A stretch of DNA of 64,000 bases from an uncultured Hyphomicrobiales bacterium (GTDB taxonomy: Bacteria; Pseudomonadota; Alphaproteobacteria; Rhizobiales; Beijerinckiaceae), in contig CAIUWR010000071.1 of assembly GCA_903902915.1 (NCBI GenBank), forward strand, positions 1 through 64,000, given 5' to 3'. The translations under genes and the position numbers were made by a program. Positions 1-64,000 of the stretch are shown piece after piece. The notes beneath the pieces are model-generated. The model was not told the origin of the DNA, made no database searches, and was given only the letters and a program-made list of their open reading frames with translations. How positions within the stretch are numbered: position 1 is the stretch's first letter; each line of letters starts with the position of its first letter.

Positions 1-141
1 ACTTCGTCCTAAATCTCATCAAGGAGATACCAGACAAGGCGTCCCTCAAGACAAGACGCAAGACCCTCGGTTGGGACGATCAGTACCTCCACGACGCCCT
101 GATGCAAAAATGGCGGTGATAGTGTTCAAGCGATTGCCCTG
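1..141 (+). mobile_element. Right end of an ISAs1-like insertion sequence
   Basis: The window opens inside a transposase reading frame and leaves it just before a GTTCAAGCGATTGCCCTG sequence at about 124-141. That sequence resembles the terminal inverted repeat I associate with ISAs1-family elements; this is recalled family knowledge, not a database match. The other end lies outside the window, so completeness, target duplication and exact family cannot be judged. It would be the only insertion sequence visible here. Confidence 0.55.
3..119 (+). CDS. Transposase C-terminus, partial (ISAs1-like)
   Basis: This is the last 38 codons of an open frame that enters from the left edge and ends at TGA 117-119. 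The tail contains KTRRKTLGWDDQYLHDAL; a basic stretch followed by GWD and YL is how ISAs1/H-repeat DDE transposases commonly end. The catalytic residues lie outside the window. The frame stops a few bases before the presumed terminal repeat, as expected for the 3' end of a one-gene insertion sequence. Whether the rest of the gene is intact is unknown. Confidence 0.5.
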   Translation, partial: FVLNLIKEIPDKASLKTRRKTLGWDDQYLHDALMQKWR

Positions 142-163
142 GGAACGCGCCGCTCACGGCCCC

Positions 164-1168
164 CTAAATTCCCGCCAGCGTATATCCCAGCAATAGCGCC
201 AGCCCCAGCGCCAGCACCAGACAGGCTGCGGCGAATTCGAGGGCGCGACCGATGATCTCTCCGCGCCTTGCGCCGCCGCCGGTCAGGCGCAGGGCCAGAT
301 CCTTGGCCAGAACGGCCATGGTCGCCAGCGCGCCGGTGGTGATGGCGGTGCCCAGCGCCATGGCGAAGGTGGCGGCGACGCCCGCCCAGAAAATCCCCTG
401 CGCCATGGAGAAGACCAGCACCAGGATCGCCCCAGAACAGGGCCGCGAGCCAGCCGTGATGACGGTCAGCGCCGCGTCGCGCCAGGAGAAGGTCTTTTTG
501 CCGAGCGTGCTGGGATCGGGCATGTGGAAATGGCCGCAGTTCGGGCCATGTTCGTGGCTCCCGTCCGCATCGGCGGCCTCGCAGACGAAGCGGGAGGCGG
601 GCGGCGGAGGCCGCAGCGCGGCGAAGAGCGCGCGCCCCTTGCGGAAGGCCAGAACCGCGCCAAAAGAGGCGATGCCCGCGAAGCTGGCGATCTCCACCCA
701 TTCCGCGGCGTCGCGCATGCGCTGGGCGGTGGCGCTGAGCAATACGGCGAGCACCCCCACGATGGCGATGGCCACAAGGCCCTGCAACAGGGAGGCGAGG
801 CCGGAAATCACCAGCCCGCGCTTCAGCGCCCGCTCATTGGCGATCATATAGGCCGCCACCACCGCCTTGCCGTGGCCCGGCCCCGCCGCATGGAATACGC
901 CATAGGCGAAACTCAGCCCCGACAGCGTCCAGAAGCCGGCGCCTGTGGTGCGGATCGCCCGCACGGCGCCGCTGATCTGGCGCTCGAACTCCATTTGCTG
1001 CGACATGAGCCAGCCCAGCACGCCGCCATATTGGCCTCCGCCCTCGCTGACGCCCACGCTGAAGGGATTGTGTCCCACCCCCTGCGCCAGAGCCGCCCCT
1101 GCGCAGCACACGAGGGCCAGCACGCCAGCCAGAAACGCTGCTCGCCGTGCCGTCGCGCGCGTCATCAT
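164..1168 (-). CDS. NicO-family nickel/cobalt transporter
   Basis: This is a predicted inner-membrane permease for nickel, cobalt or a related divalent metal (NicO/RcnA-like family). The 334-residue protein has an N-terminal signal-like segment, then about six hydrophobic helices. The family motif HAAGPGHGK is at residues 93-101, a His-rich loop (SHEHGPNCGHFH) lies near 203-214, and the second-half motif GSRPCSG is near 240. The start ATG overlaps the stop of the upstream DUF1007 gene by four bases (ATGA), so the two are translationally coupled. DUF1007/NicO pairs are widespread in alphaproteobacteria and probably act together in metal handling. Direction of transport and the metal cannot be read from the sequence. 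Confidence 0.9.
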   Translation of the reverse strand: MMTRATARRAAFLAGVLALVCCAGAALAQGVGHNPFSVGVSEGGGQYGGVLGWLMSQQMEFERQISGAVRAIRTTGAGFWTLSGLSFAYGVFHAAGPGHGKAVVAAYMIANERALKRGLVISGLASLLQGLVAIAIVGVLAVLLSATAQRMRDAAEWVEIASFAGIASFGAVLAFRKGRALFAALRPPPPASRFVCEAADADGSHEHGPNCGHFHMPDPSTLGKKTFSWRDAALTVITAGSRPCSGAILVLVFSMAQGIFWAGVAATFAMALGTAITTGALATMAVLAKDLALRLTGGGARRGEIIGRALEFAAACLVLALGLALLLGYTLAGI

Positions 1169-1794
1169 GGGCAGGCCACGATGGCGCGGTCGGCGAGCTT
1201 TGCGCCGAAATCCGTGCCGGGGGAGAGGCCGGAGAAGAAGCTCTCGTCGAGCTTCTTGGCCTCCTCGCCGTCGAGCGGTCTTGGCTTTGAAACGCTCAGC
1301 GAACAGCCTTGCGGCGCGCTGAGAAGCTTCACCGGGTCGCCTTTGTCGAATTGAAAGGCGACGAAATAGCTGGGGTCATAGATCTGGAACACAAAGAGTT
1401 TGCTCCGTGCGGCCTCCGTCAGCGGCATGGTGAAATGCAGCGTCGCCGTCTTGTCCTTGCCGTCGAACGTCATGGAATAATCGAATGGAGCGCCAAACGC
1501 CGCCTTCTTTCCGTTCACCTTGGGAAAGGTGAAATATTCATATTCCTTGAGGGATTCGATATTGGTCTGGGCTACGGGCTGTAGTTCCTGCGTGGTCGGA
1601 TCCTTGCCGTTCTGGCCCAGGTTTGCGGTGACGAAGGCCGAATACATGTCGTCGAAGGTCCAGTGGTGGCGAATGGCCGCCACCTTGCCCTCGGTGAATA
1701 TCACTTCGGTCGTCACGCTCACCATGACATGGGGATGCGCCTGAGCCGGAAGGCTCCACAGCAGCAGGGGCGTCAGCAAGAGAACTTTCTTCAT
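1165..1794 (-). CDS. DUF1007 family periplasmic protein
   Basis: This is a 209-residue protein of the DUF1007 family. The chosen ATG gives a clean signal peptide (MKKVLLLTPLLLWSLPAQA) followed directly by HPHVMV, the usual mature N-terminus of the family; a longer frame starts 27 codons upstream but would bury the signal peptide. The His-Pro-His start suggests metal binding in the periplasm, which fits the coupled NicO permease gene that follows. The molecular function is not established. A short 5-3-5 inverted repeat lies 36 bp upstream of the start and may be an operator. Confidence 0.88.
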   Translation of the reverse strand: MKKVLLLTPLLLWSLPAQAHPHVMVSVTTEVIFTEGKVAAIRHHWTFDDMYSAFVTANLGQNGKDPTTQELQPVAQTNIESLKEYEYFTFPKVNGKKAAFGAPFDYSMTFDGKDKTATLHFTMPLTEAARSKLFVFQIYDPSYFVAFQFDKGDPVKLLSAPQGCSLSVSKPRPLDGEEAKKLDESFFSGLSPGTDFGAKLADRAIVACP

Positions 1795-1830
1795 GCGCGC
1801 GGCGCGCTCCCGATCATGGATTGAGTCGTC

Positions 1831-1843
1831 TGTTTCGCAAACA
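1831..1843. promoter_or_regulatory. Small inverted repeat upstream of the metal-transport pair
   Basis: TGTTTCGCAAACA has 5-bp arms around CGC and sits between the divergent DUF1007/NicO and prpE genes. Its position suits an operator for a metal-responsive regulator, but it matches no consensus I can name with confidence. It is a weak candidate because short repeats of this kind arise by chance. Confidence 0.25.
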
Positions 1844-2028
1844 ACTTTGGCTTGATCGGGGCAGTGAGGCAACACAGGCGCCTGTTTTAAACTCAGGACG
1901 CCGCCGCGCTACATTGCGCAAGAAGGCTCCATCAGGGCGGGAGGCTTCGTCTAAGAGCTAAGGCCCGCGCTGTTGCCATGCTGCGCCCGACGTCTCACAA
2001 AAGCGCCAAGGAAATGTCGGAGGCGTCG

Positions 2029-3930
2029 ATGACCAGCCGTTATCGCGAAGCATATGCTGATTGGCGGAGAAATCCCGAAGGGTTTTGGGCGCAGGCGGCG
2101 CGGGAGATCGACTGGATCACGCCTCCCGATCAGATCTTCGACGCGAAGGCGGGCGTCTACGGCCACTGGTTTCCGGACGCCGAATGCAACGTCTGCTGGA
2201 ATGCGGTGGATCGCCATGTGGCGGGCGGGCGCGGGGCGCAGGACGCCGTCATCTATGACAGTCCCGTCGCGGGCGCGAAGCGGCGCATCACTTATGCGCA
2301 GCTACTCGACGAGGTGAGCACGCTGGCGTCCGTGCTGCAAAATCTGGGCGTGGGCAAGGGCGACCGGGTCATCGTCTATATGCCGATGATCCCCGAGGCG
2401 CTCTTCGCCATGCTGGCCTGCGCGCGCATCGGCGCCATCCATTCGGTCGTTTTCGGCGGTTTTGCGGCCAAGGAGCTGGCCACCCGCATCGACGACGCCG
2501 CCCCCAAGGCCGTGCTGACAGCCTCCTGCGGCATCGAGCCGGGTCGTCTGGTGCCCTACAAGCCGCTGCTGGATGAGGCGATCCGCCTCGCCGCCGCCAA
2601 GCCGCACGCCGTGCTGCTGTTGCAGCGCCCGCAGGTCGCAGCCGCCATGAGCGAAGGCCGTGATCACGACTGGGCGCAGGCCATGCAGGCCGCCCGCGCG
2701 GCGGGCGCGCGCGCCGATTGCGTGACGCTCAAGGCCACAGATCCGCTCTATGTGCTCTACACCTCCGGCACCACAGGCGTCCCCAAGGGCGTGGTGCGCG
2801 ACACTGGCGGCTACATGGTCGCGCTGAAATGGACGATGAAGAACCTCTATGGCGTCGAGCCGGGCGAGGTTTTCTGGACCGCCTCGGACGTCGGCTGGGT
2901 CGTGGGTCATAGCTATATCGTCTATGGGCCGCTGCTGCATGGCGCGACGACCGTGATCTACGAGGGCAAGCCCGTCGGCACGCCGGATGCGGGCGCCTTC
3001 TGGCGCATGATCGAAGAATATGACGTCACCGCGCTCTTCACCGCGCCGACGGCTCTGCGCGCGATCAAGAAAGAAGATCCCGAGGCGGAACATCTGAAGC
3101 GCTACAAGCTGAAGAACCTGCGCACCCTGTTTCTGGCGGGCGAGCGCGCCGATCCTGCGACCGTGGACTGGGCCGAGACGATCCTTGGCGTGCCGGTGGT
3201 CGATCACTGGTGGCAGACGGAGACCGGCTGGGGCATCGTGGGCAATCCCGTCGGGCTTGGCCTGTTGCCGGTGAAACATGGTTCGCCCACCGTGCCCATG
3301 CCCGGCTATGACGTGCGCATCGTCGATGAGGCGGCCCAGCCCGTGCCCGATGGCAAGATGGGCTCCATCGTCATCAAGTTGCCCCTGCCGCCCGGCTGCC
3401 TGCCGACGCTCTGGCAAAACGACGCACGCATGTATGAGAGCTATCTCGCGGAATTCCCCGGCTATTATAAAACCGCCGACGCGGGCTTCAAGGATGCGGA
3501 CGGCTATCTCTACATCATGGGCCGCACCGACGACATCATCAACGTGGCGGGCCATCGCCTGTCCACCGGCGGCATGGAGGAGGTTCTGGCCTCCCATCCC
3601 GATGTCGCCGAATGCGCGGTCATCGGCATGAAGGACGCGCTGAAGGGCGAACAGCCCTGCGGCTTCGCGGTGCTGAAATCGGGCGTGACGCGCGACCCCG
3701 CCGTCATCGAAAAGGAACTGGTGGCGCTGGTGCGCGACAAGATCGGCCCGGTGGCCGCCTTCAAGATCGCGGTGACGGTGGCGCGCCTGCCCAAGACCCG
3801 CTCGGGCAAGATCCTGCGCGGCACAATGAAGAGAATCGCCGACGGCGACGAATGGACCGCCCCCGCCACCATCGACGATCCCGCAATCCTCGACGAGATC
3901 AAGGCGTCGTTGCAGGCAAAGAGGCTTTAG
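2029..3930 (+). CDS. prpE: Propionyl-CoA synthetase (PrpE-type acyl-CoA ligase)
   Basis: This adenylate-forming enzyme activates propionate (or acetate and other short acids) with ATP and CoA. The 633-residue length matches PrpE/Acs. Visible motifs are the P-loop-like YTSGTTGVPKG near residue 242, the WWQTETGW A5 motif, MGRTDDIINVAGHRLSTG near 497, and the regulatory lysine TRSGK at K594, which in this family can be acetylated. The start was chosen because GGAGG lies five bases upstream; an ATG at 1978 would add 17 unsupported residues. No methylcitrate-cycle or propionyl-CoA carboxylase gene is adjacent. PrpE is favoured over Acs by the overall sequence, but the substrate is inferred. Confidence 0.9.
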   Translation: MTSRYREAYADWRRNPEGFWAQAAREIDWITPPDQIFDAKAGVYGHWFPDAECNVCWNAVDRHVAGGRGAQDAVIYDSPVAGAKRRITYAQLLDEVSTLASVLQNLGVGKGDRVIVYMPMIPEALFAMLACARIGAIHSVVFGGFAAKELATRIDDAAPKAVLTASCGIEPGRLVPYKPLLDEAIRLAAAKPHAVLLLQRPQVAAAMSEGRDHDWAQAMQAARAAGARADCVTLKATDPLYVLYTSGTTGVPKGVVRDTGGYMVALKWTMKNLYGVEPGEVFWTASDVGWVVGHSYIVYGPLLHGATTVIYEGKPVGTPDAGAFWRMIEEYDVTALFTAPTALRAIKKEDPEAEHLKRYKLKNLRTLFLAGERADPATVDWAETILGVPVVDHWWQTETGWGIVGNPVGLGLLPVKHGSPTVPMPGYDVRIVDEAAQPVPDGKMGSIVIKLPLPPGCLPTLWQNDARMYESYLAEFPGYYKTADAGFKDADGYLYIMGRTDDIINVAGHRLSTGGMEEVLASHPDVAECAVIGMKDALKGEQPCGFAVLKSGVTRDPAVIEKELVALVRDKIGPVAAFKIAVTVARLPKTRSGKILRGTMKRIADGDEWTAPATIDDPAILDEIKASLQAKRL

Positions 3931-3958
3931 GGTTTTCGCTTGTGTCTTGACGCGGAAG

Positions 3959-3987
3959 CGATCAGCATCGCGCTGCGATGCTGATCG
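3959..3987. repeat. Perfect 13-bp inverted repeat (hairpin element)
   Basis: CGATCAGCATCGC and its exact reverse complement flank a 3-base GCT loop. On RNA it would form a very stable hairpin just after the prpE stop and could act as its terminator, although only three T residues follow. It lies inside the end of the antitoxin remnant, which suggests a REP-like mobile palindrome rather than a dedicated terminator. I saw no second copy in the window. Confidence 0.7.
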
Positions 3988-4006
3988 TTTGGGCGTCTCA
4001 TCTCTT

Positions 4007-4026
4007 CGCGGATCAATTGATCCGCG
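4007..4026. repeat. 20-bp perfect palindrome
   Basis: CGCGGATCAATTGATCCGCG reads the same on both strands with no spacer. It encodes part of the ADQLIREE stretch of the antitoxin remnant, so it may be coincidental coding sequence. A gapless 20-bp palindrome only 20 bp from another perfect inverted repeat is nevertheless unlikely by chance. It could be a protein-binding site or part of a compound repetitive element. Confidence 0.6.
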
Positions 4027-4246
4027 CGCGCTAAGACCCTTGCACGCCTGTCTGCGGGCAGTTTCGCTACGAGTTCGTTGAGCGTCGTCATATCTGCGCC
4101 CTTTTCCGGACCGCGATTTATAGTTGGGTGAAGGAGATAGCTTTTGACTATTGCGGGATCAAGCGCGCCGCCGCGTCTTCCTGCTCTTCCCTCCATCGCG
4201 CCCCGCCCTATGATCAGGCGGCGTCCCAGCACTGCAGGAGCCTCCC

Positions 4247-4624
4247 ATGACCCGCGCCGTGAAAATCCCCGGTCCTGACCATCCCATCGACATCGCGCCT
4301 TCTGGCGCGCGTGTGCGGGTGATCTGGCGGGGGGAAGTGGTGGCCGACACCACGCGCGCCCTGCGGCTCGCCGAGGCGTCCTATCCGCCGGTTTTCTATA
4401 TTCCGCGCACAGATGTGCGGGCCGATCTGTTGCGCGCGAGCGCGACGACGACCTGGTGCCCCTACAAGGGCGCGGCGAGCTATCATGGATTGGAATTGGG
4501 GGACGCGAGCAGCGCAGACGCCATCTGGGTCTATGAGACGCCGCATGAGGGCGTGGCCGCGATCACGGGCCATCTGGCCTTCTATCCGAATCGAGTGGAC
4601 CGGATCGAGGTTGGGCAGGGCTGA
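4247..4624 (+). CDS. DUF427 domain-containing protein
   Basis: This 125-residue soluble protein is one DUF427 domain. Typical features are the VRVIWRGEVVADT opening, FYIPRTDV in the middle and TTWCPYKGAASYH towards the C-terminal half, which carries a conserved Cys and His. The biochemical role of DUF427 is not established. Upstream lies the antitoxin remnant and downstream, convergent, trcR, so it appears monocistronic. A GGAG-containing stretch precedes the ATG. Family assignment is firm; function is unknown. Confidence 0.85.
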   Translation: MTRAVKIPGPDHPIDIAPSGARVRVIWRGEVVADTTRALRLAEASYPPVFYIPRTDVRADLLRASATTTWCPYKGAASYHGLELGDASSADAIWVYETPHEGVAAITGHLAFYPNRVDRIEVGQG

Positions 4625-4699
4625 CGCCACCCCCATGGGGGTGGCGACGTCGGTCTGGAAACAGCCAAGGCCAGCGCCCCGGGGACGCTGGCGAAAGGC

Positions 4700-5419
4700 T
4701 CATTCCTTGGTCTTGAGATCCTTGAGCTTCGAGAAAACCGAGTCGACGTCGAAATCGTCGTGCTCGTCGCGCACAGGGGCGGAGGGCTGGCTTTTGCCGA
4801 ACACGTCTTCCTGGCTGAAAGTCTGCTCGGGGCGGGGACCGGTGGTGATCTCGGCCGAGAGCAGCATGGCGCCCTGATCGAGGGCGTGCTGCGGACGCTC
4901 CTTGTTGCCGCGCGCCACTTCCATGTCGAGATCCATCTGCGAGCACATGCCCAGCGTCACCGGATCCATCGGCGACAGATTGGCCGCGTTCCAGTGGGTG
5001 CGTTCACGGATCGACTGCAGGGTCGTCTTGGTGGTGCCGGCGAGGCGCATGATCTGCGCATCCTTCAGCTCGGGATGGTTGCGCAGCAGCCACAGGATGG
5101 CGTTGGGGCGATGTTCGCGGCGGGATTTCGGCGTATAGCGCTTGCCGCGCGATTTCATCTCCGGAATGCTCACCTTCGAGACGGCGAGCCGCAGATGATA
5201 GCCGGAATTGGCCTCGCCGCGCGCGATCTCCTCGCGGGTGAGCTGGTTGGACGTGATGGGGTCATGGCCCTTGATCCCCGCCGCCACTTCGCCGTCGGCG
5301 ATTCCCTTGACTTCAAGCGGATGAAGTTTGCAGAAATCGGCGATCTGGTCGAAGGTCAGCGAGGTGTTCTCAACAAGCCAAACGGCCGTCGCCTTCGGCA
5401 TCAGCGGGGCGTCGCTCAT
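4700..5419 (-). CDS. trcR: Cell cycle transcriptional regulator TrcR (DUF1013)
   Basis: This 239-residue protein is colinear with the alphaproteobacterial DUF1013 family, named TrcR in Caulobacter. Its N-terminal part (LMPKATAVWLVENTSLTFDQ, FCKLHPLEVKGIADGE) resembles a helix-turn-helix. The central LWLLRNHPELKDAQI and AGTTKTTLQSIRERTHW stretches are strongly family-like. The C-terminal 50 residues are acidic and probably disordered. TrcR-type proteins are thought to bind RNA polymerase or DNA in cell-cycle control; that is family knowledge, not visible here. It follows the quinone oxidoreductase gene on the same strand after a 177-bp gap holding a long hairpin, so it probably has its own promoter. 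Confidence 0.88.
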   Translation of the reverse strand: MSDAPLMPKATAVWLVENTSLTFDQIADFCKLHPLEVKGIADGEVAAGIKGHDPITSNQLTREEIARGEANSGYHLRLAVSKVSIPEMKSRGKRYTPKSRREHRPNAILWLLRNHPELKDAQIMRLAGTTKTTLQSIRERTHWNAANLSPMDPVTLGMCSQMDLDMEVARGNKERPQHALDQGAMLLSAEITTGPRPEQTFSQEDVFGKSQPSAPVRDEHDDFDVDSVFSKLKDLKTKE

Positions 5420-5458
5420 CAGCTATCTCCTTTGCGCGGATCGCGCGGCACAATTCGG

Positions 5459-5492
5459 GTCAGGCGCGAGCCCCGCCGGGCTTTCGCCTGAC
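5459..5492. repeat. Two-part hairpin between qor and trcR
   Basis: GTCAGGCG and CGCCTGAC form the outer arms and AGCCC/GGGCT the inner arms, with symmetrical 2-base internal loops and a 4-base tip. The sequence is in the 5' region of trcR and downstream of the quinone oxidoreductase gene. It could end qor transcription, although no U-run follows, or structure the trcR leader. The symmetry shows directly in the sequence; the role is inference. Confidence 0.5.
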
Positions 5493-5596
5493 TGAGGCTA
5501 CAGCCTCAAACTCGACATCCATGATGGGAAGACCGAGATATAAGCCGCCGGGCCGGGGAAAGCAACGATTCCGTGACGAATGCCCGGAAATAGCCT

Positions 5597-6586
5597 TCAC
5601 AGGGTCAGGACCACCTTCCCGATATGCTGGGAGCTCTCCAGTCGGGCATGGGCTTTGGAGGCCTGCGCGAGGGGAAAGGTCGAGTCCATCACCGGGCGGA
5701 TCTGGCCCGCCTCGATCAGCGGCCAGACTTTCTCGCGCAGCGCGCTCGCGATGGCGCCTTTTTCGGCCACCGTGCGCGGGCGCAGGGTCGAGCCCATGTG
5801 GCGGATGCGCCGCTGGCTCATGAAGCGCAGATCCGCCTTGGCGCCCTGCATGAAGGCGATCTGGGCCACGCGCCCGTCCATGGCCGCGCATTGGTGGTTG
5901 CGCTCCACATAGGGGCCGCCCACCATGTCGAGGATCACATCCGCCCCGTGGCCGCCGGTGATCTCCTTCACGGCGGGCACGAAATCGGTGGTCTTGTAGT
6001 TGATCGCGGCGTCCGCGCCGAGCTTGCGGCAGGCGTCGCATTTTTCATCCGAACCGGCTGTCGCGATGACCTTCGCGCCAAAGGCCTTCGCCAACATGAT
6101 GGCCGTGGTGCCGATGCCGGAGGTTCCGCCATGCACCAGCAGCCATTCCCCCGCCTTCAATCCCGCCATTTCGAAGGCGTTGACCCAGACCGTGAAGAAG
6201 GTTTCGGGCAAGGCTGCGGCCTCGACCATGGAAAGCCCCTTGGGGACTGGCAGAGCGTGGGTCTCATGCACCACGCAAAATTCCGCATAGCCACCGCCAT
6301 GGGCCAGCGCGCAGACCTTGTCGCCGCGCTTCCAGGCGTTGACGCCCGCGCCCAGGGCCACGACCTCGCCTGAAATTTCCAGGCCCGGCAGATCCGAGGC
6401 GCCTGCGGGGGGCGGATAGCGGCCTTCGCGCTGGGAAATGTCGGGGCGGTTGACGCCAGCGGCGGCCACCTTGACCAGAATTTCGCCCGGACCGGGCTGG
6501 GGCAGGGGCCGCGTTTCCGCCGCCAGCACCTCGGGCCCTCCGGGATGGGAAATGGCGATCGCCGTCATGGTTGCGGGTAAAGTCAT
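5597..6586 (-). CDS. NAD(P)H-quinone oxidoreductase, zinc-independent MDR family
   Basis: This is a 329-residue medium-chain dehydrogenase/reductase of the quinone oxidoreductase (QOR/PIG3-like) type, a cytosolic NADPH-dependent enzyme reducing quinones or enones. The GroES-like half holds AAGVNRPDISQREGRY and LPGLEISGEVVALG. The Rossmann half carries LLVHGGTSGIGTTAI, an AxxGxxG-like nucleotide-binding turn. The zinc ligands of alcohol dehydrogenases are absent, as expected for QOR. The start could be this ATG or the one six codons later. It reads away from glmM on the same strand with a 75-bp gap. Substrate unknown. Confidence 0.88.
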   Translation of the reverse strand: MTLPATMTAIAISHPGGPEVLAAETRPLPQPGPGEILVKVAAAGVNRPDISQREGRYPPPAGASDLPGLEISGEVVALGAGVNAWKRGDKVCALAHGGGYAEFCVVHETHALPVPKGLSMVEAAALPETFFTVWVNAFEMAGLKAGEWLLVHGGTSGIGTTAIMLAKAFGAKVIATAGSDEKCDACRKLGADAAINYKTTDFVPAVKEITGGHGADVILDMVGGPYVERNHQCAAMDGRVAQIAFMQGAKADLRFMSQRRIRHMGSTLRPRTVAEKGAIASALREKVWPLIEAGQIRPVMDSTFPLAQASKAHARLESSQHIGKVVLTL

Positions 6587-6661
6587 GGCGCAGGTTCCCG
6601 AGCTTCCGTCATCAGGGGATTACCCCTGATGCGGGCGCGGGGCAACGGTCTTGCGCTGATC

Positions 6662-8017
6662 CTACTCGGCGGCCGCCCTGCCGCCGCCCCGCAATGCGTC
6701 GCAGATCTGATCCACGACATTTTCAACCAGGGCGTGATCGTCGCCTTCCGCCATGACGCGAATGACCGGCTCCGTCCCCGAGGGGCGGATCACCAGTCGT
6801 CCGGTCTTGCCCAGCCGCGCCTCGCCCTCGGCGATGGCCGCCTTCACATGGCCGTCCTGAAGCGGTTGCCCGCCCCCATGGCGCACATTCTTGAGGATTT
6901 GCGGCAGGGGGTCGAACAGATGACAGACCTCGCTCACGGGCCGGTTCTGACGCTTCACCACCGCCAGCAGCTGGAGCGCCGCCACCAGACCGTCGCCGGT
7001 CGTGGCGTAGTCGGTGAGAATGATGTGGCCGGACTGTTCGCCGCCCAGATTGTAGCCATGCTCGCGCATATGTTCGAGCACATAGCGGTCCCCCACCGAA
7101 GTGCGCGGCATTTCGAGGCCGATGCCGGCGAGGTAGCGTTCCAGGCCCAGATTCGACATGACGGTGGTGACGACGCCGGGGCGCGACAGGCGGCCGTCCT
7201 CCTTCCAGCTCTGGGCCACCACGGCCATGAGCTGGTCGCCGTCCACCAGATGGCCGCGCTCATCCACCACGAGCACCCGGTCAGCATCCCCATCGAGCGC
7301 GATGCCGATATCGGCGCGCATCTCGCGCACCTTGGCGGCCAGCGCCTCGGGCGAGGTCGAGCCGACATCCTCATTGATGTTGAAGCCGTTGGGCTCCACG
7401 CCAATGGAGAAGACCTCGGCGCCCAGCTCCCAAAGCGCCTCCGGCGCCACCTTGTAGGCGGCCCCATTGGCGCAATCGACCACGATCCGCAGCCCTTCGA
7501 GGGACAGGTTGCGCGGCAGGGTGCGTTTGGCGAATTCGATATAGCGGGCGTGGACGCTTTCCACGCGCTTGGCCCGGCCGAGTTCCCGCGATTGCGACAG
7601 GCGGGGGCTGAGGTCGGCGCCAAGCAAGGCCTCGATCTCATGTTCGACTTCGTCGGACAATTTGAAGCCATCCGGCCCGAAGAGCTTGATGCCATTGTCT
7701 TCGAATTTATTGTGCGAGGCCGAGATCATCACGCCCAGATCCGAGCGCATGGAGCGGGTGAGCATGGCGACCGCGGGGGTCGGAATGGGGCCGAGCAACA
7801 GCACGTCCATGCCCACGGAGGTGAAGCCCGCCACCATGGCGTATTCGATCATATAGCCGCTGAGCCGCGTGTCCTTGCCGATGACCACGCGATGGCGGTG
7901 GTCGCCCCGCTGAAACACCAGCCCGGCGGCCTGCCCGACCTTCAGGGCGAGTTCGGGGGTGATGTGGCTATTGGCGCGTCCGCGAATGCCATCCGTTCCG
8001 AAGTATTTTTTCGCCAT
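6662..8017 (-). CDS. glmM: Phosphoglucosamine mutase
   Basis: GlmM converts glucosamine-6-phosphate to glucosamine-1-phosphate, feeding UDP-GlcNAc into peptidoglycan and lipopolysaccharide. The 451-residue product from the internal ATG starts [13 protein letters not shown], the canonical N-terminus; the longer open frame adds 35 unsupported residues. The phosphoserine loop [12 protein letters not shown] places the active serine at S101. The metal loop DGDADR lies near 243, and the phosphate-binding end is [15 protein letters not shown]. It follows ftsH in the conserved pal-cpoB-tilS-ftsH-glmM order, except that arsC is inserted divergently between ftsH and glmM. Confidence 0.97.
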
Positions 8018-8217
8018 CGGCTCCCGGTCCTGATCTCTCGATCGCTCTAAAGGCGAGACTATAGCCCAGGCGCCAGCGTCCCACACGCGGGGGCATAGCT
8101 GTCGCCAATCACATTTTGTCACCTAGCTTAACACAGGTCGGCCAGTCTACCGCGCCCGCGAGCCGCCTGCATTGCGTCCATCCGGCCTCACGCTTACACT
8201 TTTTGCAGGAGACCATC

Positions 8218-8571
8218 ATGACCCTGACGATCTATCACAATCCCAATTGCACCACTTCGCGCAACGTCCTGCGTCTGTTGCAGGAGGCGGGGCGCAAGCC
8301 GGACGTGGTCGAATATCTCAAGACGCCGCCCACCCGCGCCACGATGCAAGATCTTCTGGCCGCCATGGGCATGACGCCGCGCGACATCCTGCGGCGCAGC
8401 GGCACGCCCTATGAGGCGCTTGGCCTCGACGATCCCGCCCTCACCGACGATCAGATCCTCGACGCGCTGGAGGCCCATCCGATCCTCATGCAACGACCCA
8501 TCGTCGTCACCGACAAAGGCGCGCGCCTGTGCCGACCGATGGAACGCGTGCATGAGATTATGGAGATGTGA
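8218..8571 (+). CDS. arsC: Glutaredoxin-type arsenate reductase
   Basis: ArsC reduces arsenate to arsenite using glutathione and glutaredoxin in the cytosol. The 117-residue protein begins MTLTIYHNPNC, with the catalytic cysteine at C11 followed by TTSRN, and keeps the QRPIVV segment that includes a substrate-contacting arginine. The start has AGGAGA a few bases upstream; the longer frame from 8116 is not supported. No arsR, arsB or acr3 gene is nearby, so it is an isolated arsC, and a Spx-like or other thiol role cannot be excluded. It is inserted between ftsH and glmM on the opposite strand. Confidence 0.88.
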   Translation: MTLTIYHNPNCTTSRNVLRLLQEAGRKPDVVEYLKTPPTRATMQDLLAAMGMTPRDILRRSGTPYEALGLDDPALTDDQILDALEAHPILMQRPIVVTDKGARLCRPMERVHEIMEM

Positions 8572-8587
8572 CCTCCGACGATAAACG

Positions 8588-8613
8588 AAAGGCCCGGATC
8601 GCTCGGGCCCTTC
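8588..8613. terminator. Convergent terminator hairpin, arsC/ftsH
   Basis: GGCCCG and CGGGCC form a stem around GATCGCT between the converging arsC and ftsH genes. It is flanked by AAA on the left and TTC on the right, so it could serve both strands. The stem is short and there is no long T-run. Confidence 0.5.
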
Positions 8614-8635
8614 GCATATTCAGGAGAATCAGGCC

Positions 8636-10564
<1,929 letters not shown>

Positions 10565-10711
10565 CTGCGATCCTTGTGCGATCCCTGCAAGGCTTCGAAC
10601 GAAACCTTGCTGGCCGCTCATTGCAATTTAGGCGTCCGGACAAGGCTTGCCAAGGGAAGGCGCCGTTCTTTCACCCTATCGGGAGAACGAAGTCACGGTA
10701 TTGTCAAGAAA

Positions 10712-11737
10712 TCAACCCTTCCGGACCGCCTGCGGCGGCTTCAGGCGCCTTGGGGGCGCCTTCACAACCGTCAGCCGCCCGCCAGCGGTCACGCTGACCA
10801 GCGTCCCCGCCAGCGTTCCGCGAAAAGTGCCGCCCCCCGCCATGGCGTCCGCCAGATGGCCCATCATGCTCTCGAGCCGGTCAAGCCGGGGCGCCCCGTC
10901 GCCGATTCGGATCATTTCCGCTTCCAGCATGCGCAAGAGCGCCTCTGCGGGAAAAGATCGCAGGGGCTCGACCGCGCATTCGAATCGGTCCTCCCCAACA
11001 AACGGAGCAAGGCCCGTGCGCAGGCCCTCCACATAGGCCCGCAAGGCCTCGTCAGCCCGCGCCGCGCGACGCCCAAGCCGCAACAAGCCTGCTTTATCAA
11101 GCCCTTCGGCTTCCAGAGCGGCGAGCCCCCGTTTCAGGCGGGTGCGGGCGAACCGTGGATCGACATTTGAGGGGTCTTCAAAAAAAGCTTGTCCGGCCGC
11201 TTCGCAAATGGCGACCAGATCGGCTTTGGACAGATCAAGCAGCGGCCGCACGAGCCGCAGTTCGCCCCTTTGCGACACGTGCGACATGGCGGCGAGGCCC
11301 GCGACCCCGCTGCCCCGCAGCAGCCGGAACAGGATGGTTTCGGCCTGATCGTCCGCATGATGGCCGGTCAGCAGCGCCTGCGCGCCGATCATGGCCGCCA
11401 GATCGAGGAGCAGGCGATAACGCGCGGCGCGCGCCAGTTCCTGAATACGAGCCTTTGGTCGTTCGCCCGTCCAGGTGAGGATCGAATGGGGGACGCCCAA
11501 GGCCGCAGCCCATTCGGCCACCGCCACCGCCTCCGCCCGCGAGCCGGGGCGCAGGTCATGGTCGACCGTGGCGGCATGAATGTCCGGTCCGCCGCCATCG
11601 CGCCATCGCGCGGCCAAATGAAGCAGCGCCATGGAATCCGGCCCGCCCGACACTGCGATGAGCGCGCGTTGCGGCGCGCCCGCGCAGGCGAACAGACGCT
11701 TGGGATCTGGCCTGACCACAGGCGAGCCCCCGCTCAC
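10712..11737 (-). CDS. tilS: tRNA(Ile)-lysidine synthase
   Basis: TilS converts C34 of the tRNA-Ile(CAU) anticodon to lysidine, changing its identity from Met to Ile. The N-terminal PP-loop SGGPDS is at residues 30-35, followed by the family block LLTGHHADDQAETIL and LLRGSGVAGLAAM. At 341 residues the protein is on the short side, with a reduced C-terminal domain as is common in alphaproteobacteria. Its start is 10 bp from the stop of the upstream cpoB gene, so they are probably cotranscribed. Essentiality is expected from family knowledge. Confidence 0.95.
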   Translation of the reverse strand: MSGGSPVVRPDPKRLFACAGAPQRALIAVSGGPDSMALLHLAARWRDGGGPDIHAATVDHDLRPGSRAEAVAVAEWAAALGVPHSILTWTGERPKARIQELARAARYRLLLDLAAMIGAQALLTGHHADDQAETILFRLLRGSGVAGLAAMSHVSQRGELRLVRPLLDLSKADLVAICEAAGQAFFEDPSNVDPRFARTRLKRGLAALEAEGLDKAGLLRLGRRAARADEALRAYVEGLRTGLAPFVGEDRFECAVEPLRSFPAEALLRMLEAEMIRIGDGAPRLDRLESMMGHLADAMAGGGTFRGTLAGTLVSVTAGGRLTVVKAPPRRLKPPQAVRKG

Positions 11738-11747
11738 GTGAAATGTC

Positions 11748-12947
11748 TCAGCACTGGACTCGCTTGCTCTCGCGCTCGGCGCTGGCGCGCACGCTCAACG
11801 GGGAGGCCGGGTATTTCCGGCCAACCTCGCCAAAGGCTGCGCAGGCCTGTTCTTTCGCGCCGAGCTTTTCGAGGGAAAGGCCGAGCTTGACGAGAGATTC
11901 GGGGGCGCGCGGCGCGCGGGGAAAATCCACCGTGACCTTCAGATATTGTTCGGCCGCCTCGCGGGGGCGGGCGCGGCGGAAGTAGCTCTCGCCAAGAAAG
12001 AAGGTGGCGTCCGGGGTCAGCCGGTCCTTGGGATGCTGATCCAGATAGTTGCGGAACCGCTGTTCGGCGATTTCATATCGCCCGTCCTTCAGGGCGGCCG
12101 TGGCCACGTCGTAGTCGTCGGCGAGCGAGGCTTGCGGGAGCGCCGCGACCTGCGGGGAGGCCGAACCCGCCGAGGGCGCTCCTGGCGCGCCTGCGGGCGC
12201 GGCGATCACCATCGGCTCGGATCCTGGCTGGAGGGGCGTTTGCAGGCTTGCGGTCGCCATGGTGTCGCGCTGCGGCGCGGCGGGCTTGCGCACAGCGTCG
12301 GTGTTGACGTCTTCGTCCGCGCCCAGAGGTCCGGCGGGCAGGGCGGCGGGCATGGTGGCTGTCCTGAGGCTTGCGGGAGGGGGCGCGGCGTTGGCGCCTG
12401 GAGCCATGGCGGCGAGATCGCGCGGGGCGCCGGGCGCGGCTGGATCGCGCGCGGGATCAAAGGCGTCGCCCCGCCGTCCAGACACGCGAACGGAGCCGTT
12501 CGTCGGCGTCGCCATGGCGGGTTCGGCGCCGTTCCCTTGCGCGATGATCGGGTAACCGTTTTCATTCAGCTCGGTGCGGTGCGAATTTGACGCGGGGGCC
12601 GCAGGGGCCTGCGGCGCGGAACGGGGGGCGGGCTTCGCCCCCTTCTGCTCGTCGAATCGGAATTCGACGTCCTGCTGGAATTTATGCAGCTGGTCCTCAA
12701 GCCGCTTGATCTGGAACTGCATTTCCTCGATCTGGCCCGTCATTGCGCGCATCTGGGTTTCGAGCCGGTCGATGCGCAGCTGCGCCCCGGCCGCGTCGGC
12801 GCTTTGGGCTTGCTCATAGATGGCGTCCGGCACATCGGCGGGCGGACGAAGGAATTGCGCGCTCGCGGTCGAGGCGAACGGTTCCGGGAGGGGCGCAAGG
12901 GCGAAAAGCGCGAGGCTACAGGCGGCCAAAACCTTCGAGGGTGTCAT
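11748..12947 (-). CDS. cpoB: Tol-Pal system protein CpoB (YbgF)
   Basis: CpoB is a periplasmic partner of the Tol-Pal machine that coordinates peptidoglycan synthesis with outer-membrane constriction. The 399-residue protein has a signal peptide ending near residue 30 (ASTASA), then a coiled coil at about 55-100 rich in Gln, Leu and Glu (RLETQMRAMTGQIEEMQFQI). A long Pro/Ala-rich linker of about 170 residues follows, then a TPR domain from about 278 to the end (YDVATAALKDGRYEIAEQRF and three repeats). The linker is longer than in the E. coli protein. The gene follows pal after a terminator-like hairpin, so expression may be partly independent. Confidence 0.92.
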   Translation of the reverse strand: MTPSKVLAACSLALFALAPLPEPFASTASAQFLRPPADVPDAIYEQAQSADAAGAQLRIDRLETQMRAMTGQIEEMQFQIKRLEDQLHKFQQDVEFRFDEQKGAKPAPRSAPQAPAAPASNSHRTELNENGYPIIAQGNGAEPAMATPTNGSVRVSGRRGDAFDPARDPAAPGAPRDLAAMAPGANAAPPPASLRTATMPAALPAGPLGADEDVNTDAVRKPAAPQRDTMATASLQTPLQPGSEPMVIAAPAGAPGAPSAGSASPQVAALPQASLADDYDVATAALKDGRYEIAEQRFRNYLDQHPKDRLTPDATFFLGESYFRRARPREAAEQYLKVTVDFPRAPRAPESLVKLGLSLEKLGAKEQACAAFGEVGRKYPASPLSVRASAERESKRVQC

Positions 12948-13044
12948 CGCTGAGTTCCGGATGTTTGAAGCGTATCATTTACCATACCGGCGCAAGTTCG
13001 GCCAAAGTTTGGTGAAGATGGGGAAATGCCGCGCCCAAGCCTTC

Positions 13045-13077
13045 CCAAAAGCAAACGGCGCTCCCGAGGAAGCGCCG
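13045..13077 (-). terminator. Terminator downstream of pal
   Basis: On the minus strand, CGGCGCT and AGCGCCG form a 7-bp stem around a GC-rich loop, followed by TTTGCTTTTG. It lies about 30 bp after the pal stop and before cpoB. It looks like a rho-independent terminator or attenuator that would lower cpoB expression relative to pal. Confidence 0.6.
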
Positions 13078-13103
13078 CCGCCGTCAAACGATTGTGAAAA
13101 GGT

Positions 13104-13616
13104 TCAGGAATTGCCGCCGTTGAGCACGGTGACCGCGCGGCGGTTCTGCGACCAGCAGGAAATGTCGTCGCAGACCGCGACGGGGCGTTCCTTGCCATAG
13201 CTGATGGTGCGCATGCGCGAAGCGGCGACGCCCTTGGCGAGTAGATAATTCTTCGCCGTTTCGGCGCGACGGGCGCCCAGCGCGAAATTGTACTCGCGGG
13301 TGCCGCGCTCATCCGCATGGCCTTCCACGGTGAAGGTGTAGCGGGGATATTGTTGCAGCCAGCGCGCCTGCTTTTCCAGCGTCGCCTGACCAAGGGAGGT
13401 CAGATCGGTGGAGTCCGTCTCGAAGAGAACGCGGTCGCCCACATTGCTGATGAAATCCTGCTGGCTGCCAGGCGTCGCCACTCCGGACCCCGGTCCGCCG
13501 AGGCTGCTGCCGAGCGCGCCCGCATCGTCGGGGTTCTTCGAGCAAGCGGCCATCGACAGGGCGGCCGTCAGTGCAAAAGCCAGTTTCAGGCCGCGGCCGC
13601 TTGAAAGAAACATCAT
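13104..13616 (-). CDS. pal: Peptidoglycan-associated lipoprotein Pal
   Basis: Pal is an outer-membrane lipoprotein whose OmpA-like domain grips peptidoglycan and which interacts with TolB and CpoB. The 170-residue protein has a lipobox (LSMAAC) with the acylated cysteine at C25. A short linker rich in Gly and Ser follows, then the OmpA domain from about 60 with the diaminopimelate-binding VEGHADERGTREYNFALG. It is the first gene of pal-cpoB-tilS-ftsH-glmM. tolB, usually next to pal, is not in this window. A TTAA-N7-TTAA CtrA-type site lies about 130 bp upstream. Confidence 0.96.
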   Translation of the reverse strand: MMFLSSGRGLKLAFALTAALSMAACSKNPDDAGALGSSLGGPGSGVATPGSQQDFISNVGDRVLFETDSTDLTSLGQATLEKQARWLQQYPRYTFTVEGHADERGTREYNFALGARRAETAKNYLLAKGVAASRMRTISYGKERPVAVCDDISCWSQNRRAVTVLNGGNS

Positions 13617-13742
13617 CCCGGTACTCCTTTTCGATCCGGATACAGGCCTACGTCCTAGCCCTGCCTTGGTTAATGGAAGGTTCCGTCAACCTTGCCGTCA
13701 GCTTTTACAGGGGCGCTGAAGCGACCCGATCAGCGCTTATGG

Positions 13743-13757
13743 TTAAGGCTTGGTTAA
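13743..13757. promoter_or_regulatory. CtrA-type binding site upstream of pal
   Basis: TTAAGGCTTGGTTAA is an exact TTAA-N7-TTAA match to the CtrA recognition sequence of alphaproteobacteria. It lies about 130 bp upstream of the pal start. CtrA control of a division-linked lipoprotein is plausible, but binding is inferred from sequence alone. Confidence 0.5.
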
Positions 13758-13892
13758 AGGCGACAATGTGTCCTGCGCGCGGCCATGGTTCGGCGGCGGC
13801 AAGTTGTTGCGAAAATAGCACGATGAATGCGGCGCGCTCCGGCGGGGCGACGCCCGGTAAAATGATTTTGAAAATGGATGACAGATCGGAGC

Positions 13893-13927
13893 GCCCGCCG
13901 CTTCCCTCCCATTGAGGCGCGGCGGGC
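13893..13927 (-). terminator. GC-rich inverted repeat after yebC
   Basis: GCCCGCCGC and GCGGCGGGC form a 9-bp stem with a 17-base loop immediately beyond the yebC stop. It probably ends yebC transcription, though no U-run follows, so rho-independent activity is uncertain. Confidence 0.45.
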
Positions 13928-13937
13928 TGGTCCGTCT

Positions 13938-14684
13938 TCAGCCGCCCATCTTCTTGACGAGGGCGTCGGAGATTTCGAAATTGGCGTAGACGTTCTGCAC
14001 GTCGTCGTTGTCTTCGAGGTTGCCGATCAGCTTGAGGATCTTTTCGCCCGCCTCGTCGTCCACGGTGATCGTGTTCTGCGGCTTCCAGACGAGTTTGGAC
14101 TTGCGAGGCTCGCCGAATTGCGCTTCCAGCGCCTTGGCCGCCTCGGTGAAAGATTCAATCGAGGTGATGATTTCGTGGCCGTCTTCGCCCGAGATGACGT
14201 CATCGGCGCCCGCCTCGATGGCGGCTTCCATGATCGCGTCTTCGGAGCCGATGGAGCCGGGATATTCAATCGAGCCCACGTGGTCGAACATGAAGGAGAC
14301 GGCGCCCGTCTCCGCCAAAGCGCCGCCCGCCTTGGTGAAATAGGACCGCACCTCGCCCGCCGTGCGGTTGCGGTTGTCGGTCAGGGCCTCGATGATCACA
14401 GCGACGCCGCCGGGCGCATAGCCCTCGTAGCGCACTTCGTCATAGTTCTCGGCGTCGCCGCCGATGGCCTTCTTGATGGCGCGCTCGATATTGTCTTTCG
14501 GCATGTTCTCCTGGCGCGCCGCAAGAACCGCGAGCCGCAGGCGCGGGTTCATGGCGGGATCTGGCATGCCCATCTTGGCGGCGACCGTGATTTCACGGGC
14601 GAATTTGGAGAAGAGCTTGGAGCGGATCGCGTCCTGCTTTCCCTTCTTGTGCATGATATTCTTGAACTGACTATGACCAGCCAT
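13938..14684 (-). CDS. yebC: YebC/PmpR family regulator (TACO1-like)
   Basis: This 248-residue protein belongs to the YebC/PmpR family, described as DNA-binding regulators and, in recent work, as ribosome-associated factors that ease polyproline translation. The canonical N-terminus [18 protein letters not shown] fixes the start; the open frame extends 24 codons further without support. Other family stretches are [18 protein letters not shown] and [19 protein letters not shown]. It precedes ymdB and the 5-FTHF cyclo-ligase on the same strand. In many bacteria yebC sits near ruvC, which is not seen here. Confidence 0.95.
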
Positions 14685-14850
14685 GTCTTCCCCTGCGCGT
14701 TCGGGCGTCCAAATCCATTTTGCCCGCCTTATATGACGGGAAGCGTCGCAAATCAAAAGGCCATGGTCCGGCCCTAAAAGGGCGCTCGCTTATAAGGAAG
14801 TTACCCAAGTTTATCTTTTTCCGATAACTCGGGATAACCTCCCTATCGCT

Positions 14851-15672
14851 TCAACCCCAAAACGTCGGAACCGCCTCCATCAGCCGTCCGCCCAGCCGCA
14901 CGGGGGCGATTTTCAGGGCGAGGCCGGTCTTGTCGTCAGTCTCCACCGCCACGCCGCACAGTGTCGCCGGGCCAAGCGCCGGTTCGAAGCGGCCTTGCGA
15001 GATCTTGCGGGTGAAGCGTTGCAGCGGCTCGCCCTTGTCCATGCCGATGACGGAATCGTAATCGCCGGTCATGCCCGCGTCCGTCAGATAGGCGGTGCCG
15101 TGGGGCAGGATCTGGGCGTCGGCGGTGGGGGCGTGGGTATGGGTGCCCACCACCAGCGAGGCGCGGCCATCGCAGAAATGGCCCATGGCGTATTTCTCGC
15201 TCGTGGTCTCGCAATGGATGTCGATCAGCGCGGCGTCGCAGGCCATGCCCAGCGGGCAGGCGCCCAGCTCGCGCTCCACGCCCGCGAAAGGATCATCGAG
15301 CGGATCCATGAAGACGCGGCCCATGACGTTCATCACCAGAACGCGGGCGCCGTTGCGGGCTTCCAGCAGATTGGCGCCGCGTCCGGGGGTGCCGGTCGGG
15401 TAATTCAGGGGGCGAATCAGGCGCGGCTCGCGCGCGATGAAGACCAGCGCCTCCTTCTGGTCCCAGGCGTGATTGCCCAGCGTCACGCAGTCGGCGCCCG
15501 CGTCGATGATCTCCCGACAGATGGCCTCGGTGATGCCAAAGCCCCCCGCCGCGTTCTCGCCGTTCACCACCACGAAATCGAGATTCCAGTCCCGGCGCAG
15601 GCCGGGCAGGCGGTTGAGGAGAATGTCGCGCCCGGCGCGGCCCACGATATCGCCGATGAAGAGAAGCCGCAT
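14851..15672 (-). CDS. YmdB-family metallophosphoesterase (TIGR00282)
   Basis: This 273-residue calcineurin-like phosphoesterase has the dinuclear metal motifs in order: GDIVGRAGRD at the N-terminus, NGENAAGG, LGNHAWDQKE and VGTHTHAPTADAQILP, followed by DAGMTGDYDSVIGMD. Bacillus YmdB of this family hydrolyses cyclic nucleotides and affects RNA levels; the substrate in alphaproteobacteria is not known. It starts five bases after the stop of the 5-FTHF cyclo-ligase gene, so the two form an operon. Family assignment is secure; the function remains general. Confidence 0.9.
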   Translation of the reverse strand: MRLLFIGDIVGRAGRDILLNRLPGLRRDWNLDFVVVNGENAAGGFGITEAICREIIDAGADCVTLGNHAWDQKEALVFIAREPRLIRPLNYPTGTPGRGANLLEARNGARVLVMNVMGRVFMDPLDDPFAGVERELGACPLGMACDAALIDIHCETTSEKYAMGHFCDGRASLVVGTHTHAPTADAQILPHGTAYLTDAGMTGDYDSVIGMDKGEPLQRFTRKISQGRFEPALGPATLCGVAVETDDKTGLALKIAPVRLGGRLMEAVPTFWG

Positions 15673-15676
15673 GTGG

Positions 15677-16273
15677 TCAGTCTGTCCTGCAATTGATCCA
15701 TTCGGTCTCGGTGATCACGAGATCCAGCCGCTGATCATGCGGCTCCTCTGGAATAGCAGGGACTTCCTGAACCGAATAGGCCGTTCCCACGGCCAGAACG
15801 GGTTTGATGGCGCGCAGGGCCTCCAGCGTGCGGTCGTAATAGCCCGCCCCGAAGCCGATCCTGTGGCCGCGCCGGTCGAAGGCGGCGAGCGGCACGAAGA
15901 CGATGTCAGGCAGGATTTCGGGAAGGTGGGCGGAGGGCTGCATGATCCCATAGGGGCCTTCCAGCAGCAGATCGCGCGGCGCCCATTTGCGGAACAGCAG
16001 GGGATGGCCGGGGCCGACGACCACCGGAAGGGCGCTGGCGAACTCATGATAATTCAGCGCCGCCAGCAGGCCGCGCACATCGGGCTCGCCCGGCAGGGGC
16101 CAGAAGGCGGCGACGGAGCGCACGATGGATTTGCGCGCCAATTCGACGCCCGCCAGCGCGAGCCGCGTTGCGAAAGCCTCGCGCAGGGCGGGCTCGGCGG
16201 CGTTGCGGCGGGCGAGCGCCTCTTTGCGGAGGGCGGATTTCAGAAGGGCGGGGTTGGGGTTGGTGTCCTGCAT
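15677..16273 (-). CDS. 5-formyltetrahydrofolate cyclo-ligase
   Basis: This enzyme converts 5-formyl-THF to 5,10-methenyl-THF with ATP, recycling the folate pool. The 198-residue protein has the substrate loop FDRRGHRIGFGAGYYDR near the C-terminal third and the N-terminal ALRKEALARRNA helix typical of the family (FAU1/YgfA). In many bacteria the gene lies just downstream of 6S RNA and zapA. Here about 0.9 kb carrying a toxin-antitoxin pair separates it from the 6S candidate. It is cotranscribed with the phosphoesterase gene that follows. Confidence 0.93.
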   Translation of the reverse strand: MQDTNPNPALLKSALRKEALARRNAAEPALREAFATRLALAGVELARKSIVRSVAAFWPLPGEPDVRGLLAALNYHEFASALPVVVGPGHPLLFRKWAPRDLLLEGPYGIMQPSAHLPEILPDIVFVPLAAFDRRGHRIGFGAGYYDRTLEALRAIKPVLAVGTAYSVQEVPAIPEEPHDQRLDLVITETEWINCRTD

Positions 16274-16331
16274 CGCGCCGTCCGGCCAGGGGTGGGAGGT
16301 CGAGGCGGTATCGGGGCGGATTGCGGGGATG

Positions 16332-16820
16332 TCAATTCGGGGGGCCGACCAGACGCAGCATCAAGGTCAGGGGATGCGCGGGTGAGCCCTGAAAGCCGTA
16401 TTTCTCATAAAAGCATTTTGCACGCTCATGGAGCGCGTGGACAAGGACCGCTCTGACTCCAGCATTGCCGGAGACCGCGATGGCGCGCTTGATGGCGTCC
16501 CGCAGCAGGGCGGGGCCCAGCTTGTGGCCTTGTGATCTCTCATCGACCGCGAGCCTCGCCAGCACAATCACCGGCACGGGATCGGGCATGTTGCGGCGAA
16601 CATTCGAGGTGGCGACTTGGTGGGACACCGCCCCGGCGGCCATGGCGTAATAGCCGTGGACGACCCGATCCGGGCCAGTCACGACAAAGGTGCGGCTCGC
16701 CCCGCTGATCTGGTTCGCCAGAGCCCGACGTTTCAGCCAATCATCAAGCTCGGCTTCTCCGCAGGAGAAAGCGTCGATCAGATGGGAGGACGTCAGGAGT
16801 TCGGGCTGACGTAACGCCAA
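16332..16820 (-). CDS. GNAT-type toxin (TacT/AtaT-like acetyltransferase)
   Basis: Toxins of this type acetylate the amino group of charged aminoacyl-tRNAs and block translation. From a TTG start the protein is 162 residues: LALRQPELLTSSHLIDAFSC opens as in TacT proteins, then CGEAELDDWLKRRALANQ. The acetyl-CoA loop is in RLAVDERSQGHKLGPALL and the catalytic tyrosine region in AKCFYEKYGF. The TTG is chosen because GAGGAGG lies seven bases upstream, within the end of the antitoxin gene; a GTG at 16850 is the alternative. It directly follows the DUF1778 antitoxin. Activity is inferred from family. Confidence 0.88.
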   Translation of the reverse strand: MALRQPELLTSSHLIDAFSCGEAELDDWLKRRALANQISGASRTFVVTGPDRVVHGYYAMAAGAVSHQVATSNVRRNMPDPVPVIVLARLAVDERSQGHKLGPALLRDAIKRAIAVSGNAGVRAVLVHALHERAKCFYEKYGFQGSPAHPLTLMLRLVGPPN

Positions 16821-16822
16821 GC

Positions 16823-17101
16823 TCAGGCCTCCTCGGGTTCGTCGTCCCACGGGGGTTTGATGGCCATGAGCCGTTCAAGGCCGGGGTTGGCGGTCACAGG
16901 AGCGTCCAGCAGAGCGTTGAACGCCTTGAAGCGCTCCGCATCGAGGCTGAAAAACACCTGATCAATGAGGACGGACTGCGCCTTCTCACAGGCGACTTCC
17001 AGCATGAAATCAGAGCGGGTCTTGCCCAGAAGCTGCGCCGCCTGGTCGATCAGGTCGCGTTGTTCAGGGCGGGCTCGCAGATTGATGGCGGCGTCGCGCA
17101 T
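16823..17101 (-). CDS. DUF1778 ribbon-helix-helix antitoxin (TacA-like)
   Basis: This 92-residue antitoxin binds DNA through its N-terminal ribbon-helix-helix (MRDAAINLRARPEQRDLIDQ, LGKTRSDFMLEVACEKA) and neutralises the GNAT toxin through its C-terminus (LMAIKPPWDDEPEEA). The chosen ATG has GGAG five bases upstream; the longer frame adds 22 unlikely residues. The toxin gene begins two bases after its stop. The AT-rich promoter carries a TTGACA-N18-AATTAT pair and a loose ACACAAT/AATGTGT repeat, the likely autoregulatory operator. Confidence 0.9.
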   Translation of the reverse strand: MRDAAINLRARPEQRDLIDQAAQLLGKTRSDFMLEVACEKAQSVLIDQVFFSLDAERFKAFNALLDAPVTANPGLERLMAIKPPWDDEPEEA

Positions 17102-17137
17102 GGTGGCTCCAGAGCGAGATACACAATAGCTATACAT

Positions 17138-17167
17138 ATAATTCGGAAAATGTGTGGCTGTTGTCAA
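17138..17167 (-). promoter_or_regulatory. Promoter of the DUF1778/GNAT pair
   Basis: On the minus strand TTGACA (complement of 17162-17167) and AATTAT (complement of 17138-17143) are 18 bp apart, about 40 bp before the antitoxin start. The surrounding DNA is strikingly AT-rich for this genome. Autoregulation by the antitoxin is expected from the family. Confidence 0.55.
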
Positions 17168-17364
17168 TACGGTCGTTCCTGTTGCGGCTCAATCTCCGCC
17201 GCCGCCATGGCCACCTTCAGCTGATGACGATGGAGCTCAGCCTGATAAACGCGGTCGCCAGAGTGATCACCACATATTCGAGGCGTCAGTGAGGGCCATC
17301 CACCCAGCCCCCCGAGGGGCGCGATCAAGGCGGGCAGTCGGGACCATGAAGTCCCTCACAAATC
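17168..17364. other. Non-coding stretch between TA promoter and 6S candidate
   Basis: No credible gene is visible. A small GGGAC/GTCCC hairpin at about 17338-17355 lies just beyond the 3' side of the 6S candidate and might help end its transcription, but no U-run follows. Confidence 0.35.
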
Positions 17365-17510
17365 AATCCATCAATACAGTGCGGGGCCACAGTGGCCGTG
17401 GGATGTCGATCCCGGGAAACCTACAGCGTAGGTGGGCGCCGTGTGTCCAAGTCCAGGGACAAGGCCAGGGACAGCTCCCTTTAGGATCGATAAGGCCCCG
17501 GGGAATGTTA
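17365..17510 (-). ncRNA. ssrS: Candidate 6S RNA
   Basis: 6S RNA binds housekeeping RNA polymerase and mimics an open promoter. On the minus strand a CGGGGCC/GGCCCCG closing stem (complements of 17494-17500 and 17382-17388) encloses about 105 nt. Inside are CACCTACGCTGTAGGTTTC, with a small CCTAC/GTAGG hairpin, and GGGATCGACATCCC, another hairpin. This layout matches the central bubble and its 3'-side hairpin in alphaproteobacterial 6S RNA. Context supports it: zapA lies upstream and the 5-FTHF cyclo-ligase downstream, the usual 6S neighbours, though both are displaced by inserted genes. Ends are approximate and no covariance search was possible. Confidence 0.65.
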
Positions 17511-17590
17511 ATCCTGCACGCGCCCCGCAGCTCCGCACAGCCAATCTAGGGCCTGCGCGCGCAAATTGCCAGCGCGCTGTCATGCGCCCG

Positions 17591-18718
17591 CTACCTCGTC
17601 TGCGCATAAGCGCTGACATTGGTCAGTTTTTCCACGTCCCTGTAGCGCTCGGCGCGCAGGTCCATCATGGTTTCGAACTTCTGGTGAACGTCTGCGACGG
17701 TCAGTCCTCTGGTCTTGCGTTTGGCTGCGGCGAAGAAGATCGTGCGGTTGGCCCGGGCGGGTCTGGGCAGCAGTTTGGGGGCGGCGTATCTGGGCTCCGA
17801 CACCACCTTGGCCATGAATTTCTCCGCGTCGGAGGGGCCGAGGAAATGCGCCAGATAGGTCTCGCCGTCGCTCAGATCGCGCCCGATGCGCGTGGCGATC
17901 TGGGCTGCGTCATGCTTGAGCATTTCGGCCGCCAGAAGGGCGGAGAGATAGGGGTCGTTGCGCAGGCCCAGGATGCGCCGCCGGGCCGCCGGGTCGGCGA
18001 TGCTGGGGGCGCCGTCGGAACTGTCGATGGCGGCCGCCTCCTTTTCGAGGCCATGCTGGGCGCCGAAATCGCGCACCACCCGCAGCCAGGTGGAATCGAT
18101 GAATTGAAAAAGTCCGGTGGCGGAGGACGTGCTGGCTTTCACCGTGGGGGCGAAGGCGGATTCCTTGTCGGCGATGGACATCAAGAGGGCTGGGTCCGTG
18201 TCGGTGTTGCGCGCGGCGCGCACCACGGTCTCCACCAGCTCGCGTTTGATCCGCATGGGACCGAACTGCATCATCGCCGAGGCGCCGCTGGGGGCCACGG
18301 CGGCGATGCCATCCCCGGATTCCGGTTCGGGCAGGCGGCGCGCCCAAGTGATGGCGGCCTGCGCGGTGTCGCCGTCGTCATCGAACAGGGCGGGTTGACG
18401 CATCGCCATGCGCGGAAGCGAAGCTGCAGGCGCGGGCGTTCTTTGCGCGTAAGTCACGCCCGCCTCCGGCCGCGTTGCAACCTGACGCCCGGCTTGCGCA
18501 TTCTGCGACAGGATGCCCCCCGCCACAAGGGCAAGCAAGAGGGGGGCGGAGGCCGCGCGCAACAAGGCGGAGCGCAGGGCGCGGTTCTTTTTGATGTGAG
18601 CCTGATGCGGGCTCCGGCGGGGGGTAGTCCCGCCCATGACGAAGTCGTTGAACGCAAGGAGGCTTGTGGCCATCCGGTTCCCTCCATAGCCGCCCAGCCC
18701 GGAGAAGGCGTGGTGCAT
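17591..18718 (-). CDS. Lytic transglycosylase domain protein
   Basis: This 375-residue protein probably cleaves peptidoglycan glycan strands. After a cytoplasmic lead of about 45 residues comes one hydrophobic helix (SAPLLLALVAGGILSQNAQA), a signal anchor or signal peptide. The SLT domain lies at about 165-310: ADKESAFAPTVKASTSSATG contains the catalytic glutamate of the KES motif, then GLFQFIDSTWL. A second ATG at codon 17 is an alternative start. It sits between the 6S candidate and zapA, a place normally empty, so it may be an insertion into that neighbourhood. The C-terminal tail is basic. Confidence 0.85.
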   Translation of the reverse strand: MHHAFSGLGGYGGNRMATSLLAFNDFVMGGTTPRRSPHQAHIKKNRALRSALLRAASAPLLLALVAGGILSQNAQAGRQVATRPEAGVTYAQRTPAPAASLPRMAMRQPALFDDDGDTAQAAITWARRLPEPESGDGIAAVAPSGASAMMQFGPMRIKRELVETVVRAARNTDTDPALLMSIADKESAFAPTVKASTSSATGLFQFIDSTWLRVVRDFGAQHGLEKEAAAIDSSDGAPSIADPAARRRILGLRNDPYLSALLAAEMLKHDAAQIATRIGRDLSDGETYLAHFLGPSDAEKFMAKVVSEPRYAAPKLLPRPARANRTIFFAAAKRKTRGLTVADVHQKFETMMDLRAERYRDVEKLTNVSAYAQTR

Positions 18719-18834
18719 AGAGGGTCACTGCGGCCATAAATTGTCAGCTTTGCCGCCGCATTGCGCGCAGGCGGTGGACTGCGCCGCTTTGGCCCGCTAG
18801 GCTGTTCCCATAATAAACGGCTCAGGAAACGCTC

Positions 18835-19866
18835 ATGCTGACTGGCTCCCGCCTGTGCGCCGCCGCTTTCGCGCTGGCGGCTTTCACGCTTTCCCTGCAT
18901 GCGGAAACGCCTGCCGAATTTTATCGCGGCAAGACCGTCCGCCTCGTCAATGGGGGCGCCGCTGGCAGCGGCTTCGACCTATATTCGCGCATGTTGGCCC
19001 CTTATCTCGAGAAAAAACTCGGGGCCACGGTAGTGGTGGAAAGCAGGCCCGGGGCCGGCATGCTCATCGCCATGAACCACACTTGGAATTCCCCGCCCGA
19101 TGGCCTCACCCTGATGCTGGCGCCGGGCGAGGGGGCGATCCTCGCCAAGCTCACGGACGAGCCGGGGGTGCGTTTCGACCTGACGAAATTTCCCATTGTG
19201 GCGCGGGTCAACACGGCGCCGCGCGTGTTGATCGTCAATCCCAAACTGCCCTGGAGAACCTTCGCGGACATGATCGCCTCGGGCAAACAGGTGCAGATCG
19301 GGGCCAATGGCAAGACGGACGCGGCCTCCGACACCTCCGCCATCATGTGTCACGCCATGAAAATCGCCTGCAAGATCACCATCGGCTATCCCTCCTCCAA
19401 GGACTTCGCCCATGCGGTGGAGACCGGCGAGATGGACGGCACGATTCTCGTGGAGGACAGCTCCGCCCGCTATGCGGAAGGCGGCCAGTTGCGCCCGCTG
19501 GTGGTGACCGCGCGCGAGAAATCCCAGCTCATGCCGGACGTGCCGACCATTTTCGAAGCCGTTCCCGAGCGCATCGACGCGGAAGCCGCCTGGTGGCTCG
19601 ATTTCCGCGAGGACGTGCGCAAAATCGGCCGCCTGCTCATCGCCCCGCCCAACACGCCCGCCGACAAGCTGGACTATCTGCGCGACGTGGCGCGCCAGAT
19701 CCTCACCGATCCCCTGGCGCTGGCCGATTTCGAGAAAAAGCAGCAGCCCGCGCTCTATGGGGAGCCCAAAGAGATGGCCGCGCTGCTGGAGCGTCTGGTG
19801 GGAAGCGGGCTTTCGCCCGAACGTCAGAAAGAGGTGAAATTCGTCATCACGGAGAAATATTATTGA
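18835..19866 (+). CDS. TctC/Bug-type tricarboxylate transport binding protein (orphan)
   Basis: This 343-residue protein is a periplasmic substrate-binding protein of the tripartite tricarboxylate transporter family. It has a signal peptide ending near LHAETPAEFYRGKTVRLVNG; the PAEFYRGKTV opening and the GSGFDLYSRMLAPYLEKKLG block are typical. Family members bind carboxylates such as citrate, or amides. No tctA or tctB membrane genes lie nearby, so it either works with a distant permease or acts as a sensor. It is divergent from the transglycosylase and convergent with zapA. Ligand unknown. Confidence 0.85.
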   Translation: MLTGSRLCAAAFALAAFTLSLHAETPAEFYRGKTVRLVNGGAAGSGFDLYSRMLAPYLEKKLGATVVVESRPGAGMLIAMNHTWNSPPDGLTLMLAPGEGAILAKLTDEPGVRFDLTKFPIVARVNTAPRVLIVNPKLPWRTFADMIASGKQVQIGANGKTDAASDTSAIMCHAMKIACKITIGYPSSKDFAHAVETGEMDGTILVEDSSARYAEGGQLRPLVVTAREKSQLMPDVPTIFEAVPERIDAEAAWWLDFREDVRKIGRLLIAPPNTPADKLDYLRDVARQILTDPLALADFEKKQQPALYGEPKEMAALLERLVGSGLSPERQKEVKFVITEKYY

Positions 19867-19875
19867 GAGGCGGCC

Positions 19876-20253
19876 TCACAGCCCCTCCTGCCGCCCCGGC
19901 GCATTGAGCGTCTGAACCGCTTGCTCAACCCGCGCGGCGGCCTCTTCGATCGCTTGCGCAGCCTGGGCGGCCCAATGGCCCACTGTCTCCTTGGCGTTGG
20001 CGCTCGTCGTCCGCAGGGCTTTGGCCTCGGCGTCAAGAACCGCCATCTTCCTGAGGAGTTCCTGGCGTTCGTCGGCGAAGCCCAGCGCCGCCATGACGAT
20101 CAGCCGCTGGTCGCCAATCTCCCCGAAAGACGCCCGCAGCCCGGCGATCCGCCCCTCCAGCTCCGCCGCAAGGCCCTCCAGATGGGCTTCCTCCCCATCG
20201 GCGCAAGCCATGCGGTAGGTGCGCCCGGCGATGGTGATCGGGACTTGGGCCAA
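19876..20253 (-). CDS. zapA: Cell division protein ZapA
   Basis: ZapA cross-links FtsZ protofilaments at the division site. The 125-residue protein begins AQVPITIAGRTYRMACADGE, a standard ZapA opening with the GRTY/M and CxxGEE motif, followed by LEGLAAELEGRIAGLRASFG and a coiled-coil C-terminus. It starts with TTG, three bases after the stop of the DUF4164 gene; AGGAG in the end of that gene is the ribosome binding site. The DUF4164-zapA pair next to tkt is a conserved alphaproteobacterial arrangement. Downstream, the usual 6S RNA is replaced by an orphan binding protein and a transglycosylase. Confidence 0.88.
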   Translation of the reverse strand: MAQVPITIAGRTYRMACADGEEAHLEGLAAELEGRIAGLRASFGEIGDQRLIVMAALGFADERQELLRKMAVLDAEAKALRTTSANAKETVGHWAAQAAQAIEEAAARVEQAVQTLNAPGRQEGL

Positions 20254-20256
20254 GGC

Positions 20257-20580
20257 TCAGGGCTCCTGTTCGGTAGCTTCGGCGCCGCCCTCATCGGGCT
20301 CCGCGACGCTTTCGCCAAGCGCGGCCCTGATCGTGGCGCCAGCCCGCTCCAGCCGTCGCTCGGCTTCGCGATAGGCCAGATCAAGGCTGCCGACGCGGGC
20401 GAGGGCGCTGTTCAGCTCGATCGCCAACCTAGAGCGATCATCTTGCATGAGGGTCAGTTCTTCCTCGAGGTCGCCACGCGCCGCGTCCGCCCGGGCGCGC
20501 CTGTCGGCGGCGGCGTCGAGGTGGTCCAGGGCGGCCGAAAGTCGTTTCAACGCGGCCTCGACGGCCGTGGGAATGCTCAT
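20257..20580 (-). CDS. DUF4164 family coiled-coil protein
   Basis: This 107-residue protein is predicted to be almost entirely helical coiled coil (ALKRLSAALDHLDAAADRR, LEEELTLMQDDRSRLAIELN). It matches the small DUF4164 proteins found upstream of zapA in Hyphomicrobiales. Its function is not established; the position and coupling to zapA suggest a division-related role, which is inference. The C-terminus is acidic (SVAEPDEGGAEATEQEP). It is divergent from tkt. Confidence 0.75.
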   Translation of the reverse strand: MSIPTAVEAALKRLSAALDHLDAAADRRARADAARGDLEEELTLMQDDRSRLAIELNSALARVGSLDLAYREAERRLERAGATIRAALGESVAEPDEGGAEATEQEP

Positions 20581-20806
20581 GAATCCAGCCTTCCTCGCAG
20601 GCCCCCATTTGCGCGGAAGAGGGGGCGCGCGTCAACGCGGATGAGGCCTCCGCCCACAGGACATAGGGCGGTCAGGGCCGGGGCGAGTCTGAAAATGCAG
20701 TGGAACCAGCCCGGTCCTTGCGTTGACAGGGGCGGGACAGGTGTTATCAAACCGCCGTCTCCCGCCTCAAAGAGGTCGGGCCCCTCCAGATAACGGAACC
20801 GGAGCG

Positions 20807-22777
20807 ATGAGCGTCACCCAACAGGATATGGCGAACGCCATTCGCGCGCTCTCGATGGATGCGGTGGAGAAGGCCAAATCCGGCCATCCCGGCCTGCCCA
20901 TGGGCGCCGCCGACATCGCGACCGTGCTTTTCACCAAGGTCATGAAATATGACATGGCCGATCCGCGCTGGCCGGATCGCGACCGTTTCGTGCTCTCGGC
21001 CGGCCACGGCTCCATGTTGCTCTACTCTCTCCTGTATCTCACGGGCGAGAGGCGCATGACCATCGACCAGATCCGCAATTTCCGCCAGCTGGGCTCGCTG
21101 ACCCCCGGCCACCCGGAAGTCCACCATACGCCGGGCGTCGAGACCACCACGGGTCCGCTGGGGCAGGGCATTTCCACCGCCGTGGGCATGGCGCTCGCCG
21201 AGCGGATGCTGAACGCCGAATTTGGCGCCGTCGTGGACCACCATACCTATGTGCTGGCCTCCGACGGCGACCTGATGGAGGGAATCTCGCAGGAAGCCAT
21301 CTCCATCGCTGGGCATCTGAAGCTGTCGCGCATGATCGTGCTGCACGACGACAACGACATTTCCATCGACGGCCCCCTGTCGGTCGCCGATTCGGTCGAC
21401 CAGATGAAGCGCTTCGAGGCCTGCGGCTGGAGCGTGGAGCGCGTCGACGGCCACGATCAGGACGCCATCTTCGCCGCTCTGGAGCGCGCCAAGGCCTCCG
21501 ACAAGCCCAGCTACATCAGCTGCAAGACCACCATCGGCTATGGCGCCCCCACCCGCGCGGGCACGGCCAAGTCCCATGGCGAGCCTTTGGGCGAGTCCGA
21601 GATCGCTGGCGCGCGCAAGGCTCTGGGCTGGAGCCACGAGCCCTTCGTGATCCCGCAGGACATTCTGGATGCCTGGCGGGCGGCTGGCGCGCGCGGCGCC
21701 GACGCCCATGCAGCCTGGAAGAAGGCCATTGAGGCCAACCCCCACAAGGCCGAGTTCGAGCGTCGCCTGGCGGGCGATCTGCCCGCCGCCTTCGGCGAAG
21801 CCGTGCTTGCGTTCAAACGCAAGGCGGCCGAGGACTCCAGCGAGATCGCGACCCGCAAGGCCTCCGAAGCCGTGATCGCGGCCATCGCGCCTGCGCTGCC
21901 CGAGCTCGTCACCGGCTCGGCCGATCTCACCGGCTCCAACAACACCAAGGTCGCCGCCACGCCTGCGATTTCGCCCGGCCAGTTCGCGGGCCGCTTCGTC
22001 CATTGGGGCATCCGCGAGCATGGCATGGCCGCCGCCATCAACGGCATGAGCCTGCATGGCGGCCTCATCCCTTCGGGCGCCACCTTCCTCGTCTTCGCGG
22101 ACTATATGCGCCCCGCGCTGCGTCTGGCCGCGCTGATGCGCACCCGCCACATCGAAGTGCTGACCCACGACTCCATCGGTCTGGGCGAAGATGGCCCCAC
22201 CCATCAGCCGGTGGAGACGCTCGCTGGCCTGCGCGCTTTCCCCAATCTCCTCGTGTTCCGCCCGGCGGACCGCACGGAGACGGCGGAATGCTGGCAGCTC
22301 GCCGTCGAGGCCAAGGGTTCGCCCAGCGTGCTGGCGCTCACCCGCCAGAATCTGCCGCAGGCCCGCAAGAGCTTCACGACGGAGAACTTGAGCGCGCGCG
22401 GCGCCTATGAGCTGACCCCCGCCGTGGGCGTCGCCAAGGTCTCGATCTTCGCCACCGGCTCGGAAGTCGCCATCGCCATGGAGGCGCAGGCGGCTCTGGC
22501 GGCGCGCGGCGTTGCGGCGCGCATCGTTTCGGTCCCCTGCATGGATCTTTTCCTCGCGCAGGACGATGCCTATCGCGCATCCGTGATCGGCGACGCGCCG
22601 GTGCGCATTGCGGTCGAGGCTGGCGTGCGGCAAGGTTGGGATCAAATCATCGGCTCCGACGGAATCTTCATCGGCATGAAGAGCTTTGGCGAGAGCGGAC
22701 CCTACAAGCAGGTCTATGAGCATTTCGGCATCACCGCAGCTGCGGTCGTCGCCGCCGCCGAACATCGTTTGGGTTGA
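20807..22777 (+). CDS. tkt: Transketolase
   Basis: Transketolase moves two-carbon units between sugar phosphates in the pentose-phosphate pathway using thiamine diphosphate. The 656-residue protein has the N-terminal [17 protein letters not shown], the TPP/Mg motif [20 protein letters not shown] and the second-domain [17 protein letters not shown]. The start is fixed by ACCGGAG just upstream and by [20 protein letters not shown]; the open frame begins 28 codons earlier. It heads tkt-gap-pgk-fba with a 38-bp gap to gap, so these probably form an operon. Divergent DUF4164 shares the upstream region. Confidence 0.97.
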
Positions 22778-22815
22778 AGCGTTCTTTAAGAGCAACGAAT
22801 CGAAAGGAAGATGAC

Positions 22816-23820
22816 ATGGTGAAGGTCGCGATCAATGGGTTTGGCCGCATCGGCCGCAATGTGCTGCGCGCCATCGTCGAGTCCGGCCGCAAGGACATTC
22901 AGGTCGTGGCCATCAACGATCTGGGTCCGGTCGAGACCAACGCCCATCTGCTGCGCTTCGACAGCGTGCATGGCCGTTTCCCCCATGAGGTCAAGGTGGA
23001 TGGCGACACGATCGACGTGGGCTTCGGCCCGATCAAGGTGACGGCCATCCGCAACCCCGCCGATCTGCCCCACAAGGAACTGGGCGTAGACATCGCGCTG
23101 GAATGCACGGGCATCTTCACCTCGAAGGACAAGGCCAAGGCGCATCTGGACGCTGGCGCCAAGCGCGTGCTGGTCTCCGCCCCCTGCGATGACGCGGACT
23201 TGACGGTCGTCTTCGGCGTGAACCACCAGAAGCTGACGAAGGATCACCTCGTCGTCTCCAACGCCTCCTGCACCACCAACTGCCTGTCGCCTGTGGCTTG
23301 GGTGTTGAATGAAACGGTGGGCATCGAGCATGGCTTCATGACCACGATCCATTCCTACACCGGCGACCAGCCGACGCTGGACACGATGCACAAGGATCTC
23401 TACCGCGCCCGCGCCGCCGCGCTCTCCATGATCCCCACGGGAACCGGCGCCGCCAAGGCTGTGGGCCTCGTGCTGCCGGAGCTGAACGGCAAGCTCGACG
23501 GTTCCGCGATCCGCGTGCCGACCCCCAATGTCTCCGTGGTCGATCTGAAGTTCGTCGCCAAGCGCGCGACCTCGAAGGACGAGATCAACGCCGCCATCAA
23601 GGCCGCCGCCGAAGGTCCGCTGAAGGGCGTGCTCGGCTACACCAACGCTTCGAACGTCTCCATCGACTTCAACCACGACAGCCATTCTTCGGTCTTCCAT
23701 ATGGATCAGACCAAGGTGATCGACGGCACTTTCGTGCGCATCCTGTCCTGGTACGACAACGAATGGGGCTTCTCCAACCGCATGGCCGACACCGCCGTGG
23801 CGATGGGCAAGCTTCTTTGA
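22816..23820 (+). CDS. gap: Glyceraldehyde-3-phosphate dehydrogenase
   Basis: This enzyme catalyses the NAD-dependent oxidation of glyceraldehyde-3-phosphate to 1,3-bisphosphoglycerate, or the reverse in gluconeogenesis. The 334-residue protein begins [19 protein letters not shown], the Rossmann nucleotide fold. The catalytic cysteine is C152 in [12 protein letters not shown], and [13 protein letters not shown] ends the domain. An AAAGGAAG ribosome site precedes the ATG; the longer frame overlapping the tkt end is not supported. A strong hairpin follows the gene before pgk, so mRNA levels may step down there. Confidence 0.97.
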
Positions 23821-23829
23821 GTTAACAGC

Positions 23830-23855
23830 GACGCGGCCTTCGGGCCGCGTCTTTG
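23830..23855 (+). terminator. Strong hairpin between gap and pgk
   Basis: GACGCGGCC and GGCCGCGTC form a perfect 9-bp stem with a UUCG tetraloop, followed by TTT. It looks like a rho-independent terminator, or an mRNA-stabilising hairpin that makes gap more abundant than pgk. Confidence 0.75.
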
Positions 23856-23885
23856 CATTCGGGGACGGCGCGAGCCGGACACATC

Positions 23886-25076
23886 ATGACCTTCCGCACC
23901 CTCGACGACGCGCCGGTGAACGGCCAGCGGGTTCTACTTCGCCTCGATCTCAACGTGCCCCTCGAAAACGGCCGCGTCTCCGACGCCACCCGCATCGAGC
24001 GCGCCTTGCCGACCCTGCGCGAGCTCATGGCCAAGGGCGCGCGCATCATCGTGCTCTCCCATTTCGGGCGTCCAAAGAACGGGCCTGATAAAGAGAATTC
24101 GCTGGAGCCGGTCGCCGCCGTGCTTGGCGCCCATCTGCACGCCCCCGTCGCTTTCGCCCATGATTGCATCGGCGACGTCGCGGCGCAGGCCGTCGCCAAG
24201 CTTGGCGATGGGCAAGTGCTGCTGCTGGAGAACACCCGCTTCCACAAGGGCGAGGAAAAGAACGATCCCGCCTTCGTGGATGAGCTCGCCCGGCTCGGCG
24301 ATTTCTATGTGAACGACGCTTTCTCCGCCGCCCACCGCGCCCACGCCTCGACCGAGGGCCTCGCCCACAAGCTGCCCGCCTATGCGGGCCGAGGCATGCA
24401 GGCGGAGCTGGAGGCGCTTTCGGCGGCCCTTGAACAGCCCAAGCGCCCAGTGGCGGCGGTGGTGGGCGGCGCGAAAGTGTCGAGCAAGCTCGACCTTTTG
24501 GGCAATCTGACGAAGAAGGTCGATTTCCTCATCATCGGCGGCGGCATGGCCAACACTTTTCTGGCCGCCGAAGGCAAGGCGGTCGGCAAGTCGCTTTGCG
24601 AGAAGGATCTGCTCGACACCGCCCGCGCCATCGTGGACGCCGCCCGCGCGGCCAAATGCGAGATCGTGCTGCCGGTGGATGTGGTGGTCGCCAAGGAGTT
24701 CAAGGCGCATGCACCCTCCCATGTGGTCTCGGTGGATCATTTGGGCGCGGACGAGATGATCCTGGACCTTGGCCCCAAATCCGTCGCGCGCATCGAGGAG
24801 CTGCTGGGCGCGGTCAAGACGCTGGTCTGGAACGGCCCCTTTGGCGCTTTCGAGCTGACGCCCTTCGACGCGGGCACCAATGCAGTGGCCAAGGTTGCGG
24901 CGGCGTTGACCGACAGCGGCAAGCTGCTGACGGTTGCGGGCGGCGGCGACACGGTCTCCGCGCTCAACCAGGCGGGCGTCGGCGAACATTTCACCTATAT
25001 ATCGACTGCGGGCGGCGCTTTCCTCGAATGGCTCGAAGGCAAGCCGCTGCCGGGCGTCGAGGCGCTCAAGATCTAG
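23886..25076 (+). CDS. pgk: Phosphoglycerate kinase
   Basis: Pgk interconverts 1,3-bisphosphoglycerate and 3-phosphoglycerate with ADP/ATP. The 396-residue protein starts [20 protein letters not shown], then [13 protein letters not shown] with the substrate-binding region, [12 protein letters not shown], the hinge [17 protein letters not shown] and the nucleotide-binding [13 protein letters not shown]. The long open frame begins 11 codons upstream, but this ATG gives the standard length. It lies between gap and fba on the same strand. Confidence 0.97.
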
Positions 25077-25112
25077 AAACAAGCCGCTCTGCGGCATCAA
25101 TCGGAGGACATC

Positions 25113-26180
25113 ATGGCCCGCATCACGCTTCGTCAATTGCTCGATCACGCCGCCGAACACAGCTACGGCGTGCCGGCCTTCAACATCAACAACATGGAAC
25201 AGGCCCTCGCCATCGGCGAAGCCTGCAACGCGCTCGACGCCCCGGTCATCATCCAGGCCTCGCGCGGCGCCCGTTCCTACGCCAACGACATCATGCTGCG
25301 CCATATGATGGACGCGCTGACGGAAATGTATCCGCATATTCCGATCTGCGTGCATCTGGACCACGGCAATGTGGAAGCCACCTGCATGACCGCCATCCAG
25401 TCCGGCTTCACCTCGGTGATGATGGACGGGTCGCTGAAGGCCGATGGCGCGACCCCTGCGGATTACGACTACAATGTGCGCGTCACCAAGAGCGTCGTCG
25501 ACACCGCCCATATGGGCGGCGTCTCCGTCGAGGGCGAGCTGGGCGTGCTGGGCTCGCTTGAGACCGGCATGGGCGACAAGGAAGACGGCCATGGCGCCGA
25601 GGGCAAGCTGAGCCACGACCAGCTGCTGACCGATCCTGATGAAGCCGTGAAATTCGTCAAGGCCACCAAGGTCGATGCGCTGGCCATCGCCATGGGCACC
25701 TCGCACGGCGCTTACAAGTTCTCTCGCAAGCCCGATGGCGAAGTGCTCGCCATGAATGTGATCGAGGAGATCCACAAGCGGATGCCCAATGTGCATCTGG
25801 TGATGCATGGCTCGTCGTCCGTGCCGCAGGATTTGCAGGACATCATCAACCAGTTCGGCGGCCAGATGAAGCCGACCTGGGGCGTGCCGGTGGAGGAGAT
25901 CCAGCGCGGCATTCGCCACGGCGTGCGCAAGATCAACATCGACACCGACAACCGCATGGCCATCACCGGCCAGATCCGCCGCGTGTTGCAGGAACATCCC
26001 GGCGAATTCGATCCGCGCAAATATCTGAAGCCCGCGATGGAATCCATGTCGAAGATCTGCCGCGAGCGGCTTGAGCAATTCGGTACGGCGGGCCAGGCCT
26101 CGAAGATCGGCAAGATCCGCCCGCTCTCCGAAATGGCCAAGCTCTATGCAGCGGGCAAGCTGGACCCGACGTTTTCCTGA
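25113..26180 (+). CDS. fba: Class II fructose-bisphosphate aldolase
   Basis: This zinc-dependent aldolase cleaves or forms fructose-1,6-bisphosphate. The 355-residue protein has [17 protein letters not shown] near the start, the zinc-ligand HLDHGN, the [13 protein letters not shown] loop, [13 protein letters not shown], and [12 protein letters not shown]. The overall pattern is of the CbbA-like class IIA subgroup seen with Calvin-cycle genes in proteobacteria, but no RubisCO or phosphoribulokinase gene is present here. AATCGGAGGA precedes the ATG. A strong terminator follows directly, marking the operon end. Confidence 0.96.
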
Positions 26181-26186
26181 GTTGAG

Positions 26187-26218
26187 GGCGGCTGGTGGAC
26201 CTCCGTCAGCCGCCTTTT
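26187..26218 (+). terminator. Terminator after fba
   Basis: GGCGGCTG and CAGCCGCC form an 8-bp stem followed by TTTTCC. It begins seven bases after the fba stop, a textbook rho-independent terminator that closes the tkt-gap-pgk-fba unit. Confidence 0.8.
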
Positions 26219-26323
26219 CCATGCCGGCTCAAATCTGACCCCTTGCGCGAGGCCCTGCTTTCGCCCCATTTCTCGCCGATGCAGCCTTCCCGATTCCCGG
26301 CAGGCGTGGCGGATCAGGTCCAG

Positions 26324-26992
26324 ATGAGCAAAAAACCCAGTCAACCAGCCCTTGATCCTCAACGGCTCTATCTCATCAGCCCCGCTTTGGCGGAGGCCGA
26401 GAGCTTTCTGCCTGCGCTTGAGGCCGCCCTTGCGGCGGGCGATGTGGCTTGCGTTCTGGCGCGCTTCGCCGGCCCCGACGAAGGAACCGCCAAGAAGATC
26501 GTGCGGGCGCTGCTCCCGCTCGTGCAGGAGCATGGCGCCGCCTTGCTGGTCGAGGGCGACCCCAAGATCGCAGTGCGCACCGACGCCGATGGCGTGCATG
26601 TGCGCGGTCAGGGCGATCAGCTGGAGGAGCAGCTGGGCGAGGCCATCGAAACCCTCAAGCCTGACCGCATCGTGGGCGCGGGCGGCGTCAAGACGCGCCA
26701 CGATTCCATGGCGGTGGGCGAACTCGAGATTGATTACGTCATGTTCGGCGATCCTTCGCCCGACGGCTGGACGCCCCTGCTGGAGCAGGTGATCGAGCGC
26801 GTGTCCTGGTGGACGGAAATTTTCACCGTGCCTTGCGTGGGCTTCGCTCCCAGTCTCGAGGATGTGGCGACGATCTCGCAAGCCGGGGCCGATTTCGTCG
26901 CCCTTGGCGATGCGGTGTGGAACGACCCGCGCGGTCCTGGCGCGGCGGTCGCGCAGGCGCAGGCCGCGCTGGTGCGCGGCGCGCGCCCGTGA
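26324..26992 (+). CDS. Degenerate thiamine-phosphate-synthase-like (ThiE-fold) protein
   Basis: This 222-residue TIM-barrel protein resembles ThiE, which joins hydroxymethylpyrimidine diphosphate to thiazole phosphate. The overall plan is kept (QRLYLISPA at the N-terminus, ADGVHVRGQ, GADFVALGDAVW near the end). However, the GxSxH loop reads GAGGVKTRHDS and the diphosphate-binding FPTxTK-type stretch is absent (FGDPSPDGWTPL). Classical ThiE activity is therefore doubtful; it may be a paralogue with another role. The start is taken at the ATG before SKKPSQPALDPQRL; the frame is open from 26195. It overlaps the Sel1 gene by GTGA. Confidence 0.7.
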   Translation: MSKKPSQPALDPQRLYLISPALAEAESFLPALEAALAAGDVACVLARFAGPDEGTAKKIVRALLPLVQEHGAALLVEGDPKIAVRTDADGVHVRGQGDQLEEQLGEAIETLKPDRIVGAGGVKTRHDSMAVGELEIDYVMFGDPSPDGWTPLLEQVIERVSWWTEIFTVPCVGFAPSLEDVATISQAGADFVALGDAVWNDPRGPGAAVAQAQAALVRGARP

Positions 26993-28008
26993 GCGGCGTG
27001 CGCATCGCTGGCCTCGCCTGGCTCCTCGCCGGTGCGACGCCGGTCTTTGCGCAGGCGCCGCTGCCACCGACCCTGACGCCCTCCAAGACGCCCCTGACCA
27101 CGGCCATCGCGCCCATTCCCGGCGCGAAGACGGGCGGAATCATTGACCCGGCGCGCAATTTTCTTGCGCCCGGCGTCATGCCCGACGCTGCTTTCGCCGC
27201 CTTCCAGCGGGGCTATTACGTGACGGCCCTGCGCGAAGCCATGAAGCGGATCGACGCCGAGCCCAATGATGCGCCAGCCATGACTCTGGTGGGCGAACTC
27301 TACCGCGAGGGCCTGGGCGTGCGCCGCGATCCGGAAGAAGCGGTGCGCTGGTACAGGCTCGCCGCCGACCGGGGCGATCCGCAGGGCGCCTTCGCGCTGG
27401 CCATTTCCTATTTGCGTGGTTGGGGGGTCAAGGAGGACGTGAAGGCGGCGCTGCCTTTGCTTGAGCTTGCCGCCGCCGCGGGCCATCCCGGCGCCACCTA
27501 CAATCTGGGCATGCTCGCCATTCAGAGCGAGCCGTCGGACCCTGCGAAAGCCGCCGCCCTGTTCCGCCGCGCCGCCGATCTGGGAAATAACGAAGCCGCC
27601 TACGCGCTGGGCCTGCAATATCTGCAAGGGCGCGGGGTGACGCGCGATGGTCCTCGGGCGGCGCAATGGCTCAAGCGCGCTGCGGACGATAATCTGGCCG
27701 CCGCGCAGATTGATTACGCCATCATGCTGTTCAACGGCGACGGCGTTCCAGCCGACGAAGCGGCCGCCGCCCGCTATTTCCGCAAGGCCGCCGCCACTAA
27801 CAATCCCGTGGCCGCCAACAGGCTGGCGCGGCTGCTGGCCACGGGCAGGGGCGTCCCCAAAAACATGATCGAGGCCATGACCTGGCACATCCTGGCCCGC
27901 GCGGCGGGGGTGCAGGACGAATGGCTCGACGGCCAGCTCAACAGTCTCTCCCCCCGCGACCGCGCCACCGTCGAAGAGGCGGTTCGGCGTCATATTGGCG
28001 GCGCCTGA
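26989..28008 (+). CDS. Sel1-repeat (SLR) protein, exported
   Basis: This 339-residue protein starts at a GTG overlapping the stop of the previous gene (GTGA), giving a signal peptide (IAGLAWLLAGATPVFAQAPL). From about residue 95 it has six or so Sel1-like repeats, helical units of about 36 residues, for example GLGVRRDPEEAVRWYRLAA, GVTRDGPRAAQWLKRAAD and GVPADEAAAARYFRKAA. SLR proteins act as periplasmic or membrane adaptors. No catalytic domain is present. Translational coupling to the ThiE-like gene is evident, but a functional link is unknown. Confidence 0.85.
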   Translation: MSGVRIAGLAWLLAGATPVFAQAPLPPTLTPSKTPLTTAIAPIPGAKTGGIIDPARNFLAPGVMPDAAFAAFQRGYYVTALREAMKRIDAEPNDAPAMTLVGELYREGLGVRRDPEEAVRWYRLAADRGDPQGAFALAISYLRGWGVKEDVKAALPLLELAAAAGHPGATYNLGMLAIQSEPSDPAKAAALFRRAADLGNNEAAYALGLQYLQGRGVTRDGPRAAQWLKRAADDNLAAAQIDYAIMLFNGDGVPADEAAAARYFRKAAATNNPVAANRLARLLATGRGVPKNMIEAMTWHILARAAGVQDEWLDGQLNSLSPRDRATVEEAVRRHIGGA

Positions 28009-28111
28009 GCGTCTCCGCCCGTGACTTTGCCGCTCGCCCTGGGTTAGAAGCCGTCATGGGCGTTTTTCGCCACCCCCTTTCATCGCCCGCGCGCGAGACC
28101 AGAGACCCGCC

Positions 28112-28903
28112 ATGATCACCTCCGCCCTCATGAATGTGATGACCAGCGCCGCCATCAAGACCGGCCGCGCCCTCAAGCGCGACTTTGGCGAGGTCGAGAA
28201 TCTCGTGGTTTCCGTCAAGGGCCCGGGCGATTTCGTCAGCGCCGCCGACCGCAAAGCCGAGAAGACCCTCTATGAGGAACTGTCCAAGGCGCGTCCCGGC
28301 TACGGGTTCCTCATGGAGGAGAGCGGCGTGGTCGAGGGCACAGATCCCTCCCATCGCTGGATCATCGACCCGCTCGACGGCACCACAAACTTCTTGCACG
28401 GCCTGCCGATCTTCTCGATTTCGGTGGCGCTGGAGCGCGAGGGCCAGCTGATCGCGGGCGTGGTCTACAATCCTGCGACCGACGACATGTATATCGCGGA
28501 GAAGGGTCAGGGCGCCTGGCACAACAACCACCGCCTGCGGGTCTCGCCCCGCCGCAACCTGTCGGACTCCCTGATCGCCTGCGGCGTTCCCCATCTGGGC
28601 AAGGCCAAGGATCATCCCCGCTTCAAGGCGGAGCTCGCCGCCGTCATGGCGCGCGCCTCCAATGTGCGCCGCCTTGGCGCGGCCTCCATCGACCTGGCGC
28701 TCACGGCGGCGGGCCGCTTCGACGCCTATTGGGAGCGCGGCCTGCAGCCCTGGGACATCGCGGCGGGCATTGTTTTGCTGCGCGAGGCGGGCGGTTTCGT
28801 CTCCGATCTCGATGGCGGGCAGGACATGCTGGAGAAGGGCACGATCTGCGCTGGCACGGAGCTGATTCAGCGCGAGTTGCTGGCGCTGGTGCGTTCCATC
28901 TGA
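28112..28903 (+). CDS. Inositol monophosphatase family protein (SuhB-like)
   Basis: This 263-residue Mg-dependent phosphatase carries the full family signature: the EES metal ligand in FLMEESG, DPLDGTTNFLHGLPIFSIS and the C-terminal WDIAAGIVLLREAGG. Substrates in the family include inositol-1-phosphate, fructose-1,6-bisphosphate and, for E. coli SuhB, a role in rRNA antitermination complexes. Location after the glycolytic cluster does not settle the substrate. The start ATG is preceded by GAGACC; family length is normal. Confidence 0.9.
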   Translation: MITSALMNVMTSAAIKTGRALKRDFGEVENLVVSVKGPGDFVSAADRKAEKTLYEELSKARPGYGFLMEESGVVEGTDPSHRWIIDPLDGTTNFLHGLPIFSISVALEREGQLIAGVVYNPATDDMYIAEKGQGAWHNNHRLRVSPRRNLSDSLIACGVPHLGKAKDHPRFKAELAAVMARASNVRRLGAASIDLALTAAGRFDAYWERGLQPWDIAAGIVLLREAGGFVSDLDGGQDMLEKGTICAGTELIQRELLALVRSI

Positions 28904-29000
28904 GCGCCGTCGCGCTGGTATCCACAGCTTGCGCTTGATTGTGATGACGCTATGCCGTCTGCTAGTCTGGCCCGGCGCGTTGCTGGCGGCAAGGTGACCC

Positions 29001-29945
29001 ATGGCTGCTGACAAGGATTCCTACAAGCTTTCATCGCCTCACATTTTCCTTGTGAGGATGATCGTCTTTCTGGTGCTGATCGGCTTCGTCGCGCTCATCC
29101 TGCAACGCCAGATCATGGTGGCCTTCATGGCCAATCCGGGCCTCAACGGCCTGATCATCGGCGTGCTTTTCATTGGCGTCGTGCTCGCCCTGCGGCAGGT
29201 GGCGTTGCTGTTCCCCGAAATCCGCTGGGTCAACGCCCTGCATCAGGGGGCTGGCGCAAAGACGCGCCAGCCGGTTTTGCTGGCGCCTGTGTCGCTGATT
29301 CTGGGCCAGGGGCTGGCGCGGCGCGCCATTTCGGCGCTGACCCTGCGGGCGGTGCTGGACTCCATCGGCACGCGGCTCGACGAATCACGCGAGACCGCCC
29401 GCTATCTCACCGGTCTGCTGGTGTTTCTGGGGCTGCTGGGCACCTTCTGGGGCCTGCTCGAAACGGTTGGCTCCATTGGCAATGTCATCAAGAGCATGCA
29501 GACGGGGGCGGACGCCGCCGTCATGTTCGACGATCTGAAGAATGGCCTCGCCGCGCCCATCGCGGGCATGGCGGTCTCTTTCACCTCCTCGCTTTTCGGC
29601 CTTGCGGGCTCGCTGGTGCTGGGCTTTCTCGACCTGCAGGCCGGGCAGGCGCAGAATCGGTTCTTCACCGAGCTCGAGGACAGCCTTTCGCTCAATGTGA
29701 TCGACGCGCCGCTCGACACGCGCGTGGCCGCTGACGCGCGCGATCTGGCGGCCGCCTCGGAGCCCGCCAACGCCCGCGCCGCCACCGCCGCCATCGCCAA
29801 TCTGGCGGAAGGGGTGCAGGGCCTGGTGCATCACATGCGCCAGGAGCAGCAGCAGATTCGCGACTGGGTGGAGGCGCAGGCCGCGACTCAGCGCGACCTT
29901 AAAGCCGCAATCGACAAGCTCGCCGCCAAAGTGGAGAAGCGCTGA
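29001..29945 (+). CDS. MotA/TolQ/ExbB-family proton-channel protein
   Basis: This 314-residue membrane protein has helices near 15-38, 43-68, 133-153 and 185-210. The MotA/TolQ/ExbB signature region LTGLLVFLGLLGTFWGLLET and GLAAPIAGMAVSFTSSLFGL is clear. A helical cytoplasmic C-terminus follows (LVHHMRQEQQQIRDWVEAQA). Its stop overlaps the start of an OmpA-domain partner by one base. Such pairs form proton-driven motors acting on peptidoglycan. No flagellar genes are nearby, so this looks like a stand-alone envelope motor rather than a flagellar stator. Confidence 0.82.
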   Translation: MAADKDSYKLSSPHIFLVRMIVFLVLIGFVALILQRQIMVAFMANPGLNGLIIGVLFIGVVLALRQVALLFPEIRWVNALHQGAGAKTRQPVLLAPVSLILGQGLARRAISALTLRAVLDSIGTRLDESRETARYLTGLLVFLGLLGTFWGLLETVGSIGNVIKSMQTGADAAVMFDDLKNGLAAPIAGMAVSFTSSLFGLAGSLVLGFLDLQAGQAQNRFFTELEDSLSLNVIDAPLDTRVAADARDLAAASEPANARAATAAIANLAEGVQGLVHHMRQEQQQIRDWVEAQAATQRDLKAAIDKLAAKVEKR

Positions 29946-30970
29946 TGGCGCTGGGGCGGGCAAGGCGGACCACGCGCGGCTTCGATTATTGGCCGGGCTT
30001 CGTCGACGCCCTCTCGACCATGCTGCTGACCATGATCTTCCTGCTCTCGGTCTTCATGCTGGCCCAGTTCTTCCTGTCGCGCGACATCAGCGGCAAGGAC
30101 ACGGCGCTGGCGCGGCTCACGCGCCAGATCGACGAGCTGACCTCCCTGCTGGCGCTGGAGCGCGCGGGCAAGGCCGAGGCGCAATCCAGCGTCGACACGC
30201 TCACCATCGCGCTGGACGCCGCCACCCGCGAAAAAATGCGTCTGGAAGGGCTGCTTGCGGGCAATGCGGCGGCTGCGGGCGCCGCTGGCGGACAGAACCT
30301 CGAGATGGCCCGCGCGCTCGAAGCCGAGAAACAAGCGTCAGCGCGCGCGGCCGCCCAACTCGATGTGCTCAACCAGCAAATCGCCGCGCTGCGCCGTCAG
30401 CTCGGCGCGCTGGAGGATGCGCTCTCCGTCTCCGAACAGCGTGACCGCGAGTCCCAGGCCCGGATTTCCGATCTCAGCTCGCGGCTCAATCTGGCGCTTG
30501 CGCAGAAGGTGCAGGAATTGTCGCGCTATCGCTCGGATTTTTTCGGGCGGCTGCGCGAAATTCTCGGCTCAAGGCCCGGCGTTCGCATTGTGGGCGACCG
30601 CTTCGTCTTTGAAAGTGAGGTTCTGTTCGATACGGGCCGTGCGGATGTGAGCGCGGCCGGGCGCGCGCAGATGGATCAGGTGGCGGTGGCGCTCCAGGAT
30701 CTGGAACGCGAGATTCCGCCGGAGATTCCGTGGGTGATGCGCGTCGATGGGCACACGGACAAGCGGCCCGTCGCCGGGCAATTCCATTCGAATTGGGAAT
30801 TGTCGGCGGCGCGCGCTATCGCGGTGGTGCAATACCTCGTGTCGCTGGGCGTCTCGCCCCAACATCTGGTGGCGGCCGGGTTTGGCGAATTTCAGCCCCT
30901 CGACGCCAGCGACGGCGAGGAGGCCCTGCGCCGCAATCGCCGGATCGAGCTGAAGCTCACCGACCGATGA
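29945..30970 (+). CDS. MotB-like OmpA-domain peptidoglycan-binding protein
   Basis: This 341-residue protein has one N-terminal helix at about 20-42 (MLLTMIFLLSVFMLAQFFL), preceded by FVDALS, in the position of the MotB proton-site aspartate. A long coiled coil spans about 50-190, and a C-terminal OmpA domain begins near 210 with VDGHTDKRPV and FGEFQPLDASDGEEALRRNR. It is translationally coupled to the MotA-like gene before it (one-base overlap) and to a GNAT gene after it (ATGA). The very long coiled coil differs from flagellar MotB. Role inferred: anchoring a proton-driven complex to the wall. Confidence 0.85.
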   Translation: MALGRARRTTRGFDYWPGFVDALSTMLLTMIFLLSVFMLAQFFLSRDISGKDTALARLTRQIDELTSLLALERAGKAEAQSSVDTLTIALDAATREKMRLEGLLAGNAAAAGAAGGQNLEMARALEAEKQASARAAAQLDVLNQQIAALRRQLGALEDALSVSEQRDRESQARISDLSSRLNLALAQKVQELSRYRSDFFGRLREILGSRPGVRIVGDRFVFESEVLFDTGRADVSAAGRAQMDQVAVALQDLEREIPPEIPWVMRVDGHTDKRPVAGQFHSNWELSAARAIAVVQYLVSLGVSPQHLVAAGFGEFQPLDASDGEEALRRNRRIELKLTDR

Positions 30971-31440
30971 CCCATGCGCCCGTCGAGATCGCGCCGTTGT
31001 CTGCGGCGCTCATGCCGGAGCTTGCCGACCTGTGGGTCGCCGCCTGGACGCAGGCCATGCCGCAGATCGACTTCGAGGCCCGCAGGCCTTGGCTCGCCGC
31101 GCATCTGGAGGGGCTGCACCAGCAAGGCTGGGTGACACGCTGCGCGCTGGCGGCGACCGGCGCGCTTGTGGGCTTCGTGACCCTGCAACCGCGCAGCGGA
31201 GAGCTCGCCCAGATCGCGGTGGCGCCCTGCGCGGCGCGGCGCGGGCTTGGGCGCCTCTTGCTGCAAGAGGCGCGCGCGCTGGCGCCGGGGCTGATCACCT
31301 TGAGCGTCAACCAGGACAACGGCCACGCCCTGCGTTTTTATGAGCGCGAGGGCTTCGTGAAGACCGGCGAGGGCGTCAACGCCCTGTCGGGACTGCCGAC
31401 GTTGCGGATGGAGTGGCGGGACGCGCTTGCGAGGCGCTGA
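30967..31440 (+). CDS. GNAT family N-acetyltransferase
   Basis: This is a 157-residue acetyltransferase with the GNAT core: strand GFVTLQPRSGELAQIAVAP, then the acetyl-CoA loop RRGLGRLLLQEARAL (RxxGxG/A-type), and the C-terminal LSVNQDNGHALRFYEREGF. The start ATG overlaps the stop of the OmpA-domain gene (ATGA), so it is the third gene of that operon. The substrate is unknown; a link to the motor pair could be protein acetylation, but that is speculation. Confidence 0.88.
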   Translation: MTHAPVEIAPLSAALMPELADLWVAAWTQAMPQIDFEARRPWLAAHLEGLHQQGWVTRCALAATGALVGFVTLQPRSGELAQIAVAPCAARRGLGRLLLQEARALAPGLITLSVNQDNGHALRFYEREGFVKTGEGVNALSGLPTLRMEWRDALARR

Positions 31441-31545
31441 GGGGTCAGTGGCGTGGCGTGGCGCGGCCGCTCCGTCTTCGTCTAAGAGCGAACTTCGCGC
31501 CGCGCGGGCTTTCGTTATGATGCGCGAAAATCCGGGAGCCCAGCC

Positions 31546-33171
31546 ATGCCCAACGCCTATGATACAGACCTTGACCGCAACGCGGCCAATTTCCAGCCGC
31601 TGACGCCATTGGGCTTCCTCGAGCGCTCGGCTGCGATCTTTCCCGAGCGGCTCGCTGTGGTCCATGGCGCGGTGCGCCGCAATTATCGGGATCTCTACGC
31701 CCGCGCCCGCCGCCTCGCCAGCGCGCTGGCCGCCCATGGGGTGGGCAAGAACGACACGGTCACGGTGATGCTCGCCAATACGCCGGCCATGCTGGAATGC
31801 CACTTCGGCGTCCCCATGGCGGGGGCGGTGCTCAATACGCTCAACACCCGCCTCGATGCGGCGATCATCGCCTTCACGCTTGATCATGCCGAAACCAGGG
31901 TGCTGATCACCGACCGGGAGTTTTCCGGCGTGATGAAACAGGCGCTGGCGCTCGCCAAAACGAAGCCCCTCGTCATCGACTATGACGATCCCGAATATGC
32001 AGGCCCCGGCGAGCGGCTGGGCGCCATCGAATATGAGGAGCTGTTGGCGGGCGGCGACCCGGAATTTAGCTGGATCATGCCCCGCGACGAATGGGACGCC
32101 ATTGCGCTGAATTATACCTCCGGCACGACAGGCGATCCCAAGGGCGTCGTCTATCATCATCGCGGCGCCTATCTGCTGGCCATGGCCAATCTGCTCACCG
32201 GGAATCTCGGCCGCGCGCCGGTCTATCTGTGGACGCTGCCCATGTTCCACTGCAACGGCTGGTGCTTCCCCTGGTCCATCGTGCTGGCGGGCGGCGTGCA
32301 GGTCTGCTTGCGGCAGGTGCGCGCGGGGCTGATGTTCGACCTCATCGCCAGCGAAAAGGTCACGCATCTGTGCGGTGCGCCGGTGGTCATGTCGACCCTG
32401 CTGAACGCGCCCGCGCAGGAGAAGAAGCCCTTGCCGCATGAGGTCGAGTTCTTCACCGCCGCCGCGCCCCCGCCGGAGGCGGTGCTGGCCGCCATGCGCG
32501 AGGCTGGCTTCAATGTGACCCATCTCTATGGGCTCACCGAAGTCTACGGCCCCGCCGTGGTGAACGAATGGAACAGCGATTGGGACGCGCTGCCCGCCAA
32601 TGAGCAGGCCATGAAAAAGGCCCGTCAGGGCGTGCGCTATCCGGTGCTGGAAGCGCTTGACGTGCTCGATCCCGACACGATGGAAAGCGTGCCCGCCGAT
32701 GGGGAGACGCTGGGCGAGGTGATGTTCCGCGGCAATGTGGTGATGAAGGGCTATTTGAAGAATCCCGCCAGCACGCAGGCCGCCTTTGCAGGCGGCTGGT
32801 TTCACTCCGGCGATCTCGGCGTGAAATATCCCGACGGCTATGTGCAGTTGAAGGACCGCTCGAAGGACATCATCATTTCCGGCGGCGAGAACATTTCCTC
32901 CATCGAGGTGGAGGACGCGCTCTACAAACATCCAGCCGTGCAAGTCGCCGCCGTTGTGGCGCGGCCCGATGACAAATGGGGCGAGACGCCCTGCGCCTTC
33001 ATCGAATTGCGGCCGGGCGCCAGCGCATCGGCGGAGGAGCTGATCGACTGGTGCCGCCAGCATATGGCGCGTTTCAAGGTTCCGCGGCACATCGTCTTCG
33101 CCGAAGTGCCGAAGACCTCGACCGGCAAGATCCAGAAGTTCCGCCTGCGGGAAATGGCCAAGGCGCTTTGA
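31546..33171 (+). CDS. Acyl-CoA synthetase (AMP-forming, medium-chain/MMPA-CoA ligase-like)
   Basis: This 541-residue adenylate-forming ligase has YTSGTTGDPKGVVYHHRG, the LPMFHCNGWCFPW motif, HLYGLTEVYGPAVVNEWN and ISGGENISSIEVED; catalytic K528 lies in TSTGKIQKF. The FHCNGWCFPW and TEVYGP motifs are typical of the branch that includes DmdB (methylmercaptopropionate-CoA ligase) and medium-chain acyl-CoA synthetases. No dmd or beta-oxidation genes are adjacent, so the physiological acid is unknown. It appears monocistronic. Confidence 0.88.
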   Translation: MPNAYDTDLDRNAANFQPLTPLGFLERSAAIFPERLAVVHGAVRRNYRDLYARARRLASALAAHGVGKNDTVTVMLANTPAMLECHFGVPMAGAVLNTLNTRLDAAIIAFTLDHAETRVLITDREFSGVMKQALALAKTKPLVIDYDDPEYAGPGERLGAIEYEELLAGGDPEFSWIMPRDEWDAIALNYTSGTTGDPKGVVYHHRGAYLLAMANLLTGNLGRAPVYLWTLPMFHCNGWCFPWSIVLAGGVQVCLRQVRAGLMFDLIASEKVTHLCGAPVVMSTLLNAPAQEKKPLPHEVEFFTAAAPPPEAVLAAMREAGFNVTHLYGLTEVYGPAVVNEWNSDWDALPANEQAMKKARQGVRYPVLEALDVLDPDTMESVPADGETLGEVMFRGNVVMKGYLKNPASTQAAFAGGWFHSGDLGVKYPDGYVQLKDRSKDIIISGGENISSIEVEDALYKHPAVQVAAVVARPDDKWGETPCAFIELRPGASASAEELIDWCRQHMARFKVPRHIVFAEVPKTSTGKIQKFRLREMAKAL

Positions 33172-33197
33172 GCGAACCAAAGAAACGATGAGCGCAG

Positions 33198-33233
33198 ACG
33201 CGGCCCCCGGCGAAAGGATCGAGGGTCGCGTTT
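33198..33233. terminator. Hairpin downstream of the acyl-CoA synthetase
   Basis: ACGCGGCCC and GGGTCGCGT pair with one G-U over a 16-base loop and are followed by TTG. It lies between convergent genes and probably ends one or both transcripts. The T-run is weak. Confidence 0.5.
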
Positions 33234-33260
33234 GCTTCGCCTTGGTTCAATGGACGCGAT

Positions 33261-33449
33261 TCAATGAATCGACGGCGCTTTTCCGTTGGCTTGCAATTTT
33301 TCTATTTCATCCTTGAGGTGGAGTTTTTTTCGTTTCAACTCGAGGAGCTTCAGATCGCTCGTCGCGGGATGGTGCAGTTCCGTCTCTATTTGCTTTTCGA
33401 GCACCTGGTGGCGACGCACGAGTTCCGCGAGATGGCTGTTCAACGACAT
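33261..33449 (-). CDS. YdcH family (DUF465) small protein
   Basis: This 62-residue helical protein begins MSLNSHLAELVRRHQVLEKQ and ends KKLHLKDEIEKLQANGKAPS, the standard DUF465/YdcH layout of two antiparallel helices. The function is unknown. A second member, read from the other strand, lies about 190 bp away, so the two genes share one upstream region. This copy is the more canonical. Confidence 0.85.
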   Translation of the reverse strand: MSLNSHLAELVRRHQVLEKQIETELHHPATSDLKLLELKRKKLHLKDEIEKLQANGKAPSIH

Positions 33450-33637
33450 CCGTCAACTCCATGTTGTGGCTGACGGAGGAAGTGTGACACAAAAATGAAC
33501 GGCCGCAAGGGAAATTGGAACTGACATGGATCACGGCTCGTTGAAGCGCGCTGGACCTTGTAATGCCCGCTTGCGGCGCAGGCGACGCGGGATCATACTC
33601 CCGACCACTTTGAACCCCCGGTCCAAATTCGGTTCCA

Positions 33638-33856
33638 ATGATGCCCGATCTGCCCACCACTGAACGAAGCGCGTTGGAAGAAGAATATGTGCGGCTGCGC
33701 GAGGAGCATCGCGATCTCGACGCCGTCATCGACGCCTTGCTGGCGGGCGGATCGGTGGACCAATTGCAATTGCAGCGGCTGAAGAAGCGCAAGCTGTTGC
33801 TGCGCGACCGCATCTCTTTCCTCGAAGACCAACTGACGCCGGACATCATCGCCTGA
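33638..33856 (+). CDS. YdcH family (DUF465) small protein, second copy
   Basis: This 72-residue protein has the same two-helix plan (EEEYVRLREEHRDLDAVIDA, LKKRKLLLRDRISFLEDQL). It starts MM, so either ATG is possible. It is divergent from the first YdcH gene. Downstream come the 21-bp repeats and the AAA ATPase; purE follows in ordinary genomes, so the ATPase looks inserted behind this gene. Function unknown. Confidence 0.82.
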   Translation: MMPDLPTTERSALEEEYVRLREEHRDLDAVIDALLAGGSVDQLQLQRLKKRKLLLRDRISFLEDQLTPDIIA

Positions 33857-33872
33857 GACGATCCGCAGCTCT

Positions 33873-33945
33873 ACTCAACGCTTTTGCATATTCAGTCAAC
33901 GCTTGTGGGAATTTACTCAACGCATTCAGGCACGCTATCCAACGT
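33873..33945. repeat. Four direct repeats phased at 21-22 bp
   Basis: The 9-mers ACTCAACGC (33873), AGTCAACGC (33894), ACTCAACGC (33915) and ATCCAACGT (33937) recur at 21, 21 and 22 bp, two turns of the helix, so all face the same side of DNA. The array ends 28 bp before the AAA ATPase start. It looks like a multimeric operator or iteron set for a cooperatively binding protein. A transposon-end array was considered, but no matching inverted set is seen after the gene. Confidence 0.75.
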
Positions 33946-33972
33946 GAGCAGTGCTTTTAAATTGGAGCGACC

Positions 33973-35211
33973 ATGGCTTCTGTTTCCAGGACACCCGTTT
34001 CCGACGATGAGTGGACCCATCTGGAGTTTGAAATCTCAGCCCTTTTCGATGGCGCGCCCATTGACGAGGAAGATCTATTTGCCGGTCGCTCGACAGAAGT
34101 TCGAAGAATCCTGGAGACCGTGCTCTCCCGTTCCAAACATGTTGTGCTGTTTGGTGAGCGGGGCGTCGGCAAAACCTCACTGTCGAATATTTTCTGGAAG
34201 CGCTTCAACAAGACGCTTCGGAGTTTCGTTGTCGCTCGGGTCCAAGCTGGCCCACAGGACAAATTTTCCTCCTTGTGGACACGGGCGCTTGAGGAACTGA
34301 ACGCGGCCGGGATAGCCGCCGGAAAGGCAGAGTATGTTAATTTCGAATTCGGTTACGAAACGATCACCCCGTCGCAAGTCAGGAGAGAATTGCAGAAATG
34401 CGGAGCGAATGCTCTGCCGATCATTATCATCGACGAGTACAATGAGGTAAAAGATAGCGAAACCAAACGACTGACCGCTAATTTAATTAAGGAATTTTAT
34501 GATTTTTCCATCACAACAACGGTAATAATAGTTGGTGTCGCAGAAAATATTTCCGAACTTATTGAAGATCATGCCTCTATTGGTCGAGCTATTGTTCAGA
34601 TTCCATTGAATAGAATGTCTTCAAGCGAGCTAAAAGAAATAATTCAAAAAAGAATTAGCAGAACCGTAATGGAGTTTACTGCGGACGCAGTTTGGACAAT
34701 CGTGTCTCTTTCACGTGGGTTGCCTTATTTCACGCAAACACTCTCAAAGCATGCAGCATTACATGCAATCACGGATCGGAGAACGAAAATTACAAATGAT
34801 GATGTTGAGGCGTCAATGGCGAAATTCATTGAAGACGCCGAAAAAGGATTCCAAGAATCGTATAGAATCGCGACGCGAAGTAATCAGGAAAACTTCTTTG
34901 AACAGTCGCTTTTGGCCTGCGCGCTTGCGAAAACAGACGATGAGGGGTTTTTTACCGCAAATGACGTCGTCGAACCATATAGCGCCATCTTGAAAGAAAA
35001 AAAGAGAATTGCTCATTTTGACAAACATTTGCGTCGCTTTTCTTCAGATGAAGGCGGAAATATTTTGAAAAAAAGAGGCGGAGATCGTCAGCAAACCTTC
35101 AGGTTTTCTGACCCTATGATGCAGCCTTACGTAATCATCCGCGGAATTCAGAGCAAAATGATCGACGATACGGCAAAAGGCGTCCTTTTGCAGAAAGAGC
35201 AAAAAGAGTAG
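33973..35211 (+). CDS. Orphan AAA/Orc1-like ATP-binding protein
   Basis: This 412-residue P-loop ATPase has Walker A GERGVGKT at 61-68, Walker B IIIDEY at 151-156 with D154 and E155, and a sensor-like VGVAEN near 187-192. A helical lid region follows, then a C-terminal winged-helix-like part (TFRFSDPMMQPYVIIRGI). The plan resembles archaeal-type ATPases and Orc1/Cdc6- or STAND-like NTPases. The second half is visibly AT-richer than every neighbour (runs such as ATAATAGTTGGTGTCGCAG), a sign of transfer. No nuclease, protease or transposase partner is adjacent. A defence, plasmid-maintenance or transposon-derived origin is possible; function unknown. Confidence 0.75.
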   Translation: MASVSRTPVSDDEWTHLEFEISALFDGAPIDEEDLFAGRSTEVRRILETVLSRSKHVVLFGERGVGKTSLSNIFWKRFNKTLRSFVVARVQAGPQDKFSSLWTRALEELNAAGIAAGKAEYVNFEFGYETITPSQVRRELQKCGANALPIIIIDEYNEVKDSETKRLTANLIKEFYDFSITTTVIIVGVAENISELIEDHASIGRAIVQIPLNRMSSSELKEIIQKRISRTVMEFTADAVWTIVSLSRGLPYFTQTLSKHAALHAITDRRTKITNDDVEASMAKFIEDAEKGFQESYRIATRSNQENFFEQSLLACALAKTDDEGFFTANDVVEPYSAILKEKKRIAHFDKHLRRFSSDEGGNILKKRGGDRQQTFRFSDPMMQPYVIIRGIQSKMIDDTAKGVLLQKEQKE

Positions 35212-35309
35212 ACTTTTTAAAGGAGTGGAAGCGTCAGGGCGCTTCAGCTTCATAGACGAGCATCGACCCCTGACTGCGCCTGAGCGCGAAGCTTGCGGCT
35301 GATCGTGGC

Positions 35310-35858
35310 ATGGGATATGTGCGCCCTTTGGCCGAACAGCCGGGACTTGCCGTGGAAAAGTCGCCTCCCCCCATCGCCATCATCATGGGCAGCCAGTCCG
35401 ACTGGCCCACCATGCGCCATGCCGCGCAAATGCTGGAGCAGCTTGGCGTGGCCTATGATGCGCGGATCGTCTCCGCCCATCGCACGCCGGAACGCCTTGT
35501 CGATTTCGCCAAGGGCGCGAAGGCGGAAGGGTTCAAGGTCGTGATCGCGGGCGCGGGCGGCGCCGCCCATCTGCCCGGCATGACCGCCGCCATGACGCCC
35601 CTGCCGGTGTTTGGCGTGCCGGTGGAGAGCAAAACCCTCTCGGGCCGCGATTCGCTTCTGTCCATCGTGCAGATGCCGCCGGGCGTGCCGGTGGGCACGC
35701 TGGCCATCGGCAAGGCGGGCGCCACCAACGCCGCGCTGCTGGCCGTGGCCGTGCTGGCCCTCAACGATCCCGCTCTGGCGGAGCGGCTGGACGCTTTCCG
35801 CGCCCGTCAGACAGCCTCGGTCGCGCCGCGCCCGGTCGATGATCCGGCTGGAGCGTGA
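35310..35858 (+). CDS. purE: N5-carboxyaminoimidazole ribonucleotide mutase
   Basis: PurE moves the carboxyl group of N5-CAIR to make CAIR in purine synthesis. The product contains [11 protein letters not shown], the catalytic histidine loop [20 protein letters not shown] and the [15 protein letters not shown] segment. From this ATG it has 182 residues, about 15 more than usual; a GTG at 35352 giving [13 protein letters not shown] is an alternative with the standard length, and neither has a strong ribosome site. purK follows five bases after its stop. Confidence 0.93.
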
Positions 35859-35862
35859 GCTG

Positions 35863-36948
35863 ATGTCGAAAGGCGCCCCCCTCGCACCCGGCGACGCCAT
35901 CGGGATTCTGGGCTCCGGCCAGCTCGGCCGCATGCTCGCCATGGCCGCCGCCCGGCTGGGCCTGCGCACCCTCATCTACGCCCCCGAGAGCGGCCCCGCC
36001 TGCGATGTGGCGACGCAAACCATCATCGCGCCTTATGAAGACGAGGCGGCGCTCAGCGAGCTTGCGGCGCGTGTGGGCGTCGTCACCTATGAATTCGAGA
36101 ATGTGCCCGCCCATACGGCGCAATTCCTAGCCGCGCGTCTGCCGGTCCATCCTGGCCCAACGGCGCTGGCGACCACGCAGGACCGCGCGGTCGAGAAACG
36201 CTTCCTCAACGCTCTGGGCGTCCCCACAGCGCCCTTTCTCGAGGTCGACGACGCGGCTGGCCTCGCGACCGCTCTGGCCGCCCTTGGCCGCCCCGCCATC
36301 CTCAAGACCCGGCGCTTTGGCTATGACGGCAAGGGCCAGATCATGATCCGCGAGGGCATGGATGTGGAGGCGAGCTGGCTGGCGCTCGGCGGCGCGCCCT
36401 GCATTCTGGAGGGGCTTGTGCCCTTCACCCGCGAGGTCTCGGTGGTGGCCGCGCGCGGGCGCGACGGCTCTTTCGCCGCCTATGACGTCTGCGAGAACGT
36501 CCACGAGAACCATATCCTCGCCCTGACCACGGTCCCCGCGCGCATGGCGGCCGAGGCGGCGGCGGAGGCGGTGGCCATGGCTGCGCGCATCGCGACGGCG
36601 CTGGACTATGTGGGCGTGATCTCCGTCGAGATGTTCCATGTCGTGGACGACGCCGGGGAGCGGCTCGTCGTCAACGAGATCGCGCCGCGCGTCCACAATT
36701 CCGGCCACTGGACGCTGGATGGGGCCGTGACCTCCCAGTTCGAACAGCATGTCCGGGCCGTCTGCGGCTGGCCTCTGGGCTCCACAGGCCGACATGGGCG
36801 CGTGGAGATGCGCAATCTCATCGGGCAGGACGCAAACGACTGGGCGGCGCTGCTGGCCGAGCCTGGCGCCTGCCTGCACCTCTATGGCAAGCACGAGGCC
36901 CGCAGTGGCCGCAAGATGGGTCACGTGACCCGGATTTTCCCCGATTGA
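35863..36948 (+). CDS. purK: N5-carboxyaminoimidazole ribonucleotide synthase
   Basis: PurK makes N5-CAIR from AIR, bicarbonate and ATP, supplying PurE. The 361-residue ATP-grasp protein starts [20 protein letters not shown], with the N-terminal [18 protein letters not shown]. The ATP-grasp part has [15 protein letters not shown] and [13 protein letters not shown], and the metal site is [18 protein letters not shown]. The open frame extends upstream over purE, but this ATG, four bases after the purE stop, is the natural start. It forms an operon with purE. Confidence 0.96.
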
Positions 36949-37124
36949 ACCTATGGACGAAGCCCCAAAATCGGGTCTACGTCTGGACAAGGCTTCCCCC
37001 ATCTGCTATCCGCACCCCCGACAGTAGGGTGCGAAAAGCCCTTACGCCAAGGTTTCTCCCCATCGGGGTTCTCTCTAACACGGCAGTCCGCTCACGGACG
37101 TCGCCGCAACGACAGGATGAATGC

Positions 37125-37367
37125 GTGCAAGTTCTCGTCCGTGACAACAATGTCGACCAGGCCCTCAAGGCGCTCAAGAAGAAGATGCAGCGCGAAGGCA
37201 TTTTCCGCGAGATGAAGCTGCGCGGCCATTATGAGAAGCCCTCCGAGAAGCGCGCCCGCGAGAAGGCCGAAGCCGTCCGCCGCGCCCGCAAGCTCGCCCG
37301 CAAGAAGATGCAGCGCGAAGGCCTTCTGCCCATGAAGCCGAAGCCGGAAATGGGCGCGCGTCGCTAA
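37125..37367 (+). CDS. rpsU: Small ribosomal subunit protein bS21
   Basis: bS21 is a small basic ribosomal protein that helps in initiation. The 80-residue product reads [20 protein letters not shown] (GTG start), then [20 protein letters not shown] and a very basic tail. The start is GTG, preceded by AGGATG; a nearby ATG at 37121 is out of frame. Alphaproteobacteria often carry more than one rpsU copy. The 176-bp region before it is noncoding, with a small CCCCATCGGGG hairpin, and probably holds its promoter. A strong terminator follows. Confidence 0.93.
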
Positions 37368-37396
37368 GCCGTTCGCGAATTCAGTTTTGATCAAAG

Positions 37397-37438
37397 CGGC
37401 GCCGCGGACCTTCATGTCCGTCAGGCGCCGTGTCTTTT
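37397..37438 (+). terminator. Terminator after rpsU
   Basis: CGGCGCC and GGCGCCG form the outer stem and GGAC/GTCC an inner stem, followed by TGTCTTTTTG. It is about 30 bp after the rpsU stop. The T-run makes this a convincing rho-independent terminator. Confidence 0.75.
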
Positions 37439-37594
37439 TGGTCTCAGGCGGCTTTTCATCTGCTCCAGCCTGACCATAATGTCGGCGATCAAGGCGAACA
37501 CCGTAATCTCGCCGCATTGAGACGTCTTTCAGAGGTGAGAGTATATTAAGCCTTGAGAGGCATTCTCCTGGATCTTCGAACCGAGTGCGCCTTG

Positions 37595-38467
37595 ATGATG
37601 ATCGCCAGCTTTTGCACGACCAGAGCCCGTCCCTTGATTTCGCTCGCCGTGGTCACGGCCGCCGGCCTCATGCTGGGCGGTTGCGATGTCGGCCTGGGCG
37701 GCGGCGGCCTTTCGGCGTCCAGCCCCAGGATCGCCGAGGTCGAAGCGCCCGATGGCTCCTTCAGCCAGAACATCACCTCCCTGAATGATGTGGTGAAGCG
37801 CAACCCCAACGCGCCTGAGCCCTACAACACGCGCGGCGCGGCTTTCGCGCGCGCCGGGCGCTATCAGGACGCCATCAACGACTTCAGCCAGGCGATCCGG
37901 CTCGATCCCAACCACGCCTCCGCCTATACCAACCGCGCGCTGGCCGAACGCCAGATCGGCAAGAACGATATCGCGCTGGCGGATTTCGGCCGCGCCATCG
38001 CCGCCAACCCGAGCCATGCGCCCGCCTATCTGGGCCGCGCCAACCTGCTGCGCGCCCAGGGCAGCTTGCAGGAGGCCATGGCGGACCTTGATCAGGCCAT
38101 CCGCCTGAACCCGGACGAGGCGCAGGCCTTCCACGCGCGCGGGCTGATCTACCAGCGCAACGGGGACCATGCGAAGGCGATCACCGATTTCGACAACGCC
38201 ATCGACCGCAACCCCTTCGCCGCCGCGCCTTATCAGGCCCGCGCCCAAAGTCTGAGCATCATTGGCAAATATGATCAGGCGATCGAGGATTTCAACGCCG
38301 CCCTCAATGTCGACAACCGCAATGGGGACGCCTGGGCGGGCCTTGGTTTCGCCTATGAAAAGCAGGGCAACAAGACCAAAGCCGCCGAATCCTATGGCCG
38401 CGCCCTCATCGTCGATCCGGGCAACAAGGTCGCGCGTGATGGCCAGAGCCGCATCGGACGGGCGTGA
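37595..38467 (+). CDS. TPR-repeat lipoprotein (NlpI-like)
   Basis: This 290-residue protein has a lipoprotein signal ending TAAGLMLGGC with the acylated cysteine at C30. Six to seven tetratricopeptide repeats follow from about 60, for example PYNTRGAAFARAGRYQDAIN and QAFHARGLIYQRNGDHAKAI. The layout resembles NlpI-type outer-membrane adaptors that control murein hydrolases. The ATG at 37595 is preferred; a TTG at 37553 would add 14 residues with no better ribosome site. It is monocistronic and ends at a perfect bidirectional hairpin. Confidence 0.85.
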   Translation: MMIASFCTTRARPLISLAVVTAAGLMLGGCDVGLGGGGLSASSPRIAEVEAPDGSFSQNITSLNDVVKRNPNAPEPYNTRGAAFARAGRYQDAINDFSQAIRLDPNHASAYTNRALAERQIGKNDIALADFGRAIAANPSHAPAYLGRANLLRAQGSLQEAMADLDQAIRLNPDEAQAFHARGLIYQRNGDHAKAITDFDNAIDRNPFAAAPYQARAQSLSIIGKYDQAIEDFNAALNVDNRNGDAWAGLGFAYEKQGNKTKAAESYGRALIVDPGNKVARDGQSRIGRA

Positions 38468-38472
38468 CATGG

Positions 38473-38509
38473 AAATGGCCGCAGGCTTAAAGCCCCCGGC
38501 CATTTTTCC
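38473..38509. terminator. Bidirectional terminator, TPR lipoprotein/pntB
   Basis: AAATGGCCG and CGGCCATTT form a perfect 9-bp stem with AAA before and TTTTT after it. It lies between two converging genes and can terminate both. Confidence 0.8.
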
Positions 38510-38540
38510 ATTCACATGAGATGATGAAAGCGCTGGACGC

Positions 38541-39944
38541 TCAGTGCCCGAGCGCCTTCACGATCTGCTCCACCATCTTCTTGGCGTCGGCGAAGAGCAT
38601 CATGGTGTTGTCCTTGAAGAACAACTCGTTCTCGACGCCCGCATAGCCCGAACCCATGCCGCGCTTGATGAAAAGCACGGTCTTGGCGCGCTCCACATCC
38701 AGAATCGGCATGCCGTAGATGGCGGACTTGGGGTCCGTCTTGGCGGCGGGGTTGGTCACGTCATTGGCGCCGATCACGAAGGCGACATCCGCCTGGCCGA
38801 ATTCCGAGTTGATGTCCTCCAGTTCGAAGACCTCATCATAGGGCACATTGGCTTCCGCCAGCAGCACGTTCATGTGGCCCGGCATGCGGCCTGCAACCGG
38901 ATGAATGGCGTATTTGACCTCGACGCCCTCTTTCTTGAGGAGTTCGGCCATCTCGCGCAGGGCGTGCTGGGCCTGGGCCACCGCCATGCCATAGCCCGGC
39001 ACGATGATGACCTTGGAGGCGTTCTTCATGATATAGGCCGCGTCGTCCGCCGAGCCCTGCTTGACGGGCCGCGTCTCGACCGCCCCGGTGGGGCCTGCCG
39101 CCACATCGCCGCCAAAGCCGCCCAGAATCACGGAAACGAACGAGCGGTTCATGCCCTTGCACATGATGTAGGAGAGGATTGCGCCCGAGGATCCCACCAG
39201 CGCGCCGGTGATGATCAAAGCCAGATTGCCCAAGGTGAAGCCGATGCCCGCCGCCGCCCAGCCCGAATAGGAATTGAGCATCGACACGACGACTGGCATG
39301 TCCGCGCCGCCAATGGGCACGATGAGCAGAACGCCCAGCGCCAGGGACACGGCCGCGATGAGCCAGAACGCCAGATGGCTCTGGGTCGCCACGAAGATCG
39401 CCACCAGCAGCACCAGCGCGCCGGCCAGCCCCGCATTGATCATATGGCGCTGCGGCAACAGGATCGGCTTGCCGGACATGCGCCCGTCAAGCTTGAGAAA
39501 GGCGATGATCGAGCCTGTGAAGGTGACGGCGCCGATGGCGGCGCCGATCGACATTTCCACAAGGCTCGCGCCATGGATTGAAGATGACGTTCCGATGCCG
39601 AAGGCCTGCGGGGCATAAAGCGCGCCCGCCGCCACCAGCACGGCCGCAAGGCCCACCAGCGCGTGGAAGAAGGCCACGAGCTGGGGCATGGCGGTCATCT
39701 GCACTGTGCGCGCGCGCCAGGCGCCGAAGCCGCCGCCAATGGCGATGCCCAGCAGCACCAGCAGCCAGGCCGAGAAGCCCGAGGGCATGCGGTAGAGCAG
39801 CGTGGTGACCACAGCGATGCCCATGCCGATCATGCCGAACTGATTGCCCTGCCGCGAGCTGGAAGGATGCGACAGGCCGCGCAGGGACAGGATGAAGAGC
39901 ACGCCCGAAACGAGATAGAGAAGGGCCGCGAAGCTGGCGTTCAT
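38541..39944 (-). CDS. pntB: NAD(P) transhydrogenase, beta subunit
   Basis: PntB is the membrane and NADP-binding subunit of the proton-translocating transhydrogenase, which uses proton entry to make NADPH from NADH. The 467-residue protein has about eight or nine transmembrane helices in the first 270 residues. The NADP domain contains VIIVPGYGMAVAQAQHALRE, HPVAGRMPGHMNVLLAEA and GANDVTNPAAKTDPKSAIYG. It is last of the pntA-pntAB-pntB operon, four bases after pntAB. The split alpha subunit is the alphaproteobacterial form. Confidence 0.97.
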   Translation of the reverse strand: MNASFAALLYLVSGVLFILSLRGLSHPSSSRQGNQFGMIGMGIAVVTTLLYRMPSGFSAWLLVLLGIAIGGGFGAWRARTVQMTAMPQLVAFFHALVGLAAVLVAAGALYAPQAFGIGTSSSIHGASLVEMSIGAAIGAVTFTGSIIAFLKLDGRMSGKPILLPQRHMINAGLAGALVLLVAIFVATQSHLAFWLIAAVSLALGVLLIVPIGGADMPVVVSMLNSYSGWAAAGIGFTLGNLALIITGALVGSSGAILSYIMCKGMNRSFVSVILGGFGGDVAAGPTGAVETRPVKQGSADDAAYIMKNASKVIIVPGYGMAVAQAQHALREMAELLKKEGVEVKYAIHPVAGRMPGHMNVLLAEANVPYDEVFELEDINSEFGQADVAFVIGANDVTNPAAKTDPKSAIYGMPILDVERAKTVLFIKRGMGSGYAGVENELFFKDNTMMLFADAKKMVEQIVKALGH

Positions 39945-39948
39945 CGGC

Positions 39949-40368
39949 TCACACCTTCTTCTTGTACATGGCGAGCATGCGTTCGGTGACGAGGAAGCCG
40001 CCGAAGATGTTCACGGAGGCGAGGATCAGCGCGATGAAGCCGAAAACCCGCGCCCAGAGCGCGCCGTCGTCGCCCGGCGTCGAGGCGTCCACGCCCACCG
40101 AAAGCAGCGCGCCGACCACGATCACCGAGGAGATGGCGTTGGTGACGGACATGAGCGGCGTATGGAGCGCAGGCGTCACCTGCCACACCACGTAATAGCC
40201 GACGAAAATCGCCAGAGCGAAGATCGCCAGCCGAAAGACGAAAGGATCGATCGCGCCGCCGGAGGCTGCATTTGCAGCGTCGCCCGCCGCGCTCGCGATC
40301 TGGTCGGCATATTGCTGCGCAGCGCGCTGCACCGTGTCGAGAAGTTGCTGTGTCGCCTCAGTGGCCAT
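39949..40368 (-). CDS. pntAB: Transhydrogenase alpha subunit, membrane part
   Basis: This 139-residue subunit carries transmembrane helices of the alpha chain, corresponding to the C-terminal part of E. coli PntA. Visible hydrophobic segments are [20 protein letters not shown], the central [16 protein letters not shown] and [19 protein letters not shown], with ML.MYKKK at the end. An N-terminal helix rich in Ala and Gln precedes them. It sits between pntA and pntB and completes the three-part enzyme. Confidence 0.93.
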
Positions 40369-40415
40369 GACGCCCTCTTCGAAGTTGGGCCTTGGGGAAA
40401 GGCAGCTTGCGCCTG

Positions 40416-41552
40416 TTACGCCTTCAGGAAATTCGGATGCACCACCGCGCCATCGCGGGTCAGCAAGGTCGCTTTCACAAGCTCATCGTCCCAATTGGGA
40501 GCGAAGGTTTTCGTTTCCTTGTCGATGAGCGTGTCCAGGAAGGCGAGCAGATTGCGCGCATAAAGGCTGGAGGCGGTGGCGGCGAGGCGGCCGGGAACAT
40601 TGAGATGGCCGACGATCTTCACGCCGTTGTCCGTGACCACGGTCTGGCCGGGAATCGACAGCGCGCAATTGCCGCCGCGCTCCACCGCCAGATCAACGAT
40701 GACCGAGCCCGGCCGCATGGAATGAACCATGTCGGCGCTGATCAGCTTTGGCGCGGGGCGTCCGGGAATCAGCGCCGTGGTGATGACGATATCCTGCTTG
40801 GCGATATGGGCGGCGGTGAGGGCGGCCTGTTTGGCCTGATAGTCCTTCGACATTTCCCTGGCGTAGCCGCCCGCCGTCTGCGCCTGCGTGAATTCCTCGT
40901 CCTCGACGGCCAGAAACTTCGCGCCGAGGGACTCGACCTGTTCCTTGGTGGCGGGGCGCACATCTGTGGCGGTGACGATGGCGCCGAGGCGCCGCGCGGT
41001 GGCGATGGCCTGAAGGCCTGCGACGCCGACGCCCATGATGAAGATCTTGGCGGCTGGAACAGTGCCTGCGGCGGTCATCATCATCGGAAGGGCGCGGCCG
41101 TATTCGCCGGCGCCGTCGATGACGGCGCGATAGCCCGCCAGATTGGCCTGAGACGAGAGCACGTCCATCACCTGCGCGCGGGTGATGCGGGGCATCAATT
41201 CCATGGCGAAGGTGGAGAGGCCCGCTTGGGCGAGCGCGGCGAGCGCCTCGTCCTGCCCATAGGGGTCCATGATGGCGATGACGGCGGCGCCGTGGGCCGC
41301 GCCCGCCAGATCGGCCGCGCTGGGCCTGCGGACGGCGAGGATCACCTGCGCGCCCTCGACAGCCTCGGCAAGGTTTGCGGCGATCTGCGCGCCAGCGGCA
41401 GCGTAATCGGCGTCGGGAATGCCGGAGGCGGACCCCGCCCCCGTCTGCACCGCAACCTCAGCGCCAAGGGCGGCGAGTTTCCTGACCGTTTCCGGCGTCA
41501 CGGCGACGCGGGTCTCGATGGAGAGGTCTTCAGCAGGAACGGCGATGCGCAT
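40416..41552 (-). CDS. pntA: Transhydrogenase alpha subunit, NAD-binding part
   Basis: This 378-residue soluble part binds NAD(H) and is related to alanine dehydrogenase. It begins [20 protein letters not shown], carries the Rossmann loop [20 protein letters not shown], the RQxD-type loop region [17 protein letters not shown], and ends NFLKA. It is the first gene of the pnt operon, with a 47-bp gap before pntAB. The tiny aa3-oxidase subunit gene lies 100 bp upstream on the same strand and could share transcription. Confidence 0.96.
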
Positions 41553-41652
41553 GCTAAGGCTCCGATGAAACCCGACAGTCCGAACCGCAAACCCTCGCGA
41601 AAGCGGCCCGCCGACCAGCGCCGGAGGGCGCGGGCCAGTGGCCGTTCAGGCT

Positions 41653-41802
41653 TCAGAGAAGGGTGACGGCCATGAACACGACAATGGCGATGACGGCGAT
41701 TGTGCCCCACTTCGTCAAGGAAACAAACAGCTTGTAGGTGTTTTCGTGCTCGACGTAGTCCATGTCCGGATGGCCGGTTGCGACGGTCTGATGATTAGCC
41801 AT
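41653..41802 (-). CDS. aa3-type cytochrome c oxidase subunit IV
   Basis: This 49-residue one-helix protein reads MANHQTVATGHPDMDYVEHE, then NTYKLFVSLTKWGTIAVI and a hydrophobic end. It matches the bacterial aa3-oxidase subunit IV family (COX4_pro_2), which binds the oxidase in alphaproteobacteria. The HPDMDYxEHExTYxxF core is diagnostic. AAGGTT/GAGGGG lies just upstream of the ATG. The main oxidase genes are elsewhere, which is usual for this subunit. Confidence 0.9.
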   Translation of the reverse strand: MANHQTVATGHPDMDYVEHENTYKLFVSLTKWGTIAVIAIVVFMAVTLL

Positions 41803-41824
41803 GATCCCCTCGGAAAGGTTCGCT

Positions 41825-42412
41825 TCAATTTCGTTCCATTTGCTTAGCCGAAACCGAGGTTGGCCGCAACGTGGCGTGCGCATTCCGGGCCTGTCGGAAC
41901 ACGAACAAAACATAGGCGGAAAGGCCAAGCGCGCCGCAAAGATGGAGCATCCACAGCCGCCCCGCCTCCGCCACGTCCGGCCCCGCCCAGAACCGCCCGA
42001 TCACCAAAGCGGCGATGGGCAGCGCCAGCGCCAGCCTGCGCGGCCCCGCCTCGCCCGCGCGAAACAGCAGCGCGCCCACCAGCAGAACCGGCGCATAATA
42101 AGCCTCGACCCAGCAGCCCGGACCCAGCCGCAGCACGACCATGAAAGTCACAAGCGTTCCCGCGGAGGTCAGTAGCACGCGCCCCGCCGCCGCGCTCGCA
42201 TGGCCCACGAAGGGCACGGCCAGAAACAGCGGCGTGGTCGCCCAGGCGACGGATGCCGCCCAGCCGGGCGCGCCGATGATCCACACGACGCCCAGCGGAT
42301 AGAAGGGCTGGCTGGACCCGACCAGCAGGGCGACCCCATTGGCCGCTTGCTGGAGCGGATCGTCCGTGGCGGTGCGCTCGCGCCAGAACTGCTTGAGGCG
42401 TGAAGCGATCAC
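41825..42412 (-). CDS. Membrane protein of unknown function
   Basis: This 195-residue protein has about five hydrophobic helices: FYPLGVVWIIGAPGWAASVA, TTPLFLAVPFV, VLLTSAGTLVTFMVVLRL, RLALALPIAALVIGRFW and LHLCGALGLSAYVLFVFRQA. I do not recognise the family. Its ATG overlaps the stop of the ABC1 kinase gene (ATGA), so it is translated together with a ubiquinone-related kinase. A role in membrane or quinone biology is only suggested by this coupling. It ends 22 bp before the oxidase subunit start. Confidence 0.7.
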   Translation of the reverse strand: MIASRLKQFWRERTATDDPLQQAANGVALLVGSSQPFYPLGVVWIIGAPGWAASVAWATTPLFLAVPFVGHASAAAGRVLLTSAGTLVTFMVVLRLGPGCWVEAYYAPVLLVGALLFRAGEAGPRRLALALPIAALVIGRFWAGPDVAEAGRLWMLHLCGALGLSAYVLFVFRQARNAHATLRPTSVSAKQMERN

Positions 42413-43767
42413 GCTTTGTGCCGCCCATGGCTGGTGAGGCCGACCAGATCCATGGCGGCGCGCTGGCGCTCGTCGATGGCTGCGACCGAGAAATTCTCGC
42501 CGATGGCGGCTTCGAAAAGCTGATGGAAATTCAGCTTGGCGTCCAGATGCAAGAACACGCCGCCAAGGCCAATGGCGGCCCTGTCCATGAAGACGAATTC
42601 GCGCGGCACTTTCACTGGCCCCTTTTCCTTCAGGGCCTTGTGGACGGTGAAGGCCTCCTTGCGCCCATATTTGCCCGGCTCCACGCCATCCGCGATGGTC
42701 CGCACCCGGTCATCCAGCAGCGGTCCATAAATGAAGCGCGCCCAAATATTGAGAACCTCGATCAGATCCTTGCGCAGGCCCTTGAAGCCCCAGGTCTCAT
42801 AGGCGTGCACCACCTGCGCCGGATCATCGCGCATGAGGCCCTGATAGAGATCGACCACCCCGCCCACGAAGGACGGCGGGAAGATGCGCACGCAGCCGTA
42901 GTCGAGCAGGTTGATCCCCTCGCCCTCGCCAAAGACCGTGTAATTGCCCAGATGCGGATCCCCGTGAATCACGCCATATTGGCTGAAGGGCTGCCACCAG
43001 GCGCGGAACATGGCCATGGCGATGCGGTTGCGCACCTCCTGATCGGCCGTCTTGAAGGTGAGCAGCTTGCGCCCTTCCAACCAGTCCATGGTCAAGAGGC
43101 GTCCGGTGGAGAGGTCCGGCCAGCTGCCGGGCACGCGCACTTCGTCATGGTCAGCCAGAATATGGGCGTAGAGCGCCGCGTGCTTGGCCTCGCGGCGATA
43201 ATCCAGCTCCTCGCGCACCCGCTCGCCAATCTCCACCGCGATCTCGCGCGTGTCGATGGCGCTATCCATGCGCCGATGCAAGGCGAAGAGCACGTCGAGC
43301 TGGGAGAGGTCGGCCTCCACGGCGGAGGCCATGTCGGGATATTGCAGCTTGCTGGCGAGCGGGCGTCCCTCGAGGCTCTCGGCGCGATGCACCTGTCCCA
43401 GCGAGGCGGCGGCGGCGGGGTGCAGGTCGAAGGACGCGAAACGCTCGCGCCATTGCGGCCCCAGCTCCGCCATCATGCGGCGCTTGACGAAGGCCGCGCC
43501 CATGGGCGGCGCGTCGGACTGCAATTGCTGCAAAGCTTCAGCATATTCGGGCGGCAAAGCGTCGGGAATGGTGGCGAGCAATTGCGCCACCTTCATCATC
43601 GGCCCCTTGAGACCCCCCAAAGCCTTGGCCAAAACCGCCGCATTGTCAGCGCCGCCCCCGAACAGGGAGGCGGCGGCCATGCGCGCGGCGACCCCGCCCG
43701 CATTGGCGCCCACCCGCGCATAACGGGCGGCGCGGGCGGAAAAGCGATTGGCTTCGTTGTCGGTCAT
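42409..43767 (-). CDS. ABC1/AarF (UbiB-like) atypical kinase
   Basis: This 452-residue protein belongs to the ABC1/ADCK/UbiB family of protein-kinase-like ATPases linked to ubiquinone synthesis. It has the family's KxGQ-like N-terminal region (GLKGPMMKVAQLLATIPDAL), ASLGQVHRAESLEGRPLASK with the Ala-rich loop and VAIK-type lysine, and GVIHGDPHLGNYTVFGEG with the catalytic HxDxxxGN-type loop, followed by DYGCVR in place of DFG. Compared with E. coli UbiB it lacks two clear C-terminal helices, so it may be the soluble ADCK-like branch. Confidence 0.88.
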   Translation of the reverse strand: MTDNEANRFSARAARYARVGANAGGVAARMAAASLFGGGADNAAVLAKALGGLKGPMMKVAQLLATIPDALPPEYAEALQQLQSDAPPMGAAFVKRRMMAELGPQWRERFASFDLHPAAAASLGQVHRAESLEGRPLASKLQYPDMASAVEADLSQLDVLFALHRRMDSAIDTREIAVEIGERVREELDYRREAKHAALYAHILADHDEVRVPGSWPDLSTGRLLTMDWLEGRKLLTFKTADQEVRNRIAMAMFRAWWQPFSQYGVIHGDPHLGNYTVFGEGEGINLLDYGCVRIFPPSFVGGVVDLYQGLMRDDPAQVVHAYETWGFKGLRKDLIEVLNIWARFIYGPLLDDRVRTIADGVEPGKYGRKEAFTVHKALKEKGPVKVPREFVFMDRAAIGLGGVFLHLDAKLNFHQLFEAAIGENFSVAAIDERQRAAMDLVGLTSHGRHKA

Positions 43768-43837
43768 CGGGGGAACCAGGGCTGCGGGACAGGCTTCACG
43801 TAAGGGCCACTGGCCGATTTACGAGCCCCGCCCCGGT

Positions 43838-45037
43838 TCAGACCGGCGCCGTGTTCACATTATAGGTGAACAGCCACTCATAACGGGCGGCGACCGCGTC
43901 GGCGCTCCACTCGCGGTCGATATAGGCGTCGGCCTTGGCGGGATCGCGATAGTCCGGGTTATGGAAATGCCGCACCATGTCATTGGCGCCCGCCACCATG
44001 CGGTTGTCGCGCTCCAGCCGCGCGGCCTCATAGCGCCGCAGGGCGGTGGGCACGTCGTCATAGGCGTCCAGACAGCGGGCGAGCACCACCCCATCCTCCA
44101 GCGCCATGACGGCGCCCTGAGCGAGGAAGGGCAAGGTCGGATGGCAAGCGTCGCCCAGCAGCGCCACGCGGCCATAGGCGAAGCGGGTGAGCGGCTCGCG
44201 CACCAGATAGGCCCATTGCAGCAGCTTGGGAGCGGCGTCGATCATCACATGGATGTCCTCGTGCCAGCCCGCGAAATCGGCGTGGCACTGGGCCTTCGTC
44301 CCCTCCACCGTCCAGGCGGTTTCTTTCCACTCGGCGCGCTCGACAGTGGCGGCGAGGTTGAAGATTTCGCCATCGCGCAGCGGATAATGCACCACATGGC
44401 CGTTGGGGCCGATCCAGTTCACCGCCATGCTGGCGCGCATGCGCTCGGGCAGGGCGTCGAGCGGGATCACGCCGCGCCAGATCATCATGCCGGGGTAGCG
44501 GGAGGGCGCGTCATTGGCGGTCTTCTGACGCACCACGGAATTGACGCCATCGCAGCCGATGAGGGCGTCGCCCTCGAAGGTGCGGCCATCCTGAAGGGTG
44601 AGGAAGACCTTGCCGTCGCGCTCCTCGAAGGAGGCGCAGCGGGCGTTGAGATGCAGCACATCCGGCCGCTGGCGCAGCACCGCATCGCTGACGGCGGTGA
44701 GAAGATCGGGCCGGTAGACCGTGAGATAGGGATAGCCGTAGCGCTCCAGCGCGGCGGGGCCCATGTCGAAGAGCTTCCAGACCTTGCCGGTGTTCCACAG
44801 CCGCACTTCCTTGCGCTCGGCCCGGCAGGACAATGTGCGCAGGGTCTCGAAGGCGCCGATGGAGTCGAGCGCCCGGTTGCCGTTGGGGCTGATCTGGATG
44901 CCCGCGCCCACTTCGCGCAGTTCGCCCGCCTGTTCGAAAATCGCCACATCGAAGCCACGCTGCAACAACGCCGCCGCCGTCGTCATGCCGCCGATGCCAC
45001 CACCGGCGATGAGAATGCGAGGTTTGGATGCAGCCAC
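43838..45037 (-). CDS. FAD-dependent aromatic monooxygenase (salicylate hydroxylase-like)
   Basis: This 399-residue class A flavoprotein has the FAD-binding ILIAGGGIGGMTTAAALLQR at the N-terminus and the ALIGCDGVNSVVR DG motif. The GD motif GDACHPTLPFLAQGAVMALE is in the second half. These features match 3-hydroxybenzoate 6-monooxygenase and salicylate hydroxylase relatives that hydroxylate aromatics with NAD(P)H. No ring-cleavage genes are adjacent, so the substrate is unassigned. It lies 66 bp downstream of the Doc toxin gene on the same strand. Confidence 0.85.
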   Translation of the reverse strand: MAASKPRILIAGGGIGGMTTAAALLQRGFDVAIFEQAGELREVGAGIQISPNGNRALDSIGAFETLRTLSCRAERKEVRLWNTGKVWKLFDMGPAALERYGYPYLTVYRPDLLTAVSDAVLRQRPDVLHLNARCASFEERDGKVFLTLQDGRTFEGDALIGCDGVNSVVRQKTANDAPSRYPGMMIWRGVIPLDALPERMRASMAVNWIGPNGHVVHYPLRDGEIFNLAATVERAEWKETAWTVEGTKAQCHADFAGWHEDIHVMIDAAPKLLQWAYLVREPLTRFAYGRVALLGDACHPTLPFLAQGAVMALEDGVVLARCLDAYDDVPTALRRYEAARLERDNRMVAGANDMVRHFHNPDYRDPAKADAYIDREWSADAVAARYEWLFTYNVNTAPV

Positions 45038-45102
45038 TTGCGCGTCTCCTGTCGTTGCAGTTGTCCTAGCTCAGGAGACGGCGCGGGGGCAAATGAAGGC
45101 GA

Positions 45103-45486
45103 TCATTTCGGCCAGTTGTCGCGGATCCAGCGGGCGAGGGAGTCTTCGCTGATTTCGCCTGCGGCGAGGCCGAGGATGATGACGGTCGCATCGGCTGCCG
45201 ACGGCGCGAAGGCGATGTCGTTCAACCTAAGAAAAGTCATCATGCACTGAAAGGCGATGCGCTTGTTGCCATCTATGAAGGGATGGTTCTTGGCCAAGCC
45301 AAAGGCATAGGAAGCCGCGAGCGTGGCCAGATCCGTCTCGCCATAATGCCAGCGATTGACGGGGCGCATGATCGCGGATTCCAGAAGTCCGAGATCGCGG
45401 ATGCCGTCAGGTCCGCCAAAGACGGCCAGTTGCTCGGCGTGAAGGTCGACGACCTCCGTCAGGTCGAGCCAGAGAGGCTCGCTCAT
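45103..45486 (-). CDS. doc: Doc/Fic-type toxin
   Basis: Doc toxins phosphorylate elongation factor Tu and stop translation. The 127-residue protein has the Fic signature HPFIDGNKR with H68, as in death-on-curing proteins (length about 126). Its N-terminus DLTEVVDLHAEQLAVFGGPD is also typical. The ATG overlaps the antitoxin stop (ATGA). The usual partner is Phd; here it is an AbrB/MazE-type protein. Activity is inferred from the intact motif. Confidence 0.9.
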   Translation of the reverse strand: MSEPLWLDLTEVVDLHAEQLAVFGGPDGIRDLGLLESAIMRPVNRWHYGETDLATLAASYAFGLAKNHPFIDGNKRIAFQCMMTFLRLNDIAFAPSAADATVIILGLAAGEISEDSLARWIRDNWPK

Positions 45487-45743
45487 TTCGCAAGCTCCCG
45501 GAAGGTGTCCTTGTACTCGTCCATCACCTTGCGGGCGATGGCCATGACCTTGGCGTGCTTGGGATCATAGGGGCTGAGCTTCACCCCACGCTCCGTCTGC
45601 TCCACCACATGCATCTTGTCGCCATCCTTGAGGTCAAGGCGGGCGAGCAGGTCCTTGGGCAGGATGAAGCCAAGGGAATTGCCGATCTTGCGGATCTGGA
45701 GGACATAGCCTTCGATCTCGATAGTCCGGGGGGCTTCGTTCAT
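45483..45743 (-). CDS. AbrB/MazE-type antitoxin
   Basis: This 86-residue protein has a swapped-hairpin AbrB DNA-binding fold: LQIRKIGNSLGFILPKDLLA with the KIGNSxGxxLP signature, then LDLKDGDKMHVVEQTERGVK. A C-terminal helix (AKVMAIARKVMDEYKDTFRE) would neutralise the toxin. The true ATG is deep inside a longer open frame and is followed by the Doc gene with an ATGA overlap. A 29-bp near-perfect palindrome starts 10 bp upstream of the ATG and is the likely operator. Confidence 0.9.
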   Translation of the reverse strand: MNEAPRTIEIEGYVLQIRKIGNSLGFILPKDLLARLDLKDGDKMHVVEQTERGVKLSPYDPKHAKVMAIARKVMDEYKDTFRELAK

Positions 45744-45752
45744 GGGGCGGCT

Positions 45753-45781
45753 CCTGTGTTGTACAGGCTGTATAACACAGG
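45753..45781. promoter_or_regulatory. 29-bp palindromic operator of the AbrB-Doc pair
   Basis: CCTGTGTTGTACAG and CTGTATAACACAGG are 14-bp arms around a central G, with a single mismatch. It lies just upstream of the antitoxin gene, where its promoter must be, and reads TGTTATACAG on the antitoxin strand. Autoregulation by the AbrB-type antitoxin is expected from such pairs. Confidence 0.75.
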
Positions 45782-45793
45782 AAACCGCCGCCC

Positions 45794-47659
45794 TCAACGC
45801 CCGCCGGAGGCCTCCATGGTCTCGAGCTCGGCGATCATCCCCTCGATCATGTTCAGCCCGATCTGCCAGAAGCCGGGATCGCGCGCGTCGAGGCCGAAGG
45901 GCGCCAGCAGTTCGGAATAATGTTTGGAGCCGCCCGCCGACAGCAGGGCGAAATATTTCTCCACGAAGCCGCTCTGCGCATTCTGATAGACGCCATAGAG
46001 CGAATTCACGAGGCAATCCCCGAAAGCGTAGGCGTAGACATAGAAGGGCGAATGCACGAAATGCGGGATATAGGCCCAGAAGGTCTCGTAGCCCTCATGT
46101 AGGGCGATGGACGGTCCGAGACTTTCCGCCTGCACGCTCATCCAGAGTTCGCCAATGCGCTCGGCGGTCAATTCGCCCTCGCGTCGCGCCTCGTGCAACT
46201 TGCGCTCGAAGGAATAGAAGGCGATCTGCCGCACCACCGTATTGATCATGTCTTCCACCTTGGCGGCGAGCATGGCCCGACGCTGGTCGGGGCCAGCTTC
46301 CGCCAGCAAGGTGCGGAAGGTCAGCATTTCGCCAAACACGCTGGCGGTTTCGGCCAGCGTCAGAGGGGTGGGGGCCATCAACGCGCCATTGTGGGCGGCC
46401 AGCACCTGATGTACGCCGTGCCCCAATTCATGGGCCAGCGTCATCACATCGCGCGGCTTGCCCTGATAGTTCAGCAGCACATAGGGATGGGCGGAGGGAA
46501 CCGTGGGATGGGCGAAGGCGCCGGGCGCCTTGCCGGGCCGCACGGGCGCGTCGATCCATTTCTCATCGAAGAAGCGGCGGGCGATCTCCGCCATCCTTGG
46601 CGAGAAGGCGCCATAGGCTTGCAGCACCACATGACGCGCGTCTTCCCAATTATAGGAGCGCGTGGGCACGTTGGGCAGCGGGGCGTTGCGGTCCCAATGA
46701 TCGAGCTGGTCCTTGCCGAACCATTTCGCCTTCAGCTTGTAATAACGGTGCGACAGGCGCGGATAGGCCGCCTGCACGGCGGCGACCAGCGAATCCACCA
46801 CTTCCCGCTCGACGCGGTTCGACAGATGGCGGGAATCGGCCACATCCTGAAACCCGCGCCAGCGGTCGCCGATCTCCTTGTCCTTGGCCAGCACATTGGT
46901 GATGAGGGCGAAGGTGCGCTGATTGGCGCGCAGGGTCGTGGCCAGCGCCTCGGCGGCCTCCTTGCGGACGGAAGCCTGTTTATCCTGCATGAGGTTCAAG
47001 GTGGGTTCGAGCGTCAGCTCCTTGTCGCCCACCTTGAAGCGCAGCGAGGCGATGGTCTCGTCGAAGAGCCGGTTCCAGGCGCCGCGCCCTGTGACGGATT
47101 TTTCGTGGAACAGCTCCTCGACCCGATCCTCAAGCTGATAGGGCTTTTCGCGCCGCACATCTTCGAGCCACGGGCGATAGTGGGAAAGCGGCGGCGCGCG
47201 CATGGCCGCCTCGATCACGGCGTCGTCGATTCGGTTGAGCTCCAGGGTCAGAAACAGCAGGTCGGTGGAAGCGGTGGTGATTTTTTCCTGGGCGTCGCCG
47301 AAAAATTTGGCGCGCAGCGGATCGGTCGTGTCGCCCGCGTAGATGAGGCCCGCATAGGACATGACTCGCCCGATCAGATCCTCCAGCCGCTCATAAAGTT
47401 GCAGCATCTCGAACAAGGCCTGCGAGGCGCCCGGCGCGCCAGCGACCGCCGCCAGCTTGCCCCGATAGGCCTGCGCGAAAGATCTGGAATCGCTCAGCGC
47501 CCGGGCCAGATCGGCGGCATATTCGGGAGATTCCATGCCCGGATAGAGATCGGCCAGATTCCATTCCGGCAACCCGCCCGCCGCTGGGGCGGCCCCCTGG
47601 TCAAGCGCGGAACGGACGATCGGGGCATGGCTGAAGGGGGAAGGGCGCATCGGGGACAT
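45794..47659 (-). CDS. pepF: Oligoendopeptidase F (M3B metallopeptidase)
   Basis: PepF hydrolyses medium-length peptides in the cytosol. The 621-residue protein has an N-terminal lobe (DLARALSDSRSFAQAYRGKL) and the catalytic MTLAHELGHGVHQVLA in the C-terminal lobe, where HELGH binds zinc and supplies the general base. The third ligand is near GEMLTF. Two ATGs, at codons 1 and 4, are possible. The family length is about 600. Its stop lies only 50 bp from the antitoxin start. Physiological substrate unknown. Confidence 0.93.
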   Translation of the reverse strand: MSPMRPSPFSHAPIVRSALDQGAAPAAGGLPEWNLADLYPGMESPEYAADLARALSDSRSFAQAYRGKLAAVAGAPGASQALFEMLQLYERLEDLIGRVMSYAGLIYAGDTTDPLRAKFFGDAQEKITTASTDLLFLTLELNRIDDAVIEAAMRAPPLSHYRPWLEDVRREKPYQLEDRVEELFHEKSVTGRGAWNRLFDETIASLRFKVGDKELTLEPTLNLMQDKQASVRKEAAEALATTLRANQRTFALITNVLAKDKEIGDRWRGFQDVADSRHLSNRVEREVVDSLVAAVQAAYPRLSHRYYKLKAKWFGKDQLDHWDRNAPLPNVPTRSYNWEDARHVVLQAYGAFSPRMAEIARRFFDEKWIDAPVRPGKAPGAFAHPTVPSAHPYVLLNYQGKPRDVMTLAHELGHGVHQVLAAHNGALMAPTPLTLAETASVFGEMLTFRTLLAEAGPDQRRAMLAAKVEDMINTVVRQIAFYSFERKLHEARREGELTAERIGELWMSVQAESLGPSIALHEGYETFWAYIPHFVHSPFYVYAYAFGDCLVNSLYGVYQNAQSGFVEKYFALLSAGGSKHYSELLAPFGLDARDPGFWQIGLNMIEGMIAELETMEASGGR

Positions 47660-47754
47660 CCGCTGTGAGTGTGCGCCCTATATCGGCCTTCCCACTGCGC
47701 CGATCAACCGCCTGTGCCGAAAGGTGACGCTTCCGCCACATCGTCGCCACAAAA

Positions 47755-47769
47755 TTAATCGGCCATTTA
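47755..47769. promoter_or_regulatory. CtrA-like site upstream of the sigma-54 regulator
   Basis: TTAATCGGCCATTTA matches TTAA-N7-TTAA with one mismatch and lies about 60 bp before the response-regulator start. It is weaker than the pal site and could be chance. Confidence 0.3.
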
Positions 47770-47830
47770 CCCTGTTCGCACAACATGACTCTCGAAGCAG
47801 GCTGATTCCTGCCGGAGAGTAAGCAACCGC

Positions 47831-49324
47831 ATGACATCGACCATCCTCATCGCCGATGACGACGCCATACAGCGTCGGCTCCTGGAAGCCATGGTCCGCC
47901 GATTCGGCTATCATGCGGAGCTGGCTGAGGGGGGCGAGGCCGCCCTTGAACGGCTCAGCGCCGCTGATCTGCCCCGCATCGATTGCCTTATTCTTGATCT
48001 TGTCATGCCTGATCTGGACGGCATGGGGGTCTTGTTGCGCATGAAAGAGCGCGGAGACACGACCCCGGTCATTGTCCAGACCTCGCCCAATTCCATCGAG
48101 GCCGTCGTGTCCGCCATGCGAGCGGGGGCCTTTGATTTCGTCGTGAAGCCGGTCGGCGCCGAGCGGCTTCAGGTCTCCATCAAAAACGCCATGCGTTTTG
48201 CGGCGCTTGAAGACGAGGTGCGCCATGCGGCGCGGCGCGGGGCGTCGGCGGCCTCATTCCGCGATATCGCGACAACGTCTGAGAACATGAGCCGAATCCT
48301 GCGGTTGTGCGAGCGCGCCGCCAAGTCGACCATTCCCGTGCTGATCGAAGGCGAGGCGGGAGTCGGCAAGGAGCTGGTCGCGCGCGCCATCCATGGCGCC
48401 TCCGACCGTCGGGGCCGGGCCTTTCTCAGCGTCAATTGCGCCGGGCTGCCGGAAAGCTGTGTCGAATCCCTCTTGTTCGGCCACGAAAAGGGGGCCTTCA
48501 CAGGCGCCACTGAAAAACAGGTCGGCAAATTCGCCGAGGCCAATGGCGGCGCCCTTTTTCTCGAAAATGTCGAGGATCTGCCGCCGGCGGCGCAAATAAA
48601 GCTGCTGCGCGCGCTGCATGAAGGCGAAATAGAACCTGCGGGCGCGAAAAAGGCGCTGAAGGTCGATGTGCGCATCATCACCGCCAGCAACCGCAACATG
48701 ATGGAATGCGTGAAAATGGGCGCATTCCGCGAGGATCTCTATTATCGCCTTAACGTCTTCCCCATCAGCGTGCCGCCTCTGCGGGCGCGACGCGACGACA
48801 TTTCCGATCTCGCCCGCCGCTTCACCGCGCGGTTCGCCGCCGAACAGGGCAAGCGCCTGCGCGGCCTCACGGCCGAAGCCCTGGGCCTGCTCACCAGTTA
48901 CAATTGGCCCGGCAATGTCAGGCAACTGGAAAACGCGGTCTTCCGGGCGGTGGCCCTGGCGGAGGGCGACGAATTGACCGTCGCGGAATTCCCGCAGGTC
49001 GCGGCGCGTGTGGACGGGTTCGACGTGCGCATTCCACCCGCCCCGGCGCTGGTCGCCCAGCCCGCGCCCCAACGCGAGATCATCCGCATCGAGGTGCGCG
49101 ATCCCAATACGATGCGGCCCCTCGACGAGCACGGCAATGTCCGCAAGCTCGAAGACATGGAGGCGGAGATGATTCGCTTCGCCCTGACCTATTATCGCGG
49201 GCAAATGTCGGAAATGGCCCGCAGGCTAGGCATTGGCCGCTCGACCCTTTACCGTAAGATGAAGGACATCGGCCTTCAAGATGACGAAATTTCGGCCATA
49301 GGGTCCAGCTTCGAAGCCGCCTGA
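47831..49324 (+). CDS. Sigma-54-dependent response regulator (NtrC family)
   Basis: This 497-residue regulator has a receiver domain at 1-120 (ILIADDDA, phospho-acceptor D56 in LILDLVMPDLDG, conserved lysine in VVKPVG). The AAA+ domain at about 145-380 has Walker A GEAGVGKE and the sigma-54 contact loop GAFTGA, then NVEDLPPAAQIKLLRALHEG. A Fis-type HTH lies at the end (MSEMARRLGIGRSTLYRKM). The linker between AAA and HTH is long (about 60 residues). No histidine kinase is adjacent. It lies upstream of an L,D-transpeptidase gene, a possible but unproven target. Confidence 0.92.
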   Translation: MTSTILIADDDAIQRRLLEAMVRRFGYHAELAEGGEAALERLSAADLPRIDCLILDLVMPDLDGMGVLLRMKERGDTTPVIVQTSPNSIEAVVSAMRAGAFDFVVKPVGAERLQVSIKNAMRFAALEDEVRHAARRGASAASFRDIATTSENMSRILRLCERAAKSTIPVLIEGEAGVGKELVARAIHGASDRRGRAFLSVNCAGLPESCVESLLFGHEKGAFTGATEKQVGKFAEANGGALFLENVEDLPPAAQIKLLRALHEGEIEPAGAKKALKVDVRIITASNRNMMECVKMGAFREDLYYRLNVFPISVPPLRARRDDISDLARRFTARFAAEQGKRLRGLTAEALGLLTSYNWPGNVRQLENAVFRAVALAEGDELTVAEFPQVAARVDGFDVRIPPAPALVAQPAPQREIIRIEVRDPNTMRPLDEHGNVRKLEDMEAEMIRFALTYYRGQMSEMARRLGIGRSTLYRKMKDIGLQDDEISAIGSSFEAA

Positions 49325-49451
49325 ATATTCTTCAGGAGGACGCGTTCAGAACACACAGTAGCGTTTCAATCGTCTGAGTCATCTTCAGCTCCCTTTTGGG
49401 AAGAAAAATCGGGCGGATCGGAGGCGATCCAGACCTGGAAGGGCGATCTTC

Positions 49452-51254
49452 ATGAGAATGCAATGGCCGCGCGTCACGATGCTGGGAATATCGGTGACGG
49501 CTCTCGCCCTCGCGTTGCAGTCGTCCAGAGCCCAGGAAGTCGTCGCGCCGACATCGGCGCCGACCGTTCAAACGACCGGCGACCTCCCGACGCAAAAAGC
49601 CGCAGACCTCGACGCGACCCCGACAGGCGGGATTTCGCAGGCCGCGCCTGACGTCGGCGGGGCCGCGATTCTGGTCAATGCCGACGTGGCTGCGCAGCCG
49701 CCCACCGTTGGTTCGGCGCCCACGCCCGCCGCTGAGCCCGCGTCGACGCCCGCGCCAGCTCTGGAAGCCAGCAAGCCAGCTTCCGAAATGACGCCCGATG
49801 CGGCCATTAAACAGGCGCTTGAGGCGCTGGCCAAAGAGCCCGTGCGCAACCTCGCCGCCAGGCGCGAGCGCGAGGCGATCACCGCGTTCTACGCCGCGCG
49901 CGCCTATGCGCCCCTCTGGATCGAAAAAGACGTCTGGAGCGACGCGGCAAAATCAGCGCTCGCCCGGCTGGAACATGCCGACGAAGACGGCCTCATGTTG
50001 AAGCATGGCGCTCTGCCGGTTCTGGACGCAAAGTCGACCGCAGATCGCGCTGCGACCGATCTCGCCCTCTCGCTGGCGGTCGTCGTCTATGGGCGCGAGG
50101 CGAGCGGCTCGCGCATCGACCCGCAGTCGATCGACAAGCTGATCACCGAGAAGCCCGACGTGGCCGAGCCCGCCCACATTCTGGCGACCGTCGCCACCGC
50201 CCCGGACGCGGGCGCTGCGCTGCGCGGCTTCAACCCCACCCAATCTGGCTATCTGGCCCTGCGCGAAAAACTCATCGAACTGCGCCGCGAAAAGCCAAAA
50301 TCCACCGACCGGGTCGCCTCCGGACCGACGTTGAAAGTGGGCATGAAGGATCCGCGCGTGCCGGTGATCCGCGCGCGTTTTGGTCTCGACGCACGGCCGC
50401 TGGCGGAAAGCGCCGACGATCTGCTTTATGATACCCGCGTGGCCTCCGCCGTGGCTGATTTCCAGCGCAGCATCGGCCTGCCGGATTCCGGGCAGCTCAC
50501 CACCCGCACGGTCTCGGCCCTTTCGGGCGGCGATCCGGCGCGGCTTGAAGCTGACATCATCGCCAATATGGAACGCTGGCGCTGGCGCGCGCGCGGCGAG
50601 GCGGCGGAGCGGATCGAAGTCAATATCCCGGACTTCACCGTTCGCCTGTTCCGCGACAATGCGGAATTCTACAAGGCGCGGGTGATCGTGGGCAAACCCA
50701 CCAACCAGACGCCTGTTTTCTCGAACCGCATGCAGTTCATCGAGGTCAATCCTTACTGGAACGTGCCCGACAGCATCGTCAAAAAGGAGATGATGCCCAA
50801 AATCGCGGAAGATCCGACCTATCTGCAAAAACTTGGCTATGAGGTCTCGACCGCGAAGAATGGCCGGTTGATCGTGCGTCAGCCCCCTGGCGAGAAGAAT
50901 GCGCTGGGGCGCATCAAATTCATGTTCCCCAACCAGCATGCGGTCTATCTGCACGATACGCCGACGCGGGGGCTCTTCGCCAATGCGATGCGCGACTATA
51001 GCCATGGCTGCGTGCGTCTCGACCAGCCGTTCAAATTCGCCGAGATCTTGCTGGGCAAGGAGAATGGCTGGACCGAGGAGCGCATCCGCAAACTCATTGG
51101 CGGCAAGAACGAGACGATCCACCTGCCGCACGCCGTCGACATCCATATCGGCTATTACACCGCCTTCGTGGACGAAGCCGGGAAGCTGCAACTGCGCGAG
51201 GATATCTATGGCTATTCAGCCAAGGTGCGCGCCGCTCTCGGGCTGGATGGCTGA
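49452..51254 (+). CDS. L,D-transpeptidase (YcbB-like)
   Basis: This 600-residue periplasmic enzyme forms 3-3 cross-links in peptidoglycan or attaches proteins to it. It has a signal peptide (TALALALQSSRAQE), a Pro/Ala-rich segment of about 75 residues and the scaffold domain (FYAARAYAPLWIEKDVWSD). A PG-binding repeat follows near 290-365 (VASAVADFQRSIGLPDSGQL), then the YkuD domain, with H517 and catalytic C520 in SHGCVRL. Family length and order match LdtD/YcbB. It is convergent with an ABC binding-protein gene two bases beyond its stop. Confidence 0.94.
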   Translation: MRMQWPRVTMLGISVTALALALQSSRAQEVVAPTSAPTVQTTGDLPTQKAADLDATPTGGISQAAPDVGGAAILVNADVAAQPPTVGSAPTPAAEPASTPAPALEASKPASEMTPDAAIKQALEALAKEPVRNLAARREREAITAFYAARAYAPLWIEKDVWSDAAKSALARLEHADEDGLMLKHGALPVLDAKSTADRAATDLALSLAVVVYGREASGSRIDPQSIDKLITEKPDVAEPAHILATVATAPDAGAALRGFNPTQSGYLALREKLIELRREKPKSTDRVASGPTLKVGMKDPRVPVIRARFGLDARPLAESADDLLYDTRVASAVADFQRSIGLPDSGQLTTRTVSALSGGDPARLEADIIANMERWRWRARGEAAERIEVNIPDFTVRLFRDNAEFYKARVIVGKPTNQTPVFSNRMQFIEVNPYWNVPDSIVKKEMMPKIAEDPTYLQKLGYEVSTAKNGRLIVRQPPGEKNALGRIKFMFPNQHAVYLHDTPTRGLFANAMRDYSHGCVRLDQPFKFAEILLGKENGWTEERIRKLIGGKNETIHLPHAVDIHIGYYTAFVDEAGKLQLREDIYGYSAKVRAALGLDG

Positions 51255-51256
51255 CA

Positions 51257-52288
51257 TTATCGCTTCGGCCTGTAAGGCCCCAGATCCTTGAGGGCGGCGG
51301 CGACAAAACTGCCGTCGATCACTTGATCGACGGTGACGTCGCCCTGGATCAGTTTCGCGTCCCTGAAATAGATCCAGTCCTTGCGCAGACTATCCACGCC
51401 CACCGCCCCGTCCGGATCGACATAATGGGGAATGATGGAGCGCAGCACGTCCTTGTCCTTGACGGTGGAATAGCGCGCGATGATGTCCACGACGTCCTCG
51501 GCACCCGGTCCCGCGAGGCGTGAATCCTTCAGCGCGTCCACATAGTCGCGCAGGCCCCGGATATAGGCGCGCATGACCTTGCGGGCGACTTCGGGGCGGT
51601 TCTTGATGAAGGCGTCGCCATAGACGATCACCCCGCTCACGTCGTCGTCGCGCAATTTCGACATGGGCGTCAGGCTCACCACCGTGCCCTGTTTGATCGC
51701 GGCGCTGAGAAAGGGTTCTGGCAGGATGCTGGCGTCGAGCGCGCCGCTGGCGTAGGCCGCCACCTGTTGGGGCATGGAGAGCAGGCTCATGTCGAGATCG
51801 GCCGAAGTGAGGCCGACGGCGCGCAACGCCTCTTCGACGACGGCCGATTCATTGCCGCCATTGGCCGTGGTGACGAATTTGCGGCCCTTGAGATCCTTGA
51901 TGGACCGCACCGCGCCGCTGTCCCACAAATCCTTGCGCACCACGAGCGCCTGATAGGAATAGGCGCCCTTGTTGCGCGCCTTGTCGGCCACGGCGCGCAT
52001 GGTGATGCCGCGCTGGAAGGCGTTGTAGGTGGCCGCATTGATGGCGCCGGAGCCGACGTCAATGTCCCCCGTCGCGAGCGGCGCGACCATGCGGGCGCTG
52101 GAATCGAAAACGATGAACGTCGCCTCGACGCCCTCCTGCTTCAGGTACCCCTTTGCATCCGCGATGTAGAAGCCCACATCCGCAGTGCCGCCAATATAGG
52201 CGATATTGACCTTATCCGCGGCCTGCGCCTGGGACAGAGCCATTGCCATCAGCCCGACCATTGCAGCGACCTTGAACGTCTTCAGCAT
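51257..52288 (-). CDS. ABC substrate-binding protein, NitT/TauT family (first)
   Basis: This 343-residue protein is a periplasmic binding protein of the nitrate/sulfonate/taurine type. It has a signal peptide (AAMVGLMAMALSQAQA) and a DKVNIAYIGGTADVGFYIAD opening, then MVAPLATGDIDVGSGAINAA and YASGALDASILPEPF. Tandem ATGs occur at 52291 and 52288; GGGAGG is placed five bases from the second, so that is preferred. No ATPase or permease accompanies it on this strand, but an ABC operon starts 2.2 kb away. Ligand unknown. Confidence 0.87.
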   Translation of the reverse strand: MLKTFKVAAMVGLMAMALSQAQAADKVNIAYIGGTADVGFYIADAKGYLKQEGVEATFIVFDSSARMVAPLATGDIDVGSGAINAATYNAFQRGITMRAVADKARNKGAYSYQALVVRKDLWDSGAVRSIKDLKGRKFVTTANGGNESAVVEEALRAVGLTSADLDMSLLSMPQQVAAYASGALDASILPEPFLSAAIKQGTVVSLTPMSKLRDDDVSGVIVYGDAFIKNRPEVARKVMRAYIRGLRDYVDALKDSRLAGPGAEDVVDIIARYSTVKDKDVLRSIIPHYVDPDGAVGVDSLRKDWIYFRDAKLIQGDVTVDQVIDGSFVAAALKDLGPYRPKR

Positions 52289-52291
52289 CAT

Positions 52292-52601
52292 TTCCTCCCG
52301 ATCCGGGCTTGTTTTCAGCCCGTTTGCAACATGATGCGCCCGCTCGCCCCCTCCTGTCGAGGGAGGCGCGGGCCCCAAATGGCTGCCTCCAAGGCCCCGT
52401 TGCGGCGAAAAAGACACATTCGCGCGAAATTTTGAGAGCTTGACCGTCAAATCTGTGCCACCCTGCGCACTGCGTTGGCGCGCTGGACGGGAAAAAGCGC
52501 GCAAGCTCACGCCCCGTTAACCCTTCTCGGTAACACTATGCTCACCATGTTCGTCTCTCGCGGGGTCCGCGCTGGGGCCCACGCGAAACGCGAGTAGTCA
52601 G
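52292..52601. other. Divergent regulatory region, binding protein/DUF882
   Basis: This 310-bp gap between two divergent genes has no credible gene. It holds GGTAACACTATG-like AT-rich stretches and, near 52556-52593, CTCGCG and CGCGAG flanking a GC-rich loop just before the DUF882 start. No specific site could be named. Confidence 0.35.
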
Positions 52602-54344
52602 TTGCTGAAATGGCGTAAACTCAAACCCTCCAAGGTCCGGCTGTTGAGTGGCTGGCCCCTTGCGCGGAGCCATCGCGTCGCAGCCACGGCCGCCATGTCC
52701 CTCCTTCTGGCGGCGCTGACGCCTGCGCAGACCCAGAACGCCATCGCCAATGGCGAAACCCGGACCATCAATCTTTATCATACCCATTCGGGCGAGAGCA
52801 TTCAGGCGACCTTCCGGGTCAATGGCCAATATGATTCCGCCGTCCTTGAGAAGCTCAACTACTTCCTGCGCGACTGGCGCAACGATGAGACCATCAAGAT
52901 GGATCCTCGGCTGTTCGACGTGGTCTGGGAGACCTATCGCGAATCTGGTTCGCAGGAGCCGATCCATGTCGTCTCCGCCTATCGTTCGCCCCAGACGAAC
53001 GCCATGCTGCGCCGACGCTCCAAGGCTGTGGCGGAGTTTTCCCAGCATATGCTCGGGAAGGCGATGGACATGCACTATATGGACGTTCCCATGTCCCGGG
53101 TGCGCGAGATCGCCATGCGGCTGCAAAGGGGCGGAGTGGGCTATTATCCCACCGCTGGAACTCCCTTCGTGCATCTGGATGTGGGGAATGTGCGCGCCTG
53201 GCCGCGCATGACCTATGAGCAGCTCGCGCGCCTGTTCCCCGATGGGAAGACGGTCCATCTTCCGCCCGATGGGCATCCGCTCGCCCGCTACGACGAGGCC
53301 CGCGCCGAGATCGAAACGCGCAATGGCGCTGTTCTGCCCAGTATGGCGCAGGTCCAGTCGAAGGGTTTCTTTGCGACGCTCTTTGGCGGCGACGAGGACG
53401 AGAGCGTTTCCGCCGAGCCGCCACGCGGCCCGCGCTCGCGCGTGGCGACCTATATCGAAAACCGCAACAAGCCGAAATTCCCTTCCGCCGAAGACGAAAG
53501 CGGCGCCGGAGGCTATTTCGTGGCCGAAGCCAACCGCTCGCCTGTGGTGGAACAGGCCGAGCGCAACCTGCCGCGTGGCGAGACCTATCTCGCCCCCGCG
53601 CCCGCTGCGCCCGCCGCCCTCGCCTCCGCTTCCGTTCCCTTGCCCCCGTCTCGCCCCGCTGAAGCCACCGCCGAGCTGGCCCTTCAGATGGCCGCAGCCG
53701 GTGCGCGCCCGTCTGACGCCCCGCTGCCGCCCCGCCGTCCCTCCGACATGCCTTTTGGCGAGCTGGCGGCGGTCAACGCCCCCTTGCCGCCCACCCGCCC
53801 CGCGGAGTTGCGCCAGCCCGAGACGCGCGTCGCGGAGCTTAGAATCTCAGAGCAGCGGCTTGCGGATCCGCGTCCCGAGCCGACCCGCATCGCGCGGCCG
53901 GCTGAGCTGCCCGGCGTCATTCTGGGCTCAAGCGCGCCAGCCGTCGCCCCGCCTCCGGCCGCTCTGGCCTATGCAGCCCCGCCCGCGGCGCCTGCGCCCG
54001 TTCAACGGCCCATTGCTGGCGGACCACGGTCCACGGCGCGGGCTCCCGCCGCCCGCCCGGACCTCGTCGCCTCGACGCTTGACCGCATGACGCTGGCCGC
54101 CCTCATAAAGACGGCGTCTGTTTCCAGCCTGACCAATCCCGCCGCCAATTCAGCGAAACCCGCGCCCGGCGCCAGCCGCGCCGAGATCACCCGCGCCATC
54201 TTCGCTCCGCCGACGCAGGTGGCCAACGGCTTCAACAAATCGGCCACCAGCCTGTCCACAACCGCCTTCTCTGGCCGCGCGGTCGCCCCAGTGGGGCGCG
54301 ATGGCGGAGCGCAGGTGATGGCGCTGGCGAAGCGCCCCGACTGA
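52602..54344 (+). CDS. DUF882 (M15-type) peptidase with proline-rich tail
   Basis: This 580-residue exported protein has a signal sequence (MSLLLAALTPAQTQ near 32-45) and a DUF882/M15A-like domain at about 55-205. The zinc-site features are HVVSAYRSPQTNAM, SQHMLGKAMDM (H and D ligands) and FVHLDVG. Relatives are D,D-carboxypeptidase or endopeptidase-like. The last 330 residues are a low-complexity Pro/Ala/Arg-rich tail with repeated LPPxRP units, far longer than in most relatives. The TTG start at 52602 is used; an ATG at 52695 would shorten the signal region. It lies near the L,D-transpeptidase, fitting envelope work. Confidence 0.82.
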   Translation: MLKWRKLKPSKVRLLSGWPLARSHRVAATAAMSLLLAALTPAQTQNAIANGETRTINLYHTHSGESIQATFRVNGQYDSAVLEKLNYFLRDWRNDETIKMDPRLFDVVWETYRESGSQEPIHVVSAYRSPQTNAMLRRRSKAVAEFSQHMLGKAMDMHYMDVPMSRVREIAMRLQRGGVGYYPTAGTPFVHLDVGNVRAWPRMTYEQLARLFPDGKTVHLPPDGHPLARYDEARAEIETRNGAVLPSMAQVQSKGFFATLFGGDEDESVSAEPPRGPRSRVATYIENRNKPKFPSAEDESGAGGYFVAEANRSPVVEQAERNLPRGETYLAPAPAAPAALASASVPLPPSRPAEATAELALQMAAAGARPSDAPLPPRRPSDMPFGELAAVNAPLPPTRPAELRQPETRVAELRISEQRLADPRPEPTRIARPAELPGVILGSSAPAVAPPPAALAYAAPPAAPAPVQRPIAGGPRSTARAPAARPDLVASTLDRMTLAALIKTASVSSLTNPAANSAKPAPGASRAEITRAIFAPPTQVANGFNKSATSLSTTAFSGRAVAPVGRDGGAQVMALAKRPD

Positions 54345-54437
54345 CAGATTCCCTCGCGCCAGTTTGCGCTCGATGCATTGACGCGCCGGTCGGGGACAGT
54401 TACACCTCCACAAGTGCAATCATAGACGTCTAAGATT

Positions 54438-54533
54438 ATGGGGGAGACGGCGAGCTTGAAACTGCTTGCAGCTTTTCCGCAGACGGCCATGATGCGGAAT
54501 GACCCCGGGTTTGCGAAAGACGCCGTGACATGA
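54438..54533 (+). CDS. Possible 31-codon leader ORF upstream of the ABC operon
   Basis: ATG at 54438 opens MGETASLKLLAAFPQTAMMR and ends at a TGA that overlaps the ATPase ATG (ATGA). The coupling geometry is that of real genes, but there is no good ribosome site, no known family and the ORF is short. It may be a leader peptide or coincidence. A TAGACGTCTA palindrome at 54423-54432 lies just before it. Confidence 0.25.
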   Translation: MGETASLKLLAAFPQTAMMRNDPGFAKDAVT

Positions 54534-55384
54534 CACTCGCCTCCACCGCCACGACGGGCGCCCCGAGCGGGCAGCGACCCCAACTGGTGATTGACAAGGT
54601 CTTCAAGCAATTCGGCGTCGGCCCCGGCGCAGTGACGGCGGTTGATCACGTGTCCTTTGACGTGAAGCCCGGCGAGTTCGTCTCTGTCATCGGGCCCTCG
54701 GGTTGTGGCAAGTCCACCCTGTTCAACATCATCGGCGGCCTGCTCGATGAATATGAAGGCGATGTGCTGATCGAGCGCGAACGTATCGCGGGACCGCACA
54801 AGGCTGTGGGCATGGTGTTTCAGGAAGAATCGACCTTTCCCTGGCGCAATGTCATCGACAATGTCGCGTTCCCGTTGGAATTGCAGGGCGTCAACAAATC
54901 CGAGCGCCTCGACCGCGCCCATCACTTCATTGATCTGGTGGGGCTGAAGGGGTTCGAACGCCTGATGCCCTCCGCGCTTTCCGGCGGCATGCGCCAGCGC
55001 GTCTCCATCGCCCGCACTCTCGTGTCCCAGCCGCAAATCCTGCTCATGGACGAGCCCTTCGCGGCGCTTGATGAACAGACCCGCCTTCTGCTTGGCGACA
55101 AGATCACCCAGATCCAGCAGGATCTGAACCAGACCACCTTGCTGATCACGCACAACCTGACCGAGGCGGTGCAGCTCTCGGACCGGATCGTGGTCATGAC
55201 CTATCGGCCTGGCAAGGTGAAGCGCATCGTGGACATCGACCTGCCGCGTCCGCGCAGCTCGGATGTGGTGTCGAGCGACGCCTTTGGCCATTACGTCGCC
55301 GAAATCTGGGCTGATCTGCGCGAGGAAGCGAGCCGGGGCATGGCGGATTCGGAATCCGCTCGAAGGGGCGGCAGCCGTGGCTAG
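54530..55384 (+). CDS. ABC transporter ATP-binding protein (NitT/TauT family)
   Basis: This 284-residue ATPase powers import of a nitrate, sulfonate, taurine or similar solute. It has Walker A GPSGCGKST at 55-63, a Q-loop in VFQEESTFPWRNV, the signature LSGGMRQRVSIAR, Walker B ILLMDEPFAALD and the H-loop in LLITHNLTEA. The gene overlaps the first permease by eight bases. The FPWRNV Q-loop is characteristic of the SsuB/TauB/NrtD group. Substrate cannot be determined. Confidence 0.92.
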   Translation: MTLASTATTGAPSGQRPQLVIDKVFKQFGVGPGAVTAVDHVSFDVKPGEFVSVIGPSGCGKSTLFNIIGGLLDEYEGDVLIERERIAGPHKAVGMVFQEESTFPWRNVIDNVAFPLELQGVNKSERLDRAHHFIDLVGLKGFERLMPSALSGGMRQRVSIARTLVSQPQILLMDEPFAALDEQTRLLLGDKITQIQQDLNQTTLLITHNLTEAVQLSDRIVVMTYRPGKVKRIVDIDLPRPRSSDVVSSDAFGHYVAEIWADLREEASRGMADSESARRGGSRG

Positions 55385-56147
55385 TCCGTCCTTCAGCCAA
55401 AGCCGCGCCTTCCCGATTCTGCTGGGGGCGAGCACTTTCATCGGCGCCTTCGTGGCGCTCGAAGTCCTGCTGCGCTATGGCGTCGTGAACAAATATGTCG
55501 TGCCCCTGCCCAGCCAGGTGCTGATGAGCCTTGAGCGGATCGTCGTTGAGGAGAACATTGTCGGGCGAATGCGGGATACCGCCTGGGAAATGTTCGTCTC
55601 CTGCATCGCCGTCATCGTTCTTGGCGTGCCCATGGGCGCCTTGCTCTATCGCTGGCAGCCCCTGCGGCGCGCGCTGCTCGATTGGGTCGCGGCGTTGGCG
55701 GCCGCACCGCTTGTTCTCGCCTTTCCGCTTTTTCTGGTCATTTTCGGGCGCAGCGCCACGACGGTCATCGTCATGTCGGTGATCACGGGCCTCGCGCCCA
55801 TCGTCATCAAGACGACCGAAGGTTTGCTCGGCGTGCGGTCCGTACTGATCAATGTGGGCCGCAGCCTGAAAATGACGGACGCGCAGATGCTTCGGATGAT
55901 CCTGCTTCCGGCGGCCTTGCCCGTCATTTTCTCCGGCATCCGCCTGAGCTGGACCTTCGTGCTGATTTCCGTGGTGGGCATCGAATTCCTGATCAATCTG
56001 GGCGGGCTTGGCCAGCTCATCAACGACCTTGCCGAACGCTACGACCTGCCGGGCACCTATGGCGCCATCGGCTTCGTGATCCTCGTCAGCGTCATCTTCT
56101 TCATGCTTCTGGAGCGCGTGGAATCATGGCTGCGACCGGCCAGGTAA
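55377..56147 (+). CDS. ABC transporter permease, first (NitT/TauT family)
   Basis: This 256-residue membrane protein starts at GTG (VASPSFSQSRAFPILL) within the end of the ATPase gene, with GGGGCGG upstream. It has about six helices and the EAA-type loop GRSLKMTDAQMLRMILLPAA near 165-185, the contact with the ATPase. It overlaps the second permease by 22 bases. Having two different permeases in one NitT/TauT-type operon is less usual than the single homodimeric one. Confidence 0.88.
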   Translation: MASPSFSQSRAFPILLGASTFIGAFVALEVLLRYGVVNKYVVPLPSQVLMSLERIVVEENIVGRMRDTAWEMFVSCIAVIVLGVPMGALLYRWQPLRRALLDWVAALAAAPLVLAFPLFLVIFGRSATTVIVMSVITGLAPIVIKTTEGLLGVRSVLINVGRSLKMTDAQMLRMILLPAALPVIFSGIRLSWTFVLISVVGIEFLINLGGLGQLINDLAERYDLPGTYGAIGFVILVSVIFFMLLERVESWLRPAR

Positions 56148-56929
56148 AAGACTTCACCGCGACCATGGGCTGGGCCAGGGGCGGGCGCAGCTCCCTGCGC
56201 TCGACCAATCTGATCCGCATCGGGCTGCTGCTCGGGATGGGGATCGGCTGGGAGGCGCTGTCGCGCTCGGGACTGTTGTTCCGCGACGTCGTTCCCTCGC
56301 TGTTTTCCATCTGGGCGGCGATCTGGAAGCTCGTCATGAACCCGGCCTTCTACGCCAATTTGCAGGTGACTGCCTGGGAGATCTTCGCCTCGCTGGCCAT
56401 CGGCGGCGGGCTTGGCGTCGCAGTCGGCATCATTCTGGGCGCGAACCGCTTTCTGGGCGCGGCCTATGAGCCCTATGTTTATTATCTGGCGCCGACCCCG
56501 CGCATCATCTTCTTTCCCGTGATGATCATGTGGTTTGGCGTGGGCGTCGCCTCCAAGATCGCGCTGGGGGCGCTGTCCTGTTTCTTCACCGTGGCGCTCT
56601 CGACGGCCGGGGGCATGCGGGAGATCGACAAGGTGCTGATCCGCGTGGGCCGCAGCTTCCGCGCGACGCCGTGGCAGATGGCGATGAAGATCTACCTTCC
56701 CGCCATGCGCGTGCCCGTGCTGAACGGCATAAGGCTGGGCTTCGGCACGGCCACGGTGACGGCTTTGCTGGCTGAGACCAAGCTCTCCAACCAGGGCCTC
56801 GGCTTCATGATCATGCAGATCTATTCGCGCTTCGACATGCCCTCGCTCTATGGCCTGCTGATCATCGTGTTCATTCTGGCGGGGGTGGGCAATTTGATTC
56901 TGGGCAAGGCGACGGGAACGTCGGCCTGA
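56126..56929 (+). CDS. ABC transporter permease, second (NitT/TauT family)
   Basis: This 267-residue membrane protein starts MAATGQVKDFTATMGWARGG and has about six helices (LLLGMGIGWEALSRSGLLF, IFASLAIGGGLGVAVGIILG, IIFFPVMIMWFGVGVASKIA). The EAA loop GRSFRATPWQMAMKIYLPAM matches that of the first permease in position. The two together would form a heterodimeric channel. A binding-protein gene follows after about 100 bp and completes the importer. Confidence 0.9.
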   Translation: MAATGQVKDFTATMGWARGGRSSLRSTNLIRIGLLLGMGIGWEALSRSGLLFRDVVPSLFSIWAAIWKLVMNPAFYANLQVTAWEIFASLAIGGGLGVAVGIILGANRFLGAAYEPYVYYLAPTPRIIFFPVMIMWFGVGVASKIALGALSCFFTVALSTAGGMREIDKVLIRVGRSFRATPWQMAMKIYLPAMRVPVLNGIRLGFGTATVTALLAETKLSNQGLGFMIMQIYSRFDMPSLYGLLIIVFILAGVGNLILGKATGTSA

Positions 56930-57032
56930 GGGCTTCTCACAGGCGACCCCGTGACTTTCCCCGCGCCCCGTTGCAGACTGAGCGCAGAAAAATCACTGGG
57001 GAAACACCATGTTCGGGTGACGTCCATACGCA

Positions 57033-57998
57033 TTGACGAAGAACGCCAGGCTGATGGCGGCTCTGGGGCTGGGGCTCGCCCTGTCCGCCGCGCCAGCCCT
57101 CGCGCTCGACAAGATCAAGCTCGCCATCGGCAATCCGGGCGTGGGTGAGACTGAAGTGCCGGACCTCGGCATGAAACAGGGCATTTTCCAGAAGCACGGC
57201 ATCGAGCTGGAAATTCTCTACACGCAGGGCAGCGCGGAGACCGTGCAGGCGGTGGTGTCCGGCGGCGTGGATGTGGGCTGCGCGGTGGGCACGGTGGGGG
57301 CGCTCTCGGCCTTTTCCAAGGGCGCGCCGATTCGCATCATCGGAGCCTCGTTCACCGGCGATTCCAACATGTTCCTTTATGTACCGGCGGAATCGCCCAT
57401 CCACAGGGTGGAGGACGCCAGGGGCAAGACGGTGGCCTTCTCCAACACCGGCTCCTCGTCCCACATCATGGTGCTGGAGGCGAAGAAACAGTTCGAAACC
57501 GAGTTCAAGCCGACCGCCACCGGCGGAGGCCCCGCGACGCTCACCCAGGTGATGAGCGGACAGGTGGATGTCGGCTGGTCGGGCGCGCCTTTCGCGGTGG
57601 ACATGCTGGAAGCCGGGCGCATCCGCCTGATCATGAAAGCGTCGGACCTGACCGCCATGGGCAACCAGACCTCGCGCGTCACCACCGTGAATGTGCAGGA
57701 GCTGCAGAAGCGCCCCGATGTCTACGCCCGCTTCATGGACGCCTATCGGGAGACCATCGACTGGATCTATGACACGCCCGAAGGGGTGAAGGCCTATGCT
57801 GACTGGGCGAAGGTCTCCGAGTCCATCGGCAAGCGCTCCTTGAGCGAATTTCTCCCCAAGGCCGCCGTCCAGACCGACGAAGTTCGCGGCCTCGACCAGA
57901 ACATGCGCACGGCCATGGACGCAAAATACATCTCCGCGCCGCTCACGAAGGAGCAGATCGCGGAGTTGATCCAGATTCCGGCGCGCGGGAAGAAGTGA
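57033..57998 (+). CDS. ABC substrate-binding protein, NitT/TauT family (second)
   Basis: This 321-residue periplasmic binding protein completes the importer. From TTG the product begins LTKNARLMAALGLGLALSAA, a good signal peptide with basic residues, then LDKIKLAIGNPGVGE. An in-frame ATG at 57009, preceded by GGGGAAACACC, looks like the original start, but its fourth codon is TGA (MFG-stop-RPYALTKNARL in one frame). The gene is therefore either translated from the TTG or an ATG at 57054, or weakened by a nonsense change, or the base is a sequencing error. The mature region is intact. Confidence 0.82.
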   Translation: MTKNARLMAALGLGLALSAAPALALDKIKLAIGNPGVGETEVPDLGMKQGIFQKHGIELEILYTQGSAETVQAVVSGGVDVGCAVGTVGALSAFSKGAPIRIIGASFTGDSNMFLYVPAESPIHRVEDARGKTVAFSNTGSSSHIMVLEAKKQFETEFKPTATGGGPATLTQVMSGQVDVGWSGAPFAVDMLEAGRIRLIMKASDLTAMGNQTSRVTTVNVQELQKRPDVYARFMDAYRETIDWIYDTPEGVKAYADWAKVSESIGKRSLSEFLPKAAVQTDEVRGLDQNMRTAMDAKYISAPLTKEQIAELIQIPARGKK

Positions 57999-58005
57999 GG
58001 GGAGC

Positions 58006-58272
58006 TTAAATCTCGCCCAACGCCTGGAGATAAAGGTCGAGGATCGTCTCTTCCTCGATCCGCTTCTCCCGGTCCATGCGGCGGATCGAGACGATCTTGC
58101 GCATGATCTTGGCGTCGAAGCCGTTACCCTTGGCCTCGGCGTAGACCTCCTTGATGTCTTCGGCGATCGTGCGCTTCTCCTCTTCGAGGCGCTCGATGCG
58201 CTCGATGAAGGCGCGCAGGTGGCCGCCGTCCACGTCCGAGGACTCCGCACTGATCATTTCGGGCTTGTTCAT
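58006..58272 (-). CDS. DUF2312 family protein (UPF0335)
   Basis: This 88-residue protein is all helical: [20 protein letters not shown] then [20 protein letters not shown] and a C-terminal helix. It matches the conserved alphaproteobacterial DUF2312/UPF0335 family (GapR-like nucleoid-associated proteins in Caulobacter). GapR binds overtwisted AT-rich DNA; whether this copy does so is inference. A clear ATG with no longer alternative fixes the start. It is convergent with the ABC binding-protein gene. Confidence 0.92.
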
Positions 58273-58406
58273 CGCGCCTGTCCAAACATGAGATCCGCTT
58301 TCAGCGAAGCGACTGGATGCGGCCCCGGGGCGCGCGGGTCAAGCCCGGGCGCGCAAAAACAGGATTTGCAGAGAATTATGGGGAAAACCCTCCCCATCAA
58401 GGGGCG

Positions 58407-58726
<320 letters not shown>

Positions 58727-58730
<4 letters not shown>

Positions 58731-59512
58731 CCCCTGTTGCGCCGCTGCGTGCGGCTGGCGTGATGCTGGATCATATGGGCGTCGGGTCGCGCGAGTACAG
58801 GGCGCAACGCAGCCTCCAGAACGCCCGCCCAATGAGCGACCCCCTCGTGCGCCGCGATCAGATCCTGCCGCAGCTCGATCAGAACATGGGGCAGGCCGCG
58901 CGAGGTTCCATGCTCGAAGAGCGTATCGCCCTCCAGCGCCCCGTCATAGGGTTCATTGTCGCCCACCGTGACCCCCAGCGCCCGCAGGCCCCTCAACACT
59001 GGCTCGGGCAGGCGTGGGTCCGCATCCCACAGCACGGCGGCCTCCCAGGGCCGGGCGAGGCCCTTCCAATGGGGCGTGAAGGAGTGGAGCGAGACGATGG
59101 CGGGGATCGGCCCCGCCGCCGTCATTGCGTCCAGCTGCGCCCGCACAGCGTCGCGATACGGTCGCCAGAACTGACGACGGCGCGCCTCGATCTCTTCAGG
59201 TCCGGCCATGGCGTTGCCCGGAATGATCGCCCCATCCGACAGGCGCATGACGAGGGTTGGATCGTCCGCGCCCCGATTGGGGTCGATCAACAGCCGCGAG
59301 AAGCGCGTGAGCAGGGCGGGAGCGCCAAACCGCGTCGCCAACGCCCGCGTCACGGCCGCAGCGCCAATGTCCCAGGCGATATGCCGTTCGAACTGGGCCG
59401 GGGCGAGCCCAAGGTTTCCATAGCGTTCGGGCAGGGCGTTCGAGGCGTGATCGCACAGGAACAGCACGCCCGCCTCCAGCGGCCCATCAATCGCTTCCAC
59501 GGGAGCATCCAT
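58727..59512 (-). CDS. N-formylglutamate amidohydrolase family protein
   Basis: This 261-residue protein belongs to the N-formylglutamate amidohydrolase/HutG-type family of zinc hydrolases. It contains VLFLCDHASNALPERYGNLG near the N-terminus, LLIDPNRGADDPTLVMRLSD and IVSLHSFTPHWKG, whose histidines and acidic residues are the expected metal and catalytic positions. No other hut genes are adjacent, so a role in histidine breakdown is uncertain. Its stop overlaps the DUF1244 start by four bases. Confidence 0.88.
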
Positions 59513-59644
59513 GACGCTTTTTCCCCCGTTCGGCGCAGCGGGTCAATCGGGCGTCGCGCACGACACAGATTTGACATCGCCCCGCCGCATGATTCCATCT
59601 GGTTTCTCGCCGATTTGGCTGATTCGAATCAGATTTGTTGGTCC

Positions 59645-60076
59645 ATGCCGATTACACGCCGCATCATTCTTCCCCTGCTCGCCCTCGCGGCGGGCCTCGC
59701 TCTGCCGGACGCCGCGCGCGCCGACTTCAGGTTGTGCAACAACGCCAGCGGGCGCGTGAGCGTGGCCATCGCCTATACCAATGGCAAGACCTGGGTCAGC
59801 GAAGGCTGGTGGAACCTGAAGGCCAACGCCTGCGAGGTTCTGCTGCGCGGCAATCTCGCCGCCCAATACTATTACATTTACGCCATGGATGAGCGTGGTG
59901 GCGAATGGAAGGGCAAGTCCTACATGTGTACGCAGGATCGCGAATTTCACATCGAGGGCCGCGAGAACTGCCTTGTGCGTGGTTATGACCGCACCGGCTT
60001 CTTTGAAATCGACACGGGCAAGGACGCCAAGAACTGGACCGTCCAGCTCACAGACGCCACACAACAACCTCGCTGA
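59645..60076 (+). CDS. DUF1036 family exported protein
   Basis: This 143-residue protein has a signal peptide (MPITRRIILPLLALAAGLAL to ARA) followed by DFRLCNNASGRVSVAIAYTN and EGWWNLKANACEVLLRG, the DUF1036 signature with several cysteines that may pair in the periplasm. The function is unknown. The start ATG was chosen inside a long open frame because it gives the signal peptide and standard length. Pyruvate kinase follows after 21 bases, a conserved alphaproteobacterial pairing. Confidence 0.9.
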   Translation: MPITRRIILPLLALAAGLALPDAARADFRLCNNASGRVSVAIAYTNGKTWVSEGWWNLKANACEVLLRGNLAAQYYYIYAMDERGGEWKGKSYMCTQDREFHIEGRENCLVRGYDRTGFFEIDTGKDAKNWTVQLTDATQQPR

Positions 60077-60097
60077 TGTCTGATGAGAGGACTGCAA

Positions 60098-61522
60098 ATG
60101 CGACGATTGCGCCGGGTAAAGATTCTCGCGACCCTCGGTCCCGCCTCCCAAGACAGCGAAACGCTGGGCCGCCTGTTCGAGGCGGGCGCCGACGTCTTCC
60201 GCATCAACATGAGCCATGCGTCCCATGACGCCATGCGTGAGCGCATCCGTATGATCCGCGCGCTCTCCAAGCATTACGGTCATGAAATCGGCATTCTGGT
60301 GGATTTGCAGGGGCCCAAGCTGCGGGTGGGCCAGTTCCACGATGGCGGCGTGGATCTGGTGCGCGGCCAGAGCTTCGTGCTCGATGATGACAAGGCCCCC
60401 GGCGACGCCACGCGCGTCCATCTGCCCCATCCCGAGATTCTGCGCGCGTTGGCGCCAGGCCATACGGTGCTCATCGACGACGGCAAGGTGCGCCTGCACA
60501 TCACCGAAGCCAGCCCCAGGCGCGCCGTGGCCATGGTGGACGTCGCCGGCCGCATCTCCAACCGCAAGGGCGTCAGCCTGCCCGACACGGAAATCCCCGT
60601 CTCCGCCATGACCGAGAAGGACCGCTCGGACCTCGACGCCGCCCTTGAAGAGGGCGTCGACTGGATCGCGGTCTCCTTCGTGCAGCGCGCCGACGATATC
60701 GCCGATGTGAAGAAGATCGTGCGCGGGCGGGCTCTGGTGCTGGCCAAGATCGAAAAGCCGCAAGCCATCGCGCGGCTGGAGGAGATCATGGAGATTTCCG
60801 ACGCGCTGATGGTGGCGCGCGGCGATCTGGGCGTGGAGCTGCCGCTGGAAAAGGTGCCCGGCCTGCAAAAGCGCATCACGCGCATGGCCAGGCGCCTTGG
60901 CAAGCCCGTGGTCGTGGCGACGCAGATGCTGGAATCCATGATCGTCGCGCCGGTGCCCACCCGCGCCGAAGTGTCGGATGTCGCCACCGCCGTCTTCGAG
61001 GGCGCGGATGCGGTCATGCTCTCCGCCGAAAGCGCCGCCGGGCAATATCCCATCGAAGCGGTCGCCACCATGAACCGCATCGCCGAAGAGGTCGAGCGGG
61101 ACTCCATCTATCGCACCGTCATCAACGCCCAGCGCAGCGCGCCAGAGCAGACAGGCGCCGACGCCATCGCGGTCGCCGCCCGCGACGTCGCCGAAACGCT
61201 GGATGTGAAGGCCGTCTGCGCCTGGACCTCGTCAGGCTCCACGGCTCTGCGCATCGCCCGCGAACGTCCAAGTCCGCCGATTCTGGCCCTGACGCCCAAG
61301 CGCGAGACCGCCCGCCGGCTGGCGCTGGTCTGGGGGGTTCACGCCGTGGTGACCAAAGACGCGGACGATGTGGACGACATGTCGAAGCGCGCCTGCAAAT
61401 TCGCCAATCGCGAAGGCATGTCGCGGGAGGGCGAGCGCATCGTCATCGTGGCGGGCGTGCCCTTTGGCACGCCAGGGGCGACCAATATGGTGCGGATCGC
61501 CTTCACCGGCAGCGAGAGCTAG
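60098..61522 (+). CDS. pyk: Pyruvate kinase
   Basis: Pyruvate kinase makes pyruvate and ATP from phosphoenolpyruvate. The 474-residue protein starts MRRLRRVKILATLGPASQDS, then FRINMSHASHD, LVDLQGPKLRVG, KIEKPQAIARLEEI and MVARGDLGVELPLEKVPGLQ with metal and substrate residues; TQMLESMI and ADAVMLSAESAAGQYP follow. The start is the ATG preceded by AGAGGA; one five codons upstream is also in frame. It follows DUF1036 closely and converges on a TPR gene. Confidence 0.96.
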   Translation: MRRLRRVKILATLGPASQDSETLGRLFEAGADVFRINMSHASHDAMRERIRMIRALSKHYGHEIGILVDLQGPKLRVGQFHDGGVDLVRGQSFVLDDDKAPGDATRVHLPHPEILRALAPGHTVLIDDGKVRLHITEASPRRAVAMVDVAGRISNRKGVSLPDTEIPVSAMTEKDRSDLDAALEEGVDWIAVSFVQRADDIADVKKIVRGRALVLAKIEKPQAIARLEEIMEISDALMVARGDLGVELPLEKVPGLQKRITRMARRLGKPVVVATQMLESMIVAPVPTRAEVSDVATAVFEGADAVMLSAESAAGQYPIEAVATMNRIAEEVERDSIYRTVINAQRSAPEQTGADAIAVAARDVAETLDVKAVCAWTSSGSTALRIARERPSPPILALTPKRETARRLALVWGVHAVVTKDADDVDDMSKRACKFANREGMSREGERIVIVAGVPFGTPGATNMVRIAFTGSES

Positions 61523-61532
61523 AACTGATGGC

Positions 61533-61559
61533 CGCAGAAGGGACGGCGTCCCTCCTGCG
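61533..61559. terminator. Hairpin between pyk and the TPR gene
   Basis: CGCAG-A-AGGGAC and GTCCCT-C-CTGCG form an 11-bp stem with one mismatch between convergent genes. No T-run follows, so its terminator strength is doubtful. Confidence 0.4.
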
Positions 61560-61569
61560 CGCCGCAGGG

Positions 61570-62199
61570 TCAGATTCCCTGTCCCTCGACCTCAAGCGTC
61601 AGTTTGTCCACGAGGCGGCGGATTTCGTCCTGACGCGGGTTGAGGGCCAGCGCCTTGCGGAAGGCTTCGAGCGCGCCCCCGTCAAAGCCACTGTTCTGGA
61701 GTATGAAGCCGAGGCCTGACAGGGCGCCGAAATGGCGTGGCTCCAGCGCCAGCGCATGCGCGATGTCCTGCATGGCGCCCATGCGATCCTCCGCCAGGTA
61801 GCGCACGGTGGCGCGTTTGTTCCAGCCTTCCGCCCAGTGTGGCTCGATCTCCACGATGGAGCCCAGCAGTTCCTGCGACAGGGCGTAGTCCTTGCGTTGA
61901 AGCGCCTGCATGGCGCGGTTCATCAGAAGATCAGCCGTGTCGGAACCCGAGTGCATCCAGACCCGCTCGATGGCGCCGACGACGCCCTGCGCCTCGCCCT
62001 CATCCTGCGCCCTGACGAGACGCTCGAACAGGTCGTCCAGCACCTTCGCTCGCCCCTGCTCAGGATCGGAAGGTCTGGCCTGCGCGCTGGTGGAGGCGTC
62101 AGGCTTGCCGCCCTCGGCAAGGGCAGGGGGGCTCGCGAGGGCTGAAAGGGCCGCTGCGCAAAGGACCGCACGACAAAGAAAGAGGATGCTCGCGCTCAT
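61570..62199 (-). CDS. Exported TPR-repeat protein
   Basis: This 209-residue protein has a signal peptide (LCRAVLCAAALSALASPPAL) and two to three tetratricopeptide repeats in the second half (ALQRKDYALSQELLGSIVEI, WAEGWNKRATVRYLAEDRMG, HFGALSGLGFILQNSGFDGG). The upstream part (RAKVLDDLFERLVRAQDEGE) is helical. The ATG at 62199 is chosen since it gives the signal peptide directly. The function is unknown; it probably acts as a periplasmic adaptor. It is convergent with pyk. Confidence 0.82.
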   Translation of the reverse strand: MSASILFLCRAVLCAAALSALASPPALAEGGKPDASTSAQARPSDPEQGRAKVLDDLFERLVRAQDEGEAQGVVGAIERVWMHSGSDTADLLMNRAMQALQRKDYALSQELLGSIVEIEPHWAEGWNKRATVRYLAEDRMGAMQDIAHALALEPRHFGALSGLGFILQNSGFDGGALEAFRKALALNPRQDEIRRLVDKLTLEVEGQGI

Positions 62200-62255
62200 G
62201 GCGACAAGGTAATGCGGCTTGCGCCCCGCGTCAAAGCGAAGCAACGCACGAAACG

Positions 62256-62286
62256 CAAAAAACCCCGGCAGACCCTGCCAGGGTTG
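62256..62286 (-). terminator. Terminator after rpmJ
   Basis: On the minus strand AACCCTGGCA and TGCCGGGGTT pair with one mismatch over a 5-base loop, followed by TTTTTT. It lies about 25 bp after the rpmJ stop and is a convincing rho-independent terminator. Confidence 0.8.
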
Positions 62287-62308
62287 AAAATGCGGCCAAA
62301 GCGGTCAA

Positions 62309-62434
62309 TCAGCCCTGACGAGCCTTGAAGCGCTTCTGGGTCTTGTTGATGATATAGACGCGGCCCTTGCGACGAACGATCTGGTTGTCGCGATGACGGC
62401 CACGAAGAGACTTGAGAGAGTTACGGACCTTCAT
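62309..62434 (-). CDS. rpmJ: Large ribosomal subunit protein bL36 (zinc-less form)
   Basis: This 41-residue protein reads [20 protein letters not shown] then [20 protein letters not shown] and G. It is bL36, the smallest protein of the large subunit. It lacks the CxxC...CxxxH zinc ligands and has the inserted RGRHRDN stretch of the YkgO-type C-minus form, standard in alphaproteobacteria. It was found by eye between the TPR gene and the MFS transporter. A strong terminator follows. Confidence 0.95.
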
Positions 62435-62640
62435 GGTCGTCCCCGATTGGATGAAGCGGTTGGTTGGGCCACCCGCGGAAAAAGCTGACCGGCATATGCC
62501 CCAGCAGAGCGCCTCCGGTCAACCCCGCCAGGGAAAGAAGGCGCCGATTTCGCCAGACCTGTGGGTTAATGAGCCATGGAATTGGTTTTGACCTTAACAG
62601 GCTGAGGGTCTATCCCGAACCATCATCATCGGAGTGAGCC

Positions 62641-63894
62641 ATGCTGCGCGAAGATTCGGCCCCCGGAACAACGGCTGACGCGACTCCGGTCCTGTCAGCG
62701 CCCTTCACGGCCCAGCCCGCCTCACAGACCGTCTTTCCAGTGCTGTTCGCCATCAGTTTCTGCCATGCGCTGAATGACATGATGCAGGCGTTGGTGCCTT
62801 CGATCTATCCATTGCTGAAAGAGAGCTTCGGCCTCGATTTCGCGCAGATTGGCTATATCACCCTCACCTGGCAGTTGACCGCCTCCTTGCTCCAGCCTGT
62901 GGTGGGCGCGGTGGCGGACAAGAAGCCCATGCCTTATTCCCTCGCCTTTGGCATGATCTTCACTCTTTCTGGCCTGCTCATGGCGGCGTGGGGCTCCAGC
63001 TACGCGATGGTCCTCGTCGCTGTCGCCTTGATCGGGACCGGCTCGGCCATTTTCCATCCCGAGTCCTCGCGCATCGCCCGGATGGCGTCAGGAGGCCGCT
63101 ACGGCCTCGCCCAGTCCATTTTTCAGGTCGGCGGCAATGCTGGCTCGGCCATCGGCCCGCTGATGGCGGCCTTCATCATCCTTCCCCATGGCCAGCAGGC
63201 CATCGGCTGGTTCGGCCTCGCCGCCTTGCTCGCGAGCGTCATCCTGTTCCGCATCGGAACCTGGTATGCGCAACGCCAGATGGAGCGCGCCAGGCGCCCC
63301 GCGCGTCCCCAGCGCGACCTTGGCCTCTCGAAACGCGCGATCTGGGTCTCGATCGGCATTCTTGTGGCGCTCAGCTTCTCCAAGAGCTTCTATACGACGA
63401 GCATCGCGAGCTTCTTGCAGTTCTATCTGATCGACCGTTTTGCGGTGGATGCGCGCACAGCGCAGATGTTCCTGTTCCTGTTCACCGGCTCGGTGGCGCT
63501 CGGCACATTCTTTGGCGGGCCCATTGGCGACCGCATCGGGCGCAAGGCGGTACTGTGGTGCTCGGTGCTGGGCTGCCTGCCCTTCACCCTGGCCTTGCCC
63601 TACGCCAATCTGTTCTGGACCGGGGCGCTGGTGGTGACGATCGGGCTGATCCTGGCTTCGACCTTCTCGGTGATCATTGTCTATGCGCAGGAATTGCTGC
63701 CCGGAAAAACCGGCCTCGTGGCGGGCATCTTCCTTGGGCTGGCCTTTGGCCTCAGCGGCGTAGGCGCGGCGGTGCTCGGCAAGCTGGCGGACATGACGAG
63801 CATCAGCTTCGTCTTCTCCGTCTGCTCGGTCTTGCCCGCCATCGGAATTCTCGTCATGTTCCTGCCAGACATCCGCAATGAGGTCCGTTCGTGA
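62641..63894 (+). CDS. MFS transporter, fosmidomycin-resistance (Fsr) type
   Basis: This 417-residue protein has about 12 transmembrane helices. The N-terminal block SFCHALNDMMQALVPSIYPL and YITLTWQLTASLLQPVVGAV are very close to the Fsr family, proton-driven exporters of fosmidomycin and other drugs. FFGGPIGDRIGRKAVLW is the second-half signature loop. An MLREDSAPGTTADATP lead precedes the first helix. The next gene starts by GTGA overlap with its stop. The true substrate is unknown. Confidence 0.88.
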   Translation: MLREDSAPGTTADATPVLSAPFTAQPASQTVFPVLFAISFCHALNDMMQALVPSIYPLLKESFGLDFAQIGYITLTWQLTASLLQPVVGAVADKKPMPYSLAFGMIFTLSGLLMAAWGSSYAMVLVAVALIGTGSAIFHPESSRIARMASGGRYGLAQSIFQVGGNAGSAIGPLMAAFIILPHGQQAIGWFGLAALLASVILFRIGTWYAQRQMERARRPARPQRDLGLSKRAIWVSIGILVALSFSKSFYTTSIASFLQFYLIDRFAVDARTAQMFLFLFTGSVALGTFFGGPIGDRIGRKAVLWCSVLGCLPFTLALPYANLFWTGALVVTIGLILASTFSVIIVYAQELLPGKTGLVAGIFLGLAFGLSGVGAAVLGKLADMTSISFVFSVCSVLPAIGILVMFLPDIRNEVRS

Positions 63895-64000
63895 GCGACA
63901 CCCGTTTTCTCTCGTTTATCGAAGCCCGCCATTTGCGAGGGCTCCTGGGCCTCGATCTGGCGCCCCCCACGATCGAGGAGGCCTATGATATTTCCGCTGG
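63891..64000 (+). CDS. Partial gene at the right edge, unrecognised
   Basis: A GTG overlaps the MFS stop (GTGA) and opens a frame that reads VSDTRFLSFIEARHLRGLLG and continues LDLAPPTIEEAYDISA to the window end. The codons use G/C at third positions like neighbouring genes. Too little is visible to name a family; translational coupling suggests an operon with the transporter. Confidence 0.6.
   Translation, partial: MSDTRFLSFIEARHLRGLLGLDLAPPTIEEAYDISA

Follow-up and report, generated by a model that had tools for sequence, protein, structure and literature searches.

The window, a stretch of 64,000 nucleotides from an uncultured Hyphomicrobiales bacterium, carries an AAA+ ATPase gene preceded by a short array of phased direct repeats. 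Array and gene lie together on an insert between two host genes, a ydcH-type gene and purE. The features of the locus are given below; the insert and its flanking repeats carry no strand.

33638..33856, + strand: host gene on the left flank, DUF465 (ydcH-type), from a domain match
33850..33857: left copy of CGCCTGAG, apparent 8-bp target-site duplication overlapping the 3' end of ydcH, from comparison with the insert-free junctions L177-L180
33858..35276: insert of 1,419 bp (array, ATPase gene and 3' hairpin; 46% GC), from comparison with relatives
33873..33881, + strand: array site 1, ACTCAACGC, from the sequence
33894..33902, + strand: array site 2, AGTCAACGC, from the sequence
33915..33923, + strand: array site 3, ACTCAACGC, from the sequence
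33937..33945, + strand: array site 4, degenerate, ATCCAACGT, from the sequence
33973..35211, + strand: AAA+ ATPase of 412 aa with a C-terminal winged helix, matching PHROG 6841, from the ORF and from domain and structure searches
34885..35157, + strand: part of the ATPase gene for the predicted winged helix, approximately residues 305-395, with the boundary read from secondary structure
35228..35245, + strand: hairpin GAAGCG-TCAGGG-CGCTTC after the ATPase stop, a possible terminator read from the sequence and unlisted by the terminator scan
35277..35284: right copy of CGCCTGAG, apparent 8-bp target-site duplication, from comparison with relatives
35310..35858, + strand: host gene on the right flank, purE (PF00731), from a domain match

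A preliminary description of this DNA had placed the ATPase between ydcH and purE and called it AT-richer than its surroundings, and both statements hold. Flanking ORFs match DUF465 and PF00731, and the insert has a GC content of 46% against 64% for the whole window. Segments inside the ATPase gene range from 41 to 51% GC and the stretch just to its left from 53 to 57%, with most other segments between 28 and 42 kb at 59-73%. The array was likewise found where it had been described, as four 9-mers with CAACG starting at 33876, 33897, 33918 and 33940, which gives spacings of 21, 21 and 22 bp. The heptamer TCAACGC is identical in sites 1-3, site 4 reads CCAACGT, and 27 bases separate the end of the last 9-mer (33945) from the ATPase ATG at 33973. 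When the 116-bp gap between ydcH and the ATPase gene was shuffled 20,000 times with dinucleotides preserved, three identical 7-mers at 18-25 bp spacing arose 0 times, and these shuffles, together with the family-wide lag counts given below, rule out a chance repeat. Promoter and terminator scans at the locus returned nothing above shuffles.

Comparison with related genomes defines the insert. Among genus relatives, 25 of 29 ydcH loci have purE no more than 400 bp away, and in the remaining four it was not found within the stretch examined. The preliminary description had considered that close relatives might keep the repeats at this junction in the absence of the ATPase; this is not so, as the four closest relatives (L177-L180, with ydcH 82-89% identical) have neither array nor ATPase there, the L178 sequence stopping at the start of purE. 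Relative to these junctions, the two copies of CGCCTGAG in the window exactly bracket 1,419 bp of extra DNA, and the doubled octamer looks like an 8-bp target-site duplication. Terminal inverted repeats bounding the insert, including those of the GGTAGTG... type discussed below, were sought and none was found; no transposase lies inside it, and no IS1-like one was matched in G000 at E <= 1e-40. For other lone copies of the ATPase, 11 genomes of one genus gave homologues and no boundary was resolved. The insertion of array and gene as a unit, and the 21-bp phasing before many homologues, go beyond what had been described from this sequence.

Domain and structure searches agree with the original assignment of an AAA+ ATPase and add a predicted winged helix. 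The predicted structure consists of an AAA+ module, a lid and then a C-terminal winged helix, in the same order as in Orc1/Cdc6-like proteins, and the nearest structures are archaeal ATPases and DNA-bound Orc1/Cdc6, which outmatch TnsC in the same comparison. Scores against named families fall under the curated cut-offs, at 25.6 bits for TIGR02928 (Orc1/Cdc6; cut-off 181.3), 19.3 bits for Pfam TniB (22.4) and 30.0 bits for Pfam ATPase_2 (33.2). PHROG 6841, which is listed with unknown function, is matched at E 2e-43 by the window ATPase and at 1e-47 by gp30 of mycobacteriophage Kevin1, and represents the same protein family. PADLOC 2023 matches among 66 members are weak (mad8 in 45, best 3.7e-8; PDC-S59 in 28, best 1.1e-9; further weak matches to IetA and others). 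The ORF is intact and retains every residue invariant among the 66 relatives, and dN against the closest relatives is 0.15-0.19; dS is saturated and without value, so dN counts merely as a qualitative sign of purifying selection. The preliminary suggestion of an isolated mobile ATPase with its own array thus stands with respect to mobility and the array, which proves to be phased at the level of the family, and fails with respect to the gene being a remnant.

The gene is patchily distributed, as expected of a mobile gene. A close homologue was found in the window genome alone among 51 genomes of the genus, two others holding distant relatives (22-28% identity over the matched stretches). Counting the window genome, matches at E <= 0.001 occur in 20 of 298 genomes of the family and 11 of 397 of the order, and matches at E <= 1e-60 in 7 of 398 genomes of the phylum. 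Twelve plasmid records match at 20-37% identity (10 with matches covering 80% or more of the query), as do three phage records (Kevin1 twice and Gordonia phage Cashline), additional viral contigs and, among the 80 listed of 140 matches, genome contigs from many phyla. Two copies per genome occur in Luteibacter sp. dw_328 (L089 and L092) and in one planctomycete MAG (L073 and L127).

To examine the upstream regions of the family, we retained loci with at least 150 bp of upstream sequence and an aligned protein start; of 139 loci found, 4 were filtered out and 15 duplicates removed, leaving 120 non-redundant loci in which exact repeats were tallied at every lag upstream of the ATPase start codon. 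A 6-mer recurs exactly at lag 21 in 41 loci, where shuffles give 3.8 (z 21.9), with weaker peaks at 42 (z 7.9), 11 and 32 (4.1 each) and 63 (4.0) and no enrichment at 52, 53, 73, 74 or 84. Where loci were profiled, the lag-21 signal is limited to approximately -150 to 0. In 29 loci the median distance from the end of the last copy detected to the start codon is 26 bp (range 11-113), a distance at which an operator could block a promoter or ribosome site. A mismatch-tolerant version of the test is positive in 52 of 120 loci, against 4.3 at other lags. The expectation that the same array would precede homologues is therefore borne out in part, with a detectable 21-bp array in approximately 40% of loci, none detectable in the other 60% or so, and a core that varies. 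The core is TCAACG in the window clade, TCTAAGT in L040, TTTACTAGT in L046, ATCAAGTAA in L037 and TTACTTGG in L158, and the highest-ranked 6-mer overall, TACTTG/CAAGTA, occurs in 28 loci against 7.9. Spacing is thus conserved across the family and the core sequence drifts.

Eighteen loci have an IS1-like transposase ORF (PF03400) upstream of the ATPase and divergent from it, and a nineteenth (L044), which has no intact transposase ORF listed, was added by eye. Of these 19, 16 end in matching terminal inverted repeats flanked by an 8-bp duplication, which is exact in 12 and has one mismatch in 4; L038, L061 and L063 lack such ends, L061 being cut by a contig end. The window copy shares the 8-bp duplication with this transposon and has neither its transposase nor its GGTAGTG... 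ends. A different vehicle is found in L046, where the ATPase is a passenger beside an IS1595-type transposase with inverted repeats CGGCCTTATGTATCAA and an exact duplication GAACTACC. In loci of the transposon the array is situated between the divergently oriented transposase and ATPase genes. This internal position, with GGTAGTG repeats at the ends of the element, led us to reject transposon-end binding sites as a general reading of the array. In L036 the predicted divergent transposase ORF (4399-4968, - strand) contains the array (~4921-4968) at its 5' end, so that the sites could affect the transposase too.

Copies of the IS1-like transposon that lack the ATPase were also collected. From 24 transposase places, 19 were fetched and 4 viral loci added, giving 23; L270 stops 20 bp past the transposase, which leaves 22 informative copies. 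Twelve of these are bounded by inverted repeats that match and by exact 8-bp duplications, which indicates indirectly, and for the IS1-type element only, that movement does not depend on the ATPase. The ATPase-free copies fill the same slot with toxin-antitoxin, protease or defence-type genes. Occupants include SocA/Panacea, HigB, Fic, GmrSD, an SDH-type protease and P63C (a Pfam match for 8 of 10 proteins scanned, the L256 protein coming from a copy without confirmed ends) as well as PD-Lambda-2_B-type genes, and 3 of 10 cargo proteins strongly match PADLOC defence models; each scan took in 10 of 19 ORFs, in two differing sets. L252-L266 form a small IS1-like transposon family with GGTAGTG... 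ends, 8-bp duplications and a single swappable cargo slot. As in Tn7-like transposons, the cargo includes defence-type genes, but the present element is a small IS1-type one with one or few cargo genes. The window locus is accordingly an intact mobile single-gene cassette whose array recurs across the family and which is dispensable for the transposon that often carries the ATPase.

Whether the array belongs to the ATPase was addressed by comparing lag-21 repeats in the 200 bp before the ATPase or, in ATPase-free copies, from the transposase 5' end. An IS1-like or IS1595-like transposase was sought within 3.5 kb and none was detected in 95 of the 120 loci. Of the 19 ATPase transposons, 9 have a lag-21 7-mer (mean at other lags 0.3); the figures are 20 (1.2) for the 95 lone loci and 3 (0.1) for the 22 ATPase-free transposons. 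The mismatch-tolerant test is positive in 5 of the 22 against 0.8. At lag 42, 6-mers occur in 0 of the 22 ATPase-free transposons versus 14 of the 95 lone loci. The array is rarer in ATPase-free than in ATPase transposons (p 0.01-0.04) and not significantly rarer than in lone ATPase loci (Fisher p 0.15-0.56). Strict dependence of the array on the ATPase is thus only partly supported. The array also recurs in loci with no detected transposase, so the transposase is not required for it. Upstream of the transposase, the ATPase-free copies L257 (2180, for example CACGTTTTT), L227 (5427) and L267 (2041) have 7- to 9-mers that recur after exactly 21 bp, the positions being for sequences oriented so that the transposase is on the minus strand.

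These pairs mean that the phased sites may also serve other cargo or the transposase, and the array could be an operator for the divergent transposase or a host regulator, or a general promoter feature of such elements. Its place between divergent genes in the transposons and the 3 of 22 ATPase-free copies noted above would fit this explanation. We nevertheless consider it unlikely, since the 21-bp spacing is enriched in the 95 loci with no detected transposase, from several phyla, and since TCAACG pairs 21 bp apart occur at merely three other places in the window genome, once each, where a control pattern gives one.

We assign a probability of roughly 45% to the reading that the insert is a mobile one-gene cassette, that the ATPase binds a phased operator of its own, and that the gene is probably of a defence type. 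The cassette would combine an Orc1/Cdc6-like AAA+ ATPase gene with its own operator in the promoter region, the operator consisting of short asymmetric sites that follow one another at intervals of two helical turns. The C-terminal winged helices of successive ATPase subunits would dock on these sites along one face of the DNA, and the docked subunits, with ATP, may form a cooperative complex that represses, or tightly sets, expression of the gene itself. On challenge, released or activated ATPase would act against incoming or competing DNA, and such interference with foreign DNA would make the gene a defence-type cargo of transposons, temperate phages and plasmids. Docking and repression are proposed because of the anatomy of the locus and the analogy with Orc1, and the action on foreign DNA is suggested by context. 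Recognition of its own array by the ATPase predicts that core and winged helix co-vary, and in the 23 of 30 array loci taken into the test this was not measurable (Mantel p 0.06-0.23, or 0.26-0.88 without the window clade), which is a weakness of the operator model. The 21-bp pairs in some ATPase-free transposons are a second weakness, and the 60% or so of loci with no detectable array also count against the model.

The transposon cargo slot and the phage contexts favour a defence-type passenger. In Kevin1 the ATPase gene is an insertion of approximately 1.45 kb relative to phage Charlie, less than 4 kb from integrase and repressor genes, and in Cashline it lies between the tail genes and the integrase. 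The Kevin1 genome announcement describes the gene as an orpham in the variable region whose study may inform cluster N immunity (PMC6544188); apart from this announcement, we found no publication on the ATPase family or its array in the open PMC literature, preprints excluded. The Cashline ATPase (L053 7843-9438) is near a gene for a Ro-like RNA-binding protein. Neighbour scans took in 95 of 99 upstream and 94 of 105 downstream ORFs; at E <= 1e-20, two defence models were matched upstream and 24 models (four system names, one member each) downstream, as raw counts. For the most part the neighbours are ordinary genes from a variety of families. No conserved partner was found among the 120 loci, the clusters in more than six of them being the transposase, a small downstream gene and ORFs overlapping either. 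The few defence genes nearby, the ordinary neighbours and the lack of a conserved partner count against a defence-type passenger. A defence role against invading DNA is, from context, plausible.

The toxin-antitoxin genes among the other occupants of the slot would also suit a selfish addiction or regulatory gene that stabilises its vehicle and has no anti-phage role, an explanation that the missing conserved partner makes rather unlikely. Decidedly doubtful is a more specific version of the defence reading, in which an Orc1/Cdc6-like ATPase held on phased, origin-like sites of its own promoter is redeployed onto invading replicons as single-gene interference; if true, an origin-licensing machine would have become a mobile immunity, insertable as a naked 1.4-kb cassette of array and gene.

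Archaeal Orc1/Cdc6 initiators (2qby, 2v1u, 1fnn) share with the window ATPase an AAA+ module with a lid followed by a winged helix, and have origin repeats near the initiator gene. An array of iterons with the ATPase as replication initiator or copy-control protein would account for this fold, for sites adjoining the gene and for plasmid and phage copies. It is highly improbable, as many copies sit by ordinary chromosomal genes or in small transposons with no obvious origin use; identity to the archaeal initiators is approximately 13-15%, far under the family cut-off, and unlike them the window ATPase is bacterial mobile cargo with no sign of an origin. The archaeal ATPases PABY2304 (2qen) and SSO1545 (2fna) are also among the closest known proteins; the window protein falls below the Pfam ATPase_2 cut-off, and we know of no phased array for these archaeal ATPases. 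Very unlikely, finally, is a transposition helper, that is, a TnsC/IstB/MuB-like target selector of the IS1-like transposase with lone copies as stranded remnants: TnsC, MuB and TniB ATPases likewise have an AAA+ core and sometimes adjoin DDE transposases, but the present transposon moves with other cargo, the array recurs in loci with no detected transposase and precedes the ATPase's own gene, the TniB score is sub-threshold and Orc1/Cdc6 and archaeal ATPases fit better than TnsC.

An orphan gene annotated only as an AAA ATPase or hypothetical protein is often accompanied by a cis-array that keeps its spacing from phylum to phylum, and conserved spacing with drifting sequence offers a cheap test of recognition by orphan ATPases. 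The cargo slot of the transposon family, which samples toxin-antitoxin, protease and defence-type genes, provides a route to further candidates. The small gene downstream of the ATPase is convergent with it in 15 of 120 loci, and its product is basic and ends in ...GGxARAxxLTxxRRxEIAKKAAxxRW (for example L044 7174-7428, - strand, and L055). In L253 and L254 the P63C cargo proteins begin with a motif resembling this end.
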